From positions 1-64,000 of the forward strand of contig NZ_BJDK01000007.1 of assembly GCF_005405105.1 (NCBI RefSeq): 64,000 nt of DNA, written 5' to 3'. Under the pieces are notes generated by a model. That model saw only the letters and a program-made list of their open reading frames with translations. It was not told the origin of the DNA and did no database searches. Source of the stretch: Lactiplantibacillus dongliensis (lineage in GTDB: Bacteria > Bacillota > Bacilli > Lactobacillales > Lactobacillaceae). Positions 1 to 64,000 of the stretch are shown piece after piece (the stretch's first letter is position 1; every line of letters starts with the position of its first letter). Position numbers and translations under genes: made by a program.

Positions 1-166
1 GCCGGGCGGGCCAGAATTGGCTCAGTGGTGTCGTTTATCTTGGTCGGTGATTTTCCGACTTAGATAACCCCCGGCTTTCGAGACCGCTCTGTGGCTCGAA
101 AACGCGGCCACCACGTTCCAGCCGATTCTGGCCCAACCAGAGTGGCAATTTAAACCAACTAGCACC
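1..166 (-). repeat. Structured repeat, module A (solo or truncated by window edge)
   Basis: Copy of the intergenic repeat family, read in the opposite sense to the composites at 5516, 22713, 50303 and 54071. The closing helix pairs CCAGAATTGGCT with AGCCGATTCTGG. Inside are a hairpin TTATCTtgGTCGG/CCGACttAGATAA and a hairpin TTCGAG/CTCGAA. It ends in the family's terminal sequence (ACCAACTAGCACC), which abuts the stop codon of the GntR gene at 167. The left end is cut by the window, so a B module may lie beyond it. Confidence 0.85.
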
Positions 167-883
167 CTAATGAACCTGAATATCCGCTACCACGGTACTC
201 GTTGCGTACGGGAAGTGGGATTCTGACACTTCAAACGGCTGACCATCGTCGGTATAACTGACTTGATTAATAATGAGGACGGGATCGCCTAACTTGGCAC
301 CCATGCCGTCAACATCATCTTGTGTGGCTTTACCCGCCGAGACAATCCGATGAGACCCGGCAATCGATAAGCCACATTCATTTTCTAAGTAACCATAGAC
401 TGAACCCATCAAGACGCTCTTGGTCAATGTGACAATACTGGTTGGCATAATCGTATGTTCATAGGCCCAAACCTGGCCTTCCACATAACGAACTCGCCGA
501 ATGACGTAGACGGGATCCATCTCATCGATCATCAACTGTTCCGCTTCACGAGTCGTTGGTAAGCGGGCCTGTAATTCTAAGACCTTACTCGTGACCTTCT
601 TGCCAGCGTTCGTCCGCGTCGTCCCAATTGGGCGATCAACCCGGGTTTCTTGGCGATGGTCGGTCAACCCAAAGTCTTTGCGCACAAAGGTCCCGGCCCC
701 TCGCTTTGAATAAACCATCCCTTCAATAATTAATAATTGAATGGCCTTATGAATCGTAATCCGCGTCGTGTTAAACGTCTTCGCTAATTTATTTTGATCC
801 GGCATCAATTCCCCGGGCGCATACTTGCCCGCTTTGATGTCCGACCGCAAACTATCCGCGATCGTTTCGTATTTATAAGCCAA
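167..883 (-). CDS. GntR-family transcriptional regulator with UTRA domain
   Basis: A 238-residue protein. The N-terminal winged helix-turn-helix (about residues 1-70) carries the typical GntR pattern (IADSLRSDIKAGKYAPGELM, then NTTRITIHKAIQLL and RGAGTFV). The remainder fits a UTRA ligand-binding domain, which in this subfamily usually binds a sugar phosphate. It lies upstream of and points away from the beta-glucoside PTS and GH1 genes, so I infer it controls them, with phospho-beta-glucoside as a likely effector. The string TATACAAAT occurs both in its own upstream region (954-962, minus strand) and just upstream of the GH1 promoter (1836-1844), giving possible operators. The stop codon touches a repeat element, and a second degraded repeat lies beyond the promoter side. 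Confidence 0.85.
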   Translation of the reverse strand: MAYKYETIADSLRSDIKAGKYAPGELMPDQNKLAKTFNTTRITIHKAIQLLIIEGMVYSKRGAGTFVRKDFGLTDHRQETRVDRPIGTTRTNAGKKVTSKVLELQARLPTTREAEQLMIDEMDPVYVIRRVRYVEGQVWAYEHTIMPTSIVTLTKSVLMGSVYGYLENECGLSIAGSHRIVSAGKATQDDVDGMGAKLGDPVLIINQVSYTDDGQPFEVSESHFPYATSTVVADIQVH

Positions 884-974
884 TTAAATTCACATTCTTT
901 CTTCAATAACTTCTTGTCAAACAGTTTACCCCATTTCGTTAACAATTGACAATATTTGTATATACTTTTTCTAA

Positions 975-1310
975 TGACTGTTCGTTTGTCTTGCCACTCT
1001 GGTTGGACCAGAATCGGTGTTAGCTAGACTGATTGCCCGCCGGTTATTTTCTAAAATACTGGCATGCTTTGGCCGACATTTTAAGAACCAACTTCTCGAC
1101 TAAATTCGTGGATTAATATTAATCCATAACTACCCGTTAGTTAACGCCGGGCGGGCCAGAATTGGCTCAGTGGTGTCGTTTATCTTAGTCGTGGTTTTGC
1201 GACTTAGATAAAGCCCGGCTTTCGAGACCGCTCTGTGGCTCGAAAACGTGGCCACCACGTTCCAGCCGATTCTGGCCCAACCAGAGTGGCAGAATAAACC
1301 ATTTCAACCT
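975..1310 (-). repeat. Degraded composite repeat (B remnant, linker, module A) plus an extra A-arm fragment
   Basis: From 975 to 1016 there is a lone left arm of module A in plus sense (TGCCACTCTGGTTGG, then CCAGAATCGG). From about 1012 a composite in minus sense follows. It has a shrunken B module (CCGCCGGTT at about 1038, then TTTCTAAAATACTGGCATGC, then TTTTAAGAACCAACTTCTCG) that lacks both inner hairpins. An AT-rich linker and an intact module A (1144-1291) follow, with hairpins TTATCTTAGTCG/GACTTAGATAA and TTCGAG/CTCGAA. The end fades after ATAAACCATTTCAACC. Confidence 0.75.
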
Positions 1311-1394
1311 TTTAAAACCGATTGTTTCCCCCTCCATCATCTAAATCGTTATAATGAAGATACTGCCCAATCTAATTCAATGAGGTGAAAGTCT

Positions 1395-1661
1395 ATGGAA
1401 GTCCATTCATTAAAACTCGATCAAGAAGCCGTCATCTATTCAGCGGCCATTAAAGCATTAGCCGGCTTTAAGCCTGAAATCGATGTTGATTTTTCAAAAG
1501 TAACCAATCAAGAAGAGGCCCAAATCTTAGCGCACGAAACCACGAAGCAATTTACTGAAGTTTTCGAAAAGCTTTTGGAATCTGGCTATGCTAAAGCCAT
1601 TTCAAAAGGCCAATTGGCTGAATGGGGCGCTTACTATATGGCCCACAAGGTTCACAAATAA
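1395..1661 (+). CDS. Small acidic protein of unknown function (88 aa)
   Basis: The ATG at 1395 is preceded by a clear ribosome-binding site (TGAGGTG). The 88 residues look mostly alpha-helical and slightly acidic, with no signal peptide, membrane segment or Cys/His cluster. I do not recognise a domain. A strong hairpin terminator follows at 1733-1772, so it is probably a single-gene transcript between the GntR gene and the beta-glucoside operon. Nothing in the sequence gives its function. Confidence 0.75.
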   Translation: MEVHSLKLDQEAVIYSAAIKALAGFKPEIDVDFSKVTNQEEAQILAHETTKQFTEVFEKLLESGYAKAISKGQLAEWGAYYMAHKVHK

Positions 1662-1732
1662 GTCTCAATCAATAAAACGTAAGCGCAATCATTTTAAGTC
1701 AAAAACAACTAGCACCACTATGATTGACCGCT

Positions 1733-1774
1733 TGAATTAGTACCAACCAATCCGGTTGGTACTAATTTTTTTGT
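1733..1774 (+). terminator. Rho-independent terminator of the 88-aa gene
   Basis: Perfect 12-bp stem TTAGTACCAACC/GGTTGGTACTAA with loop AATCC, followed by a run of seven T. A fragment resembling the repeat family's end (CAACTAGCACCA) sits just upstream at about 1708. Confidence 0.85.
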
Positions 1775-1857
1775 GATTTCCTGTTTTTACAAATGCCGTC
1801 ATAACGCGGTTTACCAGCGGTCATTTTTAAAAGACTATACAAATTCAATTAAAAGGA

Positions 1858-1886
1858 TTGTTTTTAATGCCATTTGAGGCTATACT
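1858..1886 (+). promoter_or_regulatory. Probable promoter of the beta-glucoside operon
   Basis: TTGTTT at 1858-1863, a 17-bp spacer, then TATACT at 1881-1886. It lies about 55 bp upstream of the GH1 start and immediately upstream of a cre-like site. Confidence 0.6.
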
Positions 1887-1898
1887 AAAAATTGTTAA

Positions 1899-1913
1899 AG
1901 GAAAGCGCTTCCT
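1899..1913 (+). promoter_or_regulatory. cre-like (CcpA) site
   Basis: AGGAAAGCGCTTCCT is a near-palindrome with the central AAGCGCTT typical of Gram-positive catabolite-responsive elements. It is 12 bp downstream of the proposed -10, a position expected to block transcription when CcpA with HPr-Ser-P is bound. Confidence 0.55.
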
Positions 1914-1941
1914 GAAAAACAAGCTTAGATTGGAGGAAAAT

Positions 1942-3324
1942 ATGGAACTTTCACGTAGAATGCCCAAAGATTTCTTCTGGGGCAACTCCGTTTCAAGTAT
2001 GCAAACGGAGGGGGCCTGGAACATTGATGGTAAAGGGCTATCAGTATATGATGTGCGCCCGGCCACTGAGCACACTGCGGATTGGCATGACGCCATTGAC
2101 GAATATCACCGTTATGACGAAGACTTGGATTTGATGCAGGACATGCATATGAACATGTATCGAATTCAGATTTCTTGGTCACGAGTGGTTCCCGATGGTG
2201 ATGGTGACTTTAATGAAGCCGGGATTGCTTTTTATGACCGCTTAGTTGATGGGATGCTCAAGCGCGGGATTACGCCGATGATTTGCTTGTATCACTTCGA
2301 CATGCCCTTAGCGTTAGCCCAAAAAGAAAACGGATTCATGTCCCGGCATACGGTGGATGCGTTTGTCCGTTTCGGGAAAAAGATGATTGAACACTTCGCT
2401 GATCGGGTCAAGTATTGGATCACGTTCAACGAACATAATTTGTACTTTACAAATGAAGTTTTCAACATTTCAGGTTACGAACATGGCGACAAGTCTCTAA
2501 ATGATCTCTACACAATCTTCCATCATACGATGTTGGCACACGCCCAATTGGAAACGTTTACCCACAGTCACTATGATGATGTGCAATTTGGAGGCATGAT
2601 TGCTTATACGCCGGTCTACCCCGCTACTTCCAAGCCAGAAGACGTGTTCGCTGCTCGGCAATTAGATCAATTTTTAAATAACAATTTGAACGATGCGTTT
2701 GTCCACGGTCATTACGCCAACGAAGTCTTAACCTATATTAAGAACCACCAAATCGATTATGACTTGCAACCAGGTGACAATGACATCTTAGCGGGCATGC
2801 ACGCTGACTTCTTAGCTTTCAGCTATTATCGCACGACGACGATCAACGCCGACAAGGTACCAGCGGGAACCGCACCAAATCGTTACTTAGACTATGGCAT
2901 GGAAAGTAACCGTTTTCTACCAGCTAACCAGTGGGGCTGGACCATTGATCCACTGGGCTTTCGCAATATGATTACTGATTTGTACAATCGCTACAATGTA
3001 CCGGTCTTCCCGATTGAAAACGGGATTGGGATCGAAGAACATTGGGATGGTCACGATATGATCGAAGATGACTTGCGCATCAAGTATCATAAAGAACACA
3101 TCCAAGCGATGAAGGACGCAATGTTTTTAGATGGCGCTAAAGTTCTTGGTTACTTGGGCTGGGGGCTCATCGATATTCCGAGTTCACACGCCGACATCGA
3201 AAAACGGTACGGGGTCGTCTATGTCAATCGCAGTAATCATGATTTGAAAGATTTAAAACGAGTACCAAAGAAGTCTTATTACTGGCTAAAGTCAGTTTTA
3301 GCAAAAAATGGAGATGAATTGTAA
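1942..3324 (+). CDS. 6-phospho-beta-glucosidase, GH1 family
   Basis: About 460 residues, the usual GH1 length, starting at the ATG at 1942 behind TGGAGG. A longer frame opens at 1858 but would start inside the promoter. The acid/base glutamate is in ITFNEHN (the family consensus is NEP, and 6-phospho enzymes often vary the third position). The nucleophile is in FPIENGIG. Near the C-terminus PSSHADIEKRYGVVYVNR carries the Ser...Lys-x-Tyr pattern that binds the 6-phosphate. It should hydrolyse phospho-beta-glucosides such as cellobiose-6-P, arbutin-P or salicin-P in the cytosol. It overlaps the EIIC gene by one base, so translation is coupled. Confidence 0.9.
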   Translation: MELSRRMPKDFFWGNSVSSMQTEGAWNIDGKGLSVYDVRPATEHTADWHDAIDEYHRYDEDLDLMQDMHMNMYRIQISWSRVVPDGDGDFNEAGIAFYDRLVDGMLKRGITPMICLYHFDMPLALAQKENGFMSRHTVDAFVRFGKKMIEHFADRVKYWITFNEHNLYFTNEVFNISGYEHGDKSLNDLYTIFHHTMLAHAQLETFTHSHYDDVQFGGMIAYTPVYPATSKPEDVFAARQLDQFLNNNLNDAFVHGHYANEVLTYIKNHQIDYDLQPGDNDILAGMHADFLAFSYYRTTTINADKVPAGTAPNRYLDYGMESNRFLPANQWGWTIDPLGFRNMITDLYNRYNVPVFPIENGIGIEEHWDGHDMIEDDLRIKYHKEHIQAMKDAMFLDGAKVLGYLGWGLIDIPSSHADIEKRYGVVYVNRSNHDLKDLKRVPKKSYYWLKSVLAKNGDEL

Positions 3325-4799
3325 TGGAAAATAGCAGTAGTAATAGTGCTTTTAGTAATTTCATTAACAACAAGATTTTGCCACCAGTAATGAAGTTCGT
3401 TAACACGAAACCAGTTAAAGCCTTACAAGACGGGATGGTTTACGCGTTACCATTTATCATTATTGGGTCCGTATTCTTAATTTTATCAAATATTCCAATA
3501 CCAGCCGTCGCCGCAGTCTTAAAAGCGTCTGGTTGGTCGGCCTTCTTTAACCAAGCTTACACCGCAACTTTCGCGATTATGTCAGTTTGGGCGGCCGTTG
3601 GGATTGCGTATGTGTATGTCCGTAACGAAGGTTATGAAGCGTTGCCTGCCGGGTTAACATCATTAGCAACTTTCCTTCTATTACAAACATTATCCATCGC
3701 CAGCCCATTAGCTGGTGCGATGGGTAAAGCTGGCACTGGGATCACCAATGCCGCTGGTAACGTTGTGATGTCTGGAACAGCCGTTTCAAGCAACATCGAC
3801 AAATTACCAAAGGCTTTACAAGGCTTCTTAACCACTCCTGTTAGTGGCGTAATCAACTTAACTTGGCTTGGTGGTCAAGGGATGGTTGCCGCTATCATTA
3901 TCGGGATTTTAGTTGGTTGGGCTTACTCCGCTATGATTCGTGCTGGTTGGAAGATTACCTTACCAGAACAAGTCCCAGCTAGTGTTGCTGGTCAATTTAC
4001 AGCGATGATTCCTGCCGGTGTGATCATTACCGTTTCAATGTTCATTTACGCCGCCATTGATTTCTTCGGTAAGACTGATTTATTGCAATTAATCTATAAA
4101 TTATTACAAACACCACTCCAAGGGTTATCTGATTCCTTAGGTGGGGCCTTAGTTATTGCGTTCTTAGTCCCATTCTTCTGGTTCTTCGGGGTTCATGGTG
4201 GGTTAATCATGGGTGCCATTACCAGTGGTCTCTTGATTCCTAACACAGCTGATAACGCCGCTTTATATAAAGCCGGCAAATTGACTGTTGCTAACGGTGC
4301 ACACATTGTTACTAACGAATTCTACAACAACTTTATTAACTTAACTGGTTCTGGGATTACCATTGGTTTGGTTATCTTTACGGTCTTCGCTGCTCATTCA
4401 GTTCAAATGAAGACCATTGGGAAGATCGAATTGGTTCCAGCTCTATTCAACATTAACGAACCATTCCTGTTTGGTTTGCCATTAGTTATGAACCCATTCT
4501 TGGCAATTCCATTCTTCTTAACACCAGTGCTCGTTGCTTTGTCAACTTACTTGGTTATCTACTTCGGGATTGTCCCACCACTGAACGGGGTTGCCGCTCC
4601 TTGGACGACACCAGCAATCATTTCTGGGTTCCTGATTGGCGGCTGGAAGATGTGCATCTGGCAGACTATTACCTTGGTTATGTCAACAGCCATCTACTTC
4701 CCATTCGCTAAGAAGTACGACAAGATCTTGAAGGGTCAAGAAGACGCTAAGGCTGCTGCAGAAGCTGCTGCCGGTAACGCCGCTACTGAAAAAGCTTAA
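3324..4799 (+). CDS. PTS EIIC, lactose/cellobiose family
   Basis: A 491-residue membrane permease beginning at the ATG that shares one base with the GH1 stop codon. Family hallmarks are WFFGVHGGLIMGAI in mid-protein and FNINEPFLFGLPLVMNPF, the conserved substrate-site segment. It is longer than the typical 430-450 residues because of an insert around residues 100-165 and an Ala-rich charged tail. With EIIB immediately downstream it should import and phosphorylate a beta-glucoside. No EIIA of this family is encoded nearby, so a phosphoryl donor subunit must come from elsewhere. Confidence 0.9.
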   Translation: MENSSSNSAFSNFINNKILPPVMKFVNTKPVKALQDGMVYALPFIIIGSVFLILSNIPIPAVAAVLKASGWSAFFNQAYTATFAIMSVWAAVGIAYVYVRNEGYEALPAGLTSLATFLLLQTLSIASPLAGAMGKAGTGITNAAGNVVMSGTAVSSNIDKLPKALQGFLTTPVSGVINLTWLGGQGMVAAIIIGILVGWAYSAMIRAGWKITLPEQVPASVAGQFTAMIPAGVIITVSMFIYAAIDFFGKTDLLQLIYKLLQTPLQGLSDSLGGALVIAFLVPFFWFFGVHGGLIMGAITSGLLIPNTADNAALYKAGKLTVANGAHIVTNEFYNNFINLTGSGITIGLVIFTVFAAHSVQMKTIGKIELVPALFNINEPFLFGLPLVMNPFLAIPFFLTPVLVALSTYLVIYFGIVPPLNGVAAPWTTPAIISGFLIGGWKMCIWQTITLVMSTAIYFPFAKKYDKILKGQEDAKAAAEAAAGNAATEKA

Positions 4800-4828
4800 T
4801 CGCATTAGTTTGAAAGGATGAATTGATT

Positions 4829-5155
4829 ATGGCTGAAAAAATCATTATGTTAGCCTGCTCAGCGGGGATGTCAACCTCCCTCTTAGTCTCAAAGATGGAA
4901 GCCGCTGCTAAAGCGGACGGCGTTGATTACAAGATCTTCGCCACTGCTTCATCTGATATTGACCACCAATTAGCTTCCGATGAAAAGCCCGATGTCTTGT
5001 TACTCGGACCACAGATTCGCTATATGGCTAACGATGTTAAAAAGAAGACCGACGCTGCCGGGATTCCAATGGACATCATCAACATGTCTGATTATGGCAT
5101 GATGAACGGGGAAAACGTCTTAAAAGCTGCTGAAAAGCTATTAGGCGACGCTTAA
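4829..5155 (+). CDS. PTS EIIB, lactose/cellobiose family
   Basis: A 108-residue cytosolic phosphocarrier. The phosphorylated cysteine is Cys10 in IMLACSAGMSTSLL, followed by the family's helical Lys/Ala-rich segment. I chose the ATG at 4829 over an in-frame TTG six bases upstream because AAAGGA at 4813-4818 is better spaced from it. It is the last gene of the GH1-EIIC-EIIB unit. It passes phosphate from EIIA to the sugar bound by the EIIC upstream. A parS site and a terminator follow. Confidence 0.9.
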   Translation: MAEKIIMLACSAGMSTSLLVSKMEAAAKADGVDYKIFATASSDIDHQLASDEKPDVLLLGPQIRYMANDVKKKTDAAGIPMDIINMSDYGMMNGENVLKAAEKLLGDA

Positions 5156-5160
5156 CACGT

Positions 5161-5176
5161 TGTTCCACGTGAAACA
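5161..5176. promoter_or_regulatory. parS-like ParB/Spo0J binding site
   Basis: TGTTCCACGTGAAACA matches the conserved firmicute parS sequence TGTTNCACGTGAAACA at every position. It lies six bases after the EIIB stop codon, outside genes. Two related sites occur at 37679 and 54518. Confidence 0.85.
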
Positions 5177-5196
5177 TTGTCACACATAGATTGACT

Positions 5197-5243
5197 AACG
5201 GCGCCGCTGCACATTAGATTGTGTAGCGGCGCCGTTTTTTTGT
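5197..5243 (+). terminator. Terminator of the beta-glucoside operon
   Basis: GC-rich stem ACGGCGCCGCT/AGCGGCGCCGT with an AT-rich loop, followed by seven T. Confidence 0.9.
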
Positions 5244-5263
5244 TTAGGGAATAGTAGTCGGTG

Positions 5264-5422
5264 ATTGCCGCTCCGGGTGGGCTGGATTTGATGCTGGAAC
5301 GTGGTGGCCGCGTTTGTGAGCCAAGGGGCGGTCTCACAAGCCGAGCTTTGACTAAGGCCGGGAAACTCACCCGACCTAAGTCAAACGACACCACTGAGCA
5401 TCATCCAGCCCACCCTGCGCTA
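5264..5422 (+). repeat. Structured repeat, C variant
   Basis: It shares the A-module core (GGAACGTGGTGGCC and ACGACACCACTGAGC) but has a different closing helix: GGGCTGGATTTGATGCT pairs with AGCATCATCCAGCCC. Inner hairpins are TGTGAGcc/ggTCTCACA and TTTGACT.../...AGTCAAA. It stands 94 bp upstream of an intact composite. The same C-plus-composite arrangement occurs at 50112-50696. Confidence 0.75.
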
Positions 5423-5515
5423 ATATTTAGCGTTGTTGAATACACATCTTCTTTGCAAAACGACCTTACTTGCATCATAGCTAGCTTTTTTTCATACATC
5501 TGATTTATATTAATC

Positions 5516-5921
5516 ACGCTTGGTGTTAGTTGGCTTAAATTGCCACTCTGGTTGGCACAGAATCGGCTGGAACGTGGTGGCCGCGTTTGCGAGCCAAAGA
5601 TCGGTCTCGCAAGCCGGGCTTTATCTAAGGCGGAAAATCACCGACTAAGATAAACGACACCACTGAGCCAATTCTGGGCCACCCGACGTTAACTAACGGG
5701 TTTTAAAAAATTAACGATTGACTATCTTCAGTTTAATTATTTAGCCAAGAGGTTGGCTTATAAAATGCTCAGCCGTGTCGTTGGCCTTAGTACGAGTATT
5801 TTTTCTCGGACTTAGACCAAGGTCAGTTTTGAAGATCGTTATTTGGTTTCAAAATGACCCATGGCATTCCAGCATTTTAGAATCCAACCGGCAGGCGGCA
5901 ATTTCAACTAGCACCAAGCGT
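5516..5921 (+). mobile_element. Composite structured repeat (modules A and B) with inverted-repeat ends
   Basis: A 406-bp element. It begins ACGCTTGGTGTTAGTTGG and ends CAACTAGCACCAAGCGT, which are inverted repeats of each other. Module A (about 5542-5690) and module B (about 5750-5905) are joined by an AT-rich linker. The 7-bp sequence ATTAATC stands directly before (5509-5515) and directly after (5922-5928) the element, as expected of a target-site duplication. It encodes no protein. A frame crossing its right end is an artefact of the downstream gene. Confidence 0.8.
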
Positions 5922-5957
5922 ATTAATCCAATAAATTTAAAGGAGTGGTTGTATTTT

Positions 5958-6398
5958 ATGAAAAAGTTAAAGCTGGGCAATCTCAAGTTCACTAATGCTG
6001 TCTATACCATCAATAATTATGGATCCCCCAAACTCCGGTTAAATCAAAGATTGATAGTTATTTCTTCTTGTATCGTGATCTACATCCAAATAATTATTCC
6101 TAACGCATCTTTGCCAAAGCTAACTATTGGAATAACTGCCATTAACCTTTTTCTAAGTGGCACTCAATTTATGCATGATCTTTCTAACAGCCGAAAAATC
6201 ATCTATCATCTTTTTAACAGTATGATATCAGGGCTCCTGATCTGCCAGCAAATCTATCCCATTTTGGTTAACGTTCTTGGAAATCACCTAGAACCTTACT
6301 TGATTTGGAATATCGGCCTCATAATGGTTGCCTTAATCACTATGGTAGCAATCGCCATTACTCTAAAGGTAGCCAAAAGACGCCATCATTTACTTTGA
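5958..6398 (+). CDS. Small integral membrane protein of unknown function (146 aa)
   Basis: The true start is the ATG at 5958, with AAAGGAG at 5939-5945. The open frame extends upstream into a repeat element, but that part is not a plausible protein. The 146 residues start with a basic stretch (MKKLKLGNLKF) and hold four hydrophobic segments (around residues 29-50, 52-70, 84-104 and 110-133). They end in a basic tail (KVAKRRHHLL). I do not recognise the family. Neighbours give no function. Its promoter must lie in, or just after, the composite repeat that abuts it. Confidence 0.65.
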   Translation: MKKLKLGNLKFTNAVYTINNYGSPKLRLNQRLIVISSCIVIYIQIIIPNASLPKLTIGITAINLFLSGTQFMHDLSNSRKIIYHLFNSMISGLLICQQIYPILVNVLGNHLEPYLIWNIGLIMVALITMVAIAITLKVAKRRHHLL

Positions 6399-6439
6399 AA
6401 CAAGTAGATAATTTTTCAAAACTGATACCGGTCACAAAA

Positions 6440-6490
6440 ACAGACGTTATTATCGGTTGTATTCTTTACTCCCGATAATAGCGTCTATTT
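6440..6490. terminator. Bidirectional terminator
   Basis: Inverted repeat AGACGTTATTATCGG/CCGATAATAGCGTCT with flanking A and T tracts. It serves the membrane-protein gene on the plus strand and the reductase gene on the minus strand. Confidence 0.75.
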
Positions 6491-6518
6491 TGAGTTTATC
6501 AAGATCAATCAAATCTGA

Positions 6519-8360
6519 CTAATCTTTTACTGGCAGTTTGGCCTTTTCCAATGCATTTTTAACGGCACTCTTAACAGCACGACTGGACGTTGATGCACCC
6601 GAAATCACATCGACATCATAACTGTTAGCTGCCACCATCTTAGCGGGTAATTGCTCAATCGCAACTTGGCCAACGTCTTCGCTTTCACTTTGACGAACAA
6701 CTTCAACCTGTTTTAATGTCTCGTCAGCGTATGTGATACGGACAACGACTTGACCGCCAATCCCATTATCACTGGTACCAAGATACTGATTAGGACCAAC
6801 TTTAATGTCATCATCAGTTGCTAAAAGGTCATTACCACCCAGTGCAGCTGATTTAGCACTGGCCCCAGATGTGGCATCAGTTGTTTCAGGCTGGCTTTCC
6901 TTAGCCTTAGCCGCATTTTCACCAGCAATCTTCCCAAAAATCAAGCATTCGGCTAAGTTACCACCACCCTGATATTGGTTCGCACAAATACCGCCTAATT
7001 CACCAGCTCCATACAAATGAGGAATCGGCTTGCGACTACTATCCAGAATTTCGGCTTTGGCATTCCGCCGTGGTCCACCTTGCGTGTTTAAAACATCATG
7101 GGTTAACGGTGCCGCATAGAACGGTCCATTGCCAAATGCCTGCATTGTTTCTGGATCACGACCATATGCATAATCGTGTCCTTCCATAGCAAAGTGATTG
7201 AAATCATTAATTGTTTGCGTCAAAATAGTTGGGTCTACATCCATCTGTTTTGCTAATGCTACCAAGCTATTCCCTTTTAACAACGTCTTTAAGAAGTCAG
7301 CATATGGTAACTTCGCATCATTTTGGAATTTCGTTAATTGTGCTTGGTCAAATACTAAGTATGGATGAACATTTGTCCGGGGCACCCGCCAAGTACCATG
7401 GTCATAAATATGGCCATGACGATTAGGCTCGTCTTCTTTAAAGTAGCGGCTACCATCATCACCAACTGTAACAATACTCCCCTGATACAAATCTGGCCAC
7501 GCGCCAACAATCAACCGAGCGCGCTCACCAGCTGGCACCTTAAAAGCCATCCCATGTAACATCCCTAACGCTTCATAATTTTGCATATGCCACATATCAG
7601 CGCCAACTTCTTCACCCATCCGAATGCCATCACCTTGGTTATATAAGGTTCCAAGTGGTGCCAAATGATCGGCACCTAAATAATCTTGGACTTGTGACCG
7701 ATTATTTTCAAAACCACCCATGGCCATGACTATGCCGTTACGTGCTTTAATATTAACTAGCTGACCGTTACGTTCAATTTGGATCCCAATCACTGTCTTT
7801 GTCGCTAGATCCTGAATAAGATGTTTTGCCGGTGACTGTAACCAAACATCAATTTTATCAGCACGATCCAATACCTTTTGTCGTAAAATTTTCCATAATG
7901 CCGCATCAAACATTCCCGCATGAACCGTGGTGAAATCATAAGACTGTACGCCATCATATTCTGGATATTCAAAAATCGCGTCTTTAATATTGATATCTGT
8001 TGAGCTAGTATCGAAATCATTTTTGAAGCTAAATGGTTCAACATCTAGGTATTGACGGACGTACTGGCGCATGTTGACCATACCATCAACATAAGTGTTG
8101 ACCATCTCATCATCTAAATCCATCGGTGCCGTTAATTTTTGATAATATGTTTTTAAATCTTTAAAGTTGTCGCCCGTACCTATTAACTGTGCTGAATACC
8201 GAGTATTCCCACCTTCATGGCCATTAGGTGCGGCATCAGTCAACAAGACCTTCGCGCCGGCATCGGCCGCAAAACGTGCAGCTGTAGCACCTGCACCACC
8301 AAAGCCTAAAACTACCGTATCATAAGTCGCATCCCAATTAAGTTGATTATTCGCTATCAT
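6519..8360 (-). CDS. FAD-dependent reductase with C-terminal FMN-binding domain (fumarate/acrylate-reductase-like)
   Basis: 613 residues. An FAD-binding Rossmann fold opens the protein (VVLGFGGAGATAARFAADAG, about residues 16-35) and the flavoprotein domain runs to about residue 485. A C-terminal FMN_bind domain (about 525-613) contains DVISGASTSS, with Ser590 as the probable covalent phosphoester FMN site used by an ApbE flavin transferase. The position equivalent to the His-Thr-x-Gly-Gly of fumarate reductases reads NTQGGPRRN, so fumarate is not assured as substrate. An unsaturated carboxylate such as acrylate, cinnamate or urocanate is possible. No signal peptide is seen, so it should act in the cytosol with NAD(P)H electrons from elsewhere. 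It is divergent from a LysR gene. No apbE lies in the window. Confidence 0.85.
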   Translation of the reverse strand: MIANNQLNWDATYDTVVLGFGGAGATAARFAADAGAKVLLTDAAPNGHEGGNTRYSAQLIGTGDNFKDLKTYYQKLTAPMDLDDEMVNTYVDGMVNMRQYVRQYLDVEPFSFKNDFDTSSTDINIKDAIFEYPEYDGVQSYDFTTVHAGMFDAALWKILRQKVLDRADKIDVWLQSPAKHLIQDLATKTVIGIQIERNGQLVNIKARNGIVMAMGGFENNRSQVQDYLGADHLAPLGTLYNQGDGIRMGEEVGADMWHMQNYEALGMLHGMAFKVPAGERARLIVGAWPDLYQGSIVTVGDDGSRYFKEDEPNRHGHIYDHGTWRVPRTNVHPYLVFDQAQLTKFQNDAKLPYADFLKTLLKGNSLVALAKQMDVDPTILTQTINDFNHFAMEGHDYAYGRDPETMQAFGNGPFYAAPLTHDVLNTQGGPRRNAKAEILDSSRKPIPHLYGAGELGGICANQYQGGGNLAECLIFGKIAGENAAKAKESQPETTDATSGASAKSAALGGNDLLATDDDIKVGPNQYLGTSDNGIGGQVVVRITYADETLKQVEVVRQSESEDVGQVAIEQLPAKMVAANSYDVDVISGASTSSRAVKSAVKNALEKAKLPVKD

Positions 8361-8393
8361 ATTACCGAGCTCCTTACTTTATTTGTGTCAGTT

Positions 8394-8504
8394 ATCACAA
8401 CTTCAATAAACAACCTTATTATGCAATCGCTTTCTTTGATTGTAAAATTACTCTCAAGGCGTATGATGATAACAAAACTGTTATAGAATTTAAGTTGTTG
8501 TGAT
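8394..8504. promoter_or_regulatory. LysR-type control region between reductase and regulator
   Basis: ATCACAACTT at 8394-8403 and its near-inverse AAGTTGTTGTGAT at 8492-8504 bracket the divergent promoter region and are candidate binding sites for the adjacent LysR protein. Confidence 0.4.
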
Positions 8505-8530
8505 TAATCTAGTTATTGGAGGTCTCAAAT

Positions 8531-9424
8531 ATGGAACAACGATTAGCTGACTTTTTAGCTGCCATTGAAACAACTGGTAATATGACTAAGGCTGCACAAA
8601 GTCTATTTATTACTCAGCCTTACATTAGTCAAACCATTAGTCGTGCTGAACACGACTTGCAAGTGGCCCTACTCAATCGGCAACACCAGCCACTGACCTT
8701 AACATACGCTGGTAAACGTGTACTGACTTACCTCCAAGCTGAACATCAACTCCAGCGCTCTTTAAAACAAGAGCTACACCAATTAACCAACCATGCTTAT
8801 GGCTCGTTATCTTTGGCAATCAATCAGCCTTTAGCTGCAACTTGGCTACCGGCCATTCTACCAACACTGTATACCAAGTTTCCACAACTACACACCAGCT
8901 TAATGGAAATGACGACCAGTGACGCTGAACAATTGCTTCCCGCTGGCAAGATTGATGCTTTTATAGGTAAAGCAATCCATGATGACCGTTTAAGTTTTCA
9001 TACTATCGGTCGCGTCACTTTAGCTTTAGTCGTCCCTAGCAGTTATTCCATTCATGTTGATCCTGCTAATCCACTTGCCGTACTAACAAATCAAAATTTC
9101 ATTCGCTTAAGTGACCCTTCACGTTTTCAAGAAATGGTCGACCATTTCTTTCAAGATAATGGCATCACGGTCATTAATCGAATTGAAGCGCCAGATTCAC
9201 GTGTGGCTTTACAATTAAGTCTGGCTCAGCTTGGCTGTACGATAACCGGCTTAATTGATGCACGCCAGTTGCAACGTCAACAGCCACAACGTTTACAAGT
9301 CTTTCCCATTCCAATTGAACAGCTTTCTTTAGATATGGGAATTTCCTATCCACGCCAAAATCGATCCGAAGTCATGACAACTCTCGTTAACACCGTTACA
9401 ACCGTGTTACCAGCCTTAATTTAG
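8531..9424 (+). CDS. LysR-family transcriptional regulator
   Basis: 297 residues from the ATG at 8531 (TTGGAGG upstream). The N-terminal HTH is typical (NMTKAAQSLFITQPYISQTI), followed by the linker helix and a periplasmic-binding-like effector domain (about 90-290). It is transcribed away from the flavoprotein reductase at 6519-8360, so it probably activates that gene in response to the reductase substrate or a related carboxylate. It is clearly different from the second LysR at 14528, so the two reductases probably respond to different signals. Confidence 0.85.
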   Translation: MEQRLADFLAAIETTGNMTKAAQSLFITQPYISQTISRAEHDLQVALLNRQHQPLTLTYAGKRVLTYLQAEHQLQRSLKQELHQLTNHAYGSLSLAINQPLAATWLPAILPTLYTKFPQLHTSLMEMTTSDAEQLLPAGKIDAFIGKAIHDDRLSFHTIGRVTLALVVPSSYSIHVDPANPLAVLTNQNFIRLSDPSRFQEMVDHFFQDNGITVINRIEAPDSRVALQLSLAQLGCTITGLIDARQLQRQQPQRLQVFPIPIEQLSLDMGISYPRQNRSEVMTTLVNTVTTVLPALI

Positions 9425-9505
9425 GCCTAAAAATTTCTGTAATGACCTTTTAAATATAGGCTTATCTTGGTATTAACGACTCTATCTCCAAACTGTCGCT
9501 ACTTA

Positions 9506-9654
9506 ACGCCGGGCGGGTCAGAATTGGCTCAGTGGTGTCGTTTATCTTGGTCGGTGATTTTCCGACTTAGATAAAGCCCGGCTCGGAAGACCGCCCTTCG
9601 GCTTCCGAACGCGGCCACCACGTTCCAGCCGATTCTGACCCAACCAGAGTGGCA
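9506..9654 (-). repeat. Structured repeat, solo module A
   Basis: A full module A. The closing helix carries a compensatory change: GGGTCAGAAT pairs with ATTCTGACCC, where most copies have GGGCCAGAAT/ATTCTGGCCC. The hairpin CGGAAG/CTTCCG also differs in sequence but stays paired. A weak match to the terminal repeat follows (ACAACTAACATG to about 9671). It lies between a LysR gene and the terminator of usp. Confidence 0.85.
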
Positions 9655-9680
9655 AAAAAACAACTAACATGATACAACAA

Positions 9681-9716
9681 AAGCACGCAACCAGCTGATC
9701 CTGATTGCGTGCTTAA
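9681..9716 (-). terminator. Terminator of the mntH-usp operon
   Basis: On the minus strand AAGCACGCAA/TTGCGTGCTT forms a 10-bp stem followed by TTTTG. Confidence 0.8.
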
Positions 9717-9724
9717 TTGTATTT

Positions 9725-10156
9725 TTAACGAATCACCAACACTGAAACTGGTGAATATTTAGCCATATAAGCGGCTTGACTCCCGAAATGACGCGCTAAA
9801 CCTTTTTTGGCGATTGATCCAATAATCAATAAATCTGGTTGGAGATGTGGAATCACATCTTTAACAATCGTTTCGCCCGGTTCGCCTTCAGCGATCAACG
9901 TCCGTACTCGCTTGGCACCGGCATCTTGGGCTTGCTTTTGATACTTCAGCAAGTGGGTTTCAAGCTCATCACGTTCACCATGGACGTAATCTTTATTCAA
10001 GGCCTGATACACATTCATATCATCATTTTCCAAAATCGACACGATAATCAACTCAGCATCGGTTTGAACAGCTTGTTGAATCGCATATTCGAAAGCTAGT
10101 AAAGCATCGGCCGAATCATCGACCCCCACTAAAATTCGTTTAAACGTTGTGCTCAT
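9725..10156 (-). CDS. Universal stress protein, UspA family
   Basis: 143 residues, the usual size of a single-domain Usp, starting at the ATG at 10156 just after the mntH stop codon. It opens with KRILVGVDDSADALLAFEYA and ends with IIGSIAKKGLARHFGSQAAY...VSVLVIR. These are the two ends of the Usp nucleotide-binding fold, and the ATP loop (G...G...GS) is recognisable though not canonical in spacing. It is in an operon with the manganese transporter, a common pairing in lactobacilli, suggesting a role in stress survival tied to metal supply. Confidence 0.9.
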   Translation of the reverse strand: MSTTFKRILVGVDDSADALLAFEYAIQQAVQTDAELIIVSILENDDMNVYQALNKDYVHGERDELETHLLKYQKQAQDAGAKRVRTLIAEGEPGETIVKDVIPHLQPDLLIIGSIAKKGLARHFGSQAAYMAKYSPVSVLVIR

Positions 10157-10157
10157 C

Positions 10158-11744
10158 TTATTCACCATCCTTGGCTAAAGCAGCCTGTTGCGCTGCATAA
10201 CGCCGATTACCACGACGTAAATCATAAACGGTCCAGACTAATAAAGCTAAAATTGCAGCAACTAAAACGTATGCAATAATCGTGGACAACGTTTGTTCAC
10301 CAGCCGTTGGGTTAGCCCCAAAGAATCCCAAGACCGCATCTGGTAACCCAATCATGTTCAAGACCGTTAATCCAATAACGGATAACCAACCTAACACCTT
10401 AATGACCAATGAATTCTTAAACCGATTTCCCATTTCAACTTTGCTATCGGTCATCATCAATAATGGCAGCATCGAGAATGGTAAAGCAAAGGCTAAGAAG
10501 ACTTGCGAGTTATTCATCAGATTGTTCAGTGCGGTATGTTCATCAATCGCGCTCTTACCACTCGTTAACATGACACAAATTAGCACTGGAATCACTGAGA
10601 TCAACCGGGTGACTAACCGCCGCAACCATAGTGGCATCCGCATGTGGACGAAACCTTCCATGATAACTTGACCAGTTAAGGTCCCGGTAATCGTGGAGTT
10701 TTGACCAGAAGCTAACAACGCAATCGCGAAGAGCGCTGACAGTAATCCTGACTTAGCGACCCCAATCAAAATCCCGTTACTTAACATCGACGTATTTGAC
10801 AAGGCTTCATACAAGCCGAAGAATGATGGATCTTTAACCGCACCACTCTTGAAGACCGCGACACCCATAATTAAGAGCAACGCATTAACCACAAACGCAA
10901 AGGTCAATTGAATGTTTGAATCCCAAGCAGCAAACTTAACCGTCCGTGCCACATCTTTTTCATCGCTGTGATCAATCTTCCGCGTTTGTGAGATGGCCGA
11001 ATGCAGATACAAGTTATGTGGCATAACGGTCGCCCCGATAATCCCTAGCGAACCAGATAATGGCGTCATCCCAGCAACACTTCTAGATGTTGAGAACGTG
11101 GCGGCAGTTGGGACTAACCCTTTAATAACACCGCCCCAATCTGGATTAGAAAGGGCCACTTGATAGACGAAAACAAACAAAATAACTAAAATCAAACAAA
11201 CCACAATGGCTTCGATCTTTCGAAACCCAATCTTGGTTAATAATAGCAATACTAAGACGTCAAAGACGGTAATAAACACCGCAATGACTAGCGGAATACC
11301 GAATAATAGATATAACGCAATGGCTGCCCCAATAACTTCCGCAATATCGGTCGCCATAATAGCAAATTCAGTTAAAATCCATAACACAATTCCTAACGAC
11401 TTACTGGTTCTGGCCCGAATCGCTTGCGCCAAATCCATCTGACTCACGATGCCAAGTTTAGCTGCCATATATTGAAGCAACATCGCAATCAAACTTGAGA
11501 TCAAGATGACAGACATTAACATATACTGGTAATTTTGCCCACCAGTAATTGACGTTGACCAGTTCCCGGGATCCATATAGCCAACCGCAACTAACGCACC
11601 TGGCCCTGAGTAAGCGAATAAGGTCTTCCAAAAGTTAAGGTTCTTAGGCACCTCAATTGAGCCATTGATCTCTTCTAGTGATGGGCCATTCGCATACTGA
11701 ATTAGCTTATGCTTCTGGCCACTGCTTGCATTTTCTTTGTTCAA
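10158..11744 (-). CDS. mntH: Nramp-family manganese transporter MntH
   Basis: 528 residues from a TTG at 11744 that sits six bases behind GGGGGAG. The frame opens further upstream but without a ribosome-binding site. Metal-binding signatures are present: DPGNW in the first membrane segment ([12 protein letters not shown]) and MPHNLYLHS in the sixth. It imports Mn2+ with protons across the cytoplasmic membrane. L. plantarum-type bacteria accumulate very high manganese in place of superoxide dismutase. The stop codon is one base from the usp start, so the two genes are one operon. A palindrome upstream suggests MntR repression. Confidence 0.93.
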
Positions 11745-11820
11745 GTAAAACTCCCCCTTTATTCTATTTGAATTAATTGAACAGTTGTCATTGTACAATA
11801 AATATTCTTAAATGGAAATG

Positions 11821-11843
11821 TTTTTTAGGCATGCCTAGAAAAA
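11821..11843. promoter_or_regulatory. Probable MntR operator
   Basis: The perfect 12-bp palindrome TAGGCATGCCTA (11826-11837) lies inside T-rich and A-rich arms, 80 bp upstream of mntH. Its form fits DtxR/MntR-type operators. A -10 like TACAAT stands at about 11790 on the minus strand, so binding would sit close to or over the -35 region. Confidence 0.6.
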
Positions 11844-11921
11844 TAAAGCGACTATCAACTACTTTAATAGCCATTCGTGAAACCGTTGACAACATTAGGG
11901 CTACCGGCCCCAGTACGCAAA

Positions 11922-11957
11922 AAAGATCAGTGCAAAATTTGCACTGATCTTTTTTTA
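11922..11957. terminator. Terminator of the fused reductase gene
   Basis: AAAGATCAGTGCAAA/TTTGCACTGATCTTT is a perfect palindromic stem with T tracts on both strands. It lies 17 bases past the reductase stop codon. Confidence 0.85.
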
Positions 11958-11973
11958 AATTAATCGATTCAGT

Positions 11974-14373
11974 TTAGTTTTCGACTGGGACTTTCGCCAA
12001 CGCATTCTTGACCGCGCTCTTGATTGCCCGACTTGACGTTGACGCACCAGAGATACTGTCAACATCGTAGGTATTAGCCGCCACCATCTTATCTGGTAAT
12101 TGTTCGACGGCCGCTTGACCAACATCTTCACTTTCACTTTGTCGTACGATATCGACTTTTTGCAAGGTGTTGTCCGCATAAGTGATCCGAACCACAACTT
12201 CGCCACCGATACCGGCTTCACTAACACCCAGATATTGGTTTGTGCCTAGCTCGATCTCGCTTAAAGCATCGGCTTGTGCAATATCATTGCCGCCAAGTTG
12301 AACATCTGTCTCCGTTGGCCCTTCGACAGGTACCGTTGAAGCGATTGGCGTCTGCTTAGCCGCGTTTTCACCGGCAATCTTACCGAAGATTAAGCATTCG
12401 GCTAAGTTGCTACCACCGGCATATTGATTAGCATTGGCGCCACCGAGTTCCCCGGCGCCGTATAAATGTGGAATCGGTTGTTCGTTGACATCCAAGATTT
12501 CAGCTTGGGCATTGCGCCGCGGCCCACCTTGGGTATTCAACATGCCAGCTTCCAAACGAGCCGCATAGAATGGCCCGTTACCAAAGGCCCGCATCGTTTT
12601 GGCATCCCGATGCTGACTGAAGTCTTCACCGTTTTGGGCAAAGCTATTAAAATCGGTAACCGTCTTTTCCAAGACAGCTGGATCTAAGTCCGTCGCTGCG
12701 GCCAAGTTAGCCAACGTATCGGCTTTAACTAAGTTGTCTAAGAAAGTCGTATCTGGCAAATTATCGGCTTGCTTAAATTGGTCAAGTTGCGCTTGATCAA
12801 AGATTAAGTAAGCATGATCTTGAGCAGTTGGAATCCGCCAAGTCCCATGGTCATACAAACGACCATGCCGATTTGGTTCGTCTTCGCGGAAGTAACGACT
12901 CCCATCGTCCCCCGCCACAAAGATTGACCCGGTATAGAGATCTGGCCATGGCGCTAAGATCAACTTACCACGTTCACCTGGCTTCGGCGCAAAGGTCATG
13001 CCAGCTAAGAACCCTAACCCTTCATAACTGTGCATGTGCCACATGTCGGCACCCACAGCTTCAGCCATCCGAATCCCGTCACCGCGATTATACAAGCTCC
13101 CAATTGGGGCCAAATGTGGGGCGCCGAGGTAATCTTGAATATATTTCTGGTTTGTTTCAAAACCACCCATGGTCATCACAACCCCATTACGGGCCCGGAT
13201 ATTGACGCTAACGCCATTCCGCTTGATTTGGACCCCTAAAATAGCTTTGGTCTCAGGATCTTGAATCAACTGTTCCGCTGGAGAATCCAGCCAAACATCA
13301 ATGTTATCAGCCCGATCTAAGACATGTTGCCGTAAGTTCTTCCATAAAGCAGCATCAAAGAAACCTTCATGAACTAAGGTCAGATCGAATGCTTTTGCTC
13401 CTGGAAATTCAGGATATTCTGGGGCCAAAGCATCTGATGGCCCCGTCTTTGGTCCATATTTGTACGTATCGTTATAGCTAACGGGATCTTTAACATCTAA
13501 ATAAGTCTTAAAGTAGTCCCGCATATTGACCATCCCGTGTACATAAGTAGCTAGGAGGTCTTCGTCAATGTCGATTGAACCGAACATCGCTTGATAATAG
13601 GCCAACAATTGATCATAATCCGTCCCAGTTGCCACCACTTGGCCGGCATAGCGGACATTCCCGCCTTCATGACCATTTGGCGCGGCATCGACTAATAACG
13701 TTTTGGCATGATTATCGGCCGCAAAACGCGCTGCCGAAGCCCCAGCAGCCCCGAATCCTAGCACGATAACATCGTAACTAGCGCTCCACTTAAGATTGGA
13801 ACGATTATTAACCGCTTGTGGGGCAAACTTGGCTTCAATCATTTTGGCATAATCGATAAAGTGGGCAACACATTCTTCTAAGAAGGCCACCGTCTTCGTA
13901 TCTTTGAGCCAACCTTGATCGTCAAAAGCCTGCGTCGCATGACTCAACAGGAACTCGTTACCTGGCAAGACATAACCGCCGATACCAGGTGCATCTAAAG
14001 TTTCGCGTAATTGAACTTGAGCGCGCGACGTTCCTTGGGCGCCTAATGAAGCCCCAACGATCATAATGGCTTTATTTCGAAATGGATGGTCGATACATGA
14101 TAGCCATTCAATGACACTCTTCAAAGCGGCTGGAATTGCATGGTCATATTCCGGTGTCGCTAAGATGACCCCATCAGCGGCCTTCACCGCATCGTTTAAC
14201 GCTTGGACGCTGGCTGGCGGATTGCTGACAGCATCTTCATTGAATAAAGGTAAATCCTTAATTTCTGCCACTTCAATCTCAACTTCATCTTTAAAGTGGC
14301 GCTGCATAAATTGCAATAACTTCCGGTTGTAGGACACGCTTGCGTTGGTCCCGACCAGACCGATAACTTTCAT
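11974..14373 (-). CDS. Three-domain flavoprotein reductase: NAD(P)H-FMN reductase, FAD domain, FMN_bind
   Basis: 799 residues from the ATG at 14373 (GGGAG upstream). Residues 1-185 form a flavodoxin-like NADPH-dependent FMN reductase domain (MKVIGLVGTNA..., GASLGAQGTSRAQVQLRETL). Residues about 195-690 form an FAD-binding domain (VIVLGFGAAGASAARFAADN). Residues about 715-799 form FMN_bind, with SISGASTSS and Ser778 as the probable flavinylation site. Hydroxycinnamate reductase HcrB of L. plantarum has this domain order and length, so the protein is probably a self-sufficient NAD(P)H-dependent reductase of an unsaturated acid. The FAD and FMN_bind parts are close relatives of the 6519-8360 protein, including NTQGGPRRN. 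It is divergent from a LysR gene. Confidence 0.85.
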   Translation of the reverse strand: MKVIGLVGTNASVSYNRKLLQFMQRHFKDEVEIEVAEIKDLPLFNEDAVSNPPASVQALNDAVKAADGVILATPEYDHAIPAALKSVIEWLSCIDHPFRNKAIMIVGASLGAQGTSRAQVQLRETLDAPGIGGYVLPGNEFLLSHATQAFDDQGWLKDTKTVAFLEECVAHFIDYAKMIEAKFAPQAVNNRSNLKWSASYDVIVLGFGAAGASAARFAADNHAKTLLVDAAPNGHEGGNVRYAGQVVATGTDYDQLLAYYQAMFGSIDIDEDLLATYVHGMVNMRDYFKTYLDVKDPVSYNDTYKYGPKTGPSDALAPEYPEFPGAKAFDLTLVHEGFFDAALWKNLRQHVLDRADNIDVWLDSPAEQLIQDPETKAILGVQIKRNGVSVNIRARNGVVMTMGGFETNQKYIQDYLGAPHLAPIGSLYNRGDGIRMAEAVGADMWHMHSYEGLGFLAGMTFAPKPGERGKLILAPWPDLYTGSIFVAGDDGSRYFREDEPNRHGRLYDHGTWRIPTAQDHAYLIFDQAQLDQFKQADNLPDTTFLDNLVKADTLANLAAATDLDPAVLEKTVTDFNSFAQNGEDFSQHRDAKTMRAFGNGPFYAARLEAGMLNTQGGPRRNAQAEILDVNEQPIPHLYGAGELGGANANQYAGGSNLAECLIFGKIAGENAAKQTPIASTVPVEGPTETDVQLGGNDIAQADALSEIELGTNQYLGVSEAGIGGEVVVRITYADNTLQKVDIVRQSESEDVGQAAVEQLPDKMVAANTYDVDSISGASTSSRAIKSAVKNALAKVPVEN

Positions 14374-14527
14374 CAAGGTCAAAACTCCCATCTTGGTTCA
14401 ACTAACTTGTGTGATTGATTTGTGAATTTATTCTCAAAATCATTGTAACGCTGTTATTTAGAAATGAAAGCGGTAAAATAATTCTAGAGGCGAAAGATTT
14501 AGTTCGCCTAGCTCAGGAGGCCAAACC

Positions 14528-15415
14528 ATGAACATTGAACTCATCCAATTATTTCTCGAAGTCGTTGAACTCGGGAGCTTTAAAAAGGTTGCGGAACGCC
14601 ACTTAATCTCGCAACGGGCCGTTTCTAAAAAAATCGGCACGCTTGAAATGGATCTAGGTGTCGCGCTTTTTAAGCGTCAGGCGAATCGAATCAGCCTCAC
14701 CCCGGCCGGTCACTTCTTCTATACCGCTAGCCAAGAAATGACGAACCGCTTTAGCGAAGCCTTACGTGAAATCCAAACTCTCAGTGGCAACACACAGGAA
14801 GTCTTAAGTGTCGGTTACTTTTCAATCTTTGAAAGTCACGTGATGCAAGCTCGCTTTCAGACGTTTAAGCAAGCCCATCCGGCCATCAATTTGATTTTCC
14901 GTGAAGAAAGTATTGAACACCTCAGCCAAAGCATTCTGAATGGCGACTTGGACCTCGCCTTTACGATTGTCTACGGCCAAGAACCATTTTTACCAAATAG
15001 TCAAGTTCAATCAAAAACAGTCCTAGAACGTGAAATGGTCCTCGGTATCAGTAAACAAAATCCGCTAAGCCAACAAGACAGCGTGCTGCCTCGTGACTTA
15101 GCGGATACGAAAGTGCTCTATTATAGTGCTGAGAACTCCGCCTTTTTACAACGGAGCTTTGAAACGCGAAATCCCGAACTCGATCCCCACCAGTTACAAC
15201 GGGTCACTAGTGTTGAACAGATGGAACTTCTCGTCGCCCTTGATCAAGCTGTGGCTTTTTATCCAGCTGACATCAATGATCCGTTGCTCAACCCCAATCG
15301 GCAAATTAACTTTGTGCCCGTACAAGGGAATAACCAGACCTATCACTTAGTTGAATTCTGGCATGCCGGTAATCAAAATCCGGCCCTCACTAAATATCAA
15401 CACTTAATGCTTTAA
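14528..15415 (+). CDS. LysR-family transcriptional regulator
   Basis: 295 residues with the N-terminal HTH (LGSFKKVAERHLISQRAVSKKI) and a LysR effector domain. The ATG at 14528 follows CAGGAGG. It is divergent from the three-domain reductase, so it most likely controls it. The C-terminal 12 bases overlap the convergent gene at 15404-16918, with no room for a terminator between them. Confidence 0.85.
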   Translation: MNIELIQLFLEVVELGSFKKVAERHLISQRAVSKKIGTLEMDLGVALFKRQANRISLTPAGHFFYTASQEMTNRFSEALREIQTLSGNTQEVLSVGYFSIFESHVMQARFQTFKQAHPAINLIFREESIEHLSQSILNGDLDLAFTIVYGQEPFLPNSQVQSKTVLEREMVLGISKQNPLSQQDSVLPRDLADTKVLYYSAENSAFLQRSFETRNPELDPHQLQRVTSVEQMELLVALDQAVAFYPADINDPLLNPNRQINFVPVQGNNQTYHLVEFWHAGNQNPALTKYQHLML

Positions 15416-16918
15416 TAACCATTGTAGCCGTTGCAATGCAGCTTGATGGTCACCACTACTGTGTTGGGCCACGTAATAATAGCCTAAAGTTTCGTGATAT
15501 AGGGCTTGGCGAGCGGGTGCTAATTGATAGTAACGGTCAAAGGTCTGCTTAAATACCGTTGAACTGTCACTCGCAGCTAATTCACGCTGACAAAATTCCC
15601 GCAGTTCGGCTTTACTAAGCCGAGTTCGTGGAATCGGCGTTAACTGCGGCTGTTCAGCTAATCGTTTAGTTAAAGCGGTTTTCAATGGTGTGGCAGCATC
15701 GCCCAAAGCAGCCTTAATCGTTATAGCCGAAGTCAATCTAGCCAACTGTTCAAACCAGGCTAAGCTTAATTTAGCACCCCAACGCGTGGCTAAAAGTCGT
15801 TGCCAATCAGCTAATTGGGCCGTCGCTTGATGATACGTCCAGCCCCAGCAACTATTGAAGACATCATCATAGAAACGCGTTGTTTGTTGCTGATCTAATG
15901 TGCGCGTTACTTGGTCTAAATCGGCCACAAAGTCACGATTCAGCATTGCTAATCGTCGGACTTGAATCCGGCCAGTTTGGGCATATTCCGTCACCATTAA
16001 CCCGAATTGATAACTATTCAACAGCGTCTTTAAGGGTGGTGTCATGTTCAGTTTACTGAACTGACCTTTAGCCGTGTTTCGGGCCGGGCGTTCAACAATA
16101 ATTGCTGCTAATCGTTTCAAATAATGTTGATAGGGTTGGCTCTGCCGTAAATCGGTTTCGGCTTTTACAGCGGCTTGTTGCGCAGATTGTTGGGCTTGCT
16201 GTTGGGCTAATTGATGCTGCTTTTTAGTCGCTGCGACCCGATCAGCAATGGCTTGCTTTTCTTGGACAACCAATTGGTCATAGGTCCGCAACGTTGGTTT
16301 TAATGCTAATAAAGGTAATTCAGCTGTTTTTCGCCGTAAATAAGTTGTCACTGTGGTACTCGTATCGGTTCGCACTTGATGCACTTGCGGTCGAATGTCG
16401 CTTGGCAATTGCGGTAACAGTGGCTGCTTAAACATAATCGTTGGCACAACGGGTACTTGGGCCGTCAATGTCTGATATTGGGCCGCCGCATAAAAGTTAT
16501 CTTCGGTCGTAATCACCATTAAATAACGGGTTTCCGCATTCATAAATTTCTTGACACATTCGGAACCCACGATTAATTCTTGATGATTGCGTTTATTTTG
16601 AACATGATATTCATACCGCACCGGTTTATGGCACAATTCGCAATGATGCCATGCTTTGCGATCATCGCTCGCCGTTACCACATATGGCAAACTGGCTAAC
16701 AGCTGCCATTCTTGACTACAAGCCGTCAACCAATCGGCATGGTCATGCATAATTAAATTGCGTACCGTGATGGGTAAGAAGTCACTATCGGCTTTAACCG
16801 TCACATGGTCGCGCAATAACCCACTAATTTGTTGTAAAGTCGTGTGCCGGCGCGCTTGTTCACTTAATAGAAAGAAACGGTTTTCGGCCGGCGTAATTAA
16901 AGTTGTCATGGCTGGCAT
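15404..16918 (-). CDS. Uncharacterised protein with a Cys cluster (504 aa)
   Basis: No named family recognised. Residues 91-121 contain HHCELCHKPV and, about 25 residues later, IVGSECVKKF. Cys93, Cys96, His105 and Cys121 could bind one zinc ion, and the sequence resembles small treble-clef modules that end in GSxC. A Gln/Ala-rich helical stretch (about residues 225-258) could form a coiled coil. The remainder is mostly helical and rich in Leu, Ala, Gln and Arg. There is no signal peptide or membrane segment. The start at 16918 lies 11 bases behind GAGAGG. It appears to be a single-gene unit whose 3' end overlaps the LysR gene by 12 bases. Confidence 0.75.
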   Translation of the reverse strand: MPAMTTLITPAENRFFLLSEQARRHTTLQQISGLLRDHVTVKADSDFLPITVRNLIMHDHADWLTACSQEWQLLASLPYVVTASDDRKAWHHCELCHKPVRYEYHVQNKRNHQELIVGSECVKKFMNAETRYLMVITTEDNFYAAAQYQTLTAQVPVVPTIMFKQPLLPQLPSDIRPQVHQVRTDTSTTVTTYLRRKTAELPLLALKPTLRTYDQLVVQEKQAIADRVAATKKQHQLAQQQAQQSAQQAAVKAETDLRQSQPYQHYLKRLAAIIVERPARNTAKGQFSKLNMTPPLKTLLNSYQFGLMVTEYAQTGRIQVRRLAMLNRDFVADLDQVTRTLDQQQTTRFYDDVFNSCWGWTYHQATAQLADWQRLLATRWGAKLSLAWFEQLARLTSAITIKAALGDAATPLKTALTKRLAEQPQLTPIPRTRLSKAELREFCQRELAASDSSTVFKQTFDRYYQLAPARQALYHETLGYYYVAQHSSGDHQAALQRLQWLLKH

Positions 16919-16995
16919 GCGCTTTCAGTCCTCTCATTTGAAACTAACTTAAATAGCATAGCACAAGTTACGGTCAGCTAGGTCGGATGAGCTTT

Positions 16996-17343
16996 CCGCT
17001 TCGTGTTAGATAGATATAACTTGCACTCTAGTTGGTCCAGAATCGGCTGGAACGTGGTGGCCGCGTTTTATCTAAGTCGGCAACCCACCGACTAAGATAA
17101 ACGACACCACTGAGCCAATTCTGGACCGCCCGGCGTTAATTACCGGGCATCTGCAAATGAAAGTTTTCTTCTACCAGTTGTTTTAGTTTCTAAAATATTC
17201 AGCCGTGTTGTTGGGCATCAATATGAGCGATCTTCTCAGACTTAGACTAAGAACAACTTTGAAGACCAAGCTTGCGGCGTTGGCACACAATCTTAGGCAT
17301 TTGGATAATGGATAACGTGAGCGTAAATACCCAGCATCAAGCA
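16996..17343 (+). repeat. Degraded composite repeat with a module A lacking one hairpin
   Basis: The left end is recognisable (GCTTCGTGTTAGATAG). Module A (17021-17139) keeps the closing helix (GTCCAGAATCGGCT/AGCCAATTCTGGAC) and one hairpin (TTATCTAAGTCGG/CCGACTAAGATAA) but has lost the other hairpin cleanly. Module B (about 17190-17300) is much mutated, and the right end may be CAGCATCAAGC. It occupies most of an 890-bp stretch without genes between 16919 and 17807. Confidence 0.7.
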
Positions 17344-17381
17344 TAATTATTTAATTAGCTATCCCCATTGAACAAGCAGTC

Positions 17382-17558
17382 TTAGTCGTAGTGACCAGCA
17401 AGTTCGCTGTGTCGAGCCACTTAGCCGGGTACTTTTGCCCAGATTAGTGGCTGGGCCAGCTTTTAAGACGTGATTTTCGGCTTAAAGGTGCCCTGCAAAC
17501 CACCCTTTGGCTGCAGGGCTGCCCCACCGCGAATCTGCTGGTCAACGGAGACGACTAA
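17382..17558 (+). repeat. Structured element, D variant (long-stem, three-hairpin)
   Basis: The outer arms pair TTAGTCGT with ACGACTAA and TGACCAGCA with TGCTGGTCA. Then TTCGC pairs with GCGAA. Inside are three hairpins: AGCCACTTA/TTAGTGGCT, a CTTTTAAG/CTTAAAGG stem and CCCTGCA/CTGCAGGG. The junction retains GTGTCG and CCCCACC in positions matching the A-module core. It shares little primary sequence with A, B or C, so membership of the same family is inferred from architecture and from its place next to a composite copy. Confidence 0.55.
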
Positions 17559-17715
17559 TCTCAACCATACTAGATTTTATGACAATCTCGTTACAGTATA
17601 AATATGGTAATGATGAGATACCAACAATTCAACTACTAACCTTTTTGTCAACCTTATCAGCACGCAAACTAGCGTTAATTAAGCGAACATCCCTAACCAT
17701 AAAAATAATGATTTT

Positions 17716-17744
17716 TTGTGTGATAAAGATTGCTCTTATAAAAT
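17716..17744 (+). promoter_or_regulatory. Probable promoter of the secreted protein gene
   Basis: TTGTGT at 17716-17721, 17-bp spacer, TAAAAT at 17739-17744, with the start codon 64 bases downstream. Confidence 0.55.
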
Positions 17745-17807
17745 CAAGGTGCTAAACTATCGGTGTTCCATCGAAAAAGGTTAAGTTATTTAAGGGGGAT
17801 TTTCAAT

Positions 17808-18515
17808 ATGAAAAAGATTAATGCCTTAATTGCAACTGCTGCTTTAGCTTTACCATTAGCTGCCGCACCATTGGCACCCGCAACTACGTTAATCGCCAAC
17901 GCCGCGACGGTCAAGAAAGCGACGCCCGCTACGACCACCACTTATACGTTAAAGAAAGCCACCAGCATCAAGAAGACGGCTTACCACGCTAAGAAGGCGG
18001 GCGATAAGTATAAGATCGAATTTGCCGCTGACCGTGCCACTGCCAAGGTCTCCAAGTCTAAGACGAAGTTGTCGACGAAGAAGACTTACACCACCAGCAA
18101 GACCATCGAATTATTGTCCAACAAGAAAGGTGCTAAGGAAGTTAAATACCTACACCTCAAGAACGATAAAGGTGAATTTGCCGGCTGGGTCAAGGCTTCT
18201 GAAATGACTAAAGGTGCACTTGGTTCTAAAACACCCGCTAAGGCTAAAGCCACTAAGTTGACCTTAACCAAAAAGGCTAAGACCATCAAGAAGGCTTACA
18301 CCGCGACCAAAAAAGGTGAATTTGCCAAAGCAGTCTTCGCTAAAGACGGCAAGACCGCGACTTTAACGAAGGCCGGCACGTTAACCAGCGGTAAGAAATA
18401 TGACGCAACTAAGTCAATCTATGCTAAGACTTCCACTAAAGCCACTGCCCATGAATATGTTTTATTAAAGGACGCTGGCTGGACCTTAGCTACCAACTTA
18501 AAAGCGGCTAAATAA
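17808..18515 (+). CDS. Secreted Lys/Thr-rich protein with two tandem repeat domains
   Basis: 235 residues from the ATG at 17808 (AAGGGGG upstream). A classic signal peptide (MKKINALIATAALALPLAAA) probably ends near ANAA at residues 29-33. The mature part is very basic and contains two copies of a domain of about 80-90 residues. The first begins at LKKATSIKKTAYHAKKAGDK and the second at LTKKAKTIKKAYTATKKGEF. Each includes a shared K-T-L-S/T...K-K-Y/T-T-S/A-T-K pattern and ends near a GW motif. This resembles SLAP/SH3-like surface repeats, and wall binding by charge is plausible. Substrate and role are unknown. The codons are strongly biased, as in highly expressed genes. Confidence 0.75.
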   Translation: MKKINALIATAALALPLAAAPLAPATTLIANAATVKKATPATTTTYTLKKATSIKKTAYHAKKAGDKYKIEFAADRATAKVSKSKTKLSTKKTYTTSKTIELLSNKKGAKEVKYLHLKNDKGEFAGWVKASEMTKGALGSKTPAKAKATKLTLTKKAKTIKKAYTATKKGEFAKAVFAKDGKTATLTKAGTLTSGKKYDATKSIYAKTSTKATAHEYVLLKDAGWTLATNLKAAK

Positions 18516-18537
18516 GCTAGCCAATAACTTAACTTAG

Positions 18538-18592
18538 GCACGACAAGAACAGCGGCTCCGTTTAAACGGAGTCGCTGTTCTTGTCGTGCTTA
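18538..18592. terminator. Bidirectional terminator between convergent genes
   Basis: Very long stem: GCACGACAAGAACAGCG and CTCCG pair with CGGAG and CGCTGTTCTTGTCGTGC around TTTAAA. It separates the secreted-protein gene and the oleate hydratase gene. Confidence 0.85.
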
Positions 18593-18596
18593 TTGC

Positions 18597-20288
18597 TTAA
18601 TCAAACATTTTCTTAGTAGCTTTGAGCAAGGTCTTTGGATCTTTGTCATAACGTGGTGTCTTGACTAAGTTATCCATCGGAACCCCGGCAAAGTGATATG
18701 CGGCAATCTCACCAGAACGAACCGCACTTTGTTCCGTGAAGATCATCTGATAAGGTTGTTCCGCAAATTCACCAGTGAAGGCCAAGTTGGTCGAGTGCTT
18801 TGGTAAGACTTCTGGCCGATCAGTCTTGGCCCGGTTATTGAAGAGGGCTGAGGCATATGGCATGTAAACTGGGATATTATTGATGATACTATCCATGATT
18901 TCTTTTTCCTTATCCTTAATGTTACCAGGACCAGGATCAACCTTGGATAATTGCCCGATCAATTCTTGGGCCATTTCTTTACCCGTCATCTCAATGTAAG
19001 GCTTGTGAACGAACTCGCCTTTGCGCCGTGGATAGAGGAAGTAGCCCCAAAGGACGGTTTCATTCGGATTTTGAGTGGTAAAGTGTGGTTGATGATGAAC
19101 CACGATCGACATGTTGATATCCTTTTGATTCAACGGCGTGATTGGCGTGGTTGATAAGAAGGAGTTCAACGCATTCCCAGGTTCTTGAGTCGTAATCCGC
19201 ACGATTTCGTTTAAGAACAAATGATCCTTAGTCGTCAACGTGAAGCTGACCCATTCACTGGCATTCCGGTCGTTGAAGAATTTGTCCGGCGTCCCTAAAT
19301 TATAGAACCGTTCCGTGGCTTTCTTCCAAAGGGCGGCACTAATCCCGTATTCCATGCTTTCTGGTGCGGGCGTGTTGTAATCACCCATCGTGGCCGAATC
19401 AGTAATCGAGCCGTTGGTAAAGATAACGGCGGTATCATCGTCAACGGGTACCGTTTCAACATCGCCCGAAGCGACATCTTTAACTTTCAAACCTGTCACC
19501 GTAATCTCATCTTGCATCGCGGTGTCTTTGAATTCCCAATCTTCGACAATCTTGTTATCGATGAAGGTGACATTTTGACCTTGCAAGTACTTGATCAATG
19601 GTTCAATCATACTTTCAAATTGGTTGTAACGGGTCCGGTTGACCCCAACCAAATGTTCAATTTGGGTAAATTCATAAATCATTTGATGCATGTAACGCCG
19701 TAATTCTTGCGCCGAACTTTGGGTCCGGAAAGCGAAGGTCGTTTCCCACATGTACCAGAAGTTGGTCTGGAACATATGCGGATCATCGGCAAAGTATTCG
19801 GCAATTGTTACGTTGTCGAGCTTTTCTTCGTCTTTATCTGGCATCATAATGAGTTTGGTTAACAACGCTCGGTCTTTGTTATTGAAGCCTAGTTTACCAG
19901 CATTGATAATCCCTTTGCCACCTTGTAACAAACGAGCTTTATCAAAGGTCCGATGCTTGGCGTCAAAGTCACGCGTATCTTCTGCGGCGGTCATCCCAGG
20001 TTCGGTGATCGATGGAATCCGGTCGAGCAATTCCATTAAGTCCACATAGGTCCGATAGTTAAGCATCCGGCCACCCCGTGCGACGTAACCGGTCGTGTTT
20101 TCCATGGGATGATTCTTGTTCCAATATTCATTAGTGAAATCAGTTGTGACCCCACCATCATTGGCACCATGCATATCAACCCCATAGAAGGTAATATCCT
20201 TACCATCCCAATGGCCATCTTGAATTAAATAAACTGCTGAGGCCATGTTCGAGAGCCCCGCACCAATCATAATTGCTTTACTTTTAAC
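18597..20288 (-). CDS. Oleate hydratase (myosin-cross-reactive antigen family)
   Basis: 563 residues from the ATG at 20288 (GGAGGCG upstream; an in-frame earlier start lacks a site). The FAD-binding motif GAGLSNMASAVYLIQDG is at the N-terminus, and the sequence is recognisable throughout as the MCRA family (RGGRMLNYRTYVDLMELLD). The enzyme adds water to the cis-9 double bond of oleic or linoleic acid to give 10-hydroxy fatty acids. In lactobacilli this detoxifies free fatty acids at the membrane surface. It is a single-gene unit. No regulator is adjacent. Confidence 0.93.
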   Translation of the reverse strand, partial: VKSKAIMIGAGLSNMASAVYLIQDGHWDGKDITFYGVDMHGANDGGVTTDFTNEYWNKNHPMENTTGYVARGGRMLNYRTYVDLMELLDRIPSITEPGMTAAEDTRDFDAKHRTFDKARLLQGGKGIINAGKLGFNNKDRALLTKLIMMPDKDEEKLDNVTIAEYFADDPHMFQTNFWYMWETTFAFRTQSSAQELRRYMHQMIYEFTQIEHLVGVNRTRYNQFESMIEPLIKYLQGQNVTFIDNKIVEDWEFKDTAMQDEITVTGLKVKDVASGDVETVPVDDDTAVIFTNGSITDSATMGDYNTPAPESMEYGISAALWKKATERFYNLGTPDKFFNDRNASEWVSFTLTTKDHLFLNEIVRITTQEPGNALNSFLSTTPITPLNQKDINMSIVVHHQPHFTTQNPNETVLWGYFLYPRRKGEFVHKPYIEMTGKEMAQELIGQLSKVDPGPGNIKDKEKEIMDSIINNIPVYMPYASALFNNRAKTDRPEVLPKHSTNLAFTGEFAEQPYQMIFTEQSAVRSGEIAAYHFAGVPMDNLVKTPRYDKDPKTLLKATKKMFD

Positions 20289-20513
20289 CATAAATAACGC
20301 CTCCAAAATCATTTGTTAACGCTTACAGGTACATTATACAACTTGGATACCACTTGTCTAGTTTGAAGTGAAACCTTTTCGTTATTTTCATAGAAACTTT
20401 AGAATTGAGTCAGTCGGACCGTCGATTAGTCACTAAACTGCAACTTATGCCGGTAAAGTTCACCGAAAGTGACGTAAAGACGCGTATAATATGAAGTACT
20501 TAGGAGTGATTGG

Positions 20514-21335
20514 ATGACCCCATATTTAATCTGTTCAGATATCGATGGCACCTTGATGATCGATCATAAAGTAATGACGGCCAAGACCCGTCAAGTGCTA
20601 CACCAAGTCATGGCACAAGGCCATCAATTTTATTTAACCACGGGACGAATGCTGCCCTTGGCCCATCAAGTTGTCACCGAAATCGGCGGTCCCGTGAAAG
20701 TCATCGCTGCTAATGGCGCAACGTTTGAGCAAGGCGATCAACTAAAGAATAGTTTTCTATCCGGTGAACATTTAACGAAAATCTATCAGACCGTCCTCAG
20801 TAACAACTGTCGCGTCTACTTTTTCGAAAATAATCGGCTCTACTACACGGGCAAAACGGTTCCTTATCAAGACGAGATCGAAACGAGCGGGACACATGCG
20901 ACACCAGTTCTGAACGCGATGCCGCTCATCGGACCGGAATTCTTACCGAATCTGACCGGCTACATTACCAACGCCATTGTTTACGGCCAACCGAGTGAAC
21001 TCGCTCTCGTTCGCCAAGTTCTGGTCCAAACGACTGATTTGAACTTATCCAGTTCGAATCCGCATAACTTGGAAATTATTCCGCACAGTGTCAATAAAGC
21101 CCTAGCCGTCACGGCAATTCAGAAGTATACCGGCATCGGCCGTGACCACACGATTGTCTTCGGTAATGAGCTTAACGATCTGGGCATGTTCCGTGTGGCC
21201 GGTCACAGTGTCGCGATGGGCAACGCCAGTAATGTTGTCCGCCAAGCCGCGACCGATGTTGCCTTGCCGAATACCGAAGATGGCGTGGCAGTCTTCTTAC
21301 AAGACTTCTTTAAGTTAAACGAAAATCTAGCTTAG
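20514..21335 (+). CDS. HAD-family (Cof-type) phosphatase
   Basis: 273 residues. Motif I is SDIDGTLM (nucleophile Asp and acid Asp), motif II lies at YLTTGRM, Lys at VNKALAV, and motif IV is GNELNDLGMF. The cap between residues about 80 and 190 fits the Cof/YidA-type C2 cap. Such enzymes dephosphorylate sugar phosphates or flavin/pyridoxal phosphates, so the substrate cannot be read from sequence. ATG at 20514 with TTAGGAG upstream. About 100 bp without features separate it from the next gene. Confidence 0.88.
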   Translation: MTPYLICSDIDGTLMIDHKVMTAKTRQVLHQVMAQGHQFYLTTGRMLPLAHQVVTEIGGPVKVIAANGATFEQGDQLKNSFLSGEHLTKIYQTVLSNNCRVYFFENNRLYYTGKTVPYQDEIETSGTHATPVLNAMPLIGPEFLPNLTGYITNAIVYGQPSELALVRQVLVQTTDLNLSSSNPHNLEIIPHSVNKALAVTAIQKYTGIGRDHTIVFGNELNDLGMFRVAGHSVAMGNASNVVRQAATDVALPNTEDGVAVFLQDFFKLNENLA

Positions 21336-21481
21336 TCCTACGAAAAGGTCCTTTAAAGGTTAGCTTTTAACCAGCCCTTAAACATCTTAGTGAATCATTT
21401 AAAAATTCAATCTATATCGTGACTTTTTTAAGCCACTAAAAATTGTGTTACCCCTGCCAAGCGCGGTATGATAGTTCTCGA

Positions 21482-22183
21482 ATGTTTTTAAGAGAGGACT
21501 ATTTTATTTTGCAATCAAAACCAACGACTGCTAATTCACTTTCCGCGCGCATTGCGGCCTTAATCTTCAGTCTCGTCCTAAATGCTTGCGGGAATGCCCT
21601 ATGTATTACCTCCAATGTCGGTAGCGGTATCTGGACAGCTTCAGCGGTTAATATGCATGAAGCCTTGGGGTTAGATGTCGGCCTGTTGTTATTTTTAATT
21701 GGCCTGGCCAATGCCATTACTAATCAACTTCTGATTCGCCGGCTGGATGTTCCCCGCTTTGTTGGCGAAATCATTTTCGTACTGTGTTTCAGTTACTTCG
21801 TTGATCTCTTCACCATGACGTTTACGACCCTTGGAATTCCCCACCTGCCTTGGCTCGTTCGAATGTTCATTTCGATCTTAGGTGTGTCAACATTTTGTGT
21901 CGCCATTTCCATTTATCAACGGGCCAATATCTTCATGCATCCTAACGATGATACGACGAATATCTTGCGGTTCATGTATCTAAAAGGTAATGCCACCGCC
22001 TCACAATTGATTGACTTCGTCCCACCAATTATCATCATGGCGCTAACCTTTACCATCACGCACCGGGTGGACGCGGTTAATATTGGGACGTTTTACTCCT
22101 TTTTGATGAACGGGGTCTTAATTGCGACCGCTGATCGATTGGTCTTTCCCAAGTTAGTGCATAACTTTAAAGTAAAAAAATAA
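21482..22183 (+). CDS. YczE/YitT-like membrane protein
   Basis: About 233 residues from the ATG at 21482. A TTG at 21509 placed after AGAGGA is a possible alternative start. Five or six membrane segments are visible, with the conserved GNALCITSNVGSGIWTASAV segment near the start, typical of the YczE/YyaS group. The function of this group is not established. The terminator at its 3' end is shared with the convergent deoxyribosyltransferase gene. Confidence 0.75.
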   Translation: MFLREDYFILQSKPTTANSLSARIAALIFSLVLNACGNALCITSNVGSGIWTASAVNMHEALGLDVGLLLFLIGLANAITNQLLIRRLDVPRFVGEIIFVLCFSYFVDLFTMTFTTLGIPHLPWLVRMFISILGVSTFCVAISIYQRANIFMHPNDDTTNILRFMYLKGNATASQLIDFVPPIIIMALTFTITHRVDAVNIGTFYSFLMNGVLIATADRLVFPKLVHNFKVKK

Positions 22184-22218
22184 AGCTGCTCGGCGATTTT
22201 TCGTCGAACAGCTTTTTA
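22183..22218. terminator. Bidirectional terminator
   Basis: AAAGCTGCTCGGCGA/TCGTCGAACAGCTTT with T tracts on both sides, between convergent genes. Confidence 0.8.
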
Positions 22219-22219
22219 G

Positions 22220-22675
22220 CTAGCGAATCGCCCCGGTATATTGGAACGCCTCACTGGTTGGATCTTGTAAAAAGGCTTTTAAATCGGACATGTTTTGAAC
22301 GGTTGCTTGACCCGACTTGGCTAGCATGACATTGAAGGTCCCATCGCCCAAAGTTTCTGCATAATAGGCGACTGGAATGCCTAAGCCGTATGCCGTCCCA
22401 GTCTCCCAGATGGTCCCGGTATCAACCCCATCCACCACGGCAACCACTAATTTGGCTTGCTTTAAATGCGCCACATTATCAGCAAATACCGCGTTACGAT
22501 CCGCATCGGTTGCATCCGGGGTCAAATCAATCCCATCTAAACGGGGACTGTAGTAGGTTATGCCTAGCTCATTCATCAACTGTTCAATCTTCGCTAACCG
22601 TTCTGGCTGACCAGCCGTAAACCATGGTCCAGCTAAGTAGACGGTCGGTGTTTCACTTTTAATTCGGGGGTTCAT
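22220..22675 (-). CDS. Nucleoside 2-deoxyribosyltransferase
   Basis: 151 residues from the ATG at 22675 (GAGG upstream). TVYLAGPWFTAGQ at the N-terminus and TIWETGTAYGLGIPVAYY around residue 95 match the Lactobacillus NDT family. The glutamate in WETG is the nucleophile that forms the deoxyribosyl-enzyme intermediate. It exchanges bases between 2'-deoxynucleosides, a salvage activity characteristic of lactobacilli. The length (about 150) is normal. A single-gene unit, with the composite repeat 38 bp beyond its start codon. Confidence 0.9.
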   Translation of the reverse strand: MNPRIKSETPTVYLAGPWFTAGQPERLAKIEQLMNELGITYYSPRLDGIDLTPDATDADRNAVFADNVAHLKQAKLVVAVVDGVDTGTIWETGTAYGLGIPVAYYAETLGDGTFNVMLAKSGQATVQNMSDLKAFLQDPTSEAFQYTGAIR

Positions 22676-22712
22676 CAAGTATCAATCCTCTTTCAATAGT
22701 TAATCAATGTCT

Positions 22713-23118
22713 ACACTTAGTGCTAGTTTGTTTAAATTACCACTCTGGTTGGTCCAGAATCGGCTGGAACGTGGTGGCCACGTTTTTGAGCCAAAAAGCG
22801 GTCTCAAAAGCCGGGCTTTATCTAAGGCCGGAAAATCACCGACCAAGATAAACGACACCACTGAGCCAATTCTGGCCCGCCCGGCGTTAAATAACCGGAA
22901 TTGAAAAATTAATGATTGATTATTCTCAGTTCAGTTATTTAGCCGAGCCGTTGGTTCCTAAAATGCTCAGCTATGTCGTTGGCCTTAGTGTGAGTAGTCT
23001 GCTCGGACTTAGGCCAAGGTCAGTTTTGAAGACCTCAGCGTTGGCTTCAAAATGGCCCATGGCGTTCCAGCGTTTTAGGAGCCAACTGGCAGACGCAATC
23101 TTAACTAGCACCAAGCGT
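22713..23118 (+). mobile_element. Composite structured repeat (modules A and B) with inverted-repeat ends
   Basis: 406 bp, the same length and order as the copy at 5516. It begins ACACTTAGTGCTAGTTTG and ends AACTAGCACCAAGCGT. AATCAATGTCT directly precedes it (22702-22712) and AATCAGTGTCT directly follows (23119-23129): an 11-bp direct repeat with one mismatch, consistent with a target-site duplication. The module A hairpin TTTTGAG/CTCAAAA differs from other copies but pairs fully. Confidence 0.82.
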
Positions 23119-23167
23119 AATCAGTGTCTTTCATTTTACACGTGCCTCGTCTTAAATAACAAGTTCA

Positions 23168-23203
23168 AAAAACGAGCTTGGCAATTAAACCAAGCTCGCT
23201 ACA
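23168..23203 (-). terminator. Terminator of the aldo/keto reductase gene
   Basis: Minus-strand stem CGAGCTTGG/CCAAGCTCG with an AT-rich loop, then TTTTTT. Confidence 0.85.
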
Positions 23204-23207
23204 TCAT

Positions 23208-24080
23208 CTATTTCACACTTAATTGACTTAATTCATTGAAGTCCGCCGTGGATAGGTCCACGTTAGCCGCGGCCACGTTATCAGCCAGATGTTCAACTGA
23301 ACTAGTCCCAGGAATTGGCAAGACATTCTTAGAACGCTTCAACAACCAAGCTAATGCAATCTGGGCTGAACTAACGTGATACTTAGCCGCCATCGTGCTC
23401 AAGCTACTCCCAGGTTGCGCCAACTGACCCGTTGCTAGTGGGAACCATGGCAAGAAAGCCATACCTTGTGATTCTGCGTAGTCTAAAACATCGTCATCGC
23501 GATGGTCAGCGACGTTATATAAGTTCTCAACAGCATCGATAGTCGCCACTTTTTGGGCGGCTTTTAAGTCGTCAACCGTGACTTGACTCAGACCGATATG
23601 CTTGATCTTGCCTTCGTCCTGTAACTTCTTCAATTCACCGACTTGCTCTTCGATTGAGAAGTGCGTATCGATACGATGCAAGAAGACAAGATCTTCATGG
23701 TCGATCCCTAACGTCATCATCGAGACTTCCACTTGTTGCCGTAAGTAATTGGGTTCACCATGTGGCGTCCAAACATTCGGCCCTTGCCGCGTCTGACCGA
23801 CCTTATCTGAAATAAAGATCTGGTCGCGATTAGCGGCGTCCTTTAAGCCCGCTGCTAAATAACGATCCGCGAACCATGGCCCATAAGAATCCGCGGTATC
23901 AAAGAAGTTGACTCCATAAGCCAAGGCTTGCTTAATGACCTTGATCCCATTTTCAGGATCCGCGTATGGCCCCCAAGTCCCTGGTCCGGTCAACTGCATC
24001 GTCCCATAGCCTAATCGATTGACTTTAAATGCCTCGTCAAAAGCATAAGTTCCCGCATTAGCGGCATTAATTGTTGCCAT
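23208..24080 (-). CDS. Aldo/keto reductase
   Basis: 290 residues. AKR features are visible: LGYGTMQLTG, the catalytic Asp/Tyr in NFFDTADSYGPW, Lys in FISDKVG, and His in VFLHRIDTH. The C-terminal AWLLKRSKNVLPIPGTSSVEHL is the NADPH-phosphate-binding segment. It should reduce aldehydes or ketones with NADPH in the cytosol. The substrate is unknown. A single-gene unit with its own terminator. Confidence 0.9.
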   Translation of the reverse strand: MATINAANAGTYAFDEAFKVNRLGYGTMQLTGPGTWGPYADPENGIKVIKQALAYGVNFFDTADSYGPWFADRYLAAGLKDAANRDQIFISDKVGQTRQGPNVWTPHGEPNYLRQQVEVSMMTLGIDHEDLVFLHRIDTHFSIEEQVGELKKLQDEGKIKHIGLSQVTVDDLKAAQKVATIDAVENLYNVADHRDDDVLDYAESQGMAFLPWFPLATGQLAQPGSSLSTMAAKYHVSSAQIALAWLLKRSKNVLPIPGTSSVEHLADNVAAANVDLSTADFNELSQLSVK

Positions 24081-24170
24081 TCAAATCGCTCCCATCAATT
24101 ATTTCTCTTCAGTTACATGATCTAGTGTAGCGCTTGGATACGGGTCTAGGTCAACTATTTAGTTCGCGAC

Positions 24171-24278
24171 TTAACGCCGAACCCGGACTGGCCGCTTCCG
24201 TGGCTGGGTTGGGTCACCGATTAAGGTCAACAAGCCAACTGCCACTAACACCACTGCCATAACTTGTAATACTGCCAT
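24171..24278 (-). CDS. Small membrane peptide (35 aa), unannotated size
   Basis: ATG at 24278 with GGAGG seven bases upstream. The product is one hydrophobic span (MAVLQVMAVVLVAVGLLTLI) followed by GDPTQP and a very basic tail (RKRPVRVRR). The well-placed ribosome-binding site, positive-inside charge pattern and location in a 487-bp stretch with no other gene on this strand support it. It resembles the single-span small proteins that act as regulators or toxins, but I see no antitoxin RNA and do not assign a role. Confidence 0.6.
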   Translation of the reverse strand: MAVLQVMAVVLVAVGLLTLIGDPTQPRKRPVRVRR

Positions 24279-24498
24279 CAGAATGCCTCCGTTCAATTTA
24301 AATTCATGAGCGTATTCTACTGACTTCTAGTAACTCGAAGGCAAGCGTTTTGTGACTAAAAAAATAAATAAAATTTTTTTATGACCTTTTTTAATGATTC
24401 CTTCATAATTCGGTCTACGCCATTATTTGTTGGTACAAATACGATTGGCGGGTATTGGTTGCTTGTATTGATGTATAAGTATACTCATATGCACTATT

Positions 24499-24512
24499 TG
24501 TAAGGGTTTACA
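24499..24512 (+). promoter_or_regulatory. cre-like (CcpA) site upstream of the EIIC gene
   Basis: TGTAAGGGTTTACA differs from the strong cre TGTAAGCGTTTACA by one base and lies 56 bp upstream of the PTS gene. Confidence 0.6.
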
Positions 24513-24567
24513 ACGCCCGTGCTAACGCTTATTCTTAGCCTATCAACAACAAGGAGGAGTTAAGTTT

Positions 24568-25809
24568 ATGCATAAATTTATGGACTGGCTGCAAAATACC
24601 TTAATGCCGCCAATGGCTAAAGTCGGGAATAACAAGTACCTCGTTTCAGTACGGAACGGCTTGGTCTTAACCTTACCAGCCATTATCAGTGGGAGTGTCT
24701 TCCTCATTATTGGGAACATTCCGATCAAAGCTTGGACCAACTTAATGGCCCCGTATATGGATATGATTGGGGTCGTTGTCAACGGATCGTTCGGAATTAT
24801 CTCATTATTGGCCGTCATCGGGATTGGGTACGAACTATCTAAAGCCCTCGAAATCGACCCGCTTTCAGGGGCAGGACTATCAACGATGGCCTTCGTCATT
24901 AGCTCATTCAACAATAAATTCAAGTTAGATACGAACAATTTTGCATCATCCGGTTTGTTTACCGCTATTATTACGGCCTTTGTCGCCGTGTCGATCTTCA
25001 ACTTTTTTGTCAAAAAGAACATTGTCATCAAATTACCAGCTGGGGTCCCCGAAGCCGTATCTAATTCGTTCGTGGCCCTTTTCCCAGGCTTCGTTATTTT
25101 GCTTTTATTCTGGTTCGTGCGGATGCCGCTACATATCGACATCAACCAAGTCATTCAAACCATTTTCCATCCCCTATTGTTTGCGATGAATACCTTGCCG
25201 GGGATCTTAGTCTATACCTTACTAGTCAGCTTACTGTGGGTCTGCGGGATTCATGGCGACATGACTTTGGAAGGTATCGCTGACCCAATCTTCTTACAGT
25301 TCCTAGCTGCAAACGGGACGGCCTTAGCTCATCATCAACCACTCCCATACGTCACTGCCGCTGGGTTCTCCAGCCTATACGTCAACGTCGGTGGGACTGG
25401 CGCAACGATTACGTTAGTTGCCCTAATGCTCTTTTCTAAGAGTAAAACTTACCGTGATCTAGGCAAAGTGGCTTTTCCAAGTGCCTTGTTCGAGATTAAC
25501 GAACCCGTAATCTTCGGTTTTCCAATCGTTATGAACGCCCTCACGATGATTCCATTTATCGTCGTGCCACTCGTCTTAGCAACGTTGTCTTACTTGCTCA
25601 TTTCCCTCGGCCTGATCTCAGCACCGGTTGCAATGGTGCCTTGGACGATGCCCCCAATTATCGGCCCATTAATGGCTACCGGTTGGGATTGGCGCGCTGC
25701 CGTCTGGTCCGCCGTTGAGTTAATCCTAGCTGGCGCGGCTTACTATCCATTCTTCAAAGTCGCTGAAAAACAAATGTTGGCTCAAGAAACGGCTTCAACT
25801 GAAGCTTAA
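24568..25809 (+). CDS. PTS EIIC, lactose/cellobiose family, orphan
   Basis: 413 residues with about ten membrane segments. Family motifs are VCGIHGDMTLEGIADPIF and FEINEPVIFGFPIVMN. ATG at 24568 with AAGGAGG upstream. No EIIA, EIIB, glycosidase or regulator is adjacent, so it must borrow phosphocarrier subunits. The substrate is a beta-linked disaccharide or an amino-sugar glycoside by family only. A cre-like site suggests carbon catabolite repression. It is transcribed alone and ends at a strong bidirectional terminator. Confidence 0.88.
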   Translation: MHKFMDWLQNTLMPPMAKVGNNKYLVSVRNGLVLTLPAIISGSVFLIIGNIPIKAWTNLMAPYMDMIGVVVNGSFGIISLLAVIGIGYELSKALEIDPLSGAGLSTMAFVISSFNNKFKLDTNNFASSGLFTAIITAFVAVSIFNFFVKKNIVIKLPAGVPEAVSNSFVALFPGFVILLLFWFVRMPLHIDINQVIQTIFHPLLFAMNTLPGILVYTLLVSLLWVCGIHGDMTLEGIADPIFLQFLAANGTALAHHQPLPYVTAAGFSSLYVNVGGTGATITLVALMLFSKSKTYRDLGKVAFPSALFEINEPVIFGFPIVMNALTMIPFIVVPLVLATLSYLLISLGLISAPVAMVPWTMPPIIGPLMATGWDWRAAVWSAVELILAGAAYYPFFKVAEKQMLAQETASTEA

Positions 25810-25813
25810 GTCA

Positions 25814-25854
25814 AAAAAACGCCTCGTTGATAGTCTTCAACGAGACGTTTTTTG
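25814..25854. terminator. Bidirectional terminator
   Basis: AAAACGCCTCGTTGA/TCAACGAGACGTTTT around TAGTCT, between convergent genes. Confidence 0.85.
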
Positions 25855-25856
25855 AT

Positions 25857-26825
25857 TTAAGCTTCCCCTAGCACTAAGACAAGCCGGGCTTTCGATTGAT
25901 TAGCTTCCACAATCTCATGAGCGCGTTGGGCTTGTGTGAACGGCATGACTTGCAAGTCATCATCCAATAATAACCCTTGGGCAAATAACTGATTCAATAG
26001 CTGGCCAGCCCGCTGCAGTTGGTCTAAGCTGGCATGACTAATCACAAAACCAACAATCCGTTGTTGCTGCGTATAGAACTCGCGCACATCAAAAGTGAAT
26101 TGATTCGTGACCGGCGCGGTGATTAAGGCCACCGTACCACCCAGCCCCAACAGTGATAGGTTGGTCTTCAAATCAACTTTACCGGATGTATCCACAATCG
26201 TTTGCACCGGTGTCGTGATTGCACTGGCAAAGTCTGCGTGATAATCCAAGACTTGCTGGGCACCCAGCTGCTTCAACCGATCAAAATCGCGCGGATTAGA
26301 CGTTGCTAAAACTTTAGCGCCTTTAGCCTGCGCAATCTGTACCAGTTTGGTCCCGACATGTCCCGCCGCACCTTCGATCAAAACGACCTGACCGGGCTCG
26401 ACTGGACTCACATCTGTTAAGAGGATTGCGGCAGTCGCAGCGGAGTGAACGGCCGCCACTAACGGCAAATCATCAATGCCCGCTGGTGCTAAAAAGGCCC
26501 GTTCAGCGGGAATCGCAGCATACTCACTCGTTACCCCCGGGCGACCATCATAACCCATACTGTTCGTCCAAATACGATCACCAACGTTAAATCCGGTGAC
26601 CTGTTCACCAACTGCAGTCACCGTTCCAACTGCATCGCGACCAATCACGAATGGCAATGACATGGCGGTCTTAAAACTGCCACTCCGCACAAAGGTATCC
26701 ACGTGATTAACTGCCACCGCCGTCACTTTGACTAATAGTTCCGTGGGACGCAGCGTCGGTTGGGGTAAATCACCAACCTTGATCACGTCTGGCTGACCCG
26801 TCTGTTCAATATAAGCTGCTTGCAT
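25857..26825 (-). CDS. Quinone oxidoreductase-like MDR-family dehydrogenase
   Basis: 322 residues of the zinc-independent medium-chain dehydrogenase type. There is a GroES-like N-terminal domain (NHVDTFVRSGSFKTAMSLPF, VIGRDAVGTVTAVG, FNVGDRIWT), then a Rossmann domain with VLIEGAAGHVGTKLVQIAQA. The catalytic and structural zinc cysteines of alcohol dehydrogenases are missing, which fits quinone oxidoreductases or enone reductases using NADPH. ATG at 26825 behind GGAGGG. About 240 bp upstream, to 27063, hold no feature I can support. Confidence 0.87.
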   Translation of the reverse strand: MQAAYIEQTGQPDVIKVGDLPQPTLRPTELLVKVTAVAVNHVDTFVRSGSFKTAMSLPFVIGRDAVGTVTAVGEQVTGFNVGDRIWTNSMGYDGRPGVTSEYAAIPAERAFLAPAGIDDLPLVAAVHSAATAAILLTDVSPVEPGQVVLIEGAAGHVGTKLVQIAQAKGAKVLATSNPRDFDRLKQLGAQQVLDYHADFASAITTPVQTIVDTSGKVDLKTNLSLLGLGGTVALITAPVTNQFTFDVREFYTQQQRIVGFVISHASLDQLQRAGQLLNQLFAQGLLLDDDLQVMPFTQAQRAHEIVEANQSKARLVLVLGEA

Positions 26826-27063
26826 GCCAAGCCCTCCAATTAAAAATGATGTCTTCGCGTTGATCTAGCTAGACTAGTAAGATAAAACCAGCTAATTATC
26901 GCGGAGGCCCTAATAAACTCACGTTATAAAGCTAGTGTAATCCTAATGGCGGTGTTCAAGCTAGCCAACTTACTAATCTGACTGTGGTTATCCAACCTTT
27001 CAATACCTGACACTACGCCAACAGATTCATGCACAGCGAGGCCTAACGCCGAAAAAAGGCTGA

Positions 27064-28251
27064 TCAATCATAGATTGTCGCATGGCGTTGCACAATCACT
27101 CCAGATAAGGTTAATAACGCGGAAAAGCCTACCGCCAACCAGATCACTAAGTTCCACCCCACGTGACTACCTAACCAACCGAACAAGACAGGGCCAATGG
27201 CAGCCAATAAATATCCAGCCGACTGCGCCATTCCTGACAAATCTGCGGTTTCAAACCCATTGGTCGTCTTACGGGTAAAGAAGACGACCGCTAAGTTGAA
27301 CGCCGCCCCAGAACCAAAGCCTAAGATGATATTCAAGATTACGGCAACTGACAAAGATAACCCGGGTAATAAAATACCGCCGATGCCACCAATAAAGCCA
27401 ATCCCAATAATTGCTAACATGATAGGCACCCCATGTCGTTTACCCGCCATGGTTGGCACAAGAAAGGCTAACGGCAAGCCACTTAACTGCATCACCGTGA
27501 CTAAATTACCAGCCGTAATGGTTGAAAAGCCATGCGCCACTAAAATCGTGGGTAACCAAGTCAACATTGAATAATAGACTAGCGCCTGTAAGCCAAAAAA
27601 CGCTGTAACGACCCACGCAATTGGTAGCCGCCAGACACTTGGGTGCGCCGTTGACTTGGTTTCAGTTGGCGTTGGCAGTACCGGTTCACGATGGTTATGC
27701 TTTAAGTTGGGTAGCCAAGTCACCAAGTTAACTAAGCCGACCGCGGACAAGATAGCCATCACGACTGGCAACGACCAATGTGCCGCCATGATGCCCGACA
27801 AACCGGTCCCTAATGAACCGACCAACAACATCGATACCGTGTAAGCACTCGTTGCCAGTCCAATCTTAGTTGGAAAGTTATCCTTGATAATCGCCGGTAA
27901 CAAGACATTGCCACCATCGGCACCAATGCCGACTAACAAAGTTCCAAGCAGTAAGAGCGCAATAGATGGCACGACACGCAAATAACTGCCAACTGCCAAA
28001 ATAACCAGCATGGCATAAATGGTGACTTCATTACCAAAGCGCCGGCCCCAGCGTGCTAATAAGGGAGACATAATTGCAAACGTCAACAACGGAATCGTTG
28101 TTAGCATCCCGGCCATCGAACTTGGTAACCCTAAGGACTGCTTCAAACTACTAATTAGACCGGGCATCATCGTAATTGGCAGCCGCATGTTAGTCGCCAC
28201 TAACATCATGCCTAATGTCAAATACCGGCTATGCGTATGGGTCGTGGTCAT
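27064..28251 (-). CDS. MFS transporter, CynX/NimT-like
   Basis: 395 residues, twelve hydrophobic segments, with GRRFGNEVTIYAMLVIL in the loop after segment 2 and an overall CynX/NimT look (LPITMMPGLISSLKQSLGLP). Such carriers export or import small anions, nitroimidazoles or drugs, and the substrate is unknown. The gene lies just downstream of an ArsR-type regulator in the same direction, with a near-perfect 24-bp palindrome between them, so that regulator probably represses it. Confidence 0.82.
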   Translation of the reverse strand: MTTTHTHSRYLTLGMMLVATNMRLPITMMPGLISSLKQSLGLPSSMAGMLTTIPLLTFAIMSPLLARWGRRFGNEVTIYAMLVILAVGSYLRVVPSIALLLLGTLLVGIGADGGNVLLPAIIKDNFPTKIGLATSAYTVSMLLVGSLGTGLSGIMAAHWSLPVVMAILSAVGLVNLVTWLPNLKHNHREPVLPTPTETKSTAHPSVWRLPIAWVVTAFFGLQALVYYSMLTWLPTILVAHGFSTITAGNLVTVMQLSGLPLAFLVPTMAGKRHGVPIMLAIIGIGFIGGIGGILLPGLSLSVAVILNIILGFGSGAAFNLAVVFFTRKTTNGFETADLSGMAQSAGYLLAAIGPVLFGWLGSHVGWNLVIWLAVGFSALLTLSGVIVQRHATIYD

Positions 28252-28278
28252 AAATCAGACACTTCTTTCAAATAAATT

Positions 28279-28302
28279 TTAGTTCGATAATCATCAAACT
28301 AA
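28279..28302. promoter_or_regulatory. Probable ArsR-type operator
   Basis: 24-bp palindrome of the form TTAGTTnGATnATnATCnAACTAA, with only the four n positions unpaired. It is 28 bp upstream of the MFS start and just past the end of the ArsR gene. Confidence 0.55.
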
Positions 28303-28313
28303 GCAAGCAAAAA

Positions 28314-28610
28314 TTACAGGGTCGCTAAAAACCCTGGCAAATAACGGTCAAACGTGGCCGTCTGCAACGAGAGATATTTGGTTTGCGCGACTTGACGAGT
28401 ATTGGTCAGTCCGACTAACCGTAAAGCTTTAAAATGATACGACACCGTCGACTTGCTAATCTGTAATTGCGCCCCCACCTCACTGCAAGTCATTTCACGT
28501 TGTTCTTGATAAAGCACTCGGATAATTCGAAGACGATTTTGATCGGCTAAAGCTTTAAAAATGGCTACTCGTCGCTGATCAGCCGCGACTTGATTTAGTT
28601 CGATATTCAT
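28314..28610 (-). CDS. ArsR-family (winged-helix) transcriptional regulator
   Basis: 98 residues from the ATG at 28610, a normal length for the family. The open frame extends 16 codons upstream without support. The HTH is clear: IFKALADQNRLRIIRVLYQE, then LQISKSTVSYHFKALRLVGL. The metal-binding ELCVCDL motif of ArsR/SmtB is absent (EMTCSEVGAQL holds one Cys), so a non-metal or redox signal is likely. No convincing Shine-Dalgarno stands before the ATG. It is followed by a palindromic operator and the MFS gene it probably controls. Confidence 0.82.
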   Translation of the reverse strand: MNIELNQVAADQRRVAIFKALADQNRLRIIRVLYQEQREMTCSEVGAQLQISKSTVSYHFKALRLVGLTNTRQVAQTKYLSLQTATFDRYLPGFLATL

Positions 28611-28663
28611 AAAACTAAGGCTACACGTTCTTACCTGAAAAGACAAGTAGCTGGACACAAAAA

Positions 28664-28699
28664 AAAGCTGTCAATTGGTTTCCCAATCAACCGACTTAA
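28664..28699 (-). terminator. Terminator of the second MFS gene
   Basis: Minus-strand stem GGTTGATTGG/CCAATTGACA around GAAA, followed by a run of T. Confidence 0.7.
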
Positions 28700-28702
28700 G
28701 TC

Positions 28703-29935
28703 TTATTCTGCATGTGTACGCGGGTTCTTCCAAATCTCTGGTACTAACCACAAAATCAATGCTAGATTCACTAACAATAATCCCGCTGTTAAGATAAAGA
28801 CCGAATTATAATCAAAGATCCCCGCAATCACACCCCCGAGTAATGCCCCGAGCATGTTACCAATCGCTTGAAATGATTGGTTATAACTAAAAACTGTCGA
28901 CGTCAAATGTACCGGCGTATTCTTAGTAATCACCGTTTGAATCTCCGGATACAACGCTCCATCTGAGATCCCAATGGCAAAGCGCAACAAGCCTAACGTC
29001 ACAACACTTGAGATTAAACCTTGCGGGAAATACATAATCACTGCAAAAATGTAGCCAAATAATAGCACTTTTCCAGAACCATGCTCATCGCCATAGCGAC
29101 CCAAGCGCGGTGCCGCTAAGATATTAGAAATCCCCGGCAATGCCGCAATAATCCCTGCAACAACCGCGATTGGGCCAGTATGATGCATTAATTCCTGGAC
29201 ATATAAACTAATAATTGGTGCAATCGAGGCATTGCCAAGTTGCACAATCATGGTAGAACAAAGCATCACAATAATCAGTTTTGGATTTTGAAACGCCGCC
29301 AATGGATTACGGCTCGCGCCAGGTTCACGATGATGTTCAACTGGTTTGAAATGTTCTTGGACAAAGAACAGGCTGAGTAAAAAGGCACCAATTAGTAAAC
29401 CCGCCGTAATAAAAAACGTGTTCCGAATTGAGAACAGCTGTGCGAGTACCCCACCAACGACCGGGCCAAATAAATTACTACTGACTGCGCCAGTAATCAA
29501 CGTACTCAACGCCCGACCGCTGTACTTGCGTGGGGTTTGTGAAGCAACTAACGCTTGCGCATTCGAAATAAAGCCCGCAAAGACGCCTTGTAGCGCCCGT
29601 AAAGCGACTAATTGCCAGACAGCCGTAACAAAGCCCATTAAGCCCATGGCAACGGCCATCCCTAATGAGGCTCGTAGCAGCATGATCTTACGACCTTTTT
29701 TATCCGCCACAATACCCCAAAGTGGCGCCGAGATTGCGGCGACCGCATAGTCGGCCGCAAAGGCTAACCCACTATAGAAGGTAATCTGTTGCTTACTAAA
29801 CTCACCCAATTGACTAATAAATAATGAGAGGAACGGCATAATTTCACTAAAAGCCATCCCGGCAACAAACGTACAAAACCATAAAACGATTAGATTACGA
29901 TGCCATGGTCCGCGCTCACGTTCTGCGTCATCCAT
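28703..29935 (-). CDS. MFS multidrug efflux transporter
   Basis: 410 residues from the ATG at 29935 (TTGGAG nine bases upstream, better than the earlier in-frame starts). Twelve hydrophobic segments, with WGIVADKKGRKIMLLRASLG in loop 2-3 (the GxxxDxxGRR/K signature) and GPVVGGVLAQLFSIRNTFFI in segment 5 (antiporter motif C). This places it among drug/proton antiporters of 12-14 spans. No regulator is adjacent in its transcription unit. Confidence 0.85.
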   Translation of the reverse strand: MDDAERERGPWHRNLIVLWFCTFVAGMAFSEIMPFLSLFISQLGEFSKQQITFYSGLAFAADYAVAAISAPLWGIVADKKGRKIMLLRASLGMAVAMGLMGFVTAVWQLVALRALQGVFAGFISNAQALVASQTPRKYSGRALSTLITGAVSSNLFGPVVGGVLAQLFSIRNTFFITAGLLIGAFLLSLFFVQEHFKPVEHHREPGASRNPLAAFQNPKLIIVMLCSTMIVQLGNASIAPIISLYVQELMHHTGPIAVVAGIIAALPGISNILAAPRLGRYGDEHGSGKVLLFGYIFAVIMYFPQGLISSVVTLGLLRFAIGISDGALYPEIQTVITKNTPVHLTSTVFSYNQSFQAIGNMLGALLGGVIAGIFDYNSVFILTAGLLLVNLALILWLVPEIWKNPRTHAE

Positions 29936-30124
29936 GTGAGTCATCTCCAAACTCAAGCTCAACTAAACAGTTGGCATGTCAACTAGCTTAACATATTTTA
30001 ACAAAGCCATGCCGCTTATTTCCCGGGAAATAGCCGACAAATAAGGCGTCCTTTTAAGCAATTCTAGTGACATTTCTATCATAGCGAACCCCCGCCTAAT
30101 AAGCAATCTAATCCTATTTAAAAC

Positions 30125-30163
30125 AAAAAAGGCACCGCTCAATCTCAAGAGCGATACCTTTAA
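30125..30163 (-). terminator. Terminator of hsp20
   Basis: Minus-strand AAAGGTATCGCTC/GAGCGGTGCCTTT stem followed by TTTT. Confidence 0.85.
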
Positions 30164-30174
30164 AATTAATGTGT

Positions 30175-30597
30175 TTATTGAATTTCAATCTTATTGTCCG
30201 TGGCTTGCTTGGACTTTGGTAAGGTAATCGTCAATACGCCATCCGTTTGGGTCGCCTTAATCTGATCAGCGGCCACATTTGGTAACATGTAACTGCGTTG
30301 CAAGCTGCCAAAGCGCCGTTCGTTCATCACCACATTTTGATCTTGGTCACTGTGATCCACGAAGCTGTCCTTTTGAACTTTGATTGATAAGACATTATCG
30401 CGATAAGCTAACTTCACGTCTTTTTTATCAATCCCAGGCACATCAACGGTCACACTGTATTGGTCATCGGTTTCACTAATATCAGTCTTCAAAGCTTCCG
30501 TATCCCCATTGAATGGTTCCCAAAAGCGTTCTGCCATCCGTGCAAATGGATCAAACATCCCAAAGTCATTGTTGCGGTTCATCATTTCATTAGCCAT
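30175..30597 (-). CDS. hsp1: Small heat-shock protein, Hsp20/alpha-crystallin family
   Basis: 140 residues from the ATG at 30597 (AGGAG upstream). The N-terminal arm (MANEMMNRNNDFGMFDPFAR) is followed by the alpha-crystallin domain (about 38-130: YSVTVDVPGIDKKDVKLAYR...) and the conserved GVLTITLPK near the end. The chaperone binds unfolding proteins without ATP. Position and sequence recall hsp1 of L. plantarum. Control is visible: a perfect CIRCE element and a CtsR-like double heptad stand upstream, so both HrcA and CtsR probably repress it. Confidence 0.93.
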   Translation of the reverse strand: MANEMMNRNNDFGMFDPFARMAERFWEPFNGDTEALKTDISETDDQYSVTVDVPGIDKKDVKLAYRDNVLSIKVQKDSFVDHSDQDQNVVMNERRFGSLQRSYMLPNVAADQIKATQTDGVLTITLPKSKQATDNKIEIQ

Positions 30598-30653
30598 AAT
30601 CACAATCTCCTCTCAAAAATACTGGCATTCCAAGATCAGCTGGTTTTAATTTC

Positions 30654-30670
30654 TTTGACCTTTCCTGACC
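30654..30670 (-). promoter_or_regulatory. CtsR-like box
   Basis: On the minus strand GGTCAGG, AAA, GGTCAAA: two heptads three bases apart, the second perfect and the first with two mismatches to the CtsR consensus. It sits downstream of the presumed promoter of hsp20. Confidence 0.55.
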
Positions 30671-30712
30671 TTCAATTTATATCCTACCAGCTTTAATGAA
30701 AGATGCAAGAAT

Positions 30713-30739
30713 TTAGCACTCTATCATGCGGAGTGCTAA
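30713..30739. promoter_or_regulatory. CIRCE element (HrcA operator)
   Basis: TTAGCACTC, nine bases, GAGTGCTAA: a perfect match to the CIRCE consensus, 116 bp upstream of the hsp20 start codon. Confidence 0.97.
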
Positions 30740-30925
30740 ATCGAGGTTCAATGTTGAGAATTCGCTACATTAATTCAGCCTGTAACTACAGTAGCTAATT
30801 GCTATCGTACTGAGAAGCAACTCCTGAATACAACTATACCTTGCCAACCGACTAACATTAAGTTCGGATAGTAGACGAACGCACTTGAAACCGCTACACT
30901 AATGGGAGTTAAAGGAGGGGTTCTC

Positions 30926-31120
30926 ATGAAAATCGATATTCACCGTTCAAGTACTAACCGGGTCTTTGCTGGCGTGATTGGTGGGATTGCCGAACATTTT
31001 GATTGGTCGGCTAATGTTGCGCGGCTAATCTTTGTCTTATTAGCTATCACCCCAATGTTCCCGGGGATTATCGCCTACTTGGTCCTTTGGTTATTAATGA
31101 AAGATCCAATTGAAGATTAA
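30926..31120 (+). CDS. PspC-domain membrane protein
   Basis: 64 residues from the ATG at 30926 (AAAGGAGGGG upstream). The whole protein is one PspC domain: RSSTNRVFAGVIGGIAEHF, then a hydrophobic span (LIFVLLAITPMFPGIIAYLVLWLLM). Stand-alone PspC proteins in Gram-positives sit in the membrane and are linked to envelope stress. It is monocistronic, with a bidirectional terminator behind it. Confidence 0.88.
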   Translation: MKIDIHRSSTNRVFAGVIGGIAEHFDWSANVARLIFVLLAITPMFPGIIAYLVLWLLMKDPIED

Positions 31121-31123
31121 CTA

Positions 31124-31161
31124 AAATGACCGGCTCGATTTAAGTGAGTCGGTCATTTTTT
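31124..31161. terminator. Bidirectional terminator
   Basis: AATGACCGGCTC/GAGTCGGTCATT with a T tract, between convergent pspC and GNAT genes. Confidence 0.85.
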
Positions 31162-31645
31162 AATCCAGTAAATAAGCTAAGCCATAATCATCGACGAACT
31201 GACCATCTAGGTAAAAGGCCTCACGCGCAACACTTTCCACTTGAAACCCTTGCTGCGCATAGAACTGGCGGGCCGCATGATTTGTCGCTAGTACCCGTAA
31301 AGCAATCCGATGAATGCCCTGTTCGCGAGCGGCAGCCTTTAACGCCTGCATTAACTGATGGCCAACGCCTTGATGTTGGGCCGTCTTAGCGACGCCGATA
31401 CCAATGTCCCAAGTATAACGGGCGGCAGCAAATGGTGGCAGCGGGTTCCACGAAATCATCCCGAGAACTTGCCCCGCAACTTCGGCGACTAACTGACTAC
31501 CAGCCGGATAACTTTGCACATAGCTGGCTAGATCGCGGGCTAAGACCGGTCCCGGACTATTCTGCGTATTCCAAATCGTTTGATCAATTGCTAATAATGC
31601 CGGTAGATCCGCCGTCCTCGATAGCCGGCAATTCACTGTTACCAT
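31160..31645 (-). CDS. GNAT-family N-acetyltransferase
   Basis: 161 residues. Acetyl-CoA binding motif A is visible as IGVAKTAQHQGVGHQLMQAL, followed by motif B (ALRVLATNHAARQFYAQQGF), which places it firmly in the GNAT fold. The acceptor substrate is not predictable; free amino acid, small amine or ribosomal protein acetylation are all possible. It is divergent from the P-type ATPase gene. Confidence 0.87.
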   Translation of the reverse strand: MVTVNCRLSRTADLPALLAIDQTIWNTQNSPGPVLARDLASYVQSYPAGSQLVAEVAGQVLGMISWNPLPPFAAARYTWDIGIGVAKTAQHQGVGHQLMQALKAAAREQGIHRIALRVLATNHAARQFYAQQGFQVESVAREAFYLDGQFVDDYGLAYLLD

Positions 31646-31712
31646 GTAGTAGCCTCCAATTTCTGTTAAAAATCAGGTTTTAGGCGACTTTTCGCACTAA
31701 ACCTGATATGCT

Positions 31713-31776
31713 ATTGCAACTAATGTAATTTTTCGTTACAAAAATGTCAAACATTTTAATAACGATTAGTTGTAAT
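31713..31776. promoter_or_regulatory. Nested inverted repeats upstream of the P-type ATPase
   Basis: ATTGCAACTAAT (31713-31724) pairs with ATTAGTTGTAAT (31765-31776). Inside, CGTTA pairs with TAACG, and AAAATGT with ACATTTT around CAA. A TATAAT at 31784-31789 follows. The array may be an operator cluster or an extended cruciform in the divergent promoter region. No known regulator motif was recognised. Confidence 0.45.
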
Positions 31777-31914
31777 ATTCGTTTATAATAATAATTAACC
31801 AATAATTTATACTGGAAGGGATGTGGCGAAATTGGCCTGCCTAACGCGCAACAAACGCCGAGATTTCACCGAGCCAAATCGATAAAATAATTTATAACAA
31901 TAGGAGTGGATTTA

Positions 31915-34653
31915 ATGATAGACGAAAATGCCCATCGCTTGACCGACACTGAAGATGCTGAACAGGACCAGATGCCTCCCGATGCCGCCAAACTTTGGCA
32001 GCTTGATGAAGCAACCTTAGCCGCTAAATACAAAACTGACCCAGAAAATGGGTTAAGTCTAGATGAGGCGGCCAACCGGTTGTACTTAAATGGCCGTAAC
32101 GAAATGGAAATTAAGCGCCAATCCCGCTTACTACAATTCATCAAGCAGTTTAATAACAGTATCATTTATATTTTAGCGGCCGCCGCCGTGATGACGTTCT
32201 TTATGCAGCGTTACTCCGACTCGATCGTTATCGGCTTAGTCATTATTGCCAACGCCATCATTGGCTACGTGCAGGAACGCCAAGCCGGCAACGCCTTAGA
32301 GCGAATCCGAGAAATGTTGATTTCCAAAAACTTCGTCATTCGCGATGGTCAAAAGCTAGAAGTCGATGCGCGTGATTTAGTCGTCGGCGACTTAGTCAAC
32401 TTGGAAGCCGGCGATGCGGTACCCGCGGATATGCGCTTGATTGCAGCGGACAACTTAAACGTCCAAGAGTCAACGCTGACCGGGGAAACCAATCCGATTG
32501 AAAAGATTGAAGAACCGCTTAAGGATGCGCAACTAGCCCTCGCTGATCGCCGCAACATGGTCTATGCTTCAACGGCGGTTACTAGTGGCTCCGGCTATGG
32601 CGTCGTAACCGCCACGGCTGGTGCGACTGAGATTGGTCATATCCAACAATCCGTTGGTGAAGTCAAAGAAAAGCCAACGCCATTGATGCGTAACTTGAAT
32701 TCACTGGGCTTTGGACTCTCAATCGCGATCGTGGTCGCGGCAGTCTTGCTCTTCTTATTAGGGATGGTCATGGATACTTACAGCCTGCCAACCTTATTAA
32801 TCGCCGTCATTACAATGGTCGTTGGCTCCATGCCAGAAGGATTACCCGCTAGTACGTCCGTCGTTTTAGCCATGGGTACCCGACAAATGACCAAGAAGAA
32901 TGTCATCGTCAAGTCATTACCAGCCGTTGAAACGTTAGGCGCGGTCGATATTGTCAACACCGATAAGACGGGGACCTTAACAAAAAACGAAATGACCGTC
33001 ACCAAAATTGTTACCCCCAACCATGCCTTTGATGTGACTGGGGTCGGCTATGATGATAACGGCGGCGTCAACTTTGATGGGGCTTTGACCTTAAATGGAC
33101 AAGCCTATGATTGGCATCAAGACAATCACTTAGAATGGCTAGTGAACATTGCTGGTCAAACAACTGATGCCCAATTGCATTTTGAAAACGACAAATGGGA
33201 ACTAACCGGTGAACCAACTGATGGCGCCTTAACGACCCTTTATCGTAAAATGGCCGATCACGACCCCGAAGTCGCCGAAATCGACTCCTTACCGTTCGAT
33301 TCAGCTTTCCGGTTCTCCGCCCGTTTAGCTGATCTCAACGGACAACGCGTCTTAATGGTCAAAGGGTCACCCGCTACGGTGCTCCGTTTAACCGACCAAG
33401 CTGGAGACGAACACCACTGGGCCGCGAAGATGAAGGCCTTGACTGGCGACGGCTTGCGAATCGTGGCCCTCGCCTATCAAGTTGTTGACTCAACAGTTGA
33501 TACAATTGACGCTAAAGCGATTAGCGGCCTCACCTTAGCCGGGATGGTCGGGATCATCGACCCTCCTCGTGAAGAAGCTGCCACCGCGATCCAGGAACTC
33601 CGGCAAGCTGGTGTGCAAGTAAAGATGATTACTGGGGACCATCCAGATACGGCTATGGCGATTGCCAACAAGTTAAACTTGGCGCCCACCGTCAAAGCAA
33701 TTACTGGTCCCGAAATCGATGCCTTGAATGATACGCAGTTACAAGCGCAAATCGATGACTATAACGTCTTCGCTCGCGCAACGCCTGCTAACAAATTACG
33801 GATTGTTCGCGCACAACAAGCCAATGACCACGTTGTTTCAATGACTGGGGACGGTGTTAACGATGCACCTGCCTTGAAGCAAGCAGACATCGGGGTCGCC
33901 ATGGGGATCAAAGGAACCGAAGTCGCCAAAGAATCCGCCGATATGGTCTTAGCCGATGATGATTTTGCAGATATCGTCGCGGCCGTACGCGAAGGTCGCC
34001 ACGTTTTCGATAATATCCGTAAAACGATTCGCTTCTTGCTCCCGACTAGTTTCGCTGAAGGGCTGGTCGTCATCATCAGTATCTTGATGGGTCACGACTT
34101 ACCGCTTTACCCAACTCAGTTGCTTTGGATTAACATGGTTTCGGCCTTAACGATCCAGTTCGCCTTTATCTTCGAGCCGCCCGAAGCTGGGATTATGTCT
34201 CGGGGACCACGAAAAGTGAAGGCTGGCTTACTATCGAAGCTCGATTCATTTGAAATCGTCTACGTTTCGTTATTAATCTCTGGCTTAGGAATCTTCGCCT
34301 ACGACTACTTAACCGCGATTGGCTTACCAAACGTGGTTGGGAGTACGATGTCTTTGAACATTATCATCTTCGGGAAGATTTTCTATCTCTTTAACTTACG
34401 AAACGACTACCCAGTCATTTCGAAATACTTCTTCCAGAACAAGATGGCATTTTATATTATTGGAATTTTGATTCTCTTACAGCTCGGCATTGTTTACTTG
34501 CCGTTCATGCAATCAATCTTCCATACAACCAACGTCAACTTCTGGTACGGTTGGGGCATTCCGATTATCGCTGGGATCATCGTCTTAGCAGTGACTGAGA
34601 TTGGGAAGTTCATCCGCTTTCACTTCTTAAAACCAGCAACCATTATTGAATAA
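31915..34653 (+). CDS. P2-type cation-transporting ATPase
   Basis: 912 residues from the ATG at 31915 (AGGAG upstream). Order: N-terminal cation-ATPase domain, actuator loop with LTGETNPI, MPEGLPAS in M4, phosphorylation site DKTGTLTKNEMTV, nucleotide domain with MVKGSPATVL, hinge with MTGDGVNDAPALKQADIGVAMG, and a C-terminal four-span domain. It looks like PMR1/SERCA-type pumps. In M6, where Ca2+ pumps have N-x-x-T-D, this protein reads LWINMVSALTIQF, without the Asp. The cation is therefore uncertain: Mn2+, Na+ or Ca2+ with altered sites. Confidence 0.9.
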   Translation: MIDENAHRLTDTEDAEQDQMPPDAAKLWQLDEATLAAKYKTDPENGLSLDEAANRLYLNGRNEMEIKRQSRLLQFIKQFNNSIIYILAAAAVMTFFMQRYSDSIVIGLVIIANAIIGYVQERQAGNALERIREMLISKNFVIRDGQKLEVDARDLVVGDLVNLEAGDAVPADMRLIAADNLNVQESTLTGETNPIEKIEEPLKDAQLALADRRNMVYASTAVTSGSGYGVVTATAGATEIGHIQQSVGEVKEKPTPLMRNLNSLGFGLSIAIVVAAVLLFLLGMVMDTYSLPTLLIAVITMVVGSMPEGLPASTSVVLAMGTRQMTKKNVIVKSLPAVETLGAVDIVNTDKTGTLTKNEMTVTKIVTPNHAFDVTGVGYDDNGGVNFDGALTLNGQAYDWHQDNHLEWLVNIAGQTTDAQLHFENDKWELTGEPTDGALTTLYRKMADHDPEVAEIDSLPFDSAFRFSARLADLNGQRVLMVKGSPATVLRLTDQAGDEHHWAAKMKALTGDGLRIVALAYQVVDSTVDTIDAKAISGLTLAGMVGIIDPPREEAATAIQELRQAGVQVKMITGDHPDTAMAIANKLNLAPTVKAITGPEIDALNDTQLQAQIDDYNVFARATPANKLRIVRAQQANDHVVSMTGDGVNDAPALKQADIGVAMGIKGTEVAKESADMVLADDDFADIVAAVREGRHVFDNIRKTIRFLLPTSFAEGLVVIISILMGHDLPLYPTQLLWINMVSALTIQFAFIFEPPEAGIMSRGPRKVKAGLLSKLDSFEIVYVSLLISGLGIFAYDYLTAIGLPNVVGSTMSLNIIIFGKIFYLFNLRNDYPVISKYFFQNKMAFYIIGILILLQLGIVYLPFMQSIFHTTNVNFWYGWGIPIIAGIIVLAVTEIGKFIRFHFLKPATIIE

Positions 34654-34667
34654 TCAGGCTAAAAACA

Positions 34668-34713
34668 AATACGGCGCTAACCTCTTAATTGAAAGTTAGC
34701 ACCGTATTTTTGT
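34668..34713. terminator. Bidirectional terminator
   Basis: AATACGGCGCTAAC/GTTAGCACCGTATT with flanking A and T tracts, between convergent ATPase and peptidase genes. Confidence 0.85.
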
Positions 34714-34715
34714 CT

Positions 34716-35600
34716 TTATTCGGTTAAAAATTCTCCAAGATGTTTGAAATAATCTAACGGGTTATCCAGCATCTGACCATGCCCAGCCCCAGGGGTGATA
34801 TGGACTGTTGCGTTGGGAATCGTTTGTGCCATTCGCTGTACCGCCGCAATCGGCATCGTATCATTTTCACCAACGGTCAGATAAGTCGGGACGCGCAGAT
34901 ACTGCAACCGCTCGCGGATGTCCCAGTCCTTTAGTGCACCGACCATGACAAACTCATTGTCACCCTGAAAGTAATGATAAATGTCTGTCGCCAATGTCGA
35001 CACTAAGTGTGTCGGGTGTGGATCGGTGGCGCGATGTAAATGCCGGTTGCCAAGTTCAGCAATTAGCTTTTGATAACGTGGTTCGTGGAACGCTTGGCGT
35101 CGTTCAACATCTTGCATATAGATGACTGCCCGCTTAGAAAACTGCTGCGATCGAATGGCATTCAGATGGGTGATATATTCTGGAATGTTGTCTACCATAC
35201 TAGAGATGATCAGGCCTTTAAGATGATCGCCATATTTGAGCGCGTATTCTTGAGCTAACAGGCCGCCCCATGACTGTCCTAATAAATAAAAGTTATCCAA
35301 CCCCAGTGCCTGACGCACAGTTTCGACCTCATCGACATAGTACGCAATATTAAGATATTTATCACGATTAGCTTGGTCGGTCCAATCCGGTGCTTCCGAA
35401 AAATAGGACCCAAGTTGATCATAATAGCTGACCTGAACATGGTAGTACGCTAGTCGTTTAGCGAAGTTTTCGAAGACTTCGTGGGTACCACCGGGACCGC
35501 CATGCAGACACAGTAAATTGATAGGGCCTTGACCGTCAGTGCGAGTCCATAAGTGGTAGCCGTCTGGTTGGGTGATGATTTTGGTGCCTGGTGTAATCAT
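34716..35600 (-). CDS. Proline iminopeptidase (alpha/beta hydrolase, S33)
   Basis: 294 residues from the ATG at 35600 (GGGAGG upstream). The frame is open 50 codons further but that part is not protein-like. The oxyanion motif is CLHGGPGGTHEVF, the nucleophile elbow is LLGQSWGGLLAQEYA, the Asp lies near GENDTMPI and the His in TPGAGHGQML. This is the standard layout of S33 proline iminopeptidases, which release N-terminal proline from short peptides in the cytosol of lactic bacteria. Confidence 0.9.
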   Translation of the reverse strand: MITPGTKIITQPDGYHLWTRTDGQGPINLLCLHGGPGGTHEVFENFAKRLAYYHVQVSYYDQLGSYFSEAPDWTDQANRDKYLNIAYYVDEVETVRQALGLDNFYLLGQSWGGLLAQEYALKYGDHLKGLIISSMVDNIPEYITHLNAIRSQQFSKRAVIYMQDVERRQAFHEPRYQKLIAELGNRHLHRATDPHPTHLVSTLATDIYHYFQGDNEFVMVGALKDWDIRERLQYLRVPTYLTVGENDTMPIAAVQRMAQTIPNATVHITPGAGHGQMLDNPLDYFKHLGEFLTE

Positions 35601-35770
35601 TATGTAAGTGCCTCCCTGCGTGTTGGTTGGTGCTAGTATAGCGCGGAGCGGCGGTTGGGACAATGTGGCCGTTTTATTGTCCTTAAACTTAACCATCTTA
35701 ATCCAGCCATTGCACGAACATTCAAACTCCCCTAGAATAGGAACTATCAATCAACCACGGAGGAATTTAC

Positions 35771-36253
35771 ATGCCTACCCAATCTATAAAGCACTTACCT
35801 AAAACGATCAAAACAATCTGGATTTGGACAAGCCTAATTGAGCTAACACTTGGCTTACTATTCGCTATCGGGACTTGGCTATTAAGTCGCTGGTTTGCGC
35901 CAACTTTCTGGCACATGACCACCATTGCCATCCTCATCTTGACGTTGCTAATAGTCATCATTGAACTCGTACTTGTTAACTATCGTTGGCAATTCAACAC
36001 TTACCTCGTCAACCCACGGCAATTTGAACTACACGATGGTTACTTCTTCCGTAAACAAACGGTGATTCCCATCGCTCAGATTCAAAATATCAAGTTGGAA
36101 CAGGGCCCCTTATTACGACTTAAACACCTGCAAGCCGTCACCCTGGTTACCGCAGCGTCTAGCCATAAGATTGCTGGAATTCCGGCAGCAGAATCTGAAC
36201 AGTTCAAATCACTAGTCATGGCACTAGCACAGGAGGCGCGGACTGATGACTAA
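35771..36253 (+). CDS. YdbS-like membrane protein with bacterial PH domain
   Basis: 160 residues. Two membrane segments (about 25-47 and 52-70) are followed by a bPH_2 domain (YRWQFNTYLVNPRQFELHDGYFFRKQTVIPIAQIQNIKLEQGPLLR...). ATG at 35771 behind ACGGAGG. It overlaps the next gene by eight bases, the usual ydbS-ydbT arrangement. The pair is thought to be membrane-associated, and its biochemical role is not established. Confidence 0.85.
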   Translation: MPTQSIKHLPKTIKTIWIWTSLIELTLGLLFAIGTWLLSRWFAPTFWHMTTIAILILTLLIVIIELVLVNYRWQFNTYLVNPRQFELHDGYFFRKQTVIPIAQIQNIKLEQGPLLRLKHLQAVTLVTAASSHKIAGIPAAESEQFKSLVMALAQEARTDD

Positions 36254-37676
36254 TCCCACGCCACAACGGTTGCATCCATTGGCGCTGATTAATGAGTTTT
36301 ACCACCTCATTCGTGAATGGGTCATTCCCTTGATTGTGCTACTAATCTCGTTAACACCGGTCTTACTCAAAGCCCATTTAACTGGTTGGCTACCTGTAGC
36401 GATTATCGTCATTCTCTTAGTCTTTCTGATTCCCGCGGGATTACGTTATTGGACCTTCAAATTTGCGTTGACCACTGACAGTCTCGTTATCTATTCTGGA
36501 GTCTTTAATCACCAGACTAATCACATCCCTTACCAACGGATTCAATCCGTTAATCAGACTCAGTGGGCGTTCTTAAAGCCGTTCAATCTCATTACCTTAA
36601 GTGTCGAAACGGCGGGCCATAGTAGTAGTGACCGGCCAGAAGCCGTCTTGGCCGTTGTTAATGCAACAGTTTATGCACAACTAATGGCTGCTCAACAAGC
36701 TGCTACGCTAGTAACGCCAACCGCAGTGCCCCAAATACCGACTTATACGATTAATCGACGCGACTTACGTGAATTTGCCTTAACCTCACCAGCCTTTTTA
36801 TCCGTCTTTCTACTCATCCTAGCTGGCTTTGGTAAGCTAAGTGAAAGTGCCCGTAAAGCACTGATTAATTGGGCTTTCAGTAGTGCTCAACATATTAGCC
36901 TGCTATCAATCATCGGGTTAATATTAGCCACCGTCCTACTCTTTTACCTTGGCTCAATTGTGACGCTCATCATGACCTACTATGGCTTTACCTTAACGCG
37001 ACAAGGCGACCATCTCATTGTTCGCCGCGGCTGGTTCAAGACTCGGCAGACTGAGATTGCCATTGATCGCATTCAAGCTATCCGATTGAAGCAACCGTTA
37101 TTACGACATTGGCTACACTTAGTGACGGTCCAACTGGTCGTGATTAGCAATGACCATAAAAATGACGATGCTGCCAATGTGATCGTTATGCCGGTCATCA
37201 AGCAAGCCACCGTTAATCACTTTTTGACGACCTTTTTCCCGCAATTACCACCACTGACTTTAACGCGGAATACCGACCCCCGAACTTGCTGGTGGAACTT
37301 ACGCAATTACGGCTTGGTCGGTTTACTTATTTGTCTGCCATTTAGTATCTTATGGCGTCGCTGGGGCAGTCTTAGCTGGTTAATCTGGGGACTACTGATG
37401 CCAATGGGATTGTTACGCAGTCATGCTAGTTCGGCCCAAGTGTTGACACCTCGCTACCTGATGATTAGTACTAGTCGCTGGTTCACTCGCAACGACTATT
37501 TGTTCCAACGTCAACATGTTCAATCGCTTGAATTACGGCAATCAATCTGGTTGCATAAACACGCTTACGGCCATATTCGCTTACACTTTCGGGCTGGCCA
37601 GCATGGTCGCAGTCAGACCGTTCGTTACTTACCAATCACCCAGTTACAACGCATCCGCCAGTGGTATGAACGCTAA
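36246..37676 (+). CDS. YdbT-like membrane protein with repeated PH domains
   Basis: 476 residues with paired membrane segments and three bPH_2-like repeats. Each begins in a similar way: LTTDSLVIYSGVFNHQTNHI, LTRQGDHLIVRRGWFKTRQT and a third near LTPRYLMISTSRWFTRNDYL. Each continues with an IPYQRIQSV or IAIDRIQAI strand. Partner of the YdbS protein upstream (start overlapped by eight bases). In Bacillus the pair contributes to resistance to some antimicrobial peptides, but transfer of that role here is inference. Confidence 0.85.
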   Translation: MTNPTPQRLHPLALINEFYHLIREWVIPLIVLLISLTPVLLKAHLTGWLPVAIIVILLVFLIPAGLRYWTFKFALTTDSLVIYSGVFNHQTNHIPYQRIQSVNQTQWAFLKPFNLITLSVETAGHSSSDRPEAVLAVVNATVYAQLMAAQQAATLVTPTAVPQIPTYTINRRDLREFALTSPAFLSVFLLILAGFGKLSESARKALINWAFSSAQHISLLSIIGLILATVLLFYLGSIVTLIMTYYGFTLTRQGDHLIVRRGWFKTRQTEIAIDRIQAIRLKQPLLRHWLHLVTVQLVVISNDHKNDDAANVIVMPVIKQATVNHFLTTFFPQLPPLTLTRNTDPRTCWWNLRNYGLVGLLICLPFSILWRRWGSLSWLIWGLLMPMGLLRSHASSAQVLTPRYLMISTSRWFTRNDYLFQRQHVQSLELRQSIWLHKHAYGHIRLHFRAGQHGRSQTVRYLPITQLQRIRQWYER

Positions 37677-37678
37677 AA

Positions 37679-37694
37679 TGTTTCACGTGAAACA
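37679..37694. promoter_or_regulatory. parS-like ParB/Spo0J binding site
   Basis: TGTTTCACGTGAAACA is a perfect palindrome and matches the parS consensus fully. It starts three bases after the ydbT-like stop codon and touches the terminator. Confidence 0.85.
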
Positions 37695-37743
37695 AAAGCT
37701 CCGGTAGTTACTGTTAAATCAGTAACTATCGGAGCTTTTGTTT
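37692..37743. terminator. Bidirectional terminator
   Basis: ACAAAAGCTCCGGTAGTTAC/GTAACTATCGGAGCTTTTGT around TGTTAAATCA, between convergent genes. Confidence 0.85.
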
Positions 37744-38113
37744 AGTGCATCACCGTCACAAAGATTTCAATTAAAACCATGACTACCGCTAAGCCATCCA
37801 AGACCCAGCAACCCCAGATATAATAGTTCTCCAAAGGTTTGTACGCCTGATGTGTCACCTTTAAATTTTTTTCGTAAAGGCGATTAAAGTAGATAAACGC
37901 CCATGCCAAGAGCCAAAGAACAAAACAAAATAACGGATAAACAAAAATATTACTCCGAATCCCCCATGGTTCAAGGCCACTAATCGAGGTTGGCACAAAA
38001 ATCTTTGCGGGTAAGACAGGATATGCGATTACCGCTAATAGTAACGGAATCAATGCCAATCCCGTTTGTTTCCATAAATTATAATGGCGTAATTTCGGTT
38101 TAAAATTAGACAA
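37742..38113 (-). CDS. Small integral membrane protein of unknown function (123 aa)
   Basis: Three hydrophobic segments at about residues 15-33, 52-75 and 98-120, with a short basic N-terminus (MSNFKPKLRHYNLWKQ). I do not recognise the family. It overlaps the upstream esterase gene by eight bases, so the two are translated together. That coupling suggests a shared purpose, but the sequence does not reveal it. Confidence 0.75.
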   Translation of the reverse strand: MSNFKPKLRHYNLWKQTGLALIPLLLAVIAYPVLPAKIFVPTSISGLEPWGIRSNIFVYPLFCFVLWLLAWAFIYFNRLYEKNLKVTHQAYKPLENYYIWGCWVLDGLAVVMVLIEIFVTVMH

Positions 38114-38900
38114 CTTGCCAACTTCCCTTCATTAACCAATGCATCGCGGCTGGTAATTGTTGATTCCATAATGACCAATCATGATGGCCGACTTGTTCCT
38201 GCCACGTAAAGTCCGTGCCAAACTGAGCCGCCAACTGAGGCCGTAATGCTAAATCCATCGAGCGTAAGATATCTGCACTACCAGTCGTTGCTAAGACCCG
38301 TAAGCCTGGAGTGACTGGCTGATAATGGGCTAACAAATGCGTTAGGCTCACTGATGAATCGTCCAACTGCTGCGGATCAAAGGCCAAGTCCATATCAGGC
38401 ATAATGGCCGCTTGCTCCGTTCGAAAACGTGCTAGATCAGCAACTGGTGATAAGGCTGCCACGGCGGCAAAACGTTTCGGCTCACTGAGCGCCCAACGCA
38501 ATGCTGCATAACCACCCATTGAATTTCCCATGACATAATTACGGGCACGGTCGGTCGCCAACGGAAAGATATACTGCATTCGTGCGGGTAATTCTTGCGT
38601 TAAAAACGACCAGTAATGTGGGCCGTGAACCATATCCGTATAAAAGCCCCGTTCGGTCTGCGGCATCACGACAGCGACTCGATACTGCGTCGCCAACTGC
38701 TCAATAGCCGTCCGCCGTAACCAAGTCGTGGCATCACCACCCAAGCCATGTAGCAGCCAAATCGTTGGCAATAATTGCGGTCCCTGGGCGTACGCCGACA
38801 ACACCCCACCAGTCGGCCCGGTTGGTTCTGGCAAGATGACATTAACTGTCACCTGCCGTCGTAAGACATTTGAAAAAAAGTTATTACTATGAATGGACAT
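38106..38900 (-). CDS. Esterase D-like alpha/beta hydrolase (acetylesterase)
   Basis: 264 residues. TIWLLHGLGGDATTWLRRT gives the oxyanion hole, YVMGNSMGGYAALRWALSEP the nucleophile elbow (Ser in GNSMGG), and QVGHHDWSLW the catalytic His. This pattern is that of the tributyrin esterase / S-formylglutathione hydrolase group. EstA of lactic bacteria belongs here and cleaves short-chain acyl esters. No signal peptide is seen. ATG at 38900 behind GGGGGAG. Translationally coupled to the membrane protein that follows. Confidence 0.87.
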   Translation of the reverse strand: MSIHSNNFFSNVLRRQVTVNVILPEPTGPTGGVLSAYAQGPQLLPTIWLLHGLGGDATTWLRRTAIEQLATQYRVAVVMPQTERGFYTDMVHGPHYWSFLTQELPARMQYIFPLATDRARNYVMGNSMGGYAALRWALSEPKRFAAVAALSPVADLARFRTEQAAIMPDMDLAFDPQQLDDSSVSLTHLLAHYQPVTPGLRVLATTGSADILRSMDLALRPQLAAQFGTDFTWQEQVGHHDWSLWNQQLPAAMHWLMKGSWQVV

Positions 38901-38920
38901 TAACCCATCACTCCCCCAAC

Positions 38921-39652
38921 CTAACGAATTTCACTAGCGACCCGCGGCTGGGCGGTGCTAGTCAGATGTAACCCAAAATAATTCGGCAATAAGTAACTCA
39001 ACGTATATTCCAAAATTTGATCTTCACGAAAGACCCACCGCTCAACTTTAACAACCGGCGCATCCAAGGTGACGTGCAAGTAATCAGCGACCCGCTGGTT
39101 AGGCACGACCGTTACGGCATATTCTTGTTCAAACGGCTGCTGGGCCAGATCTAGCTGCGCGTGTTTACGGATCAACGCATACAACGAATGAATCAACCGT
39201 GGCCGACTCACACTAGCTGGCGGTAACAACGACTTTAAATACCAAGACTGCGAATATTCAAACGGCACCTGCTGAATCTCACGCAACCGTTCAAAGTACC
39301 AGACGGGGGTGGTCGTCTCAAACTTACTCCGCGCCTTAACGGGAGTCGTCTCATTGACGACTAACACGGCAACTTGTTCATCATCCAAATCATAGGCGTG
39401 GGTATCCGTAATCTTCACAGCCGTGCCGCGATTGAACTTCGACACAAAACTGCCCTTCCCTTGAATTCGATGGATATAGCCTTGATCAGCTAGCATATTC
39501 AACACCCGCACGACCGTGGTCGAACTGACTTGGTACTTTTCACGTAATTCTTTTTCACTATAAAACGGTGCGTTCTTCTTAAAGCGATTAGAATTTAATT
39601 CCAAGATCAAAGCATTTAAAATCGTTTGATAGATTGGTTCCTTTCGACTCAC
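38921..39652 (-). CDS. GntR-family regulator of the amino-sugar locus
   Basis: 243 residues from a GTG at 39652, exactly seven bases after GGAGGT. Upstream in-frame ATGs lack such a site. The HTH (FYSEKELREKYQVSSTTVVRVLNMLADQGYIHRIQGKGSFV) is followed by a UTRA domain. It is divergent from the EIIC-MupG genes and its promoter region holds the palindrome AAGTTAATGCATTAACTT at 39790, so I infer it represses both directions with an amino-sugar phosphate, such as a MurNAc-6-P compound, as inducer. Confidence 0.87.
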   Translation of the reverse strand: MSRKEPIYQTILNALILELNSNRFKKNAPFYSEKELREKYQVSSTTVVRVLNMLADQGYIHRIQGKGSFVSKFNRGTAVKITDTHAYDLDDEQVAVLVVNETTPVKARSKFETTTPVWYFERLREIQQVPFEYSQSWYLKSLLPPASVSRPRLIHSLYALIRKHAQLDLAQQPFEQEYAVTVVPNQRVADYLHVTLDAPVVKVERWVFREDQILEYTLSYLLPNYFGLHLTSTAQPRVASEIR

Positions 39653-39677
39653 GACCGCCACCTCCGCCATTTTCCAA

Positions 39678-39693
39678 CTTAACACATTAAATG
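39678..39693. promoter_or_regulatory. Possible second GntR operator
   Basis: ACTTAACACATTAAAT resembles the 18-bp palindrome at 39790 (AGTTAATGCATTAACT) and overlaps the start region of the GntR gene, consistent with autoregulation. Confidence 0.35.
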
Positions 39694-39739
39694 TCTATAC
39701 TTACAGGCTGATTATGTCACTTTGGCCATTTAAAAGCAA

Positions 39740-39776
39740 TGTAAGCGTTAACTCATTCACTATAATATGCTATACT
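39740..39776 (+). promoter_or_regulatory. Promoter of EIIC-mupG with overlapping cre
   Basis: TTAACT (39748-39753), 17-bp spacer, TATACT (39771-39776). TGTAAGCGTTAACT at 39740-39753 is an almost perfect cre and covers the -35, so CcpA would block polymerase binding. Confidence 0.65.
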
Positions 39777-39789
39777 TGCCACAGATTTC

Positions 39790-39807
39790 AAGTTAATGCA
39801 TTAACTT
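39790..39807. promoter_or_regulatory. Palindromic operator, probably for the adjacent GntR
   Basis: AAGTTAATGCATTAACTT is a perfect 18-bp palindrome located 14 bp downstream of the -10, where a bound repressor would block transcription of EIIC-mupG. Confidence 0.65.
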
Positions 39808-39876
39808 AAAGCACCAGAAAGGTTGTAATTCAACCGACTGGGAGTGTTTTAAATTTTTTAAGGAGATGAATTTCTG

Positions 39877-41226
39877 ATGGATCAATCAAGTTCATGGAAA
39901 GATAAGACCGTTGCCGTCATGAGTAAAATTGCCGCGAACCGGTATTTACGCGCAATTCGTGACGGGATGGCGGTCATTATTCCAGTCGCCATCGTGGGGT
40001 CATTCTTTACAGTTGTTACCCAATTCCCACTTGCGGCTTGGACCAATTTCATTAAACCCTATGCAGCTGGTTTAGCTATTCCAATTAATTTTTCAATGGG
40101 GTTTATGGCCATTTACGCGGCCTTCGCGATTGCGGGGCGTTTAGCGGAAGGCTATGATTTTGACCGAATTTCAACTGGGGTCGTATCAGTTATGGTATTC
40201 TTACTGCTTGCGGTCAAACCAATTGCCGCATCGACTCCGGCCGCGATGAAAGCGTTAAGCTTAAAGGCCGCGGCGACCGTCGTGCCACTGACTAACTTTG
40301 GGGCGGCGGGACTATTTACCGCTATGTTGGCCGGGATTGCGACTGCGGAAGTCACCCGCTTTTGCCGTGACCATCACTTGGTCATTAGCATGCCAGACGG
40401 GGTACCACCCGCTGTCGCTGCGTCATTTTCAGCGCTGATTCCTGCGACCTTCTTAATCGTGGTTGCTTGGACCATTCACGTTGGCTTTAACTTTGACGTT
40501 AACACGTTCTTACAATGGGTCTTCAGTCCGTTAGCTTACTTTGGGAAAGATAACTTAATCTCAGTCATCGTCCCAATCTTATTGACTGATATCGTTTGGT
40601 TATTCGGGATTCACGGGGCTGCTTTAGCCACCCCAATCTTCTGGCCACTCTGGTACCCGAACCTGAATGCCAACATGGCGGCCGTGGCTAAAGGTACCGT
40701 TACCGCTGCCAATGCGCCACACTTCATGACCGAACAATTCTTCCAGTGGTTCGTCTATGTTGGCGGTGCCGGGGCAACCTTGTCACTATGTATTTTATTG
40801 GCTTTCTTCTCCAAGTCGAGTTATGGGAAGACAATTGGGAAAGTCACAATTATTCCAGGGCTCTTCAACATTAACGAACCCGTAATCTTCGGGGTGCCCA
40901 TTGTTATGAACCCTTACTTCGCGATTCCATTCGTTTTAGCACCATTAGCGATGGGGATCTTAACTTGGTTTGCGACAATTACCCATATGATCAGTCGGAC
41001 GGTCGCCTTAGTGCCTTGGACATTGCCAGGACCAATTGGCGCCTTAATGACCACCGCTTGGGACTGGCGTGCCGCCGTCTTATGTGTGGTTAATATCGTC
41101 ATGGCGACGTTTATCTACTACCCATTCTTCAAAATTTGGGATCGGAACCAATTAAAGAACGAACAACAAGCAGCCGCTGAAGATGCGGCTAAAGCTGCGG
41201 CCGCTGATGCGGTTCCAGCAGAATAA
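39877..41226 (+). CDS. PTS EIIC, lactose/cellobiose family, in the amino-sugar locus
   Basis: 449 residues, about ten membrane segments, with WLFGIHGAALATPIFWPLWY and FNINEPVIFGVPIVMNPY as family motifs and an Ala-rich charged tail. ATG at 39877 behind AAGGAG. It heads an operon with mupG. The known MurNAc transporter MurP belongs to the glucose PTS family, so this lactose-family EIIC points to uptake of a disaccharide such as MurNAc-GlcNAc rather than free MurNAc. No EIIA or EIIB is nearby. Confidence 0.88.
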   Translation: MDQSSSWKDKTVAVMSKIAANRYLRAIRDGMAVIIPVAIVGSFFTVVTQFPLAAWTNFIKPYAAGLAIPINFSMGFMAIYAAFAIAGRLAEGYDFDRISTGVVSVMVFLLLAVKPIAASTPAAMKALSLKAAATVVPLTNFGAAGLFTAMLAGIATAEVTRFCRDHHLVISMPDGVPPAVAASFSALIPATFLIVVAWTIHVGFNFDVNTFLQWVFSPLAYFGKDNLISVIVPILLTDIVWLFGIHGAALATPIFWPLWYPNLNANMAAVAKGTVTAANAPHFMTEQFFQWFVYVGGAGATLSLCILLAFFSKSSYGKTIGKVTIIPGLFNINEPVIFGVPIVMNPYFAIPFVLAPLAMGILTWFATITHMISRTVALVPWTLPGPIGALMTTAWDWRAAVLCVVNIVMATFIYYPFFKIWDRNQLKNEQQAAAEDAAKAAAADAVPAE

Positions 41227-41241
41227 GAGGGTTAAAGAGTT

Positions 41242-42342
41242 ATGTTAGGAATTTCAGTTTATCCGACCAAAGCGCCGACTGAACAAAGTATTACTTATCT
41301 GAAAACCGCTGCTAAGTATGGCTTCAAACGGGTCTTCGCTAGTTTACTCGATGTTACCCCGGAGAATAAAGATGCCATCTTAGCACAATTCAAAAAAGTG
41401 TTCACGGTTGCTAACGACTTAGGGATGTCTGTCACGATTGATGCCAATCCACGGCTATTTGACACCCTGGGCGTTGATTATCACCACTTAGGCTTGTTCA
41501 AGCAATTGGGGGCCAGTGCCATTCGGCTGGACGCGAACTTTGACGGCTTAACCGAATCAATGATGAGTTACGAAGATTCCGGTCTGGATATCGAATTAAA
41601 CTTATCCGTTGATACCGGGAATATCGGCAACATTATGTCTTATTTACCAAACAAGCAACGGCTAAGCGGGTGCCACAACTTCTATCCGCAACGTTTTACC
41701 GGGCTAGACTTAGACTTCTTTACCAAATGTACCGAGAAGTATCGGCAAATGGGCTTAAAGACCGCGGCTTTTGTGACCTCACAAGTGGCGACGACTGGGC
41801 CACATCCATTTAACGATGGCTTGCCGACCTTGGAAATGCACCGGGACTTACCAATCGTCGTACAAGCCAAGCATTTATTTGCGACTGGTCTCATCGATGA
41901 TGTCTTAATCAGCAACCAATTCGCCAGTGATGATGAATTGAAACAATTGAGCCAGCTTAATCAGGACCAACTCAGCTTAGCGGTTGATTTCGACGCAGCT
42001 GCCACCCCATTGGAACGCGAGATCTTACTCGATCATCAGCATTTCAATCGTGGCGATGTCAACAGTTACAGTGTTCGCTCGACTTTTGTTAAGTTGCAGT
42101 ATAAGGATCAATCGATTCCAGTTAACCACCCCGTTGCAACCTTGCAACCCGGTGATGTGGTTATTGGGAACGATTCATTCGGCCAATATAAAGGTGAAGT
42201 CAACATTGTGAAACAACCAATGCCTAATATTGATCAGCATAAAAACGTTGTCGGCCATTTAGTCGCTGATGAACAGTTCCTAATTCCGTACATCCGACCA
42301 TGGATGAAATTTCGGTTTGAGGATGCGCAAGCTCATAAATGA
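41242..42342 (+). CDS. mupG: MupG-type 6-phospho-N-acetylmuramidase (DUF871)
   Basis: 366 residues, 15 bases after the EIIC stop. MLGISVYPTKAPTEQSITYLKTAAKYGFKRVFASLLDV begins a TIM barrel typical of the former DUF871 family, followed by a smaller C-terminal beta domain (about 240-366). MupG of Staphylococcus cleaves MurNAc-6-P from the GlcNAc of a phosphorylated muropeptide-derived disaccharide in the cytosol. The presence of murQ and a kinase downstream supports the same role. A terminator follows. Confidence 0.82.
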   Translation: MLGISVYPTKAPTEQSITYLKTAAKYGFKRVFASLLDVTPENKDAILAQFKKVFTVANDLGMSVTIDANPRLFDTLGVDYHHLGLFKQLGASAIRLDANFDGLTESMMSYEDSGLDIELNLSVDTGNIGNIMSYLPNKQRLSGCHNFYPQRFTGLDLDFFTKCTEKYRQMGLKTAAFVTSQVATTGPHPFNDGLPTLEMHRDLPIVVQAKHLFATGLIDDVLISNQFASDDELKQLSQLNQDQLSLAVDFDAAATPLEREILLDHQHFNRGDVNSYSVRSTFVKLQYKDQSIPVNHPVATLQPGDVVIGNDSFGQYKGEVNIVKQPMPNIDQHKNVVGHLVADEQFLIPYIRPWMKFRFEDAQAHK

Positions 42343-42351
42343 CAGTCAGCT

Positions 42352-42393
42352 GGGGGAGCTGCGGCAATTAGTTGCCGTGGCTCCTCTTTTGTG
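42352..42393 (+). terminator. Terminator after mupG
   Basis: GGAGCTGCGGCAA/TTGCCGTGGCTCC around TTAG, then TCTTTT. Confidence 0.85.
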
Positions 42394-42597
42394 TCAAAGT
42401 GTGAGGGAACGTAAGGGGTTATTTTTCCGCTCCGGTTAAAACTTTCTAGCTGGTGATAGTCACCATCGCTTTTATTAACCAACACTGCATGACCTTATAC
42501 CTAATATCAATTAACTGATTCATTATTGGAAACCAGCCATTTAACTAAATTTACTGACTAAGAAGATCCTCATTAACTGATCAATGGCCGTTATTTA

Positions 42598-42746
42598 ACG
42601 CCGGGCGGGCTAGAATTGGCTCAGTGGTGTCGTTTTACTTAATCGGTGATTTTCCGATTTAGTAAAAGCCCGGCTTATGAGACCGCCCTTCGGCTCATAA
42701 ACGTGGCCACCACGTTCCAGCCGATTCTAGCCCAACCAGAGTGGCA
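42598..42746 (-). repeat. Structured repeat, solo module A
   Basis: A full module A with several compensated substitutions. The closing helix reads GGGCTAGAAT/ATTCTAGCCC, one hairpin TTTTACTTaATCGG/CCGATTtAGTAAAA and the other TTATGAG/CTCATAA. It splits mupG from murQ within a 465-bp gap. The flanking sequence resembles the family's terminal repeat only weakly. Apart from the terminator at 42352, the rest of the gap shows nothing else. Confidence 0.88.
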
Positions 42747-42807
42747 AATTTAATCTAATCAATACTAAAATAATCGCTAAAAATCTAAACCAAAAAGGAG
42801 AAAAATC

Positions 42808-43698
42808 GTGAAAAACATCAATCAACTCACCACTGAAAGCCGCAATCCGGCCAGCGCGCATTTAGATGAGATGTCCATTGCCGACATCGTCACCTTGATG
42901 AATCAAGAAGATGCCAAAGTCAGCCAGAGCATCCAATCCCAACTACCAGCCATTGCCAAGGCAGTTGCCTTAATCGTCGCCGCATTTAAAGCTGGCGGCC
43001 GACTCATCTACATGGGGGCCGGAACTAGCGGACGCTTAGGCGTGCTCGATGCCGCCGAATGTGTCCCAACCTTTGGCACCGACCCCGCCATGGTCCGCGG
43101 CATTATCGCCGGTGGTCAAAAAGCAATGACAGTCGCTGTTGAAGGCGCGGAAGATTCGCTGACTTTAGGCGTCCAAGATTTAAAAGACCTTACCTTAACC
43201 GTCCATGACGCCGTTGTTGGCATCGCGGCTAGCGGGCGCACGCCATATGTGATTGGCGCTTTAACTTATGCCAATGAGATTGGCGCAGCGACCATTAGTC
43301 TGGCCTGCAATGACCATGCCGAAATCAGCAATATTGCGCAAGTGGCGATTGAAGTCACTCCAGGTCCCGAAGTCTTATCTGGTTCAACTAGATTAAAAGC
43401 CGGGACCGCCGAAAAGATGGTTTTAAACATGTTGTCAACGATTTCAATGGTCAAAATCGGTAAGGTGTATCATAATCTAATGGTAGACGTGAAACCCACT
43501 AACGAGAAACTCGTTATTCGGGCCAAACACATCATAGAACTCGCGACCGGCGTTGATTCAACAACTGCCAGCACGCTATTCGAATCAGCGGGGCACGACG
43601 TTAAAACGGCGATTGTGATGGCATTGGCGCAAGTTGACGCTACCACCGCCCATGACCGGCTCAAAAAAGCCGACGGGGTCGTTCGTGACGCGCTTTAA
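42808..43698 (+). CDS. murQ: N-acetylmuramic acid 6-phosphate etherase MurQ
   Basis: 296 residues, the usual MurQ length. [10 protein letters not shown] and LDEMS at the start and the SIS-domain signature [27 protein letters not shown] are diagnostic. It cleaves the lactyl ether of MurNAc-6-P to GlcNAc-6-P and D-lactate in the cytosol. ATG at 42808 behind AAGGAG. The kinase gene starts 21 bases after its stop. It needs its own promoter, as a terminator and a repeat separate it from mupG. Confidence 0.95.
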
Positions 43699-43719
43699 AT
43701 CAAGGAGGAATTTTTTGAA

Positions 43720-44610
43720 ATGGATTATGTCATTGGGGTCGATTGCGGAGGTACCAATACCACTGCCATCGCTTATCAATTATCCGGTCAGCCGATTAAA
43801 ACAGTCGTGACCGGACCGGCCAACTTAATGGTCGACGATTTACGAGCACTGAATAATGTCCGCAATGCCGTTCAAAACTTACTAGCTAAAATTGACGGCA
43901 CCTGCCAGGCCGTAACTGTTGGCATTGCCGGCTTGCGCGCCTATCCGTTTGTTGAACGTTTTCGTCAACAAATCAATGTCCCCGTACCACAAGTTAACTT
44001 AATGAACGATGCACAATTGGCGCAAATCGCTAAATTACACGGACAAGCTGGCTTAGTCACCATCGCGGGAACTGGCTCAGTAGTCATTGGGACTAACGGC
44101 AAACGGCAATTCAGTGCGGGCGGCTGGGGCCACTTGTTGGGCGACGAAGGCAGTGGTTATCAACTGAGTCGCCTCGCTGTACAACAACTCACGGCTGAGA
44201 CCGATGCCGGTACGCTGTCGCCATTCAGTAAAGCTTTGTTGACCCATTTAAAGTTAAACTCCGTCTTTGAACTCATCGACCATTTTTATCAATGGGACAA
44301 AGGCCACGTGGCGAAGTTAGCCCCGTTTGTTTTGGATCAAGCTACCAAGGGTGATCCGCATGCCAATACTATGGTTGAGACGGCCACCACTGGCTTAGCC
44401 GCAACCATCCTACAAGCGCGTCATAAAGGTCGCTGGACCGCAACTGATACCGTCAATTTAGCCTTTACCGGTTCGGTTTTAGAAAAGAATACGTTCTACC
44501 GCGAACATTTGATGCAAGCCCTCGCAAAATCCGGGTTACCATTCAATTACTTACCTGTTACCCCAGAAATCAGTAATGCGATTGCAGCTGTCTATGCCTA
44601 TCAAGCGTAA
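43720..44610 (+). CDS. BadF/BadG-type amino-sugar kinase
   Basis: 296 residues of the ASKHA fold: VIGVDCGGTNTTAIAYQL is phosphate-1, LVTIAGTGSVVIGTNG and GWGHLLGDEGSGYQLSR are the adenosine and connect segments. Members next to murQ phosphorylate GlcNAc or MurNAc (MurK in Clostridium). Here it would phosphorylate the GlcNAc released by MupG so that both halves of the disaccharide enter metabolism. ATG at 43720 with CAAGGAGG upstream. Ends at a bidirectional terminator. Confidence 0.88.
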   Translation: MDYVIGVDCGGTNTTAIAYQLSGQPIKTVVTGPANLMVDDLRALNNVRNAVQNLLAKIDGTCQAVTVGIAGLRAYPFVERFRQQINVPVPQVNLMNDAQLAQIAKLHGQAGLVTIAGTGSVVIGTNGKRQFSAGGWGHLLGDEGSGYQLSRLAVQQLTAETDAGTLSPFSKALLTHLKLNSVFELIDHFYQWDKGHVAKLAPFVLDQATKGDPHANTMVETATTGLAATILQARHKGRWTATDTVNLAFTGSVLEKNTFYREHLMQALAKSGLPFNYLPVTPEISNAIAAVYAYQA

Positions 44611-44653
44611 AAAATAATCTCACTAGTCATCAGACCAGTGAGATTATTTTTAT
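44610..44653. terminator. Bidirectional terminator
   Basis: AAATAATCTCACT/AGTGAGATTATTTTT between convergent genes. Confidence 0.85.
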
Positions 44654-44662
44654 CTTTACTAA

Positions 44663-45331
44663 TTAGTCAAAATCATTTGAAGAAAGCTTTTCAAGACGGC
44701 GGATCAAGCCCTGCACGCCTTGATCAAAACTAGCAAGGTCAATCTGAATCGGGGCGCAGACTGCGGCAACTGCCGCCCAATCTATATGACCATCTTTCAC
44801 TAAGCTGGTTTGTAATTGTGACACTTGTTCGGCGGTGACTTGTGCTAAGTGCTCACGCCCCCAAGTGCCAATCAACCCATTCACGGCCAATTGTTGACTC
44901 AAGCTATCAAGCCACGTCGTCGGTGTCAGTGACTTGATTAAGCTTAACCGGTCTTCTAACGGCACCGCGGGGACTTCTTTAAGTAGGAAATCCTGCCAAC
45001 CACTGAATTGCTGATTCAAAATCGCATAATATTGCCATGGCACTTGATACCCTGATAGTTGTAACGTTTGCTTGGTTAACGCCGTGACATCCCAGATCTG
45101 CCCATTTTCGGGGGCAGTCGCCAGATCAAGCCAATTACCGAAGAATTGCTGCATCGTCTTTTGGACGACCACGCGTTGTCGTTTAGCCTGTGTTAAATGA
45201 TAGCGAACCAATAGGAAAGCTTTGATTTTTAACGGATCAATCGCCCGCGCTTCATGTTGGGCATGATGTTGTTTAAACTGCCGCACCATTTTCTTACGAC
45301 TGGACTTGGCATAATGTCCCTGTTTGACCAT
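44663..45331 (-). CDS. Uncharacterised basic protein (222 aa)
   Basis: No family recognised. The first 35 residues are strongly basic with His (HYAKSSRKKMVRQFKQHHAQHEAR), suggesting contact with nucleic acid or membrane. The rest is helical and Leu/Gln-rich, with no Cys pattern, signal peptide or membrane segment. It is monocistronic, between the kinase and an amino-acid permease. The start at the ATG at 45331 is the first in frame. Confidence 0.7.
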   Translation of the reverse strand: MVKQGHYAKSSRKKMVRQFKQHHAQHEARAIDPLKIKAFLLVRYHLTQAKRQRVVVQKTMQQFFGNWLDLATAPENGQIWDVTALTKQTLQLSGYQVPWQYYAILNQQFSGWQDFLLKEVPAVPLEDRLSLIKSLTPTTWLDSLSQQLAVNGLIGTWGREHLAQVTAEQVSQLQTSLVKDGHIDWAAVAAVCAPIQIDLASFDQGVQGLIRRLEKLSSNDFD

Positions 45332-45390
45332 CGTTAGGCCACCTCATTTCTGCTCATTAATGTTACTTAGTTTACCGCATTTCAAGGGAA

Positions 45391-45425
45391 AATAAAAAGT
45401 GCTCACCCATTTGGATGAACACCTT
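45391..45425 (-). terminator. Terminator of the amino-acid permease gene
   Basis: Minus-strand GTGTTCATCC/GGGTGAGCAC around AAAT, followed by TTTTT. Confidence 0.8.
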
Positions 45426-45429
45426 TGAC

Positions 45430-46791
45430 CTAAGCTTCCGTATCTACTCGATGATGATACTTGCGGAAATAAATAATCGTCATAATCGCTAAAAAAACGA
45501 CTCCCACTAAAATCGAATAACGCGTTTCCGGATTAATAAACATAAAAATCAACGTTAATGCTAAGAAGGCTAAGGTGGCATAGTTTGAATATGGTGACAA
45601 TGGCATTTTAAACGGATGATCGGCCATTTTATCAGCATTCTGTCGCCGAAATTCAATCTGGCTGATCAAAATCACGATCCACGGCACCATTCCTGGCAAT
45701 ACAATGGAACTGTAAACCATCACGAAAATCTCACTCGCATCCTTAAAGAACATCGGTAACACCACGTTCAAGATAATCCCGATCAAGATCCCCGCTGAAA
45801 TCGAAATCACGGCGTAAAACGGCACGCCATGACGATTCAAAAGCGTCATCTTATGCGGTAATTGATGATTTTCAGCCAATGTATACGTCATCCGACTAGC
45901 ACTATAAATCCCGGAATTGGCTCCGGAAAGTGAAGCGGTAATCACCACAAAGTTGATGATTGACGCGGCCGCGGTAATCCCAATCTTGGCAAACGTTTGG
46001 ACGAATGGTGACCCAATCTGATTTAACTGATCCCAAGGGTAGATACTGACGATGACAAAGATTGCCCCGACATAAAAGATTAGAATCCGCGCAACCGTCG
46101 ACCGAATTGCTTTAACTAACGTACTCTGTGGATTCTCCGCTTCACCGGCAGTGACCCCAATCAGCTCAATCCCTTGATAGGATGCCAACACGATCGACAA
46201 GGCGAAGACGAACCCTTTGACCCCGCCGGTAAAGAAACCGTGACGCCATAAATTACTAATCCCGATGGCGTGACCATGGTTCCCAAAGCCGAATAAGATT
46301 AAGCCTAAACCGACAATAATCATCAGGATAATCGTCACCACTTTAATCAGGGAGAACCAAGTCTCTAACGTCCCGAACATCTTGACCGAGATCAGGTTGG
46401 CCACACATAAGAAGATAATGGCAATTAATCCTGGCACCCAGTCCGGCAGATTCGGCCACCAAAACCGACAATAGCCACCCAGCGCAATCATTTCACTCAT
46501 CCCCACGACCACGAATTGGAAGACGTTGCTCCAAGCCGTTAGATAGCCGAACACCGGATGAATGTACTCAGAAGCGAACTTGGCAAATGAGCCCGTATTG
46601 GGATCAACGTATAACATTTCACCCAGGGCTCGCATGATCAAGTAAAGAAACGCTCCCGAAACCAGATACGCGATTAACACTGACGGCCCCGTCCACTTAA
46701 TGGTGGAACCAGCCCCCATAAAGAGACCGACCCCAATCGTGCCGCCCAGTGCAATCATTTGCATCTGGCCCGTACTTAATTTTCTCTGCAT
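45430..46791 (-). CDS. Amino-acid permease, APC superfamily (AAT family)
   Basis: 453 residues from the ATG at 46791 (GAGAGAAAG upstream). The first transmembrane segment carries the AAT signature MQMIALGGTIGVGLFMGAGS. Twelve segments follow, with ASYQGIELIGVTAGEAENPQ in segment 6. Such proteins import amino acids with protons. The closest named types carry GABA, aromatic or cationic/branched amino acids, and I cannot choose among them. Monocistronic. Confidence 0.88.
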   Translation of the reverse strand: MQRKLSTGQMQMIALGGTIGVGLFMGAGSTIKWTGPSVLIAYLVSGAFLYLIMRALGEMLYVDPNTGSFAKFASEYIHPVFGYLTAWSNVFQFVVVGMSEMIALGGYCRFWWPNLPDWVPGLIAIIFLCVANLISVKMFGTLETWFSLIKVVTIILMIIVGLGLILFGFGNHGHAIGISNLWRHGFFTGGVKGFVFALSIVLASYQGIELIGVTAGEAENPQSTLVKAIRSTVARILIFYVGAIFVIVSIYPWDQLNQIGSPFVQTFAKIGITAAASIINFVVITASLSGANSGIYSASRMTYTLAENHQLPHKMTLLNRHGVPFYAVISISAGILIGIILNVVLPMFFKDASEIFVMVYSSIVLPGMVPWIVILISQIEFRRQNADKMADHPFKMPLSPYSNYATLAFLALTLIFMFINPETRYSILVGVVFLAIMTIIYFRKYHHRVDTEA

Positions 46792-47016
46792 AACTTTCTC
46801 TCTTTTCATTTGTAAAGAACAAGTCGCGATAATCAACAACACATAGCTTCCATCTTAACTAAAATTTTGCTGATACGCAACTTGACTAATTAACGACGAG
46901 GCGGTCAGAATCCAGTCCTCATCCGCATTCAGCGTTCTTAGTAAAATTTAATCAACCAACGTCGACCATCGCTTTCGGTTATACTAAAGGTATCCTAAAA
47001 CGAAAGTCGTGATGAC

Positions 47017-47472
47017 ATGGCAAATTACATCCAAGAAATCCGCGCCCTCGTCGGCCATAAACCATTGATTTTAAATACTGCGGCTGGTATTCTGCTTAAC
47101 GACCAGCATCAAGTGCTCCTGAACTTGCGTACGGACACCCATAATTGGAGTCTTCCGGGTGGCTATCTCGAATATGGCGAGACTTACGCCCAAGCTTGTG
47201 TTCGCGAATACAAAGAAGATAGCGGCTTAAAAGTCGACATCGTGGCACCGATTCAAATCTTTGACCGCGGTGAGACCACCTATCCGAACGGCGATGTTAC
47301 CCAGACCATTAGTATGCTCTACTTAGTCCGAGCAGTCGGCGGCCAGTTATTAGGGGCAGCCACCGATGAAACCTTGCAGTTAGACTACTTCGACTTTGAT
47401 CAATTACCCCCATTGATGAACCAGCAGACCGCTGACATGTTAACGGCGGCGCAAAAGTTTACGACAAATTAA
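47017..47472 (+). CDS. Nudix hydrolase
   Basis: 151 residues. The Nudix box is complete: GGYLEYGETYAQACVREYKEDSGL, with the R-E-x-x-E-D core. It hydrolyses a nucleoside diphosphate linked to another group, with divalent metal. The LPGGYLEYGE form is common in ADP-ribose or sugar-nucleotide pyrophosphatases, but substrate cannot be fixed. ATG at 47017; the upstream site is weak (CGAAAG). Confidence 0.87.
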   Translation: MANYIQEIRALVGHKPLILNTAAGILLNDQHQVLLNLRTDTHNWSLPGGYLEYGETYAQACVREYKEDSGLKVDIVAPIQIFDRGETTYPNGDVTQTISMLYLVRAVGGQLLGAATDETLQLDYFDFDQLPPLMNQQTADMLTAAQKFTTN

Positions 47473-47517
47473 AAAAAATCGCGTTCCCATTTAACTGCTG
47501 GGAACGCGATTTTTTTA
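47473..47517. terminator. Bidirectional terminator
   Basis: AAATCGCGTTCCCA/TGGGAACGCGATTT around TTTAACTGC, with T tracts on both strands. Confidence 0.88.
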
Positions 47518-48087
47518 GGCTTCTGGTTTCAAACGCCGCCGAATCCGACTTAACGAGACTGGGGTAATCCCTAGATATGATGCCACTAATTGTAGTGGTA
47601 CCCGATCCAAAATATCTGGCTCATCAGCCTGCAATTTCTGGTAGCGTTCAACGGGCGACAACGACAACTGATCTAAAAAGACGTTGCGATAACTAATAAA
47701 TCGTTCGCAAATAAAGCGCGTAATGGCCGGCTCAATCGTTGGGTATTGCTGCTGAAGCTGAGTGAAGGCTGATTTCGATAGTGCCAAAACGCTAGTCGGC
47801 TCAAAACTTTCAATCGAGAAACGACTCGGTTGGTCAAGGTAGAAACTTTCAAAGGAAGACACCAGTTGATTCTCAAAGAAGAATTGCAAAGTAATCTCCT
47901 GACGTTCACTGTTATGCCATAACCGCAACGCCCCACTCGTCACAATGTAAATCTCCGTGGCGACTTGTCCCTCACTTAGTAACGTCGTCCCCGCTGGCAC
48001 TTGCTGCGGCACAAACAACGACTTTAATTGAGGCCAATGCGCCTTTAATTCAGGAAATTGCTGACCAAGATATGCTGGTAGTTCCAT
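47515..48087 (-). CDS. Crp/Fnr-family transcriptional regulator
   Basis: 190 residues from the ATG at 48087 (GGGAGG upstream). There is a cyclic-nucleotide-type beta barrel (about 20-120: QQVPAGTTLLSEGQVATEIYIVTSGALRLW) and a C-terminal HTH (PLQLVASYLGITPVSLSRIRRRLK). No Fnr-type cysteine cluster is present. It is divergent from a flavodoxin-fold quinone reductase, which it probably regulates. A 16-bp palindrome between them (48102-48117) is a likely operator. Confidence 0.85.
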   Translation of the reverse strand: MELPAYLGQQFPELKAHWPQLKSLFVPQQVPAGTTLLSEGQVATEIYIVTSGALRLWHNSERQEITLQFFFENQLVSSFESFYLDQPSRFSIESFEPTSVLALSKSAFTQLQQQYPTIEPAITRFICERFISYRNVFLDQLSLSPVERYQKLQADEPDILDRVPLQLVASYLGITPVSLSRIRRRLKPEA

Positions 48088-48101
48088 CGAAATTCCTCCC
48101 A

Positions 48102-48117
48102 CTTAACAATTGTTAAG
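48102..48117. promoter_or_regulatory. Palindromic operator candidate
   Basis: CTTAACAATTGTTAAG is a perfect 16-bp palindrome just upstream of the Crp/Fnr gene. A -10-like TATACT for the divergent quinone reductase lies at 48139-48144. Confidence 0.5.
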
Positions 48118-48177
48118 GCACTCGTCATGACTAGTCGCTATACTAACGAAATTAATTAAAAAAACGAGGTCTTACTT

Positions 48178-48768
48178 ATGAAAACTGTTATTATTTTTGA
48201 TCATCCCTATACGGCCACTGCTGGCAATAATGTGCCCCATCACCGGTCATTTCTAGCTGCCTTACTTCAATCAGTCTTAGCGCAACTTCGCGTGGAAAAC
48301 AATCAAATTGATCTGATTGACTTACATGCAGATGGCTTTAATCCAGTCATGTCTGCGGCCGATTTAACTAATTGGCGCCGGGGTCGCGCCATTGATCCGC
48401 AAGTCGCGGATTATCAGCAGCGTTTATTAGCGGCCGACCGAATCATCTTCATGTTCCCAGTTTGGTGGGAAGTCATGCCCGCGATGACGAAGGGCTTTTT
48501 GGACAAAGTCTATGCCAAAGACCAGCTCTACCGGGCTGACAACATGCAAACCAAACTCGTCAAGCAACCTAAGATCGAGATCATCACCACGATGAGTACC
48601 CCTAATTGGGCTTATCGTTTAATCTTTGGCGCTCCGCTCGCCAAATTGTTATTCCGCGGGACCTTTTTAAAAACCCGTTTATGGCACTTCAAGTGGCATA
48701 ATTTCGCGCAAGTCGAGAAAAAGTCCCCCGCCAAGCGCGCACAACTACTCAACCAATTTAAGCTTTAA
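48178..48768 (+). CDS. NAD(P)H-dependent quinone reductase (flavodoxin fold)
   Basis: 196 residues. KTVIIFDHPYTATAGNNVPHHRSFLAALL opens a flavodoxin-like fold, and MFPVWWEVMPAMTKGFLDKVY is the MdaB/NQO-type motif over the flavin. It should reduce quinones or other electrophiles with two electrons. Control by the divergent Crp/Fnr protein would give an electrophile or redox response (inference). ATG at 48178. The only upstream match to a ribosome-binding site is ACGAGG. Confidence 0.85.
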   Translation: MKTVIIFDHPYTATAGNNVPHHRSFLAALLQSVLAQLRVENNQIDLIDLHADGFNPVMSAADLTNWRRGRAIDPQVADYQQRLLAADRIIFMFPVWWEVMPAMTKGFLDKVYAKDQLYRADNMQTKLVKQPKIEIITTMSTPNWAYRLIFGAPLAKLLFRGTFLKTRLWHFKWHNFAQVEKKSPAKRAQLLNQFKL

Positions 48769-48772
48769 GTGA

Positions 48773-48804
48773 CAAGGCGGCTGGAAAATTTCCAGTCGCC
48801 TTAA
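48773..48804. terminator. Bidirectional terminator
   Basis: AAGGCGGCTGGAAA/TTTCCAGTCGCCTT, a compact palindromic stem between convergent genes. Confidence 0.75.
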
Positions 48805-48806
48805 TA

Positions 48807-50069
48807 TTATGGTTTCCGTAACCCAGATGTTCCTAATTTAACTTGACCGTCCAGTCCATAAAATTGGCCTTTTTTGGACTGCCATAATGCGGGTTTCACG
48901 AACCGATACAGTTTCGAATTCCAACTAGTCCAATTACTAGTCAATAGACCGCCCGTATCCGCTGAATTATTATTCAAACACCAATACGTAAAGTTCAACT
49001 TGTGCGTCTTGATCAACTTACGTTCGGCTTTCATCCACTTCAAGTTAGAACCGCTGAAATAACCGCCCCATTCACCAAGATATAAGGGGGCCTTTTTATT
49101 GGCATGGATATAATACCAATTCGGCCGCCAATAGTTCTTCATCAATGAGTTATACGTAAAGTTTCCTTGCACCCAGCTACTACCTGGTGCCACACTCGGA
49201 CCGTAATCATGGATTGAATAGACCAATTGGCGCTTCTTCAACTTAACCGGATATTTCGCAACGCCCCGTAAGTTAGCGCCCCATAACGCATAATTATATT
49301 GGGCCGACTTCTTATACCCGGTCGCCCACTTTTTGGGTGTCACTTGCACCCCTTCGACAAAAACAAGCGCATGCGGGTTAGCTTTCAGAACTTTATTCCC
49401 AGCTTTCGCAGCGATATAACGCCAATTGTTAGCTGCCTTGGACCCGTCCCACTTGGCGTAACTACTGTCAGTTACCATCCCATGGGGTTCGTTCTTCAAG
49501 TCATAGCCAATAATCGTATCGTTTTTCTTATACCGTTTAGCTAGCCAGCTCAACGCTGCATAATAATCCTTAGTGGTATAGCTTCCCGCTTTCCACAGCG
49601 GCGCATTTTGGCCTTGCGGATCACTCTTGGCACTATGAATATCCACAATCACCTTTAAGCCGTCTTTTTGGCAATCAGCTAAAAACCGACTCCAGATTTG
49701 CAAACTATTCTTGCCTTTTAAAGCAGCGTTCGTACTGAGATTAATGTTAGCTTGCGGATACTTTTTCTGCGACCAAGCTTTTAAGAGTTGGACCGAAAAC
49801 GGCACTCGAATCGTGTTAAAGCCATGGTTAGCCACCGACTTGACCGTCTTATCCAAGTTGGCCGTCCAGACACCGTCAAATGTATTCGTGCCGGTATTGT
49901 AGCCGAACCAATTAACCCCGCTAATCCGAACCGTCTTGCCCTGGGCATCGACAATCCGATTACCCTTAGTATGTAACCAGTCTGACTTCGGCCGACTTGC
50001 TGCTTGCGCAGATAAACCGCTTATTGCCAGTCCAGCAATTAATGTGAGTCCCAATGCTCGCCATTTCAT
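48807..50069 (-). CDS. Secreted GH5-family beta-glucanase (cellulase-like)
   Basis: 420 residues. Signal peptide MKWRALGLTLIAGLAISGLSAQA, cut after residue 23. The GH5 barrel follows, with GVNWFGYNTG at the start, the acid/base Glu194 in YDLKNEPHG, His at SIHDYGPS and the nucleophile Glu333 in LGEWGG. There is no wall anchor or carbohydrate-binding module, so the enzyme should be released. Substrate by family is a beta-1,4-linked glucan or mannan. ATG at 50069. It is monocistronic and flanked on its promoter side by C-type and composite repeats. Confidence 0.9.
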   Translation of the reverse strand: MKWRALGLTLIAGLAISGLSAQAASRPKSDWLHTKGNRIVDAQGKTVRISGVNWFGYNTGTNTFDGVWTANLDKTVKSVANHGFNTIRVPFSVQLLKAWSQKKYPQANINLSTNAALKGKNSLQIWSRFLADCQKDGLKVIVDIHSAKSDPQGQNAPLWKAGSYTTKDYYAALSWLAKRYKKNDTIIGYDLKNEPHGMVTDSSYAKWDGSKAANNWRYIAAKAGNKVLKANPHALVFVEGVQVTPKKWATGYKKSAQYNYALWGANLRGVAKYPVKLKKRQLVYSIHDYGPSVAPGSSWVQGNFTYNSLMKNYWRPNWYYIHANKKAPLYLGEWGGYFSGSNLKWMKAERKLIKTHKLNFTYWCLNNNSADTGGLLTSNWTSWNSKLYRFVKPALWQSKKGQFYGLDGQVKLGTSGLRKP

Positions 50070-50111
50070 TTACAACCACCCCGTTCTTAAAATTCAATCC
50101 CCCATAGTTAC

Positions 50112-50266
50112 TTGCCGCTCCGGTTAGGCCGGATTTGACGCTGGAACGTGGTGGCCACGTTTGCGAGCCAAAGAACGGTCTCGCAAGCCGGGCTTTCACT
50201 AGGCCGAAAAAAACGGCCAAGTAAAATTTCACCACTGAGCGTCATCCAGCCCAACCTGCGCTAAAC
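50112..50266 (+). repeat. Structured repeat, C variant
   Basis: Second C copy. The closing helix is GGATTTGACGCT/AGCGTCATCC, against TTTGATGCT/AGCATCAT in the copy at 5264: a compensated T-A to C-G change. Hairpins are TGCGAG/CTCGCA and a TTTCACTaGGCCG/CGGCCAAGTAAAA stem. It lies upstream of the GH5 gene and 37 bp from an intact composite. Confidence 0.78.
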
Positions 50267-50302
50267 TAAACTCAAAATCTTTATGCCAATACCACTCTAC
50301 TT

Positions 50303-50696
50303 ACGCTTGGTGCTAGTCGGCTTAAATTACCACTCTGGTTGGGCCAGAATCGGCTGGAACGTGGTGGCCGCGTTTGGAAGCCAAAGTGCGGGCTTCCAAG
50401 CCGGGCTTTATCTAAGTCGGAAAACCACCGACTAAGATAAACGACACCACTGAGCCAATTCTGGCCCGCCCGACGTTAATTAACGGGAATTAATGATTAT
50501 TTATTGTCAATCGTAAATTTAGCCGAGAGGTTGGATGCTAAAATGTTCAGCCGTGTCGTTGGTCTTAGTGCGAGTGTTTTTCTCGGACTTAGACCAAGGT
50601 AAGTTTTGAAGACCGGGTTTTGGCTTCAAAATGACCCATGGCGTTCCAGCATTTTAGCAACCAACCGGCAGGCGGCAATTTTAACTAGTACCAAAC
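50303..50696 (+). mobile_element. Composite structured repeat (modules A and B) with inverted-repeat ends
   Basis: 394 bp. Starts ACGCTTGGTGCTAGTCGG and ends AACTAGTACCAAAC with a slightly worn right end. The module A hairpin TGGAAGCC/GGCTTCCA and module B stem TTGGTCTTAG/CTTAGACCAA differ from other copies yet pair. The right end stops one base short of the stop codon of the HIRAN-protein gene. No clear flanking direct repeat is seen here. Confidence 0.8.
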
Positions 50697-50697
50697 C

Positions 50698-52290
50698 TCA
50701 ATCCTGCCAACGATTCATAAAGATTTGTAACCAATCTGGTTCATCCGGTGCCAAGACCCGTTGCGGATGTTCCGGCTGATCAATAATTGCTAACGCTGAA
50801 ATCTCTTTCACTGGTACTTCTTGAACTTCGACCGCTTCAAAATTATAAAAAGCTAACATTGCTGTGGCTTGTGGATCGTTTTTATTCAAGTAGTCACTGA
50901 ATAATTGAAACGGATAGATCGGCTGATTCACGATCCCCAGTGTGGGCAGATAAAACCGCATACTGGCAATTTCGTGATATAACGTCGCATGAATCAAGGC
51001 TTGTAATAGAGCTTGATCCACGCCATCCGCACTTCCCGCCGCTAGATGCACATAGCGTTGATAACTGGCCAAGCCATGATAGACCTCATCACCCAAAGTC
51101 GTCCGCAACTTTTCAATCGTAAAGGGCGTCACACTCGGTTCCAATTCTAATCCTAATTGTTGATTAGGTAGGCCGGACACCAATAAAGCAGCTAATTCAG
51201 CTTGGTTGAATGTCGCTTGTTGATGATGCGCCGTCCGTGCAACATACGGCAGACGAGCGGCTTTTTCAGGATACGCCAACGCTAAATTCAATGCAATCTG
51301 TGCATGCGGATCGCCATACGAAACCCAGCTCACCACAAATCCCAGCGCTTGATGGTCAGCCACCTTACCAACGCGATAAATCGCTTGGGCCTGAGTGCGG
51401 TCACTCGGCAGATTATCGTTATCCCCCGTCATCGTCTTCGTACTAATCCCGACAACGTAAAAACTATCCGGATTCGTTAAAATCACCGCCTGGTCAGTGG
51501 GATTATTCCAAGCATCGACCACGTCGGCCGCACCATTAGGAGCACAAGTCACCAATTGTTGATCTTGAACGGCTGACCAGTTAGGCGTAATAAAATAGCG
51601 CTTCGTTACAAAGCAGCTATCATCCGGTGTGAGCCAAGGGTTTAGCGCCGTCACTTGATACGTAATTGGCCGACCGTTACTTTTGACCGTTAAATGACCT
51701 AATGGCGTCATCAGTAAATCACTAGGCACCGCCGCTAGACTTGGCGCAGTCGTCTTAGCGAGCTGCTGTCTGACTCGTAGCGCTGGCACGCCAGCTTGGG
51801 CAGCGACACTTTCAAATAAGATTATTGTGACTTGCTGATGCACGACTGATACCGTTTCAACAACACCGTATAACAAGTGCCCCTGATCCATTAAGATCGC
51901 ATAAACGCCATTTAGACTTCGTGGTAAATATCCCAGCTTCGCATGCTGTTGCGTCCATACCGACACAGCTTTCGCATCATGTGAATTATTACCCTCACGT
52001 TGCAGTAAGACGCACGCGCCAATCGGTAACTGTGCCAAAGTCGTTTTAATCTGCGGGGCGTAGTGACAACCGGCTAAGGCAATGGCATTCAACCGAACAT
52101 CGGCCCCTGCGACCCCAACCACCCCATCACTCACGATTTGCGTAATCGCCGTCACGGCAATCATTAGCACCGGTTGAGCTGGAACTGCTGTGGCCTGAAC
52201 CAAAACTTGTTGTTGATGATCAACTAACGCTAAAATGCGATAGATTTGCTGATTCTGCGCTTTAACGAGCATTCCGACTTGCAGTTCCAT
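50698..52290 (-). CDS. HIRAN-domain protein of unknown function (530 aa)
   Basis: Residues about 60-155 match the HIRAN domain: IALAGCHYA, then LQREGNNSHDAKAVSVWTQQ and KLGYLPRSLN. In eukaryotic HLTF and Rad5 this domain binds DNA 3' ends, and in bacteria it is often found alone or fused to nucleases or helicases. The N-terminal 55 residues may form a small beta barrel. The remaining 370 residues are unrecognised, with no helicase or nuclease motif seen. ATG at 52290 with AGGGGG upstream. Monocistronic. The stop codon abuts a composite repeat. Confidence 0.75.
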   Translation of the reverse strand: MELQVGMLVKAQNQQIYRILALVDHQQQVLVQATAVPAQPVLMIAVTAITQIVSDGVVGVAGADVRLNAIALAGCHYAPQIKTTLAQLPIGACVLLQREGNNSHDAKAVSVWTQQHAKLGYLPRSLNGVYAILMDQGHLLYGVVETVSVVHQQVTIILFESVAAQAGVPALRVRQQLAKTTAPSLAAVPSDLLMTPLGHLTVKSNGRPITYQVTALNPWLTPDDSCFVTKRYFITPNWSAVQDQQLVTCAPNGAADVVDAWNNPTDQAVILTNPDSFYVVGISTKTMTGDNDNLPSDRTQAQAIYRVGKVADHQALGFVVSWVSYGDPHAQIALNLALAYPEKAARLPYVARTAHHQQATFNQAELAALLVSGLPNQQLGLELEPSVTPFTIEKLRTTLGDEVYHGLASYQRYVHLAAGSADGVDQALLQALIHATLYHEIASMRFYLPTLGIVNQPIYPFQLFSDYLNKNDPQATAMLAFYNFEAVEVQEVPVKEISALAIIDQPEHPQRVLAPDEPDWLQIFMNRWQD

Positions 52291-52408
52291 GATAAAAGCC
52301 CCCTCTGACTGTTAAATTCATTATAGCTTACTTCGGCAACTAGGTGAAAGCCTTATCATGAGTGCCGAGTAAATCTGATTCAAACCATAATTAGCCTGTT
52401 ACACGACA

Positions 52409-52460
52409 AAGCACTGTCCAAGCCCAGTTAATCTCAACTAGGCTTAGACAGTGCTTTTAA
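52409..52460 (-). terminator. Terminator of the glutamine-type ABC fusion gene
   Basis: Minus-strand AAAGCACTGTC..AAGCC / GGCTT..GACAGTGCTTT long stem. It also reads as a palindrome on the plus strand. Confidence 0.8.
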
Positions 52461-52464
52461 AAGC

Positions 52465-53949
52465 TTAATTTAACTGACGGGCATGACCACGATTTAAGCG
52501 GTTTTCGTAATACCGTAATAAACGCGTCAAGACCCAACAGATAACAAAATAGATTACCATGGCAATTCCAATCGGTGCCACACCACGATACGTATCCGCT
52601 TGAACAATTCCCAATTGATAGATCAACTCGGTAACCCCGATAATCGACACCATGGAGGTATCTTTAATTAAGTTAATGAACTGATTCCCCAATGATGGCC
52701 AGATGATTTTCAACGTCTGTGGTAAGACCACATAACGCATCGTTGCCCCTTTGGATAGGCCTAAACTCTCCGCGGCTTCCGTCTGACCAGCATCGACAGC
52801 TTGAATCCCACCGCGAATAATTTCACTCAAGTAGGCCCCACTATTTAAGACGATCGCAATCATCCCAGCAACTAATGCCGAGACATCGACAATCATCCCA
52901 ATGCCAAAGTAGACAAACATGATTTGGACCATTAACGGTGTACCGCGGACAAACTCAACGTAACCGGTCGCTAACCAGCGTAACGGCCGCACCGCGTTGA
53001 ACCGTAGCATCGCTAACAACATCCCTAACAGACTCCCACCAATAATCCCGACAATGGCGATCAATAGCGTGTACTCAAGGCCTTTAGCGAAATAGTCACG
53101 ATAATGCCACATCGACGTATCCGCCGTATTGACCTTCAAGTATTTCCCCGCCGTTTTCAAATAACGTTTCTGAATCCAATGATGGGCTTTGATCTTAGTC
53201 AGCGACTGATTAATCGCCACTTTTAAACTCGTTGAACCTTTTTTGAGTGCAATCGCGTTACCCGCTTGCGCACTGCTAGTCTTGAAATGACCATCGATCG
53301 CCATTAGGCTCGGATCATTCTTCGCGTATGCCGTTGCCGAAGCGGTCCCCTTGACTACCGCCGCAACTTTATGCGTCTTTAGCGCCAAGATCAAGTTGGC
53401 CGCACTACTCATCCCAGTCAACTTCGAGGCAGGCATCTGCTGCTTAATCAAGTTATATTGTAGTGTTCCAGTTTCAGCGGCGACCTTTTGACCAGCCAAT
53501 GACTTTTTTGTCTGATACTTGGCCTGATCCGTTCGATTGATGAGAATGGCTTCACCTTCCGTATAGTAAATGTTAGTGAAGTCCACATTTTTTCGCCGGG
53601 CCGGGGTCGGGCTCATCCCGGATAAAATCATATCGACTTTACCCGTCGTTAGTGCCGGTAATAATGAATCAAACGACAACTTTTTAACAACTAGCTTAAC
53701 GCCAAGATCCTTGGCAATTTGCTTACCGATCTCGACGTCCATCCCAACGATTTTCGACTTGCCATGCTCATTAATCTGAAATTCATACGGTGGGTAGTTC
53801 GGTGACGTCCCCATCACCAAAGTACCCTTCGCTTTCACTTGCGCTAATGACTGGTCACTTGCCGCTTGGGCATTACCACCCAAACTCAAAACAACTAAAC
53901 AACTTAATAACGCTAACCACCAGAATTGCCCCAACTTGCTTAACTTCAT
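52465..53949 (-). CDS. Polar amino-acid ABC transporter: substrate-binding domain fused to permease
   Basis: 494 residues. A signal/anchor segment (WWLALLSCLVVLSLGGNAQA) is followed by a type-3 solute-binding domain (about 35-270: GTLVMGTSPNYPPYEF, VGMDVEIGKQIAKDL). A His/Met-type permease domain (about 285-485) ends with the EAA loop EAAESLGLSKGATMRYVVLP. This is the GlnPH arrangement of lactic bacteria for glutamine/glutamate. The ATPase subunit is not next to it, so it must share one encoded elsewhere. Confidence 0.9.
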   Translation of the reverse strand: MKLSKLGQFWWLALLSCLVVLSLGGNAQAASDQSLAQVKAKGTLVMGTSPNYPPYEFQINEHGKSKIVGMDVEIGKQIAKDLGVKLVVKKLSFDSLLPALTTGKVDMILSGMSPTPARRKNVDFTNIYYTEGEAILINRTDQAKYQTKKSLAGQKVAAETGTLQYNLIKQQMPASKLTGMSSAANLILALKTHKVAAVVKGTASATAYAKNDPSLMAIDGHFKTSSAQAGNAIALKKGSTSLKVAINQSLTKIKAHHWIQKRYLKTAGKYLKVNTADTSMWHYRDYFAKGLEYTLLIAIVGIIGGSLLGMLLAMLRFNAVRPLRWLATGYVEFVRGTPLMVQIMFVYFGIGMIVDVSALVAGMIAIVLNSGAYLSEIIRGGIQAVDAGQTEAAESLGLSKGATMRYVVLPQTLKIIWPSLGNQFINLIKDTSMVSIIGVTELIYQLGIVQADTYRGVAPIGIAMVIYFVICWVLTRLLRYYENRLNRGHARQLN

Positions 53950-54070
53950 TCAACCGTTCCTCCGTCACAAAAGTAAATTCAGTATAGGCTTAAATGAGTA
54001 TTAATACAATATAATTCATTAAAAATACATTTTTATACATTAATTAGCTGAATAAATGTATAAAAAAGAC

Positions 54071-54477
54071 ACGTTTGGTGCTAGTTGGTTTAAATTGCCA
54101 CTCTGGTTGGGCCAAAATCGGCTGGAACGTGGTGGCCGCGTTTATGAGCCACAAAACGGTCTCATAAGCCGGGCTTTGACTAACTCGAGAAAATCACTCG
54201 ACTAAGTCAAACGACACCACTGAGCCAATTCTGGCCCGCCCGCCGTTAATTAACGGCTATTAAGGAATCAACAATTGATTATTTTTAGTTTAGTCATCTA
54301 GCTGAGAGGTTGGTTCCTAAAATGCTCAGCCGTGTCGTTGGCCTTAGTGCGAGTGGGCTACTCGGACTTAGGCCAAGGCCAGTTTTGAAGACCGCACTTT
54401 GGCTTCAAAATAGTCCATGGCGTTCCAGCGTTTTAGGAACCAACCGGCAGGCGGCAATTTCAACTAGCACCAAGCGT
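54071..54477 (+). mobile_element. Composite structured repeat (modules A and B) with inverted-repeat ends
   Basis: 407 bp. Starts ACGTTTGGTGCTAGTTGG and ends CAACTAGCACCAAGCGT. AAAAAAGAC precedes it (54062-54070) and AAAAAAGGC follows (54478-54486): a 9-bp direct repeat with one mismatch. Module B has the best closing helix of all copies: GGTTGGTTCCTAAAATGCT with AGCGTTTTAGGAACCAACC. Its hairpin TTTTGAAGacc/ggCTTCAAAA is perfect. Confidence 0.82.
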
Positions 54478-54516
54478 AAAAAAGGCGTCATCTCATGAAG
54501 TAGATGACGTCTTTTA
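54478..54516 (-). terminator. Terminator of the OppA-like gene
   Basis: Minus-strand ACGTCATCT/AGATGACGCC stem followed by six T. The T tract is also the right-hand flanking repeat of the composite element. Confidence 0.8.
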
Positions 54517-54517
54517 A

Positions 54518-54533
54518 CGTTTCACGTGAAACA
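54518..54533. promoter_or_regulatory. parS-like site (one mismatch)
   Basis: CGTTTCACGTGAAACA differs from parS TGTTNCACGTGAAACA only in its first base. It lies seven bases beyond the stop codon of the OppA-like gene. Confidence 0.7.
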
Positions 54534-54540
54534 AATCCGT

Positions 54541-56169
54541 TTATTTCCAATAGGCGTACCGATAAAGGGTATCGCGCAACAAGCTGAAGTGAATCCCGCC
54601 AACCTTGCTGCTAACCAAGTGCGCTGCCGCCGTCTGATACAACGGCGTTACCCCTTGATGACTGGCCACAAACTTAGCTGCTTGTTGAGCTGTTTGGTAG
54701 CGAGCCGTTGGTGATTGGGTCCCAGCTGCTAAGGTCGAAATCAAGCCTTCATATTGCGTATTGTGATACTTCCCAAAGTTGACCGAAGTCCGCATTGACG
54801 CTTTATCCAAGAAATCAATGGGGTCTTGGAAATCACTCGACCAAGCTAAAGTAGCAAAGTCAAAGTTACCCTTGCTCAAGTTTGAGATTTCATTCGTCAA
54901 CGGGACGGACTTAACCGTCACCGTGACACCTGATAGATGCTTTTCAATCGCTGCTTGAATAAATTCCGCCGCCGACTTGTTCACGTCAGTGTCATTAGTC
55001 AATAATTGCAAGGTCAGCTTTTTCTTACCCAGACTAGCTTGGGCTTTCTTCCAGTAAGTCTTCGCTTTAGCAGGGCTATAAGCATACAAATTACCAGTAT
55101 CGGTATTAAAATCTTTATCCGTGCTAGGATTGCTTGTGTTACCACTTGGAACTAGCGATGTGGCTGCCACCGAGCCATCCTTCAAGACATTGGTCACTAA
55201 TGAGCGCCGATTCAACGCATAACTAACAGCTCGCCGTAAATCAGCATTCTTAGTCACGGAACGTTTGTTGTTCCATGGCATGAAGTACAATTGGTTCAAC
55301 TTGGTAATCGTCAGGTTGTGCTTCAAAGCGCCCCGTTTGGCACTGGCCACTTGGGTCCCGGTAATCTGGGTCACTTGCACCGCATTGCTTTCAAATAAAT
55401 TCTGCGCGGTACTGTTGGTCTTCACCGTTTGAACCTTAATATTTTTGATGCGGACGTTTTTCGCGTCATAATAATGGTTGTTTTTCACATAATGCCACGT
55501 ATCATTGGTCCCATCCCAGCTCTTTAAGACATATGGCCCATCCGATAACGTCTTCGCTGCCGACGTCCCGTATTTATTGCCATACTTTTCCGTAAAGGCT
55601 TTATTCAACGGATAGATTTCAGTGGCTAATCGGTAATTGAAGTAAGGAATCTGTTTGGCTAATGTCAATTGCAGTTTATACTTGCCTAATGCTTTAACCC
55701 CCAGCGTGCTGACAGCCTTTTTACCACTCGTTATCGCTGGGGCATTTTTGATTTCCGCCACGTGGCCGATTTCTTGTGACTTGGTCGTTGGACTCACTTG
55801 CCGTTGCATTGAATAGACAAAGTCAGCGGCCGTGACGGCTTTACCGTTCGCCCACTTCGCGTTATGACGTAGGTCGAACGTATAAGTCTTACCACCGTTC
55901 GTTGGTTTAACAATCTTTTTAGCAATAGCGGGCACGATCTTGCCTTGTTGATTGGTCGTGTAGAGTCCCTCCATATATTGCGCTAATGCAGCTTGACTGA
56001 CCACGTCGTCCGCTTTATTCGGATCGGCCGTGGCGATGGCTTGTGCTGCCGTTACGGTCAACGTTTTATCGCTTGTTTTAGCGCTGTTAGATTTCGTCCC
56101 ACAACTTGCTAAAACTAACCCTAGGGTGATAATCCCTAGACCACTGACCCATTTTTTTATTGTTTGCAT
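54541..56169 (-). CDS. OppA-like peptide-binding lipoprotein
   Basis: 542 residues. A lipoprotein signal peptide ends in the lipobox LASC (Cys about 23). The SBP_bac_5 fold follows: YMEGLYTTNQQGKIVPAIAK, YTFDLRHNAKWANGKAVTAADFVYSM. It would bind oligopeptides at the membrane's outer face for an Opp permease. No oppBCDF genes are adjacent, so it is an orphan binding protein serving a transporter elsewhere. Confidence 0.9.
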   Translation of the reverse strand: MQTIKKWVSGLGIITLGLVLASCGTKSNSAKTSDKTLTVTAAQAIATADPNKADDVVSQAALAQYMEGLYTTNQQGKIVPAIAKKIVKPTNGGKTYTFDLRHNAKWANGKAVTAADFVYSMQRQVSPTTKSQEIGHVAEIKNAPAITSGKKAVSTLGVKALGKYKLQLTLAKQIPYFNYRLATEIYPLNKAFTEKYGNKYGTSAAKTLSDGPYVLKSWDGTNDTWHYVKNNHYYDAKNVRIKNIKVQTVKTNSTAQNLFESNAVQVTQITGTQVASAKRGALKHNLTITKLNQLYFMPWNNKRSVTKNADLRRAVSYALNRRSLVTNVLKDGSVAATSLVPSGNTSNPSTDKDFNTDTGNLYAYSPAKAKTYWKKAQASLGKKKLTLQLLTNDTDVNKSAAEFIQAAIEKHLSGVTVTVKSVPLTNEISNLSKGNFDFATLAWSSDFQDPIDFLDKASMRTSVNFGKYHNTQYEGLISTLAAGTQSPTARYQTAQQAAKFVASHQGVTPLYQTAAAHLVSSKVGGIHFSLLRDTLYRYAYWK

Positions 56170-56202
56170 CTGTTAAAAACTTCCCCTCGAAACATGACTT
56201 GT

Positions 56203-56937
56203 TTAAGCTTGACTCGCGGCAATAAACCCGTTAAATAACGCGGCCATCGTCGGATTAACTTGCTGCATTTCTTCTGGATGCCATTGAACACCCAATTGCA
56301 GACCACCGGCTGTTGCTTCAATCGCTTCAACCACTTGGTCAGGCGCCGTGGCGACGACTTTAAAGCCAGGGGCCACTTGCTTGATCATCTGATGATGAAA
56401 AGAATTAACGGCTAATTCACCGGCAGACACATAGCTCGCTAAGGTCGAGTCGGCCGTAACTGTCACATGATGCATGCCATACGCTGGCAATTGTAATTGC
56501 ATGTGCTTCAGTGTGCCTTGTCCCGCTGGCATGTAGCTCGCATCTTGATATAGCGTCCCACCGTAGCAGGCATTTAAGATCTGCAACCCGCGGCAAATAC
56601 CCAGGATTGGCTTATGCACAGCATGGACAGCTTTAATCAAGGTAAGCTCATACGCATCACGTTCAGGGTCAATCCCACCAAGCTTGGCTAAGGGTTCCTC
56701 ACCGTAAGTCAGCGGATCGACATCATCGCCGCCACAGAGCAGCAGTCCGTCAATCAGCCCGACATAACGTGCAATTGTGTCTGCATCTTGCGTGACCGGC
56801 AACACCAGTGGAATGCCGCCATTAGCTGTAATTGATCGTAAATATTCCCGGTTTACATAATCCCGTTTACGACCGACAAACACCTGACTATTAACGGTAA
56901 TAACACCTGGTGCAATCCCAATAATCGGTTTCGTCAT
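56203..56937 (-). CDS. Class I glutamine amidotransferase-like hydrolase (peptidase C26)
   Basis: 244 residues from the ATG at 56937. The Cys nucleophile is in PILGICRGLQILNACYGG and the His in LGVQWHPEEM. The sequence fits gamma-glutamyl-gamma-aminobutyrate hydrolase (PuuD-like), which frees glutamate from gamma-glutamyl compounds in the cytosol. The upstream frame runs into a leader hairpin and is not coding. Its own promoter and leader attenuator are visible. Confidence 0.87.
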   Translation of the reverse strand: MTKPIIGIAPGVITVNSQVFVGRKRDYVNREYLRSITANGGIPLVLPVTQDADTIARYVGLIDGLLLCGGDDVDPLTYGEEPLAKLGGIDPERDAYELTLIKAVHAVHKPILGICRGLQILNACYGGTLYQDASYMPAGQGTLKHMQLQLPAYGMHHVTVTADSTLASYVSAGELAVNSFHHQMIKQVAPGFKVVATAPDQVVEAIEATAGGLQLGVQWHPEEMQQVNPTMAALFNGFIAASQA

Positions 56938-56965
56938 GCTATCAACTTCCTTCTCTTTTTGCCAT

Positions 56966-56997
56966 AAAAAAACCTGCATGCTGCCTTAGCACCCAGG
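56966..56997 (-). terminator. Hairpin-terminator in the leader of the C26 gene (possible attenuator)
   Basis: Minus-strand CCTGGGTGCT/AGCATGCAGG around AAGGC, directly followed by seven T. It lies between a good promoter and the start codon, so read-through must be allowed under some condition. Confidence 0.6.
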
Positions 56998-57039
56998 AGC
57001 GGTAACGGATCAGCCAACGCGACTGATTTCATTAATTTT

Positions 57040-57068
57040 ACATTAGATTTTATGACTACAATTGTCAA
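57040..57068 (-). promoter_or_regulatory. Promoter of the C26 hydrolase gene
   Basis: Minus-strand TTGACA (57068-57063), 17-bp spacer, TAATGT (57045-57040), about 100 bp upstream of the start codon. Confidence 0.7.
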
Positions 57069-57088
57069 CTAATACGACCGTGACCACC

Positions 57089-57117
57089 AAAAAACGGATC
57101 TCAATGACTGAGATCCG
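57089..57117 (-). terminator. Terminator of the polysaccharide deacetylase gene
   Basis: Minus-strand CGGATCTCA/TGAGATCCG followed by TTTTTT. Confidence 0.88.
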
Positions 57118-57126
57118 CGATATGGT

Positions 57127-58143
57127 CTATTTACCAGCCGTTCGATAATTATTGGCTGCAAAGTATTGTAACCCTGGTAAGGCTTGTTGATTCAATAACT
57201 GACTGACCGTCACAAAATGATAGCCCTTCGCCTTGAGTCGCTTAATAATCGTCGGTACCGCCGCGACAGATGGTGCATGGATATCATGCATCAAAATAAT
57301 GCTACCGGGATGCGTGGTCCGTAAGACTTCATTAATGTCTTTAGCTTTATTCAAATAAGCCCAATCCCGGGAATCCACTGACCAACGCACAATCGGATGC
57401 TGAATCTTGCGACCCTCGGCAGCAGTGATGTTACCATATGGTGGCCGCACGTACTGCGGTAATTTGCCCGTGGCGGCATAAATCGCGCGATCGGTTCGAA
57501 TCACTTGGTTCACACTCGCAGTGGTACCAATCTGACTAAAATCAGGATGGTTCCATGAATGATTGCCAACTTCATTACCCGCTTTGACGACGGCTTGGGT
57601 AATCTTGGGATACCGACTGACACTTTGACCAACCTCAAAGAACGTGGCATGGACGTTATTTTGCTTCAAGATTTTCAATAATCGTGGTGTTAAGGTCGGA
57701 TCTGGCCCATCATCAAACGTTAAGGCAACCGACTTCTTGTATTTCAGTCCAGTGGTGCGGTTCTTTTTTGGTAAGTATCGATTAATCACTTTTCCAGTTA
57801 ACTGTTGGTAAGGAATCACAATTTGCTTCACCTTAAAGCTATTCGGTAATAAATTCATCCGTAGCCCACTGGCCGTTAACGTGGCCTTTTTCGTCATATG
57901 GGTTGGCAGTTTAACTTGATAAACAGCTGCCACCCGACTAGCTTTAGCATGGGTCTTAGTCAAGATTTCCTGACGAGCGGCTTCCCGAATAGCCGCCAGT
58001 CGATGGGAATTCTGATTGGTTAACTGTCCAAAAGTAACGGTTGATGCCTTCACAGCGGCTTGCGCGGGCATGGTGCCACCAAGGCCCAGTATCGCTACCG
58101 CCACTAGTCCCAAACTATAACGGCTTAACATCCCTTTAATCAT
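57127..58143 (-). CDS. Secreted polysaccharide deacetylase (CE4, NodB domain)
   Basis: 338 residues from the ATG at 58143 (AAAGGGGG upstream). A signal peptide (YSLGLVAVAILGLGGTMPAQAA) is followed by an N-terminal region of about 100 residues and a NodB domain. The metal and catalytic motifs are all present: TFDDGP, HSWNHP, RPPYG, VDSRDW and LMHDIH. It probably removes acetyl groups from peptidoglycan amino sugars outside the cell, a common route to lysozyme resistance. Monocistronic. Confidence 0.9.
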   Translation of the reverse strand: MIKGMLSRYSLGLVAVAILGLGGTMPAQAAVKASTVTFGQLTNQNSHRLAAIREAARQEILTKTHAKASRVAAVYQVKLPTHMTKKATLTASGLRMNLLPNSFKVKQIVIPYQQLTGKVINRYLPKKNRTTGLKYKKSVALTFDDGPDPTLTPRLLKILKQNNVHATFFEVGQSVSRYPKITQAVVKAGNEVGNHSWNHPDFSQIGTTASVNQVIRTDRAIYAATGKLPQYVRPPYGNITAAEGRKIQHPIVRWSVDSRDWAYLNKAKDINEVLRTTHPGSIILMHDIHAPSVAAVPTIIKRLKAKGYHFVTVSQLLNQQALPGLQYFAANNYRTAGK

Positions 58144-58295
58144 GATAAGTCCCCCTTTTTCGTGCTTCATTGACTACGTCTAATTCTACGCTGCCAACCA
58201 GGAAAACACACTTACTAAGGCTCGAACTCAGCTGACTATTTTCCGCGTATTTCCCGGGAAATAATTTCAAAATAAAAAACGCCCAACTGGACGTT

Positions 58296-59480
58296 TTAGT
58301 CGTGCTGCAACGGTCGTAATTTGACAACGGTACCTGTTAACCAGACCCCTAAGCTCAATAAAGCCAAAACGGTTAACGTGGTTCCCCAGGGTAATGACCA
58401 AACTTGTAAGCCATAATAGCTCACGAGTCCAATGCCCCACCAGCTAAAGTTCAACCATAACGGTAAACTGGCGTGCCGGATGAAGTACGTCACAAAAATA
58501 GTTGCGTATAGCGGGGCAAAGACCGACCCAATCAAATAGAGAAAATTCTCATAATAGTGCATCGAAACTAACAGTGCTAGTAACAAACCAACTAACGTGA
58601 CGATAATTGCAATTGGTTTTAGGCGGCGACTTCCCGTCACAACTTGCAAACTCGTAGCGGCCGAGTAGGTATCCATAAACGTCGTGGTCACCGTTGAAAA
58701 GACAATAATGAGTAAGGCGACCAAGCCTAAGCCAGACTGTGTCAGCCAACTGGCAAGATTACTTTGACCCGTGCGTAAGACGAGCAAGAGTCCCGTCACA
58801 AACATCGCCACACTCCCACAGCCATAACCGACCGCACTCATAATGGCCACAGTCCAAGGCCGCCGAATCTGCTGCGTATAATCCCCGATTAACGGTAACC
58901 ATGATAAAGTCATCGTCACATTCAACTCCACCGCTTGCCCAAATGACAGGGTCGTCGTTGCTGGAGCCGGTGTAATCGCTGGTGTTTTGAAGACCATCAC
59001 CAACATCAGCATCGCGCCAATCACTAAAAGCCCAACCACTGCATTATTAATTCTGAATAATAACGTTGTATCCATTAATAACCAAATGATAATTAGCCCG
59101 GCGACGACAAGCGCCATAATCGCTGAATTTTGAAAGTGAAACAGTCGTTGACTGACCCCATTCATGGCCAATTGCGCATTAACAATCATGACCGCCGTCC
59201 ATCCGACTAACTGTAAGGCATTTAACCCCGCTGCTAGGCGTTCACCAAGTCGTCCAAAAGCCAATTGCACAGTGCCCATAGCCGATTGATGCAACTTGGC
59301 ACCTAAGTACCCGGCTGGCACTAAAAACAAGCCACACCCAATTAAATGGCCTAATAAGATTGCAGCTAGAGCGGGGCCAAATCCCAAGGGTGCTAACAAC
59401 GTTCCAGTGACAATTTCTGCAATCGAGATTGCGGCTCCTAACCATAGTAGAAACTGACTACGAATGACTGCTGACTTCAT
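58296..59480 (-). CDS. cytX: Hydroxymethylpyrimidine permease CytX
   Basis: 394 residues from the ATG at 59480, which overlaps the thiE stop as ATGA. Twelve hydrophobic segments of the NCS1 (cytosine/purine permease) type, starting with FLLWLGAAISIAEIVTGTLLAPLGF. CytX members within TPP-riboswitch operons are predicted to import the thiamine pyrimidine (HMP), which ThiD then phosphorylates. It is the last gene of the thiM-thiD-thiE-cytX operon. Confidence 0.87.
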   Translation of the reverse strand: MKSAVIRSQFLLWLGAAISIAEIVTGTLLAPLGFGPALAAILLGHLIGCGLFLVPAGYLGAKLHQSAMGTVQLAFGRLGERLAAGLNALQLVGWTAVMIVNAQLAMNGVSQRLFHFQNSAIMALVVAGLIIIWLLMDTTLLFRINNAVVGLLVIGAMLMLVMVFKTPAITPAPATTTLSFGQAVELNVTMTLSWLPLIGDYTQQIRRPWTVAIMSAVGYGCGSVAMFVTGLLLVLRTGQSNLASWLTQSGLGLVALLIIVFSTVTTTFMDTYSAATSLQVVTGSRRLKPIAIIVTLVGLLLALLVSMHYYENFLYLIGSVFAPLYATIFVTYFIRHASLPLWLNFSWWGIGLVSYYGLQVWSLPWGTTLTVLALLSLGVWLTGTVVKLRPLQHD

Positions 59481-60133
59481 TGCATCAACCACCCAGCCGT
59501 CCGCATCGCCGTAACCGTTCGCTGATAATCATTACTCTGTGCCAACATCGAGATCACAGCGGCACCAGCGACCCCTGTTTGGGCCAAAGCAGGAAGTTGG
59601 TCTTCCGTAATCCCACCAATCGCCACGATTGGTCGGCTTGAAGCCGTCACTAATTCCTGCAAGTTAGCGAGACCGACCACCGGATCAGCATCAGCTTTTG
59701 AGCTAGTTGGAAAGATTGGGCCACTACCGAGATAGGCTAGGCCAGCAACTTGATTGGCTACTCGCACTTCCGCTAACGTTGAACAGGACAACCCAATAAA
59801 CATCTGCTGACTAACTGCCGTGACCACCTGTTGGATACCCGTGTCACTTTGCCCGACATGAATGCCATCCGCACCAAGCGCCAACGCTAAGTCAACATCA
59901 TCATCCACAATAAACGGGACGCCAGCAGCCTCACACAACGTATGCAATTGTTTTCCTAACGCTAAACGTTCACTGGCCGTTAATCGACTAGCTCCTTTAT
60001 CTCGATACTGAAAAGCGGTGATACCAGCCGCTAGTGCGCGCTTTAAAACGGTCGTTAACCGCTGACCCGGTATATCTTGCGTCCCACAGACAAAATAAGC
60101 GGCTAATTGCTTTTGGTCGAAGTTAATTGACAT
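59477..60133 (-). CDS. thiE: Thiamine-phosphate synthase ThiE
   Basis: 218 residues of the ThiE TIM barrel: AAYFVCGTQDIPG, FQYRDKGASRLT, FIVDDDVDLALALGADGIHVGQSD, GSGPIFPTSSKADADPVVG and IVAIGGI. It joins HMP-PP and thiazole phosphate to thiamine phosphate. It overlaps thiD by 11 bases and cytX by four, so the operon is tightly coupled. Confidence 0.95.
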   Translation of the reverse strand: MSINFDQKQLAAYFVCGTQDIPGQRLTTVLKRALAAGITAFQYRDKGASRLTASERLALGKQLHTLCEAAGVPFIVDDDVDLALALGADGIHVGQSDTGIQQVVTAVSQQMFIGLSCSTLAEVRVANQVAGLAYLGSGPIFPTSSKADADPVVGLANLQELVTASSRPIVAIGGITEDQLPALAQTGVAGAAVISMLAQSNDYQRTVTAMRTAGWLMQ

Positions 60134-60950
60134 ATTTAGTCACCGCCTGACTAGGTTGTACCCAGTGGTTTAATGGCCCATGACCATGGCCAACTTGAAT
60201 CGTATCCGCAATCGCTGCTGCGACGAACCCTTTAGCCGTTTGAATCGCCGTTGCCATGGGTACCCCTTTGGCTAATTCAGCCGTTAAACAAGCTGATAAC
60301 GTATCACCAGTGCCGTGTGTCCGGATTGTGTTGGTTCGCGGTGCCGACAGCCAGAATGATTGCCCGTCTGCCAGCAACACGAAATCGCTGGCGGTTTGTG
60401 GATTAGCACCATGCCCCCCTTTAATAATGACGTTTTTTGCGCCTAATGCTTGGAGCGCATGCCCCGCCGCAATCATCCCCTTAGTATCGGTAATCTTCAG
60501 CCCAGTTAAGGCCTCTGCTTCCGGTAAATTAGGGGTGACAACGGTTGCTAACGGCACCAACTCATCCCGCACCGTGGCAATCGCAGCTGACGCCAGTAAC
60601 GCAGCGCCCCCCTTAGCAATCATCACCGGATCAACGGTCAATGGCCCGAAATCGACCCGCTTTAAATTTTCAACGACATTATGCACGTGTCCCGCATCCG
60701 CCAGCATCCCAGTTTTACAAGCCTTGATTTTAAAATCCGCTGCTAGTGACGCAAATTGCTCATCAACTAATTTGGTTGGCATCGCCATAAAGTCTTGCAC
60801 ACCAAGCGTGTTTTGCGCCGTGACCGCCACAACCACCGCTGTCCCAAAAACATGCCGTGCCTGCATCGTCTTTAAATCGGCCATCACACCAGCACCACCA
60901 CCACTATCAGTCCCAGCAATCGTCACTACTTGTGGAAATTCATTCACCAT
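60123..60950 (-). CDS. thiD: Hydroxymethylpyrimidine kinase / HMP-phosphate kinase ThiD
   Basis: 275 residues, starting most likely at the ATG at 60950 (GGGGT upstream). A second in-frame ATG 15 bases earlier is possible. VVTIAGTDSGGGAGVMADLKTM and the C-terminal RTHGTGDTLSACLTAELAKG (anion hole and catalytic Asp) mark the ribokinase-fold PfkB/ThiD family. It phosphorylates HMP twice for ThiE. Confidence 0.95.
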   Translation of the reverse strand: MVNEFPQVVTIAGTDSGGGAGVMADLKTMQARHVFGTAVVVAVTAQNTLGVQDFMAMPTKLVDEQFASLAADFKIKACKTGMLADAGHVHNVVENLKRVDFGPLTVDPVMIAKGGAALLASAAIATVRDELVPLATVVTPNLPEAEALTGLKITDTKGMIAAGHALQALGAKNVIIKGGHGANPQTASDFVLLADGQSFWLSAPRTNTIRTHGTGDTLSACLTAELAKGVPMATAIQTAKGFVAAAIADTIQVGHGHGPLNHWVQPSQAVTKYVN

Positions 60951-60976
60951 GTTACTACCCCGCATCCTTCTAAAAT

Positions 60977-61771
60977 TTAATCAACCACTGCAATTTTGCT
61001 TAATTCAGCTGGCGTTACCAAATGTAATTTATCAATCAACAACATTGCAAAGGTCCCTGGCCGACTAGCGGTTAATTGCGCCGCCACGAGCTCGCCAGTC
61101 CCCGCTAAAACGGTCGCTGCTGTCGCTGCGGCTGCCAGTAAATTTTGCGGTTGAACCGCGGCAAAAGCTGCCACAAGACTGGATAATAAGTCCCCGGAAC
61201 CCACATGCAATTGAAATAATTCAGTCCCATTGTGTACCCGAACAACTTGCTGACCATCCGTCACAATATCAGTGGCGCCCGATAAGACCACCACACAGTG
61301 ATACTTCTGCGCACAAGCCTGTGCCATCGCAACCAGATCGCCACTACCAGTCCCCGCATCAATACCTTTAGCCTGCCAATTCCAAGCTGCTAAAGCCGCA
61401 ATCTCACCCGCGTTACCGCGAATAACATCGGCGTGAACCGTCCGTAACAAGGTCTGCGCTGCTTGCAGGCGATACGGGACCGCCCCAACAGCGACTGGAT
61501 CAAGAATAACCGGTTTATGTTGCCGATTAGCCGCCGCACCAACAGCTCGCATCTGCGCTAACTGTAATTTAGTTAATGTCCCAAGATTCAAGCACACTGC
61601 GCCCGCAATTGTCACCATCGCTTCAGCTTCATCAACTTCCGCCGACATAATCGGCGAAGCACCTAGGGCATTTAACCCATTCGCCACATCTTGCACCGTG
61701 ACATCATTCGCCAGCGTTAAAACAATTGGATTCTGTTGCCGCAACGTCGTTAGTAAGTCTAAAGTCATCAT
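60977..61771 (-). CDS. thiM: Hydroxyethylthiazole kinase ThiM
   Basis: About 264 residues. Two adjacent ATGs (61771 and 61768) follow TAGGAGGA, and the second has better spacing. The longer frame begins inside the riboswitch terminator and is rejected. LTTLRQQNPIVLTLANDVTVQDVANGLNALGASPIM and the C-terminal GSGDLLSSLVAAF (catalytic segment) are typical. It phosphorylates the thiazole alcohol. First gene of the salvage operon. Confidence 0.94.
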   Translation of the reverse strand: MMTLDLLTTLRQQNPIVLTLANDVTVQDVANGLNALGASPIMSAEVDEAEAMVTIAGAVCLNLGTLTKLQLAQMRAVGAAANRQHKPVILDPVAVGAVPYRLQAAQTLLRTVHADVIRGNAGEIAALAAWNWQAKGIDAGTGSGDLVAMAQACAQKYHCVVVLSGATDIVTDGQQVVRVHNGTELFQLHVGSGDLLSSLVAAFAAVQPQNLLAAAATAATVLAGTGELVAAQLTASRPGTFAMLLIDKLHLVTPAELSKIAVVD

Positions 61772-61800
61772 TTTTCCTCCTATAATTCGGTCACGCCAAC

Positions 61801-61846
61801 AAAAAAGCGCCCACCGATTCAAAATTTCTTTGAACCAGTGGTCGCT
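61801..61846 (-). terminator. Terminator (expression platform) of the TPP riboswitch
   Basis: Minus-strand CCACTGGTTCAAAG/TTTGAATCGGTGG around AAAT, then GCGCTTTTTT, just upstream of the thiM ribosome-binding site. Confidence 0.88.
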
Positions 61847-61849
61847 AAA

Positions 61850-61955
61850 TAATCAGCTGTGACACTTTCCCTACGCAAGTCTGAACTTACAGGTTCAAAG
61901 GGATCGGTGTTAACTCACCATCTCAGCCCAGTCATGGACACCCCTAGTGTTTGTA
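61850..61955 (-). ncRNA. TPP riboswitch (THI element)
   Basis: Minus-strand conserved pieces in order: CTAGGGGTGTCC, GGGCTGAGA, ACACCGATCCCTTTGAACCTG, and CTTGCGTAGGGAA. These are the signature segments of the thiamine pyrophosphate aptamer. With TPP bound, the downstream terminator should form and shut off thiMDE-cytX. Confidence 0.96.
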
Positions 61956-62010
61956 TTAGTTTCAGTGTACCGGTTGTAAGCGTTACCGTCAATGAAGAGT
62001 AACATTTAAC

Positions 62011-62058
62011 TTGCCGCTACGGTTGGTCTGGAATGATGCTGACCCAACCAGAGTGGCA
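62011..62058. repeat. Remnant of a structured repeat (joined outer arms)
   Basis: TTGCCGCTACGGTTGGTC is followed directly by the opposite arm GACCCAACCAGAGTGGCA. The whole interior is lost. Lies between the larE terminator and the TPP riboswitch. Confidence 0.65.
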
Positions 62059-62059
62059 C

Positions 62060-62096
62060 AAAAAAAGAGCCTGGATTTTAATCCAGACTCCGAAGA
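62060..62096 (-). terminator. Terminator of the lar operon
   Basis: Minus-strand GGAGTCTGGATT/AATCCAGGCTC followed by seven T. Confidence 0.88.
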
Positions 62097-62107
62097 ACGA
62101 TTGCTGA

Positions 62108-62938
62108 TTAAGCAAAAGTTGCTAATTGTTGTTTTGTTAAGGTGTCGTTCATGCGACCACTACGGAAACCGCCTAAGTCTAAAGTAACATAACGGAAACC
62201 AAGCGCTTGCAACTTACGGTTAACACGGTCGTTGAAGACCAAGAAATCACCGATACGGGCTTCTGGTAATTCTACACGGGCGATATCACCATGGTAACGA
62301 ACCCGAACTGTTGGGAAGCCTAAGCTACGTAAGTACTTTTCAGCAGCCATCACTTGGGCGATGTTTTCATGAGTTAACGTGGTGCCATAAGGGAAGCGTG
62401 ATGAAACTGAGCAAGACGCAACTTTGTTCCAGTTGTTTAAGTCAAGTTCTTGGGCCAAAGCACGAACGTCAACCTTGAAGAAGTCAGCTTCTTGTAACAA
62501 GCTACGAGCGCCGGCTTCAGTCCGAGCTTTCAAGCCGGGACGGTAGTCTTGTTCGTCGTTTTTGATCATACCGTCTAAGACAGCGTCGCTACCGTTTTCA
62601 GTAGCTAAGTCGTTCAAACGTGTATAGAACATCTTCTTAGCATAGTACCAGCTATCAGCGGTGTTATGTTCAATATGTTCGTCACTCAAGTAGTCCAAAG
62701 TCGTGGTTTGGACATTAGCACCTAATTCTTCAGCTAAGCTAACGGCTTTGTCGAATTCTTCTTCAGTGAATAATTCAGAGTTAGCAACGACTGCGGTCAC
62801 GTTATCGCGACCTAAAACGTTTAAGGCCATCTTCAAAACGACCGTACTATCGATCCCGCCAGAAAATGCAACGGTGACCTTGTTCATCTTTTGTAATAAA
62901 TCTGTTAAAGCTGCTTTTTTTGCTGCTAAAGTTGTCAT
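62108..62938 (-). CDS. larE: LarE, sulfur insertase for the nickel-pincer cofactor
   Basis: 276 residues. The PP-loop SGGIDS (26-31) binds ATP, and Cys176 in NKVASCSVSS is the residue whose sulfur is sacrificed. LarE adenylates pyridinium-3,5-biscarboxylic acid mononucleotide and converts its carboxylates to thiocarboxylates, leaving dehydroalanine in the protein. The cofactor activates lactate racemase LarA. It follows larD by 34 bases and ends the operon. Confidence 0.97.
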   Translation of the reverse strand: MTTLAAKKAALTDLLQKMNKVTVAFSGGIDSTVVLKMALNVLGRDNVTAVVANSELFTEEEFDKAVSLAEELGANVQTTTLDYLSDEHIEHNTADSWYYAKKMFYTRLNDLATENGSDAVLDGMIKNDEQDYRPGLKARTEAGARSLLQEADFFKVDVRALAQELDLNNWNKVASCSVSSRFPYGTTLTHENIAQVMAAEKYLRSLGFPTVRVRYHGDIARVELPEARIGDFLVFNDRVNRKLQALGFRYVTLDLGGFRSGRMNDTLTKQQLATFA

Positions 62939-62972
62939 AATTAAAAGCCCTCTTCTATTTTATTTTTTTACT

Positions 62973-63686
62973 TTAAATTCCGAAAAAGCCATGCATGAAC
63001 CACGCGGCCACGGCTGCCCCAACGAAGGGGGCAATCCCAGGCACGATAATCCCATATTGCCAGTCGCTATCAGCTTTATTGGCAATTGGTAAAATCGCAT
63101 GCGCGATCCGGGGACCCATGTCTCGAGCCAGGTTCATCGCGAACCCAGTTGGACCACCAAGTCCCATCCCAATGGCCCAGACTAACAAGCCGACACCAAT
63201 TGGCACAACACCGGGTGTTTTGACTGTTGAAATAGCCAAAATACCGGAGATAAAGATAAAGGTATCAAAGAATTCCACGAAAAAGTTGCGTGGTAAATTC
63301 CGAACGGCTGGTGAGGTACAGAACAAGTTACGAATCGTAATTGGTGAAATCTCATCAGTCGAAGCTTTAAAGTGATCCGCATACATGATCCAAACAATCA
63401 CGGAACCAACCACCCCGCCTAAGACTTCGGCTACGGAATAAGGAATAAAATCAACCCATGGCAAGTTGCCCAATAGACATTGTGCTAAGACCATCGCCGG
63501 ATTAATGCAAACATTACCGAAAATAAATAAGGCGATACTAATCCCAAAACCCCAAGTCGTGATGGCAAAGATATGCCCGGAACCACGATATTTAGTCCCT
63601 TTAAGTACCGTACTACAGTGAACCCCAACCCCAAAAATAATCATCAAGGCTGTGCCCATAAACTCTGCTACTAATGCGTGAAACAA
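62973..63686 (-). CDS. larD: LarD, aquaglyceroporin-family lactate channel
   Basis: 237 residues from a TTG at 63686, seven bases after GGGAGAG, itself inside the larC end. Six membrane segments of the MIP family. The first pore motif is normal (CINPAMVLAQ) while the second reads NLARD rather than NPARD. In L. plantarum LarD passes lactic acid for the racemase system. It follows larC by four bases. Confidence 0.94.
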   Translation of the reverse strand: MFHALVAEFMGTALMIIFGVGVHCSTVLKGTKYRGSGHIFAITTWGFGISIALFIFGNVCINPAMVLAQCLLGNLPWVDFIPYSVAEVLGGVVGSVIVWIMYADHFKASTDEISPITIRNLFCTSPAVRNLPRNFFVEFFDTFIFISGILAISTVKTPGVVPIGVGLLVWAIGMGLGGPTGFAMNLARDMGPRIAHAILPIANKADSDWQYGIIVPGIAPFVGAAVAAWFMHGFFGI

Positions 63687-63690
63687 GTGA

Positions 63691-64000
63691 TTACTCTCCC
63701 TTCGCCAGTTGACCGGCTGCCGCCAAAGCCGCTTGGTAAACCGTCATTAGTGGAATTTGATGCTTGCGCGCCAATTGGGCACAATCATCAAATTCCGGTG
63801 TCTTTTTTTCAATATCATCATAGGTTGCCACTTTTAACTGCACCGCCCCATACGGTGTTTGGACCGTTTCAAAGTGCCGCTGCATAATGGCGCGTTGCCA
63901 AGTCTGATACCGTACCCCAATGGTGCTTGTCTCGGCTAAAATCAACTTGGTCAGCGCAGTTTTTGCGAGCGGATTACCTAAGACAGATAACTTTACCGCT
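63691..64000 (-). CDS. larC: LarC C-terminal part (nickel insertase), truncated by the window edge
   Basis: The frame is open from the window end to the stop at 63693-63691 and includes KLSVLGNPLAKTALTKLILA, ETSTIGVRYQTWQRAIMQRH and the Ala-rich end AALAAAGQLAKGE. LarC is the CTP-dependent cyclometallase that puts nickel into the pincer cofactor. In L. plantarum its gene is read as larC1/larC2 with a programmed frameshift. The shift site would lie upstream of this window, so only larC2 sequence is visible. Confidence 0.92.
   Translation of the reverse strand, partial: AVKLSVLGNPLAKTALTKLILAETSTIGVRYQTWQRAIMQRHFETVQTPYGAVQLKVATYDDIEKKTPEFDDCAQLARKHQIPLMTVYQAALAAAGQLAKGE

Follow-up and report, generated by a model that had tools for sequence, protein, structure and literature searches.

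What kind of element recurs, with one and the same internal order, in the genome of Lactiplantibacillus dongliensis, how does it move, and why do both of its halves fold? In the 64,000-nucleotide stretch of DNA analysed here (the window), four composite copies of 392–407 bp lie on the plus strand at 5516–5921, 22713–23118, 50303–50694 and 54071–54477. A preliminary description of this DNA had named these four copies, their inverted-repeat ends and their flanking direct repeats, and all of these are present: the terminal inverted repeat (TIR) ACGCTTGGTGCTAGTTG, the block AAATTGCC, and the direct repeats exactly as quoted. Copy 1 (5516) consists of a TIR, module A on the plus strand (5533–5694), a spacer, module B on the minus strand (5741–5908) and a second TIR, with ATTAATC read from the sequence on either side (5509–5515 and 5922–5928). 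Copy 2 (22713) stands between the two halves of an 11-bp duplication, AATCAATGTCT / AATCAGTGTCT, and copy 4 (54071) between AAAAAAGAC and AAAAAAGGC. Copy 3 (50303) has a broken right TIR, AACTAGTACCAAACC, and no direct repeats.

Several features go beyond the preliminary description. The two halves of the element are reverse complements of each other that have diverged. In copy 1 module A, a three-way junction scoring 173.9 bits with our covariance model, is matched by its inverted homologue, module B, at 111.3 bits. Sequence comparison also revealed an internally deleted composite copy at 16998–17278 (plus strand), adjoined by a weak module match at 17379–17564 (minus strand, 30.8 bits). Further modules found with the covariance model stand apart from intact composites: one truncated by the window edge (1–155), one within a rearranged element at 975–1304 (1139–1299) and two single copies of module A (9501–9662 and 42593–42754, the latter common to the sister genome), all four on the minus strand. 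Two single modules of sub-type A2 lie on the plus strand, one without TIRs at 5258–5425, and one at 50105–50266 that adjoins copy 3 and is common to the sister genome. The module at 5258 is directly 3′ of a terminator-like structure, a strong GC-rich hairpin followed by a T-run at 5200–5245.

The preliminary claim that no protein is encoded holds for copy 1, the copy that was checked individually, where no open reading frame (ORF) of at least 60 aa lies wholly inside. One listed ORF begins within copy 1 at a GTG, but outside the element, at 5958, lies an ATG in the same frame that has a ribosome-binding site. This ORF (5958–6398, plus strand, 146 aa) begins 36 bp past the element, has a clear ribosome-binding site and gave no Pfam match. 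The collinear counterpart of ~5492–9499 is not listed in the sister species (G017), where 469 bp correspond to 4 kb, and copy 1 thus borders a difference in gene content.

The element is abundant in the genome of the window (G000). At least 40 near full-length copies match most of a 420-base query at 82–100% identity, a minimum, since 40 of 323 first-look candidates were scored. Allowing up to one mismatch, the core 15-mer GCTGGAACGYGGTGG matches at 247 places and its reversed control at none; allowing up to two, the first 16 bases of the TIR match at 211 places and their reversed sequence at one. The consensus of the 40 copies is 405 bp long with a TIR at each end, several individual copies being without one end; copies are 82–90% alike when compared with copy 1, and the right half is 69–70% identical to the reverse complement of the left. 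Across 464 kb of contigs, picked for containing hits, we counted 90 modules. Mini-elements of ~80–130 bp that kept their ends and lost the middle were seen at C1:61158–61290 and C1:82705–82788 (L047 and L048), and the counterpart of the former in the sister species is 381 bp long. Contigs end in or near the element at the ends of C10 and C8 in the sister species and at the end of C16 and the start of C12 in G000, and draft genomes may therefore under-count it.

The preliminary description had proposed movement by a mechanism that duplicates the target, and three sets of flanks support this proposal against controls in which flanks were mismatched. In G000, 18 of 40 copies reach a duplication score of at least 7, compared with 9 of 1560 mismatched pairings (0.23 expected per 40); judged by eye, the flush perfect duplications are 7–12 bp long and mostly start with A. 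The sister species, whose loci are partly shared with G000 so that the two sets are not wholly independent, gave 11 of 27 copies with both ends against 3 of 702 controls. A sub-family in the genome G014 has unrelated termini, CTAAAGGTTGAAAG...CTTTCAACCTTTAG, measures 471–546 bp and scores 21–51 bits with the model. Here 32 of 33 pairs were used, and among the 14 of those with both TIRs, 6 have flush perfect duplications of 7–8 bp (2 of 182 controls). About half or more of the copies in these three sets carry no duplication.

Empty sites lacking a single copy of the flanking repeat, which the preliminary description had named as counter-evidence, were looked for at one locus, 22713, and the outcome was the opposite. 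Six congeners are without the element there, with flank-to-flank gaps of ~90–160 bp compared with ~510 bp in G000; three others (G020, G013 and G008) have other sequence at this place and were left out. In the alignment, read by eye, G003, G005 and G007 carry a single diverged version (CAATGTTT or CAATATTT, followed by ATTCATT) of the segment that stands on both sides of the element in G000. Taken together, insertion with target duplication, that is, MITE-like transposition (MITE, miniature inverted-repeat transposable element), is supported.

The composites are mostly old. All 12 composite loci that could be compared with the sister species are shared, one of them partly deleted there. Composite copy 3 (50303) has no counterpart in the sister genome, whose flank there is also altered, and other loci differ through internal deletions. 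No fresh insertion, that is, no clean presence–absence difference, was caught between these two closest genomes. Three apparent empty sites were rejected: one reflects a deletion inside the element between CGGTT repeats, one is a diverged region and the third is the flank-altered site; two further candidates turned out to be partial deletions. Three of the 12 shared loci carry the element the other way round within conserved flanks, with reverse identities of 0.96, 0.90 and 0.92 over 281–385 columns against forward identities of 0.61–0.66; the remaining nine align forward at 0.86–0.99. Such inversion in place could proceed by homologous recombination of the inverted ends, by conversion from another copy or by enzyme action.

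The two halves of the element are homologous, convergent modules of ~160 nt, and each forms a three-way junction whose parts are the outer stem P1, the GGAAC/TG internal loop, which is asymmetric, the short P2 (GTGGTG/CACCAC) and two hairpins, P3 and P4. The fold is borne out by strong covariation in an alignment (A1) of 43 rows, composed of the copy-1 module and 42 of 52 modules picked for diversity from 242 distinct ones. In A1, 96.4% of the cells pair compared with 83.7% in shuffles, a figure that may have been raised by dropping ten rows by hand, several of them with internal deletions or misfits. Two-sided changes occur in 23 of the 43 pairs (score 0.343 against 0.112), and pairing falls to 47–52% when the partner is slid by one column. 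Four further alignments (A2–A5) were made without hand selection of rows. At gathering score, the scan of the window against Rfam assigns no family to the module, its sole match being a TPP riboswitch at 61850–61955 (minus strand), and a permissive search of 5220–5960 gave one sub-threshold snoRNA hit (E 0.27).

The pairing of modules follows one rule. In three samples, 80 of 82 two-module units are arranged '+-' and none '-+'. The 464 kb of G000 contain 53 elements, namely 29 '+-', 3 '++-', 1 '+--' and 20 single modules, with no '-+'. In 400 kb of G014 there are 33 '+-' units (33 of the 33 two-module units) and 26 single modules, and in named genomes 18 '+-' (18 of 20 two-module units), 2 '++-', 1 '++', 1 '--' and 38 single. 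Many single modules may have a partner too diverged for detection. Where pairs were viewed, the non-coding spacer is up to ~370 bp long in other genera and as long as 708 bp in a congener (G010). Four aligned copies in Companilactobacillus suantsaicola have common ends, TGCCGTCCTCC...GGAAGACGGCA, and each of the ten loci viewed in Lacticaseibacillus zeae has a lone module whose outer stem, GTGCCAAA...TTTGGCAC, is long. In the genome G114 (C4:201772–202487 and C5:138452–139054), modules were noticed in tandem rows, '+++-' and '++-', each closing with one inverted module.

By nucleotide search the core was recovered from 9 of 41 genomes, every one of the same genus. The covariance model (R1) extended this range, matching 19 of 21 genomes of the genus with 14 to at least 138 matches each and none in the remaining two, G001 and G002. 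Under filters stricter than those of the genus scan, it matched 69 of 251 genomes of the family, representing 13 of 40 genera, and 11 of 295 genomes in an order-wide sample, all 11 of the same family. An exact-pattern scan of named genomes returned 48 stretches in Lactiplantibacillus, Lacticaseibacillus, Levilactobacillus, Companilactobacillus and an uncultured Lactobacillus MAG. No blastn match was obtained in collections of plasmids and phages.

A fold of this kind could be selected as RNA or as single-stranded DNA, and on either strand. If an RNA of the modelled strand were selected, G.U should exceed A.C. When all pairs are counted, G.T does exceed A.C on that strand (131:34 in A1, 248:116 in A2 and 104:85 in A3), an excess caused by a few pairs fixed as G.T, one of them in 43 of 43 rows of A1. 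These fixed pairs fit a folded modelled strand better than the bottom strand. Counted in the mostly Watson–Crick pairs, to the exclusion of the remaining pairs, the ratios of G.T to A.C are 24:30 (A1), 59:113 (A2), 30:60 (A3) and 47:83 (A4). Parsimony on the trees of A2–A5, again for mostly Watson–Crick pairs on the modelled strand, yields 227 changes from Watson–Crick to A.C compared with 123 to G.T, in one direction throughout (71:49, 43:18, 46:18 and 67:38). The asymmetry has P = 3e-8 when summed and 0.055 in A2 alone, values that are too small, as for all the strand statistics, because rows are related and some modules stand in two alignments. An A.C on one strand is a G.T on the other, and the bottom strand therefore tolerates sporadic wobble better. 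It is also the better-folding strand in 328 of 345 rows under DNA parameters; RNA parameters give the same result in 277 of these rows, with A1 alone not significant (24 of 43, P = 0.15); for the module at 5258 the strands differ by only 1 kcal/mol. As a control, 16 tRNAs of the same DNA have 24 G.U in 347 bracketed pairs, a weak comparison given that ARAGORN may bracket canonical pairs only. These analyses suggest that the bottom strand is the one that folds, with the fixed G.T pairs standing against this. Our preference is for single-stranded DNA over an RNA of the bottom strand, because wobble pairs make up a small fraction and because of where the elements lie in G000 (see below), though the strand data do not separate the two.

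We therefore arrive at a reading to which we give a probability of roughly 60%: the element is a non-autonomous, MITE-like family of the Lactobacillaceae, in which the fold acts in cis as an end signal in single-stranded DNA. Its typical unit is made up of two homologous ~160-nt modules that face each other ('+ -') across a non-coding spacer and are bounded by short TIRs. The element lies mostly between genes, and its flanks show that insertion duplicates a 7–12 bp target, probably through a target-duplicating transposase encoded elsewhere and acting in trans. The fold, mainly that of the bottom strand, would then serve as the cis-acting end signal, a step less certain than the mobility itself. 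The core as the site of the transposase and nothing more fits poorly, as the TIRs differ between sub-families and the core stays.

Placement in G000 favours selection through mobility. Its paired elements occupy 5 convergent, 6 divergent and 18 tandem gaps compared with 41, 52 and 122 in the background, proportions that are close (51 of 53 elements could be classified, with genes called by a crude longest-ORF script). Selection on the fold most likely acts through mobility, since this placement is about that of intergenic DNA in general. Overlap with a called ORF was seen for 2 of 51 elements, a count that is no fair test of gene avoidance, because any ORF of up to 250 aa lying across a module was removed beforehand as spurious.

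It is nevertheless conceivable, if unlikely, that the module is a functional RNA or a binding site for an RNA-binding protein, with a job in transcripts such as 3′ UTRs, the transposon-like parts being its successive vehicles. The core is kept over 13 genera while the ends change, and G.T is fixed in a few pairs of the stems, as such a role would have it. In the named genomes, where 84 of 85 matches were used (L208, cut by the end of its locus, was left out), 26 of 35 single modules are sense to the upstream gene (P = 0.002 against an expectation of 0.475 taken from the genome of the window): 10 of 13 in Lacticaseibacillus, 11 of 15 in Levilactobacillus, 4 of 6 in Lactiplantibacillus and 1 of 1 in the MAG. 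In Lacticaseibacillus a crude script places a same-strand intrinsic terminator after 5 of the 13; at five loci of L. zeae (L205, L216, L224, L227 and L234) the single module stands after a sense gene and before such a terminator. This bias hints at a role in transcripts. These 35, however, are the singles out of 38 for which a gene was called on either side; a single exact-pattern scan supplied all of them, and 11 are from L. zeae. Single modules between tandem genes in G000 show no such orientation (3 same, 5 opposite), and outside the fixed pairs G.T does not exceed A.C in A1–A4, the tRNA count being a weak control here too. The placement results from G000 and from the named genomes pull different ways, and the two are not reconciled.

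The covariation could also arise with no selection on the fold, in a plain MITE whose stems were perfected by template switching in hairpins at replication (quasi-palindrome correction). Long palindromes favour such events, the variable stems are almost purely Watson–Crick, and a deletion between short repeats within a module was observed. Copying of this kind would, however, erase the conserved GGAAC/TG loop and the A.A in CTAAG/CTAAG, both seen by eye, and the G.T pair present in 43 of 43 rows, all of which persist, and it does not lead one to expect a strand bias of sporadic mismatches and of folding. We judge this explanation quite improbable.

The preliminary description had further argued that an enzyme elsewhere must act on the element. 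This follows, as an inference, from the missing ORF, but no transposase, autonomous element or insertion sequence (IS) with shared TIRs was found. By eye, no TIR pair at gene-sized distance was noticed among about 100 of the 211 TIR places, and no transposase-like gene was recognised in the spacers of the 12 pairs viewed or in one long-spacer case in G014, which held two small ORFs. The profile search for enzyme families covered Y1_Tnp (PF01797), the domain of RAYT, the Y1 transposase that moves REP/BIME (REPIN) elements. Many intergenic inverted pairs of folded repeats would suit an element of that type. PF01797 is absent from G000 and seven other module-bearing genomes (G020, G018, G013, G003, G004, G005 and G016) and present in G001 and G002, in which no module was found; since this is opposite to the distribution of the modules, RAYT was set aside as the mobiliser. 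Target duplications are not expected for REPINs either, which makes a RAYT-driven origin very improbable. SINE-like retrotransposition of a folded RNA by target-primed reverse transcription could account for a duplication length that varies from 7 to 12 bp, but matching inverted termini at both ends, the lack of a tail and the flush 7–8 bp duplications of G014, which resemble the work of a DNA transposase, leave it scarcely credible.

Returning to the MITE-like reading, unrelated TIRs around a homologous core suggest that the core may be the recognised part, or that elements may have swapped transposases. By the features tested the element works like a MITE, being short and gene-less with TIRs and target duplication; AT-richness is the exception, and no parent with shared TIRs was noticed in the places viewed by eye. 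MITEs are typically AT-rich, a typical and not a defining trait, and QMITE2 of Coxiella burnetii has direct repeats of 7–9 bp and TIRs of 23–29 bp, according to PMC10969869. The family described here resembles bacterial MITEs in its short, gene-less and foldable sequence, its TIRs, a similar duplication length and its many intergenic copies. It differs from them in being an inverted pair of modules, in a covarying three-way junction kept over 13 genera, in ends that are replaced while the core stays, in lacking a parent IS that could be found, and in its composition (module matches in G000 have a G+C of 0.40–0.64, mostly 0.49–0.60). The MITE-like label of the preliminary description is thus supported as regards transposition but incomplete, as the element consists of two homologous modules, each of them folded and of a kind that occurs in 13 genera.

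Comparison with other systems places it between known types. REP, BIME and REPIN elements with RAYT likewise form inverted intergenic folded pairs in one fixed orientation, and occur as singles too, but their palindromic unit is 20–40 nt long compared with ~160 nt here, and the present family has target duplications and no Y1 match in G000. The attC sites of integrons are also folded DNA whose bottom strand folds better and whose paired arms vary while unpaired features stay; unlike them, the modules are dispersed in the copies sampled, form no cassette arrays and are associated with target duplications. The bcr1 repeat of the Bacillus cereus group, an abundant repeat with mobile traits, is similar in size and fold and belongs to another host group; we know of no paired-module architecture for it. 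The architecture is thus REPIN-like and the strand behaviour appears attC-like, likenesses of analogy that do not show identity with either. Our literature search found no description of this element or module family. We tentatively raise, as a possibility rather than an expectation, that it represents a new class of transposable element, in which two inverted, attC-like folded single-stranded DNA ends, strand-specific and combined with exchangeable TIRs, would be used by a target-duplicating enzyme within one bacterial family.

The covariance model allows the mobilising gene to be sought by presence and absence, with G001 and G002 as the genomes without a match. The family also offers a test system for a folded DNA end that is selected while terminal repeats change. 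The element is a sizeable component of such genomes, and it reaches the industrially important genera Lactiplantibacillus, Lacticaseibacillus, Levilactobacillus and Companilactobacillus.
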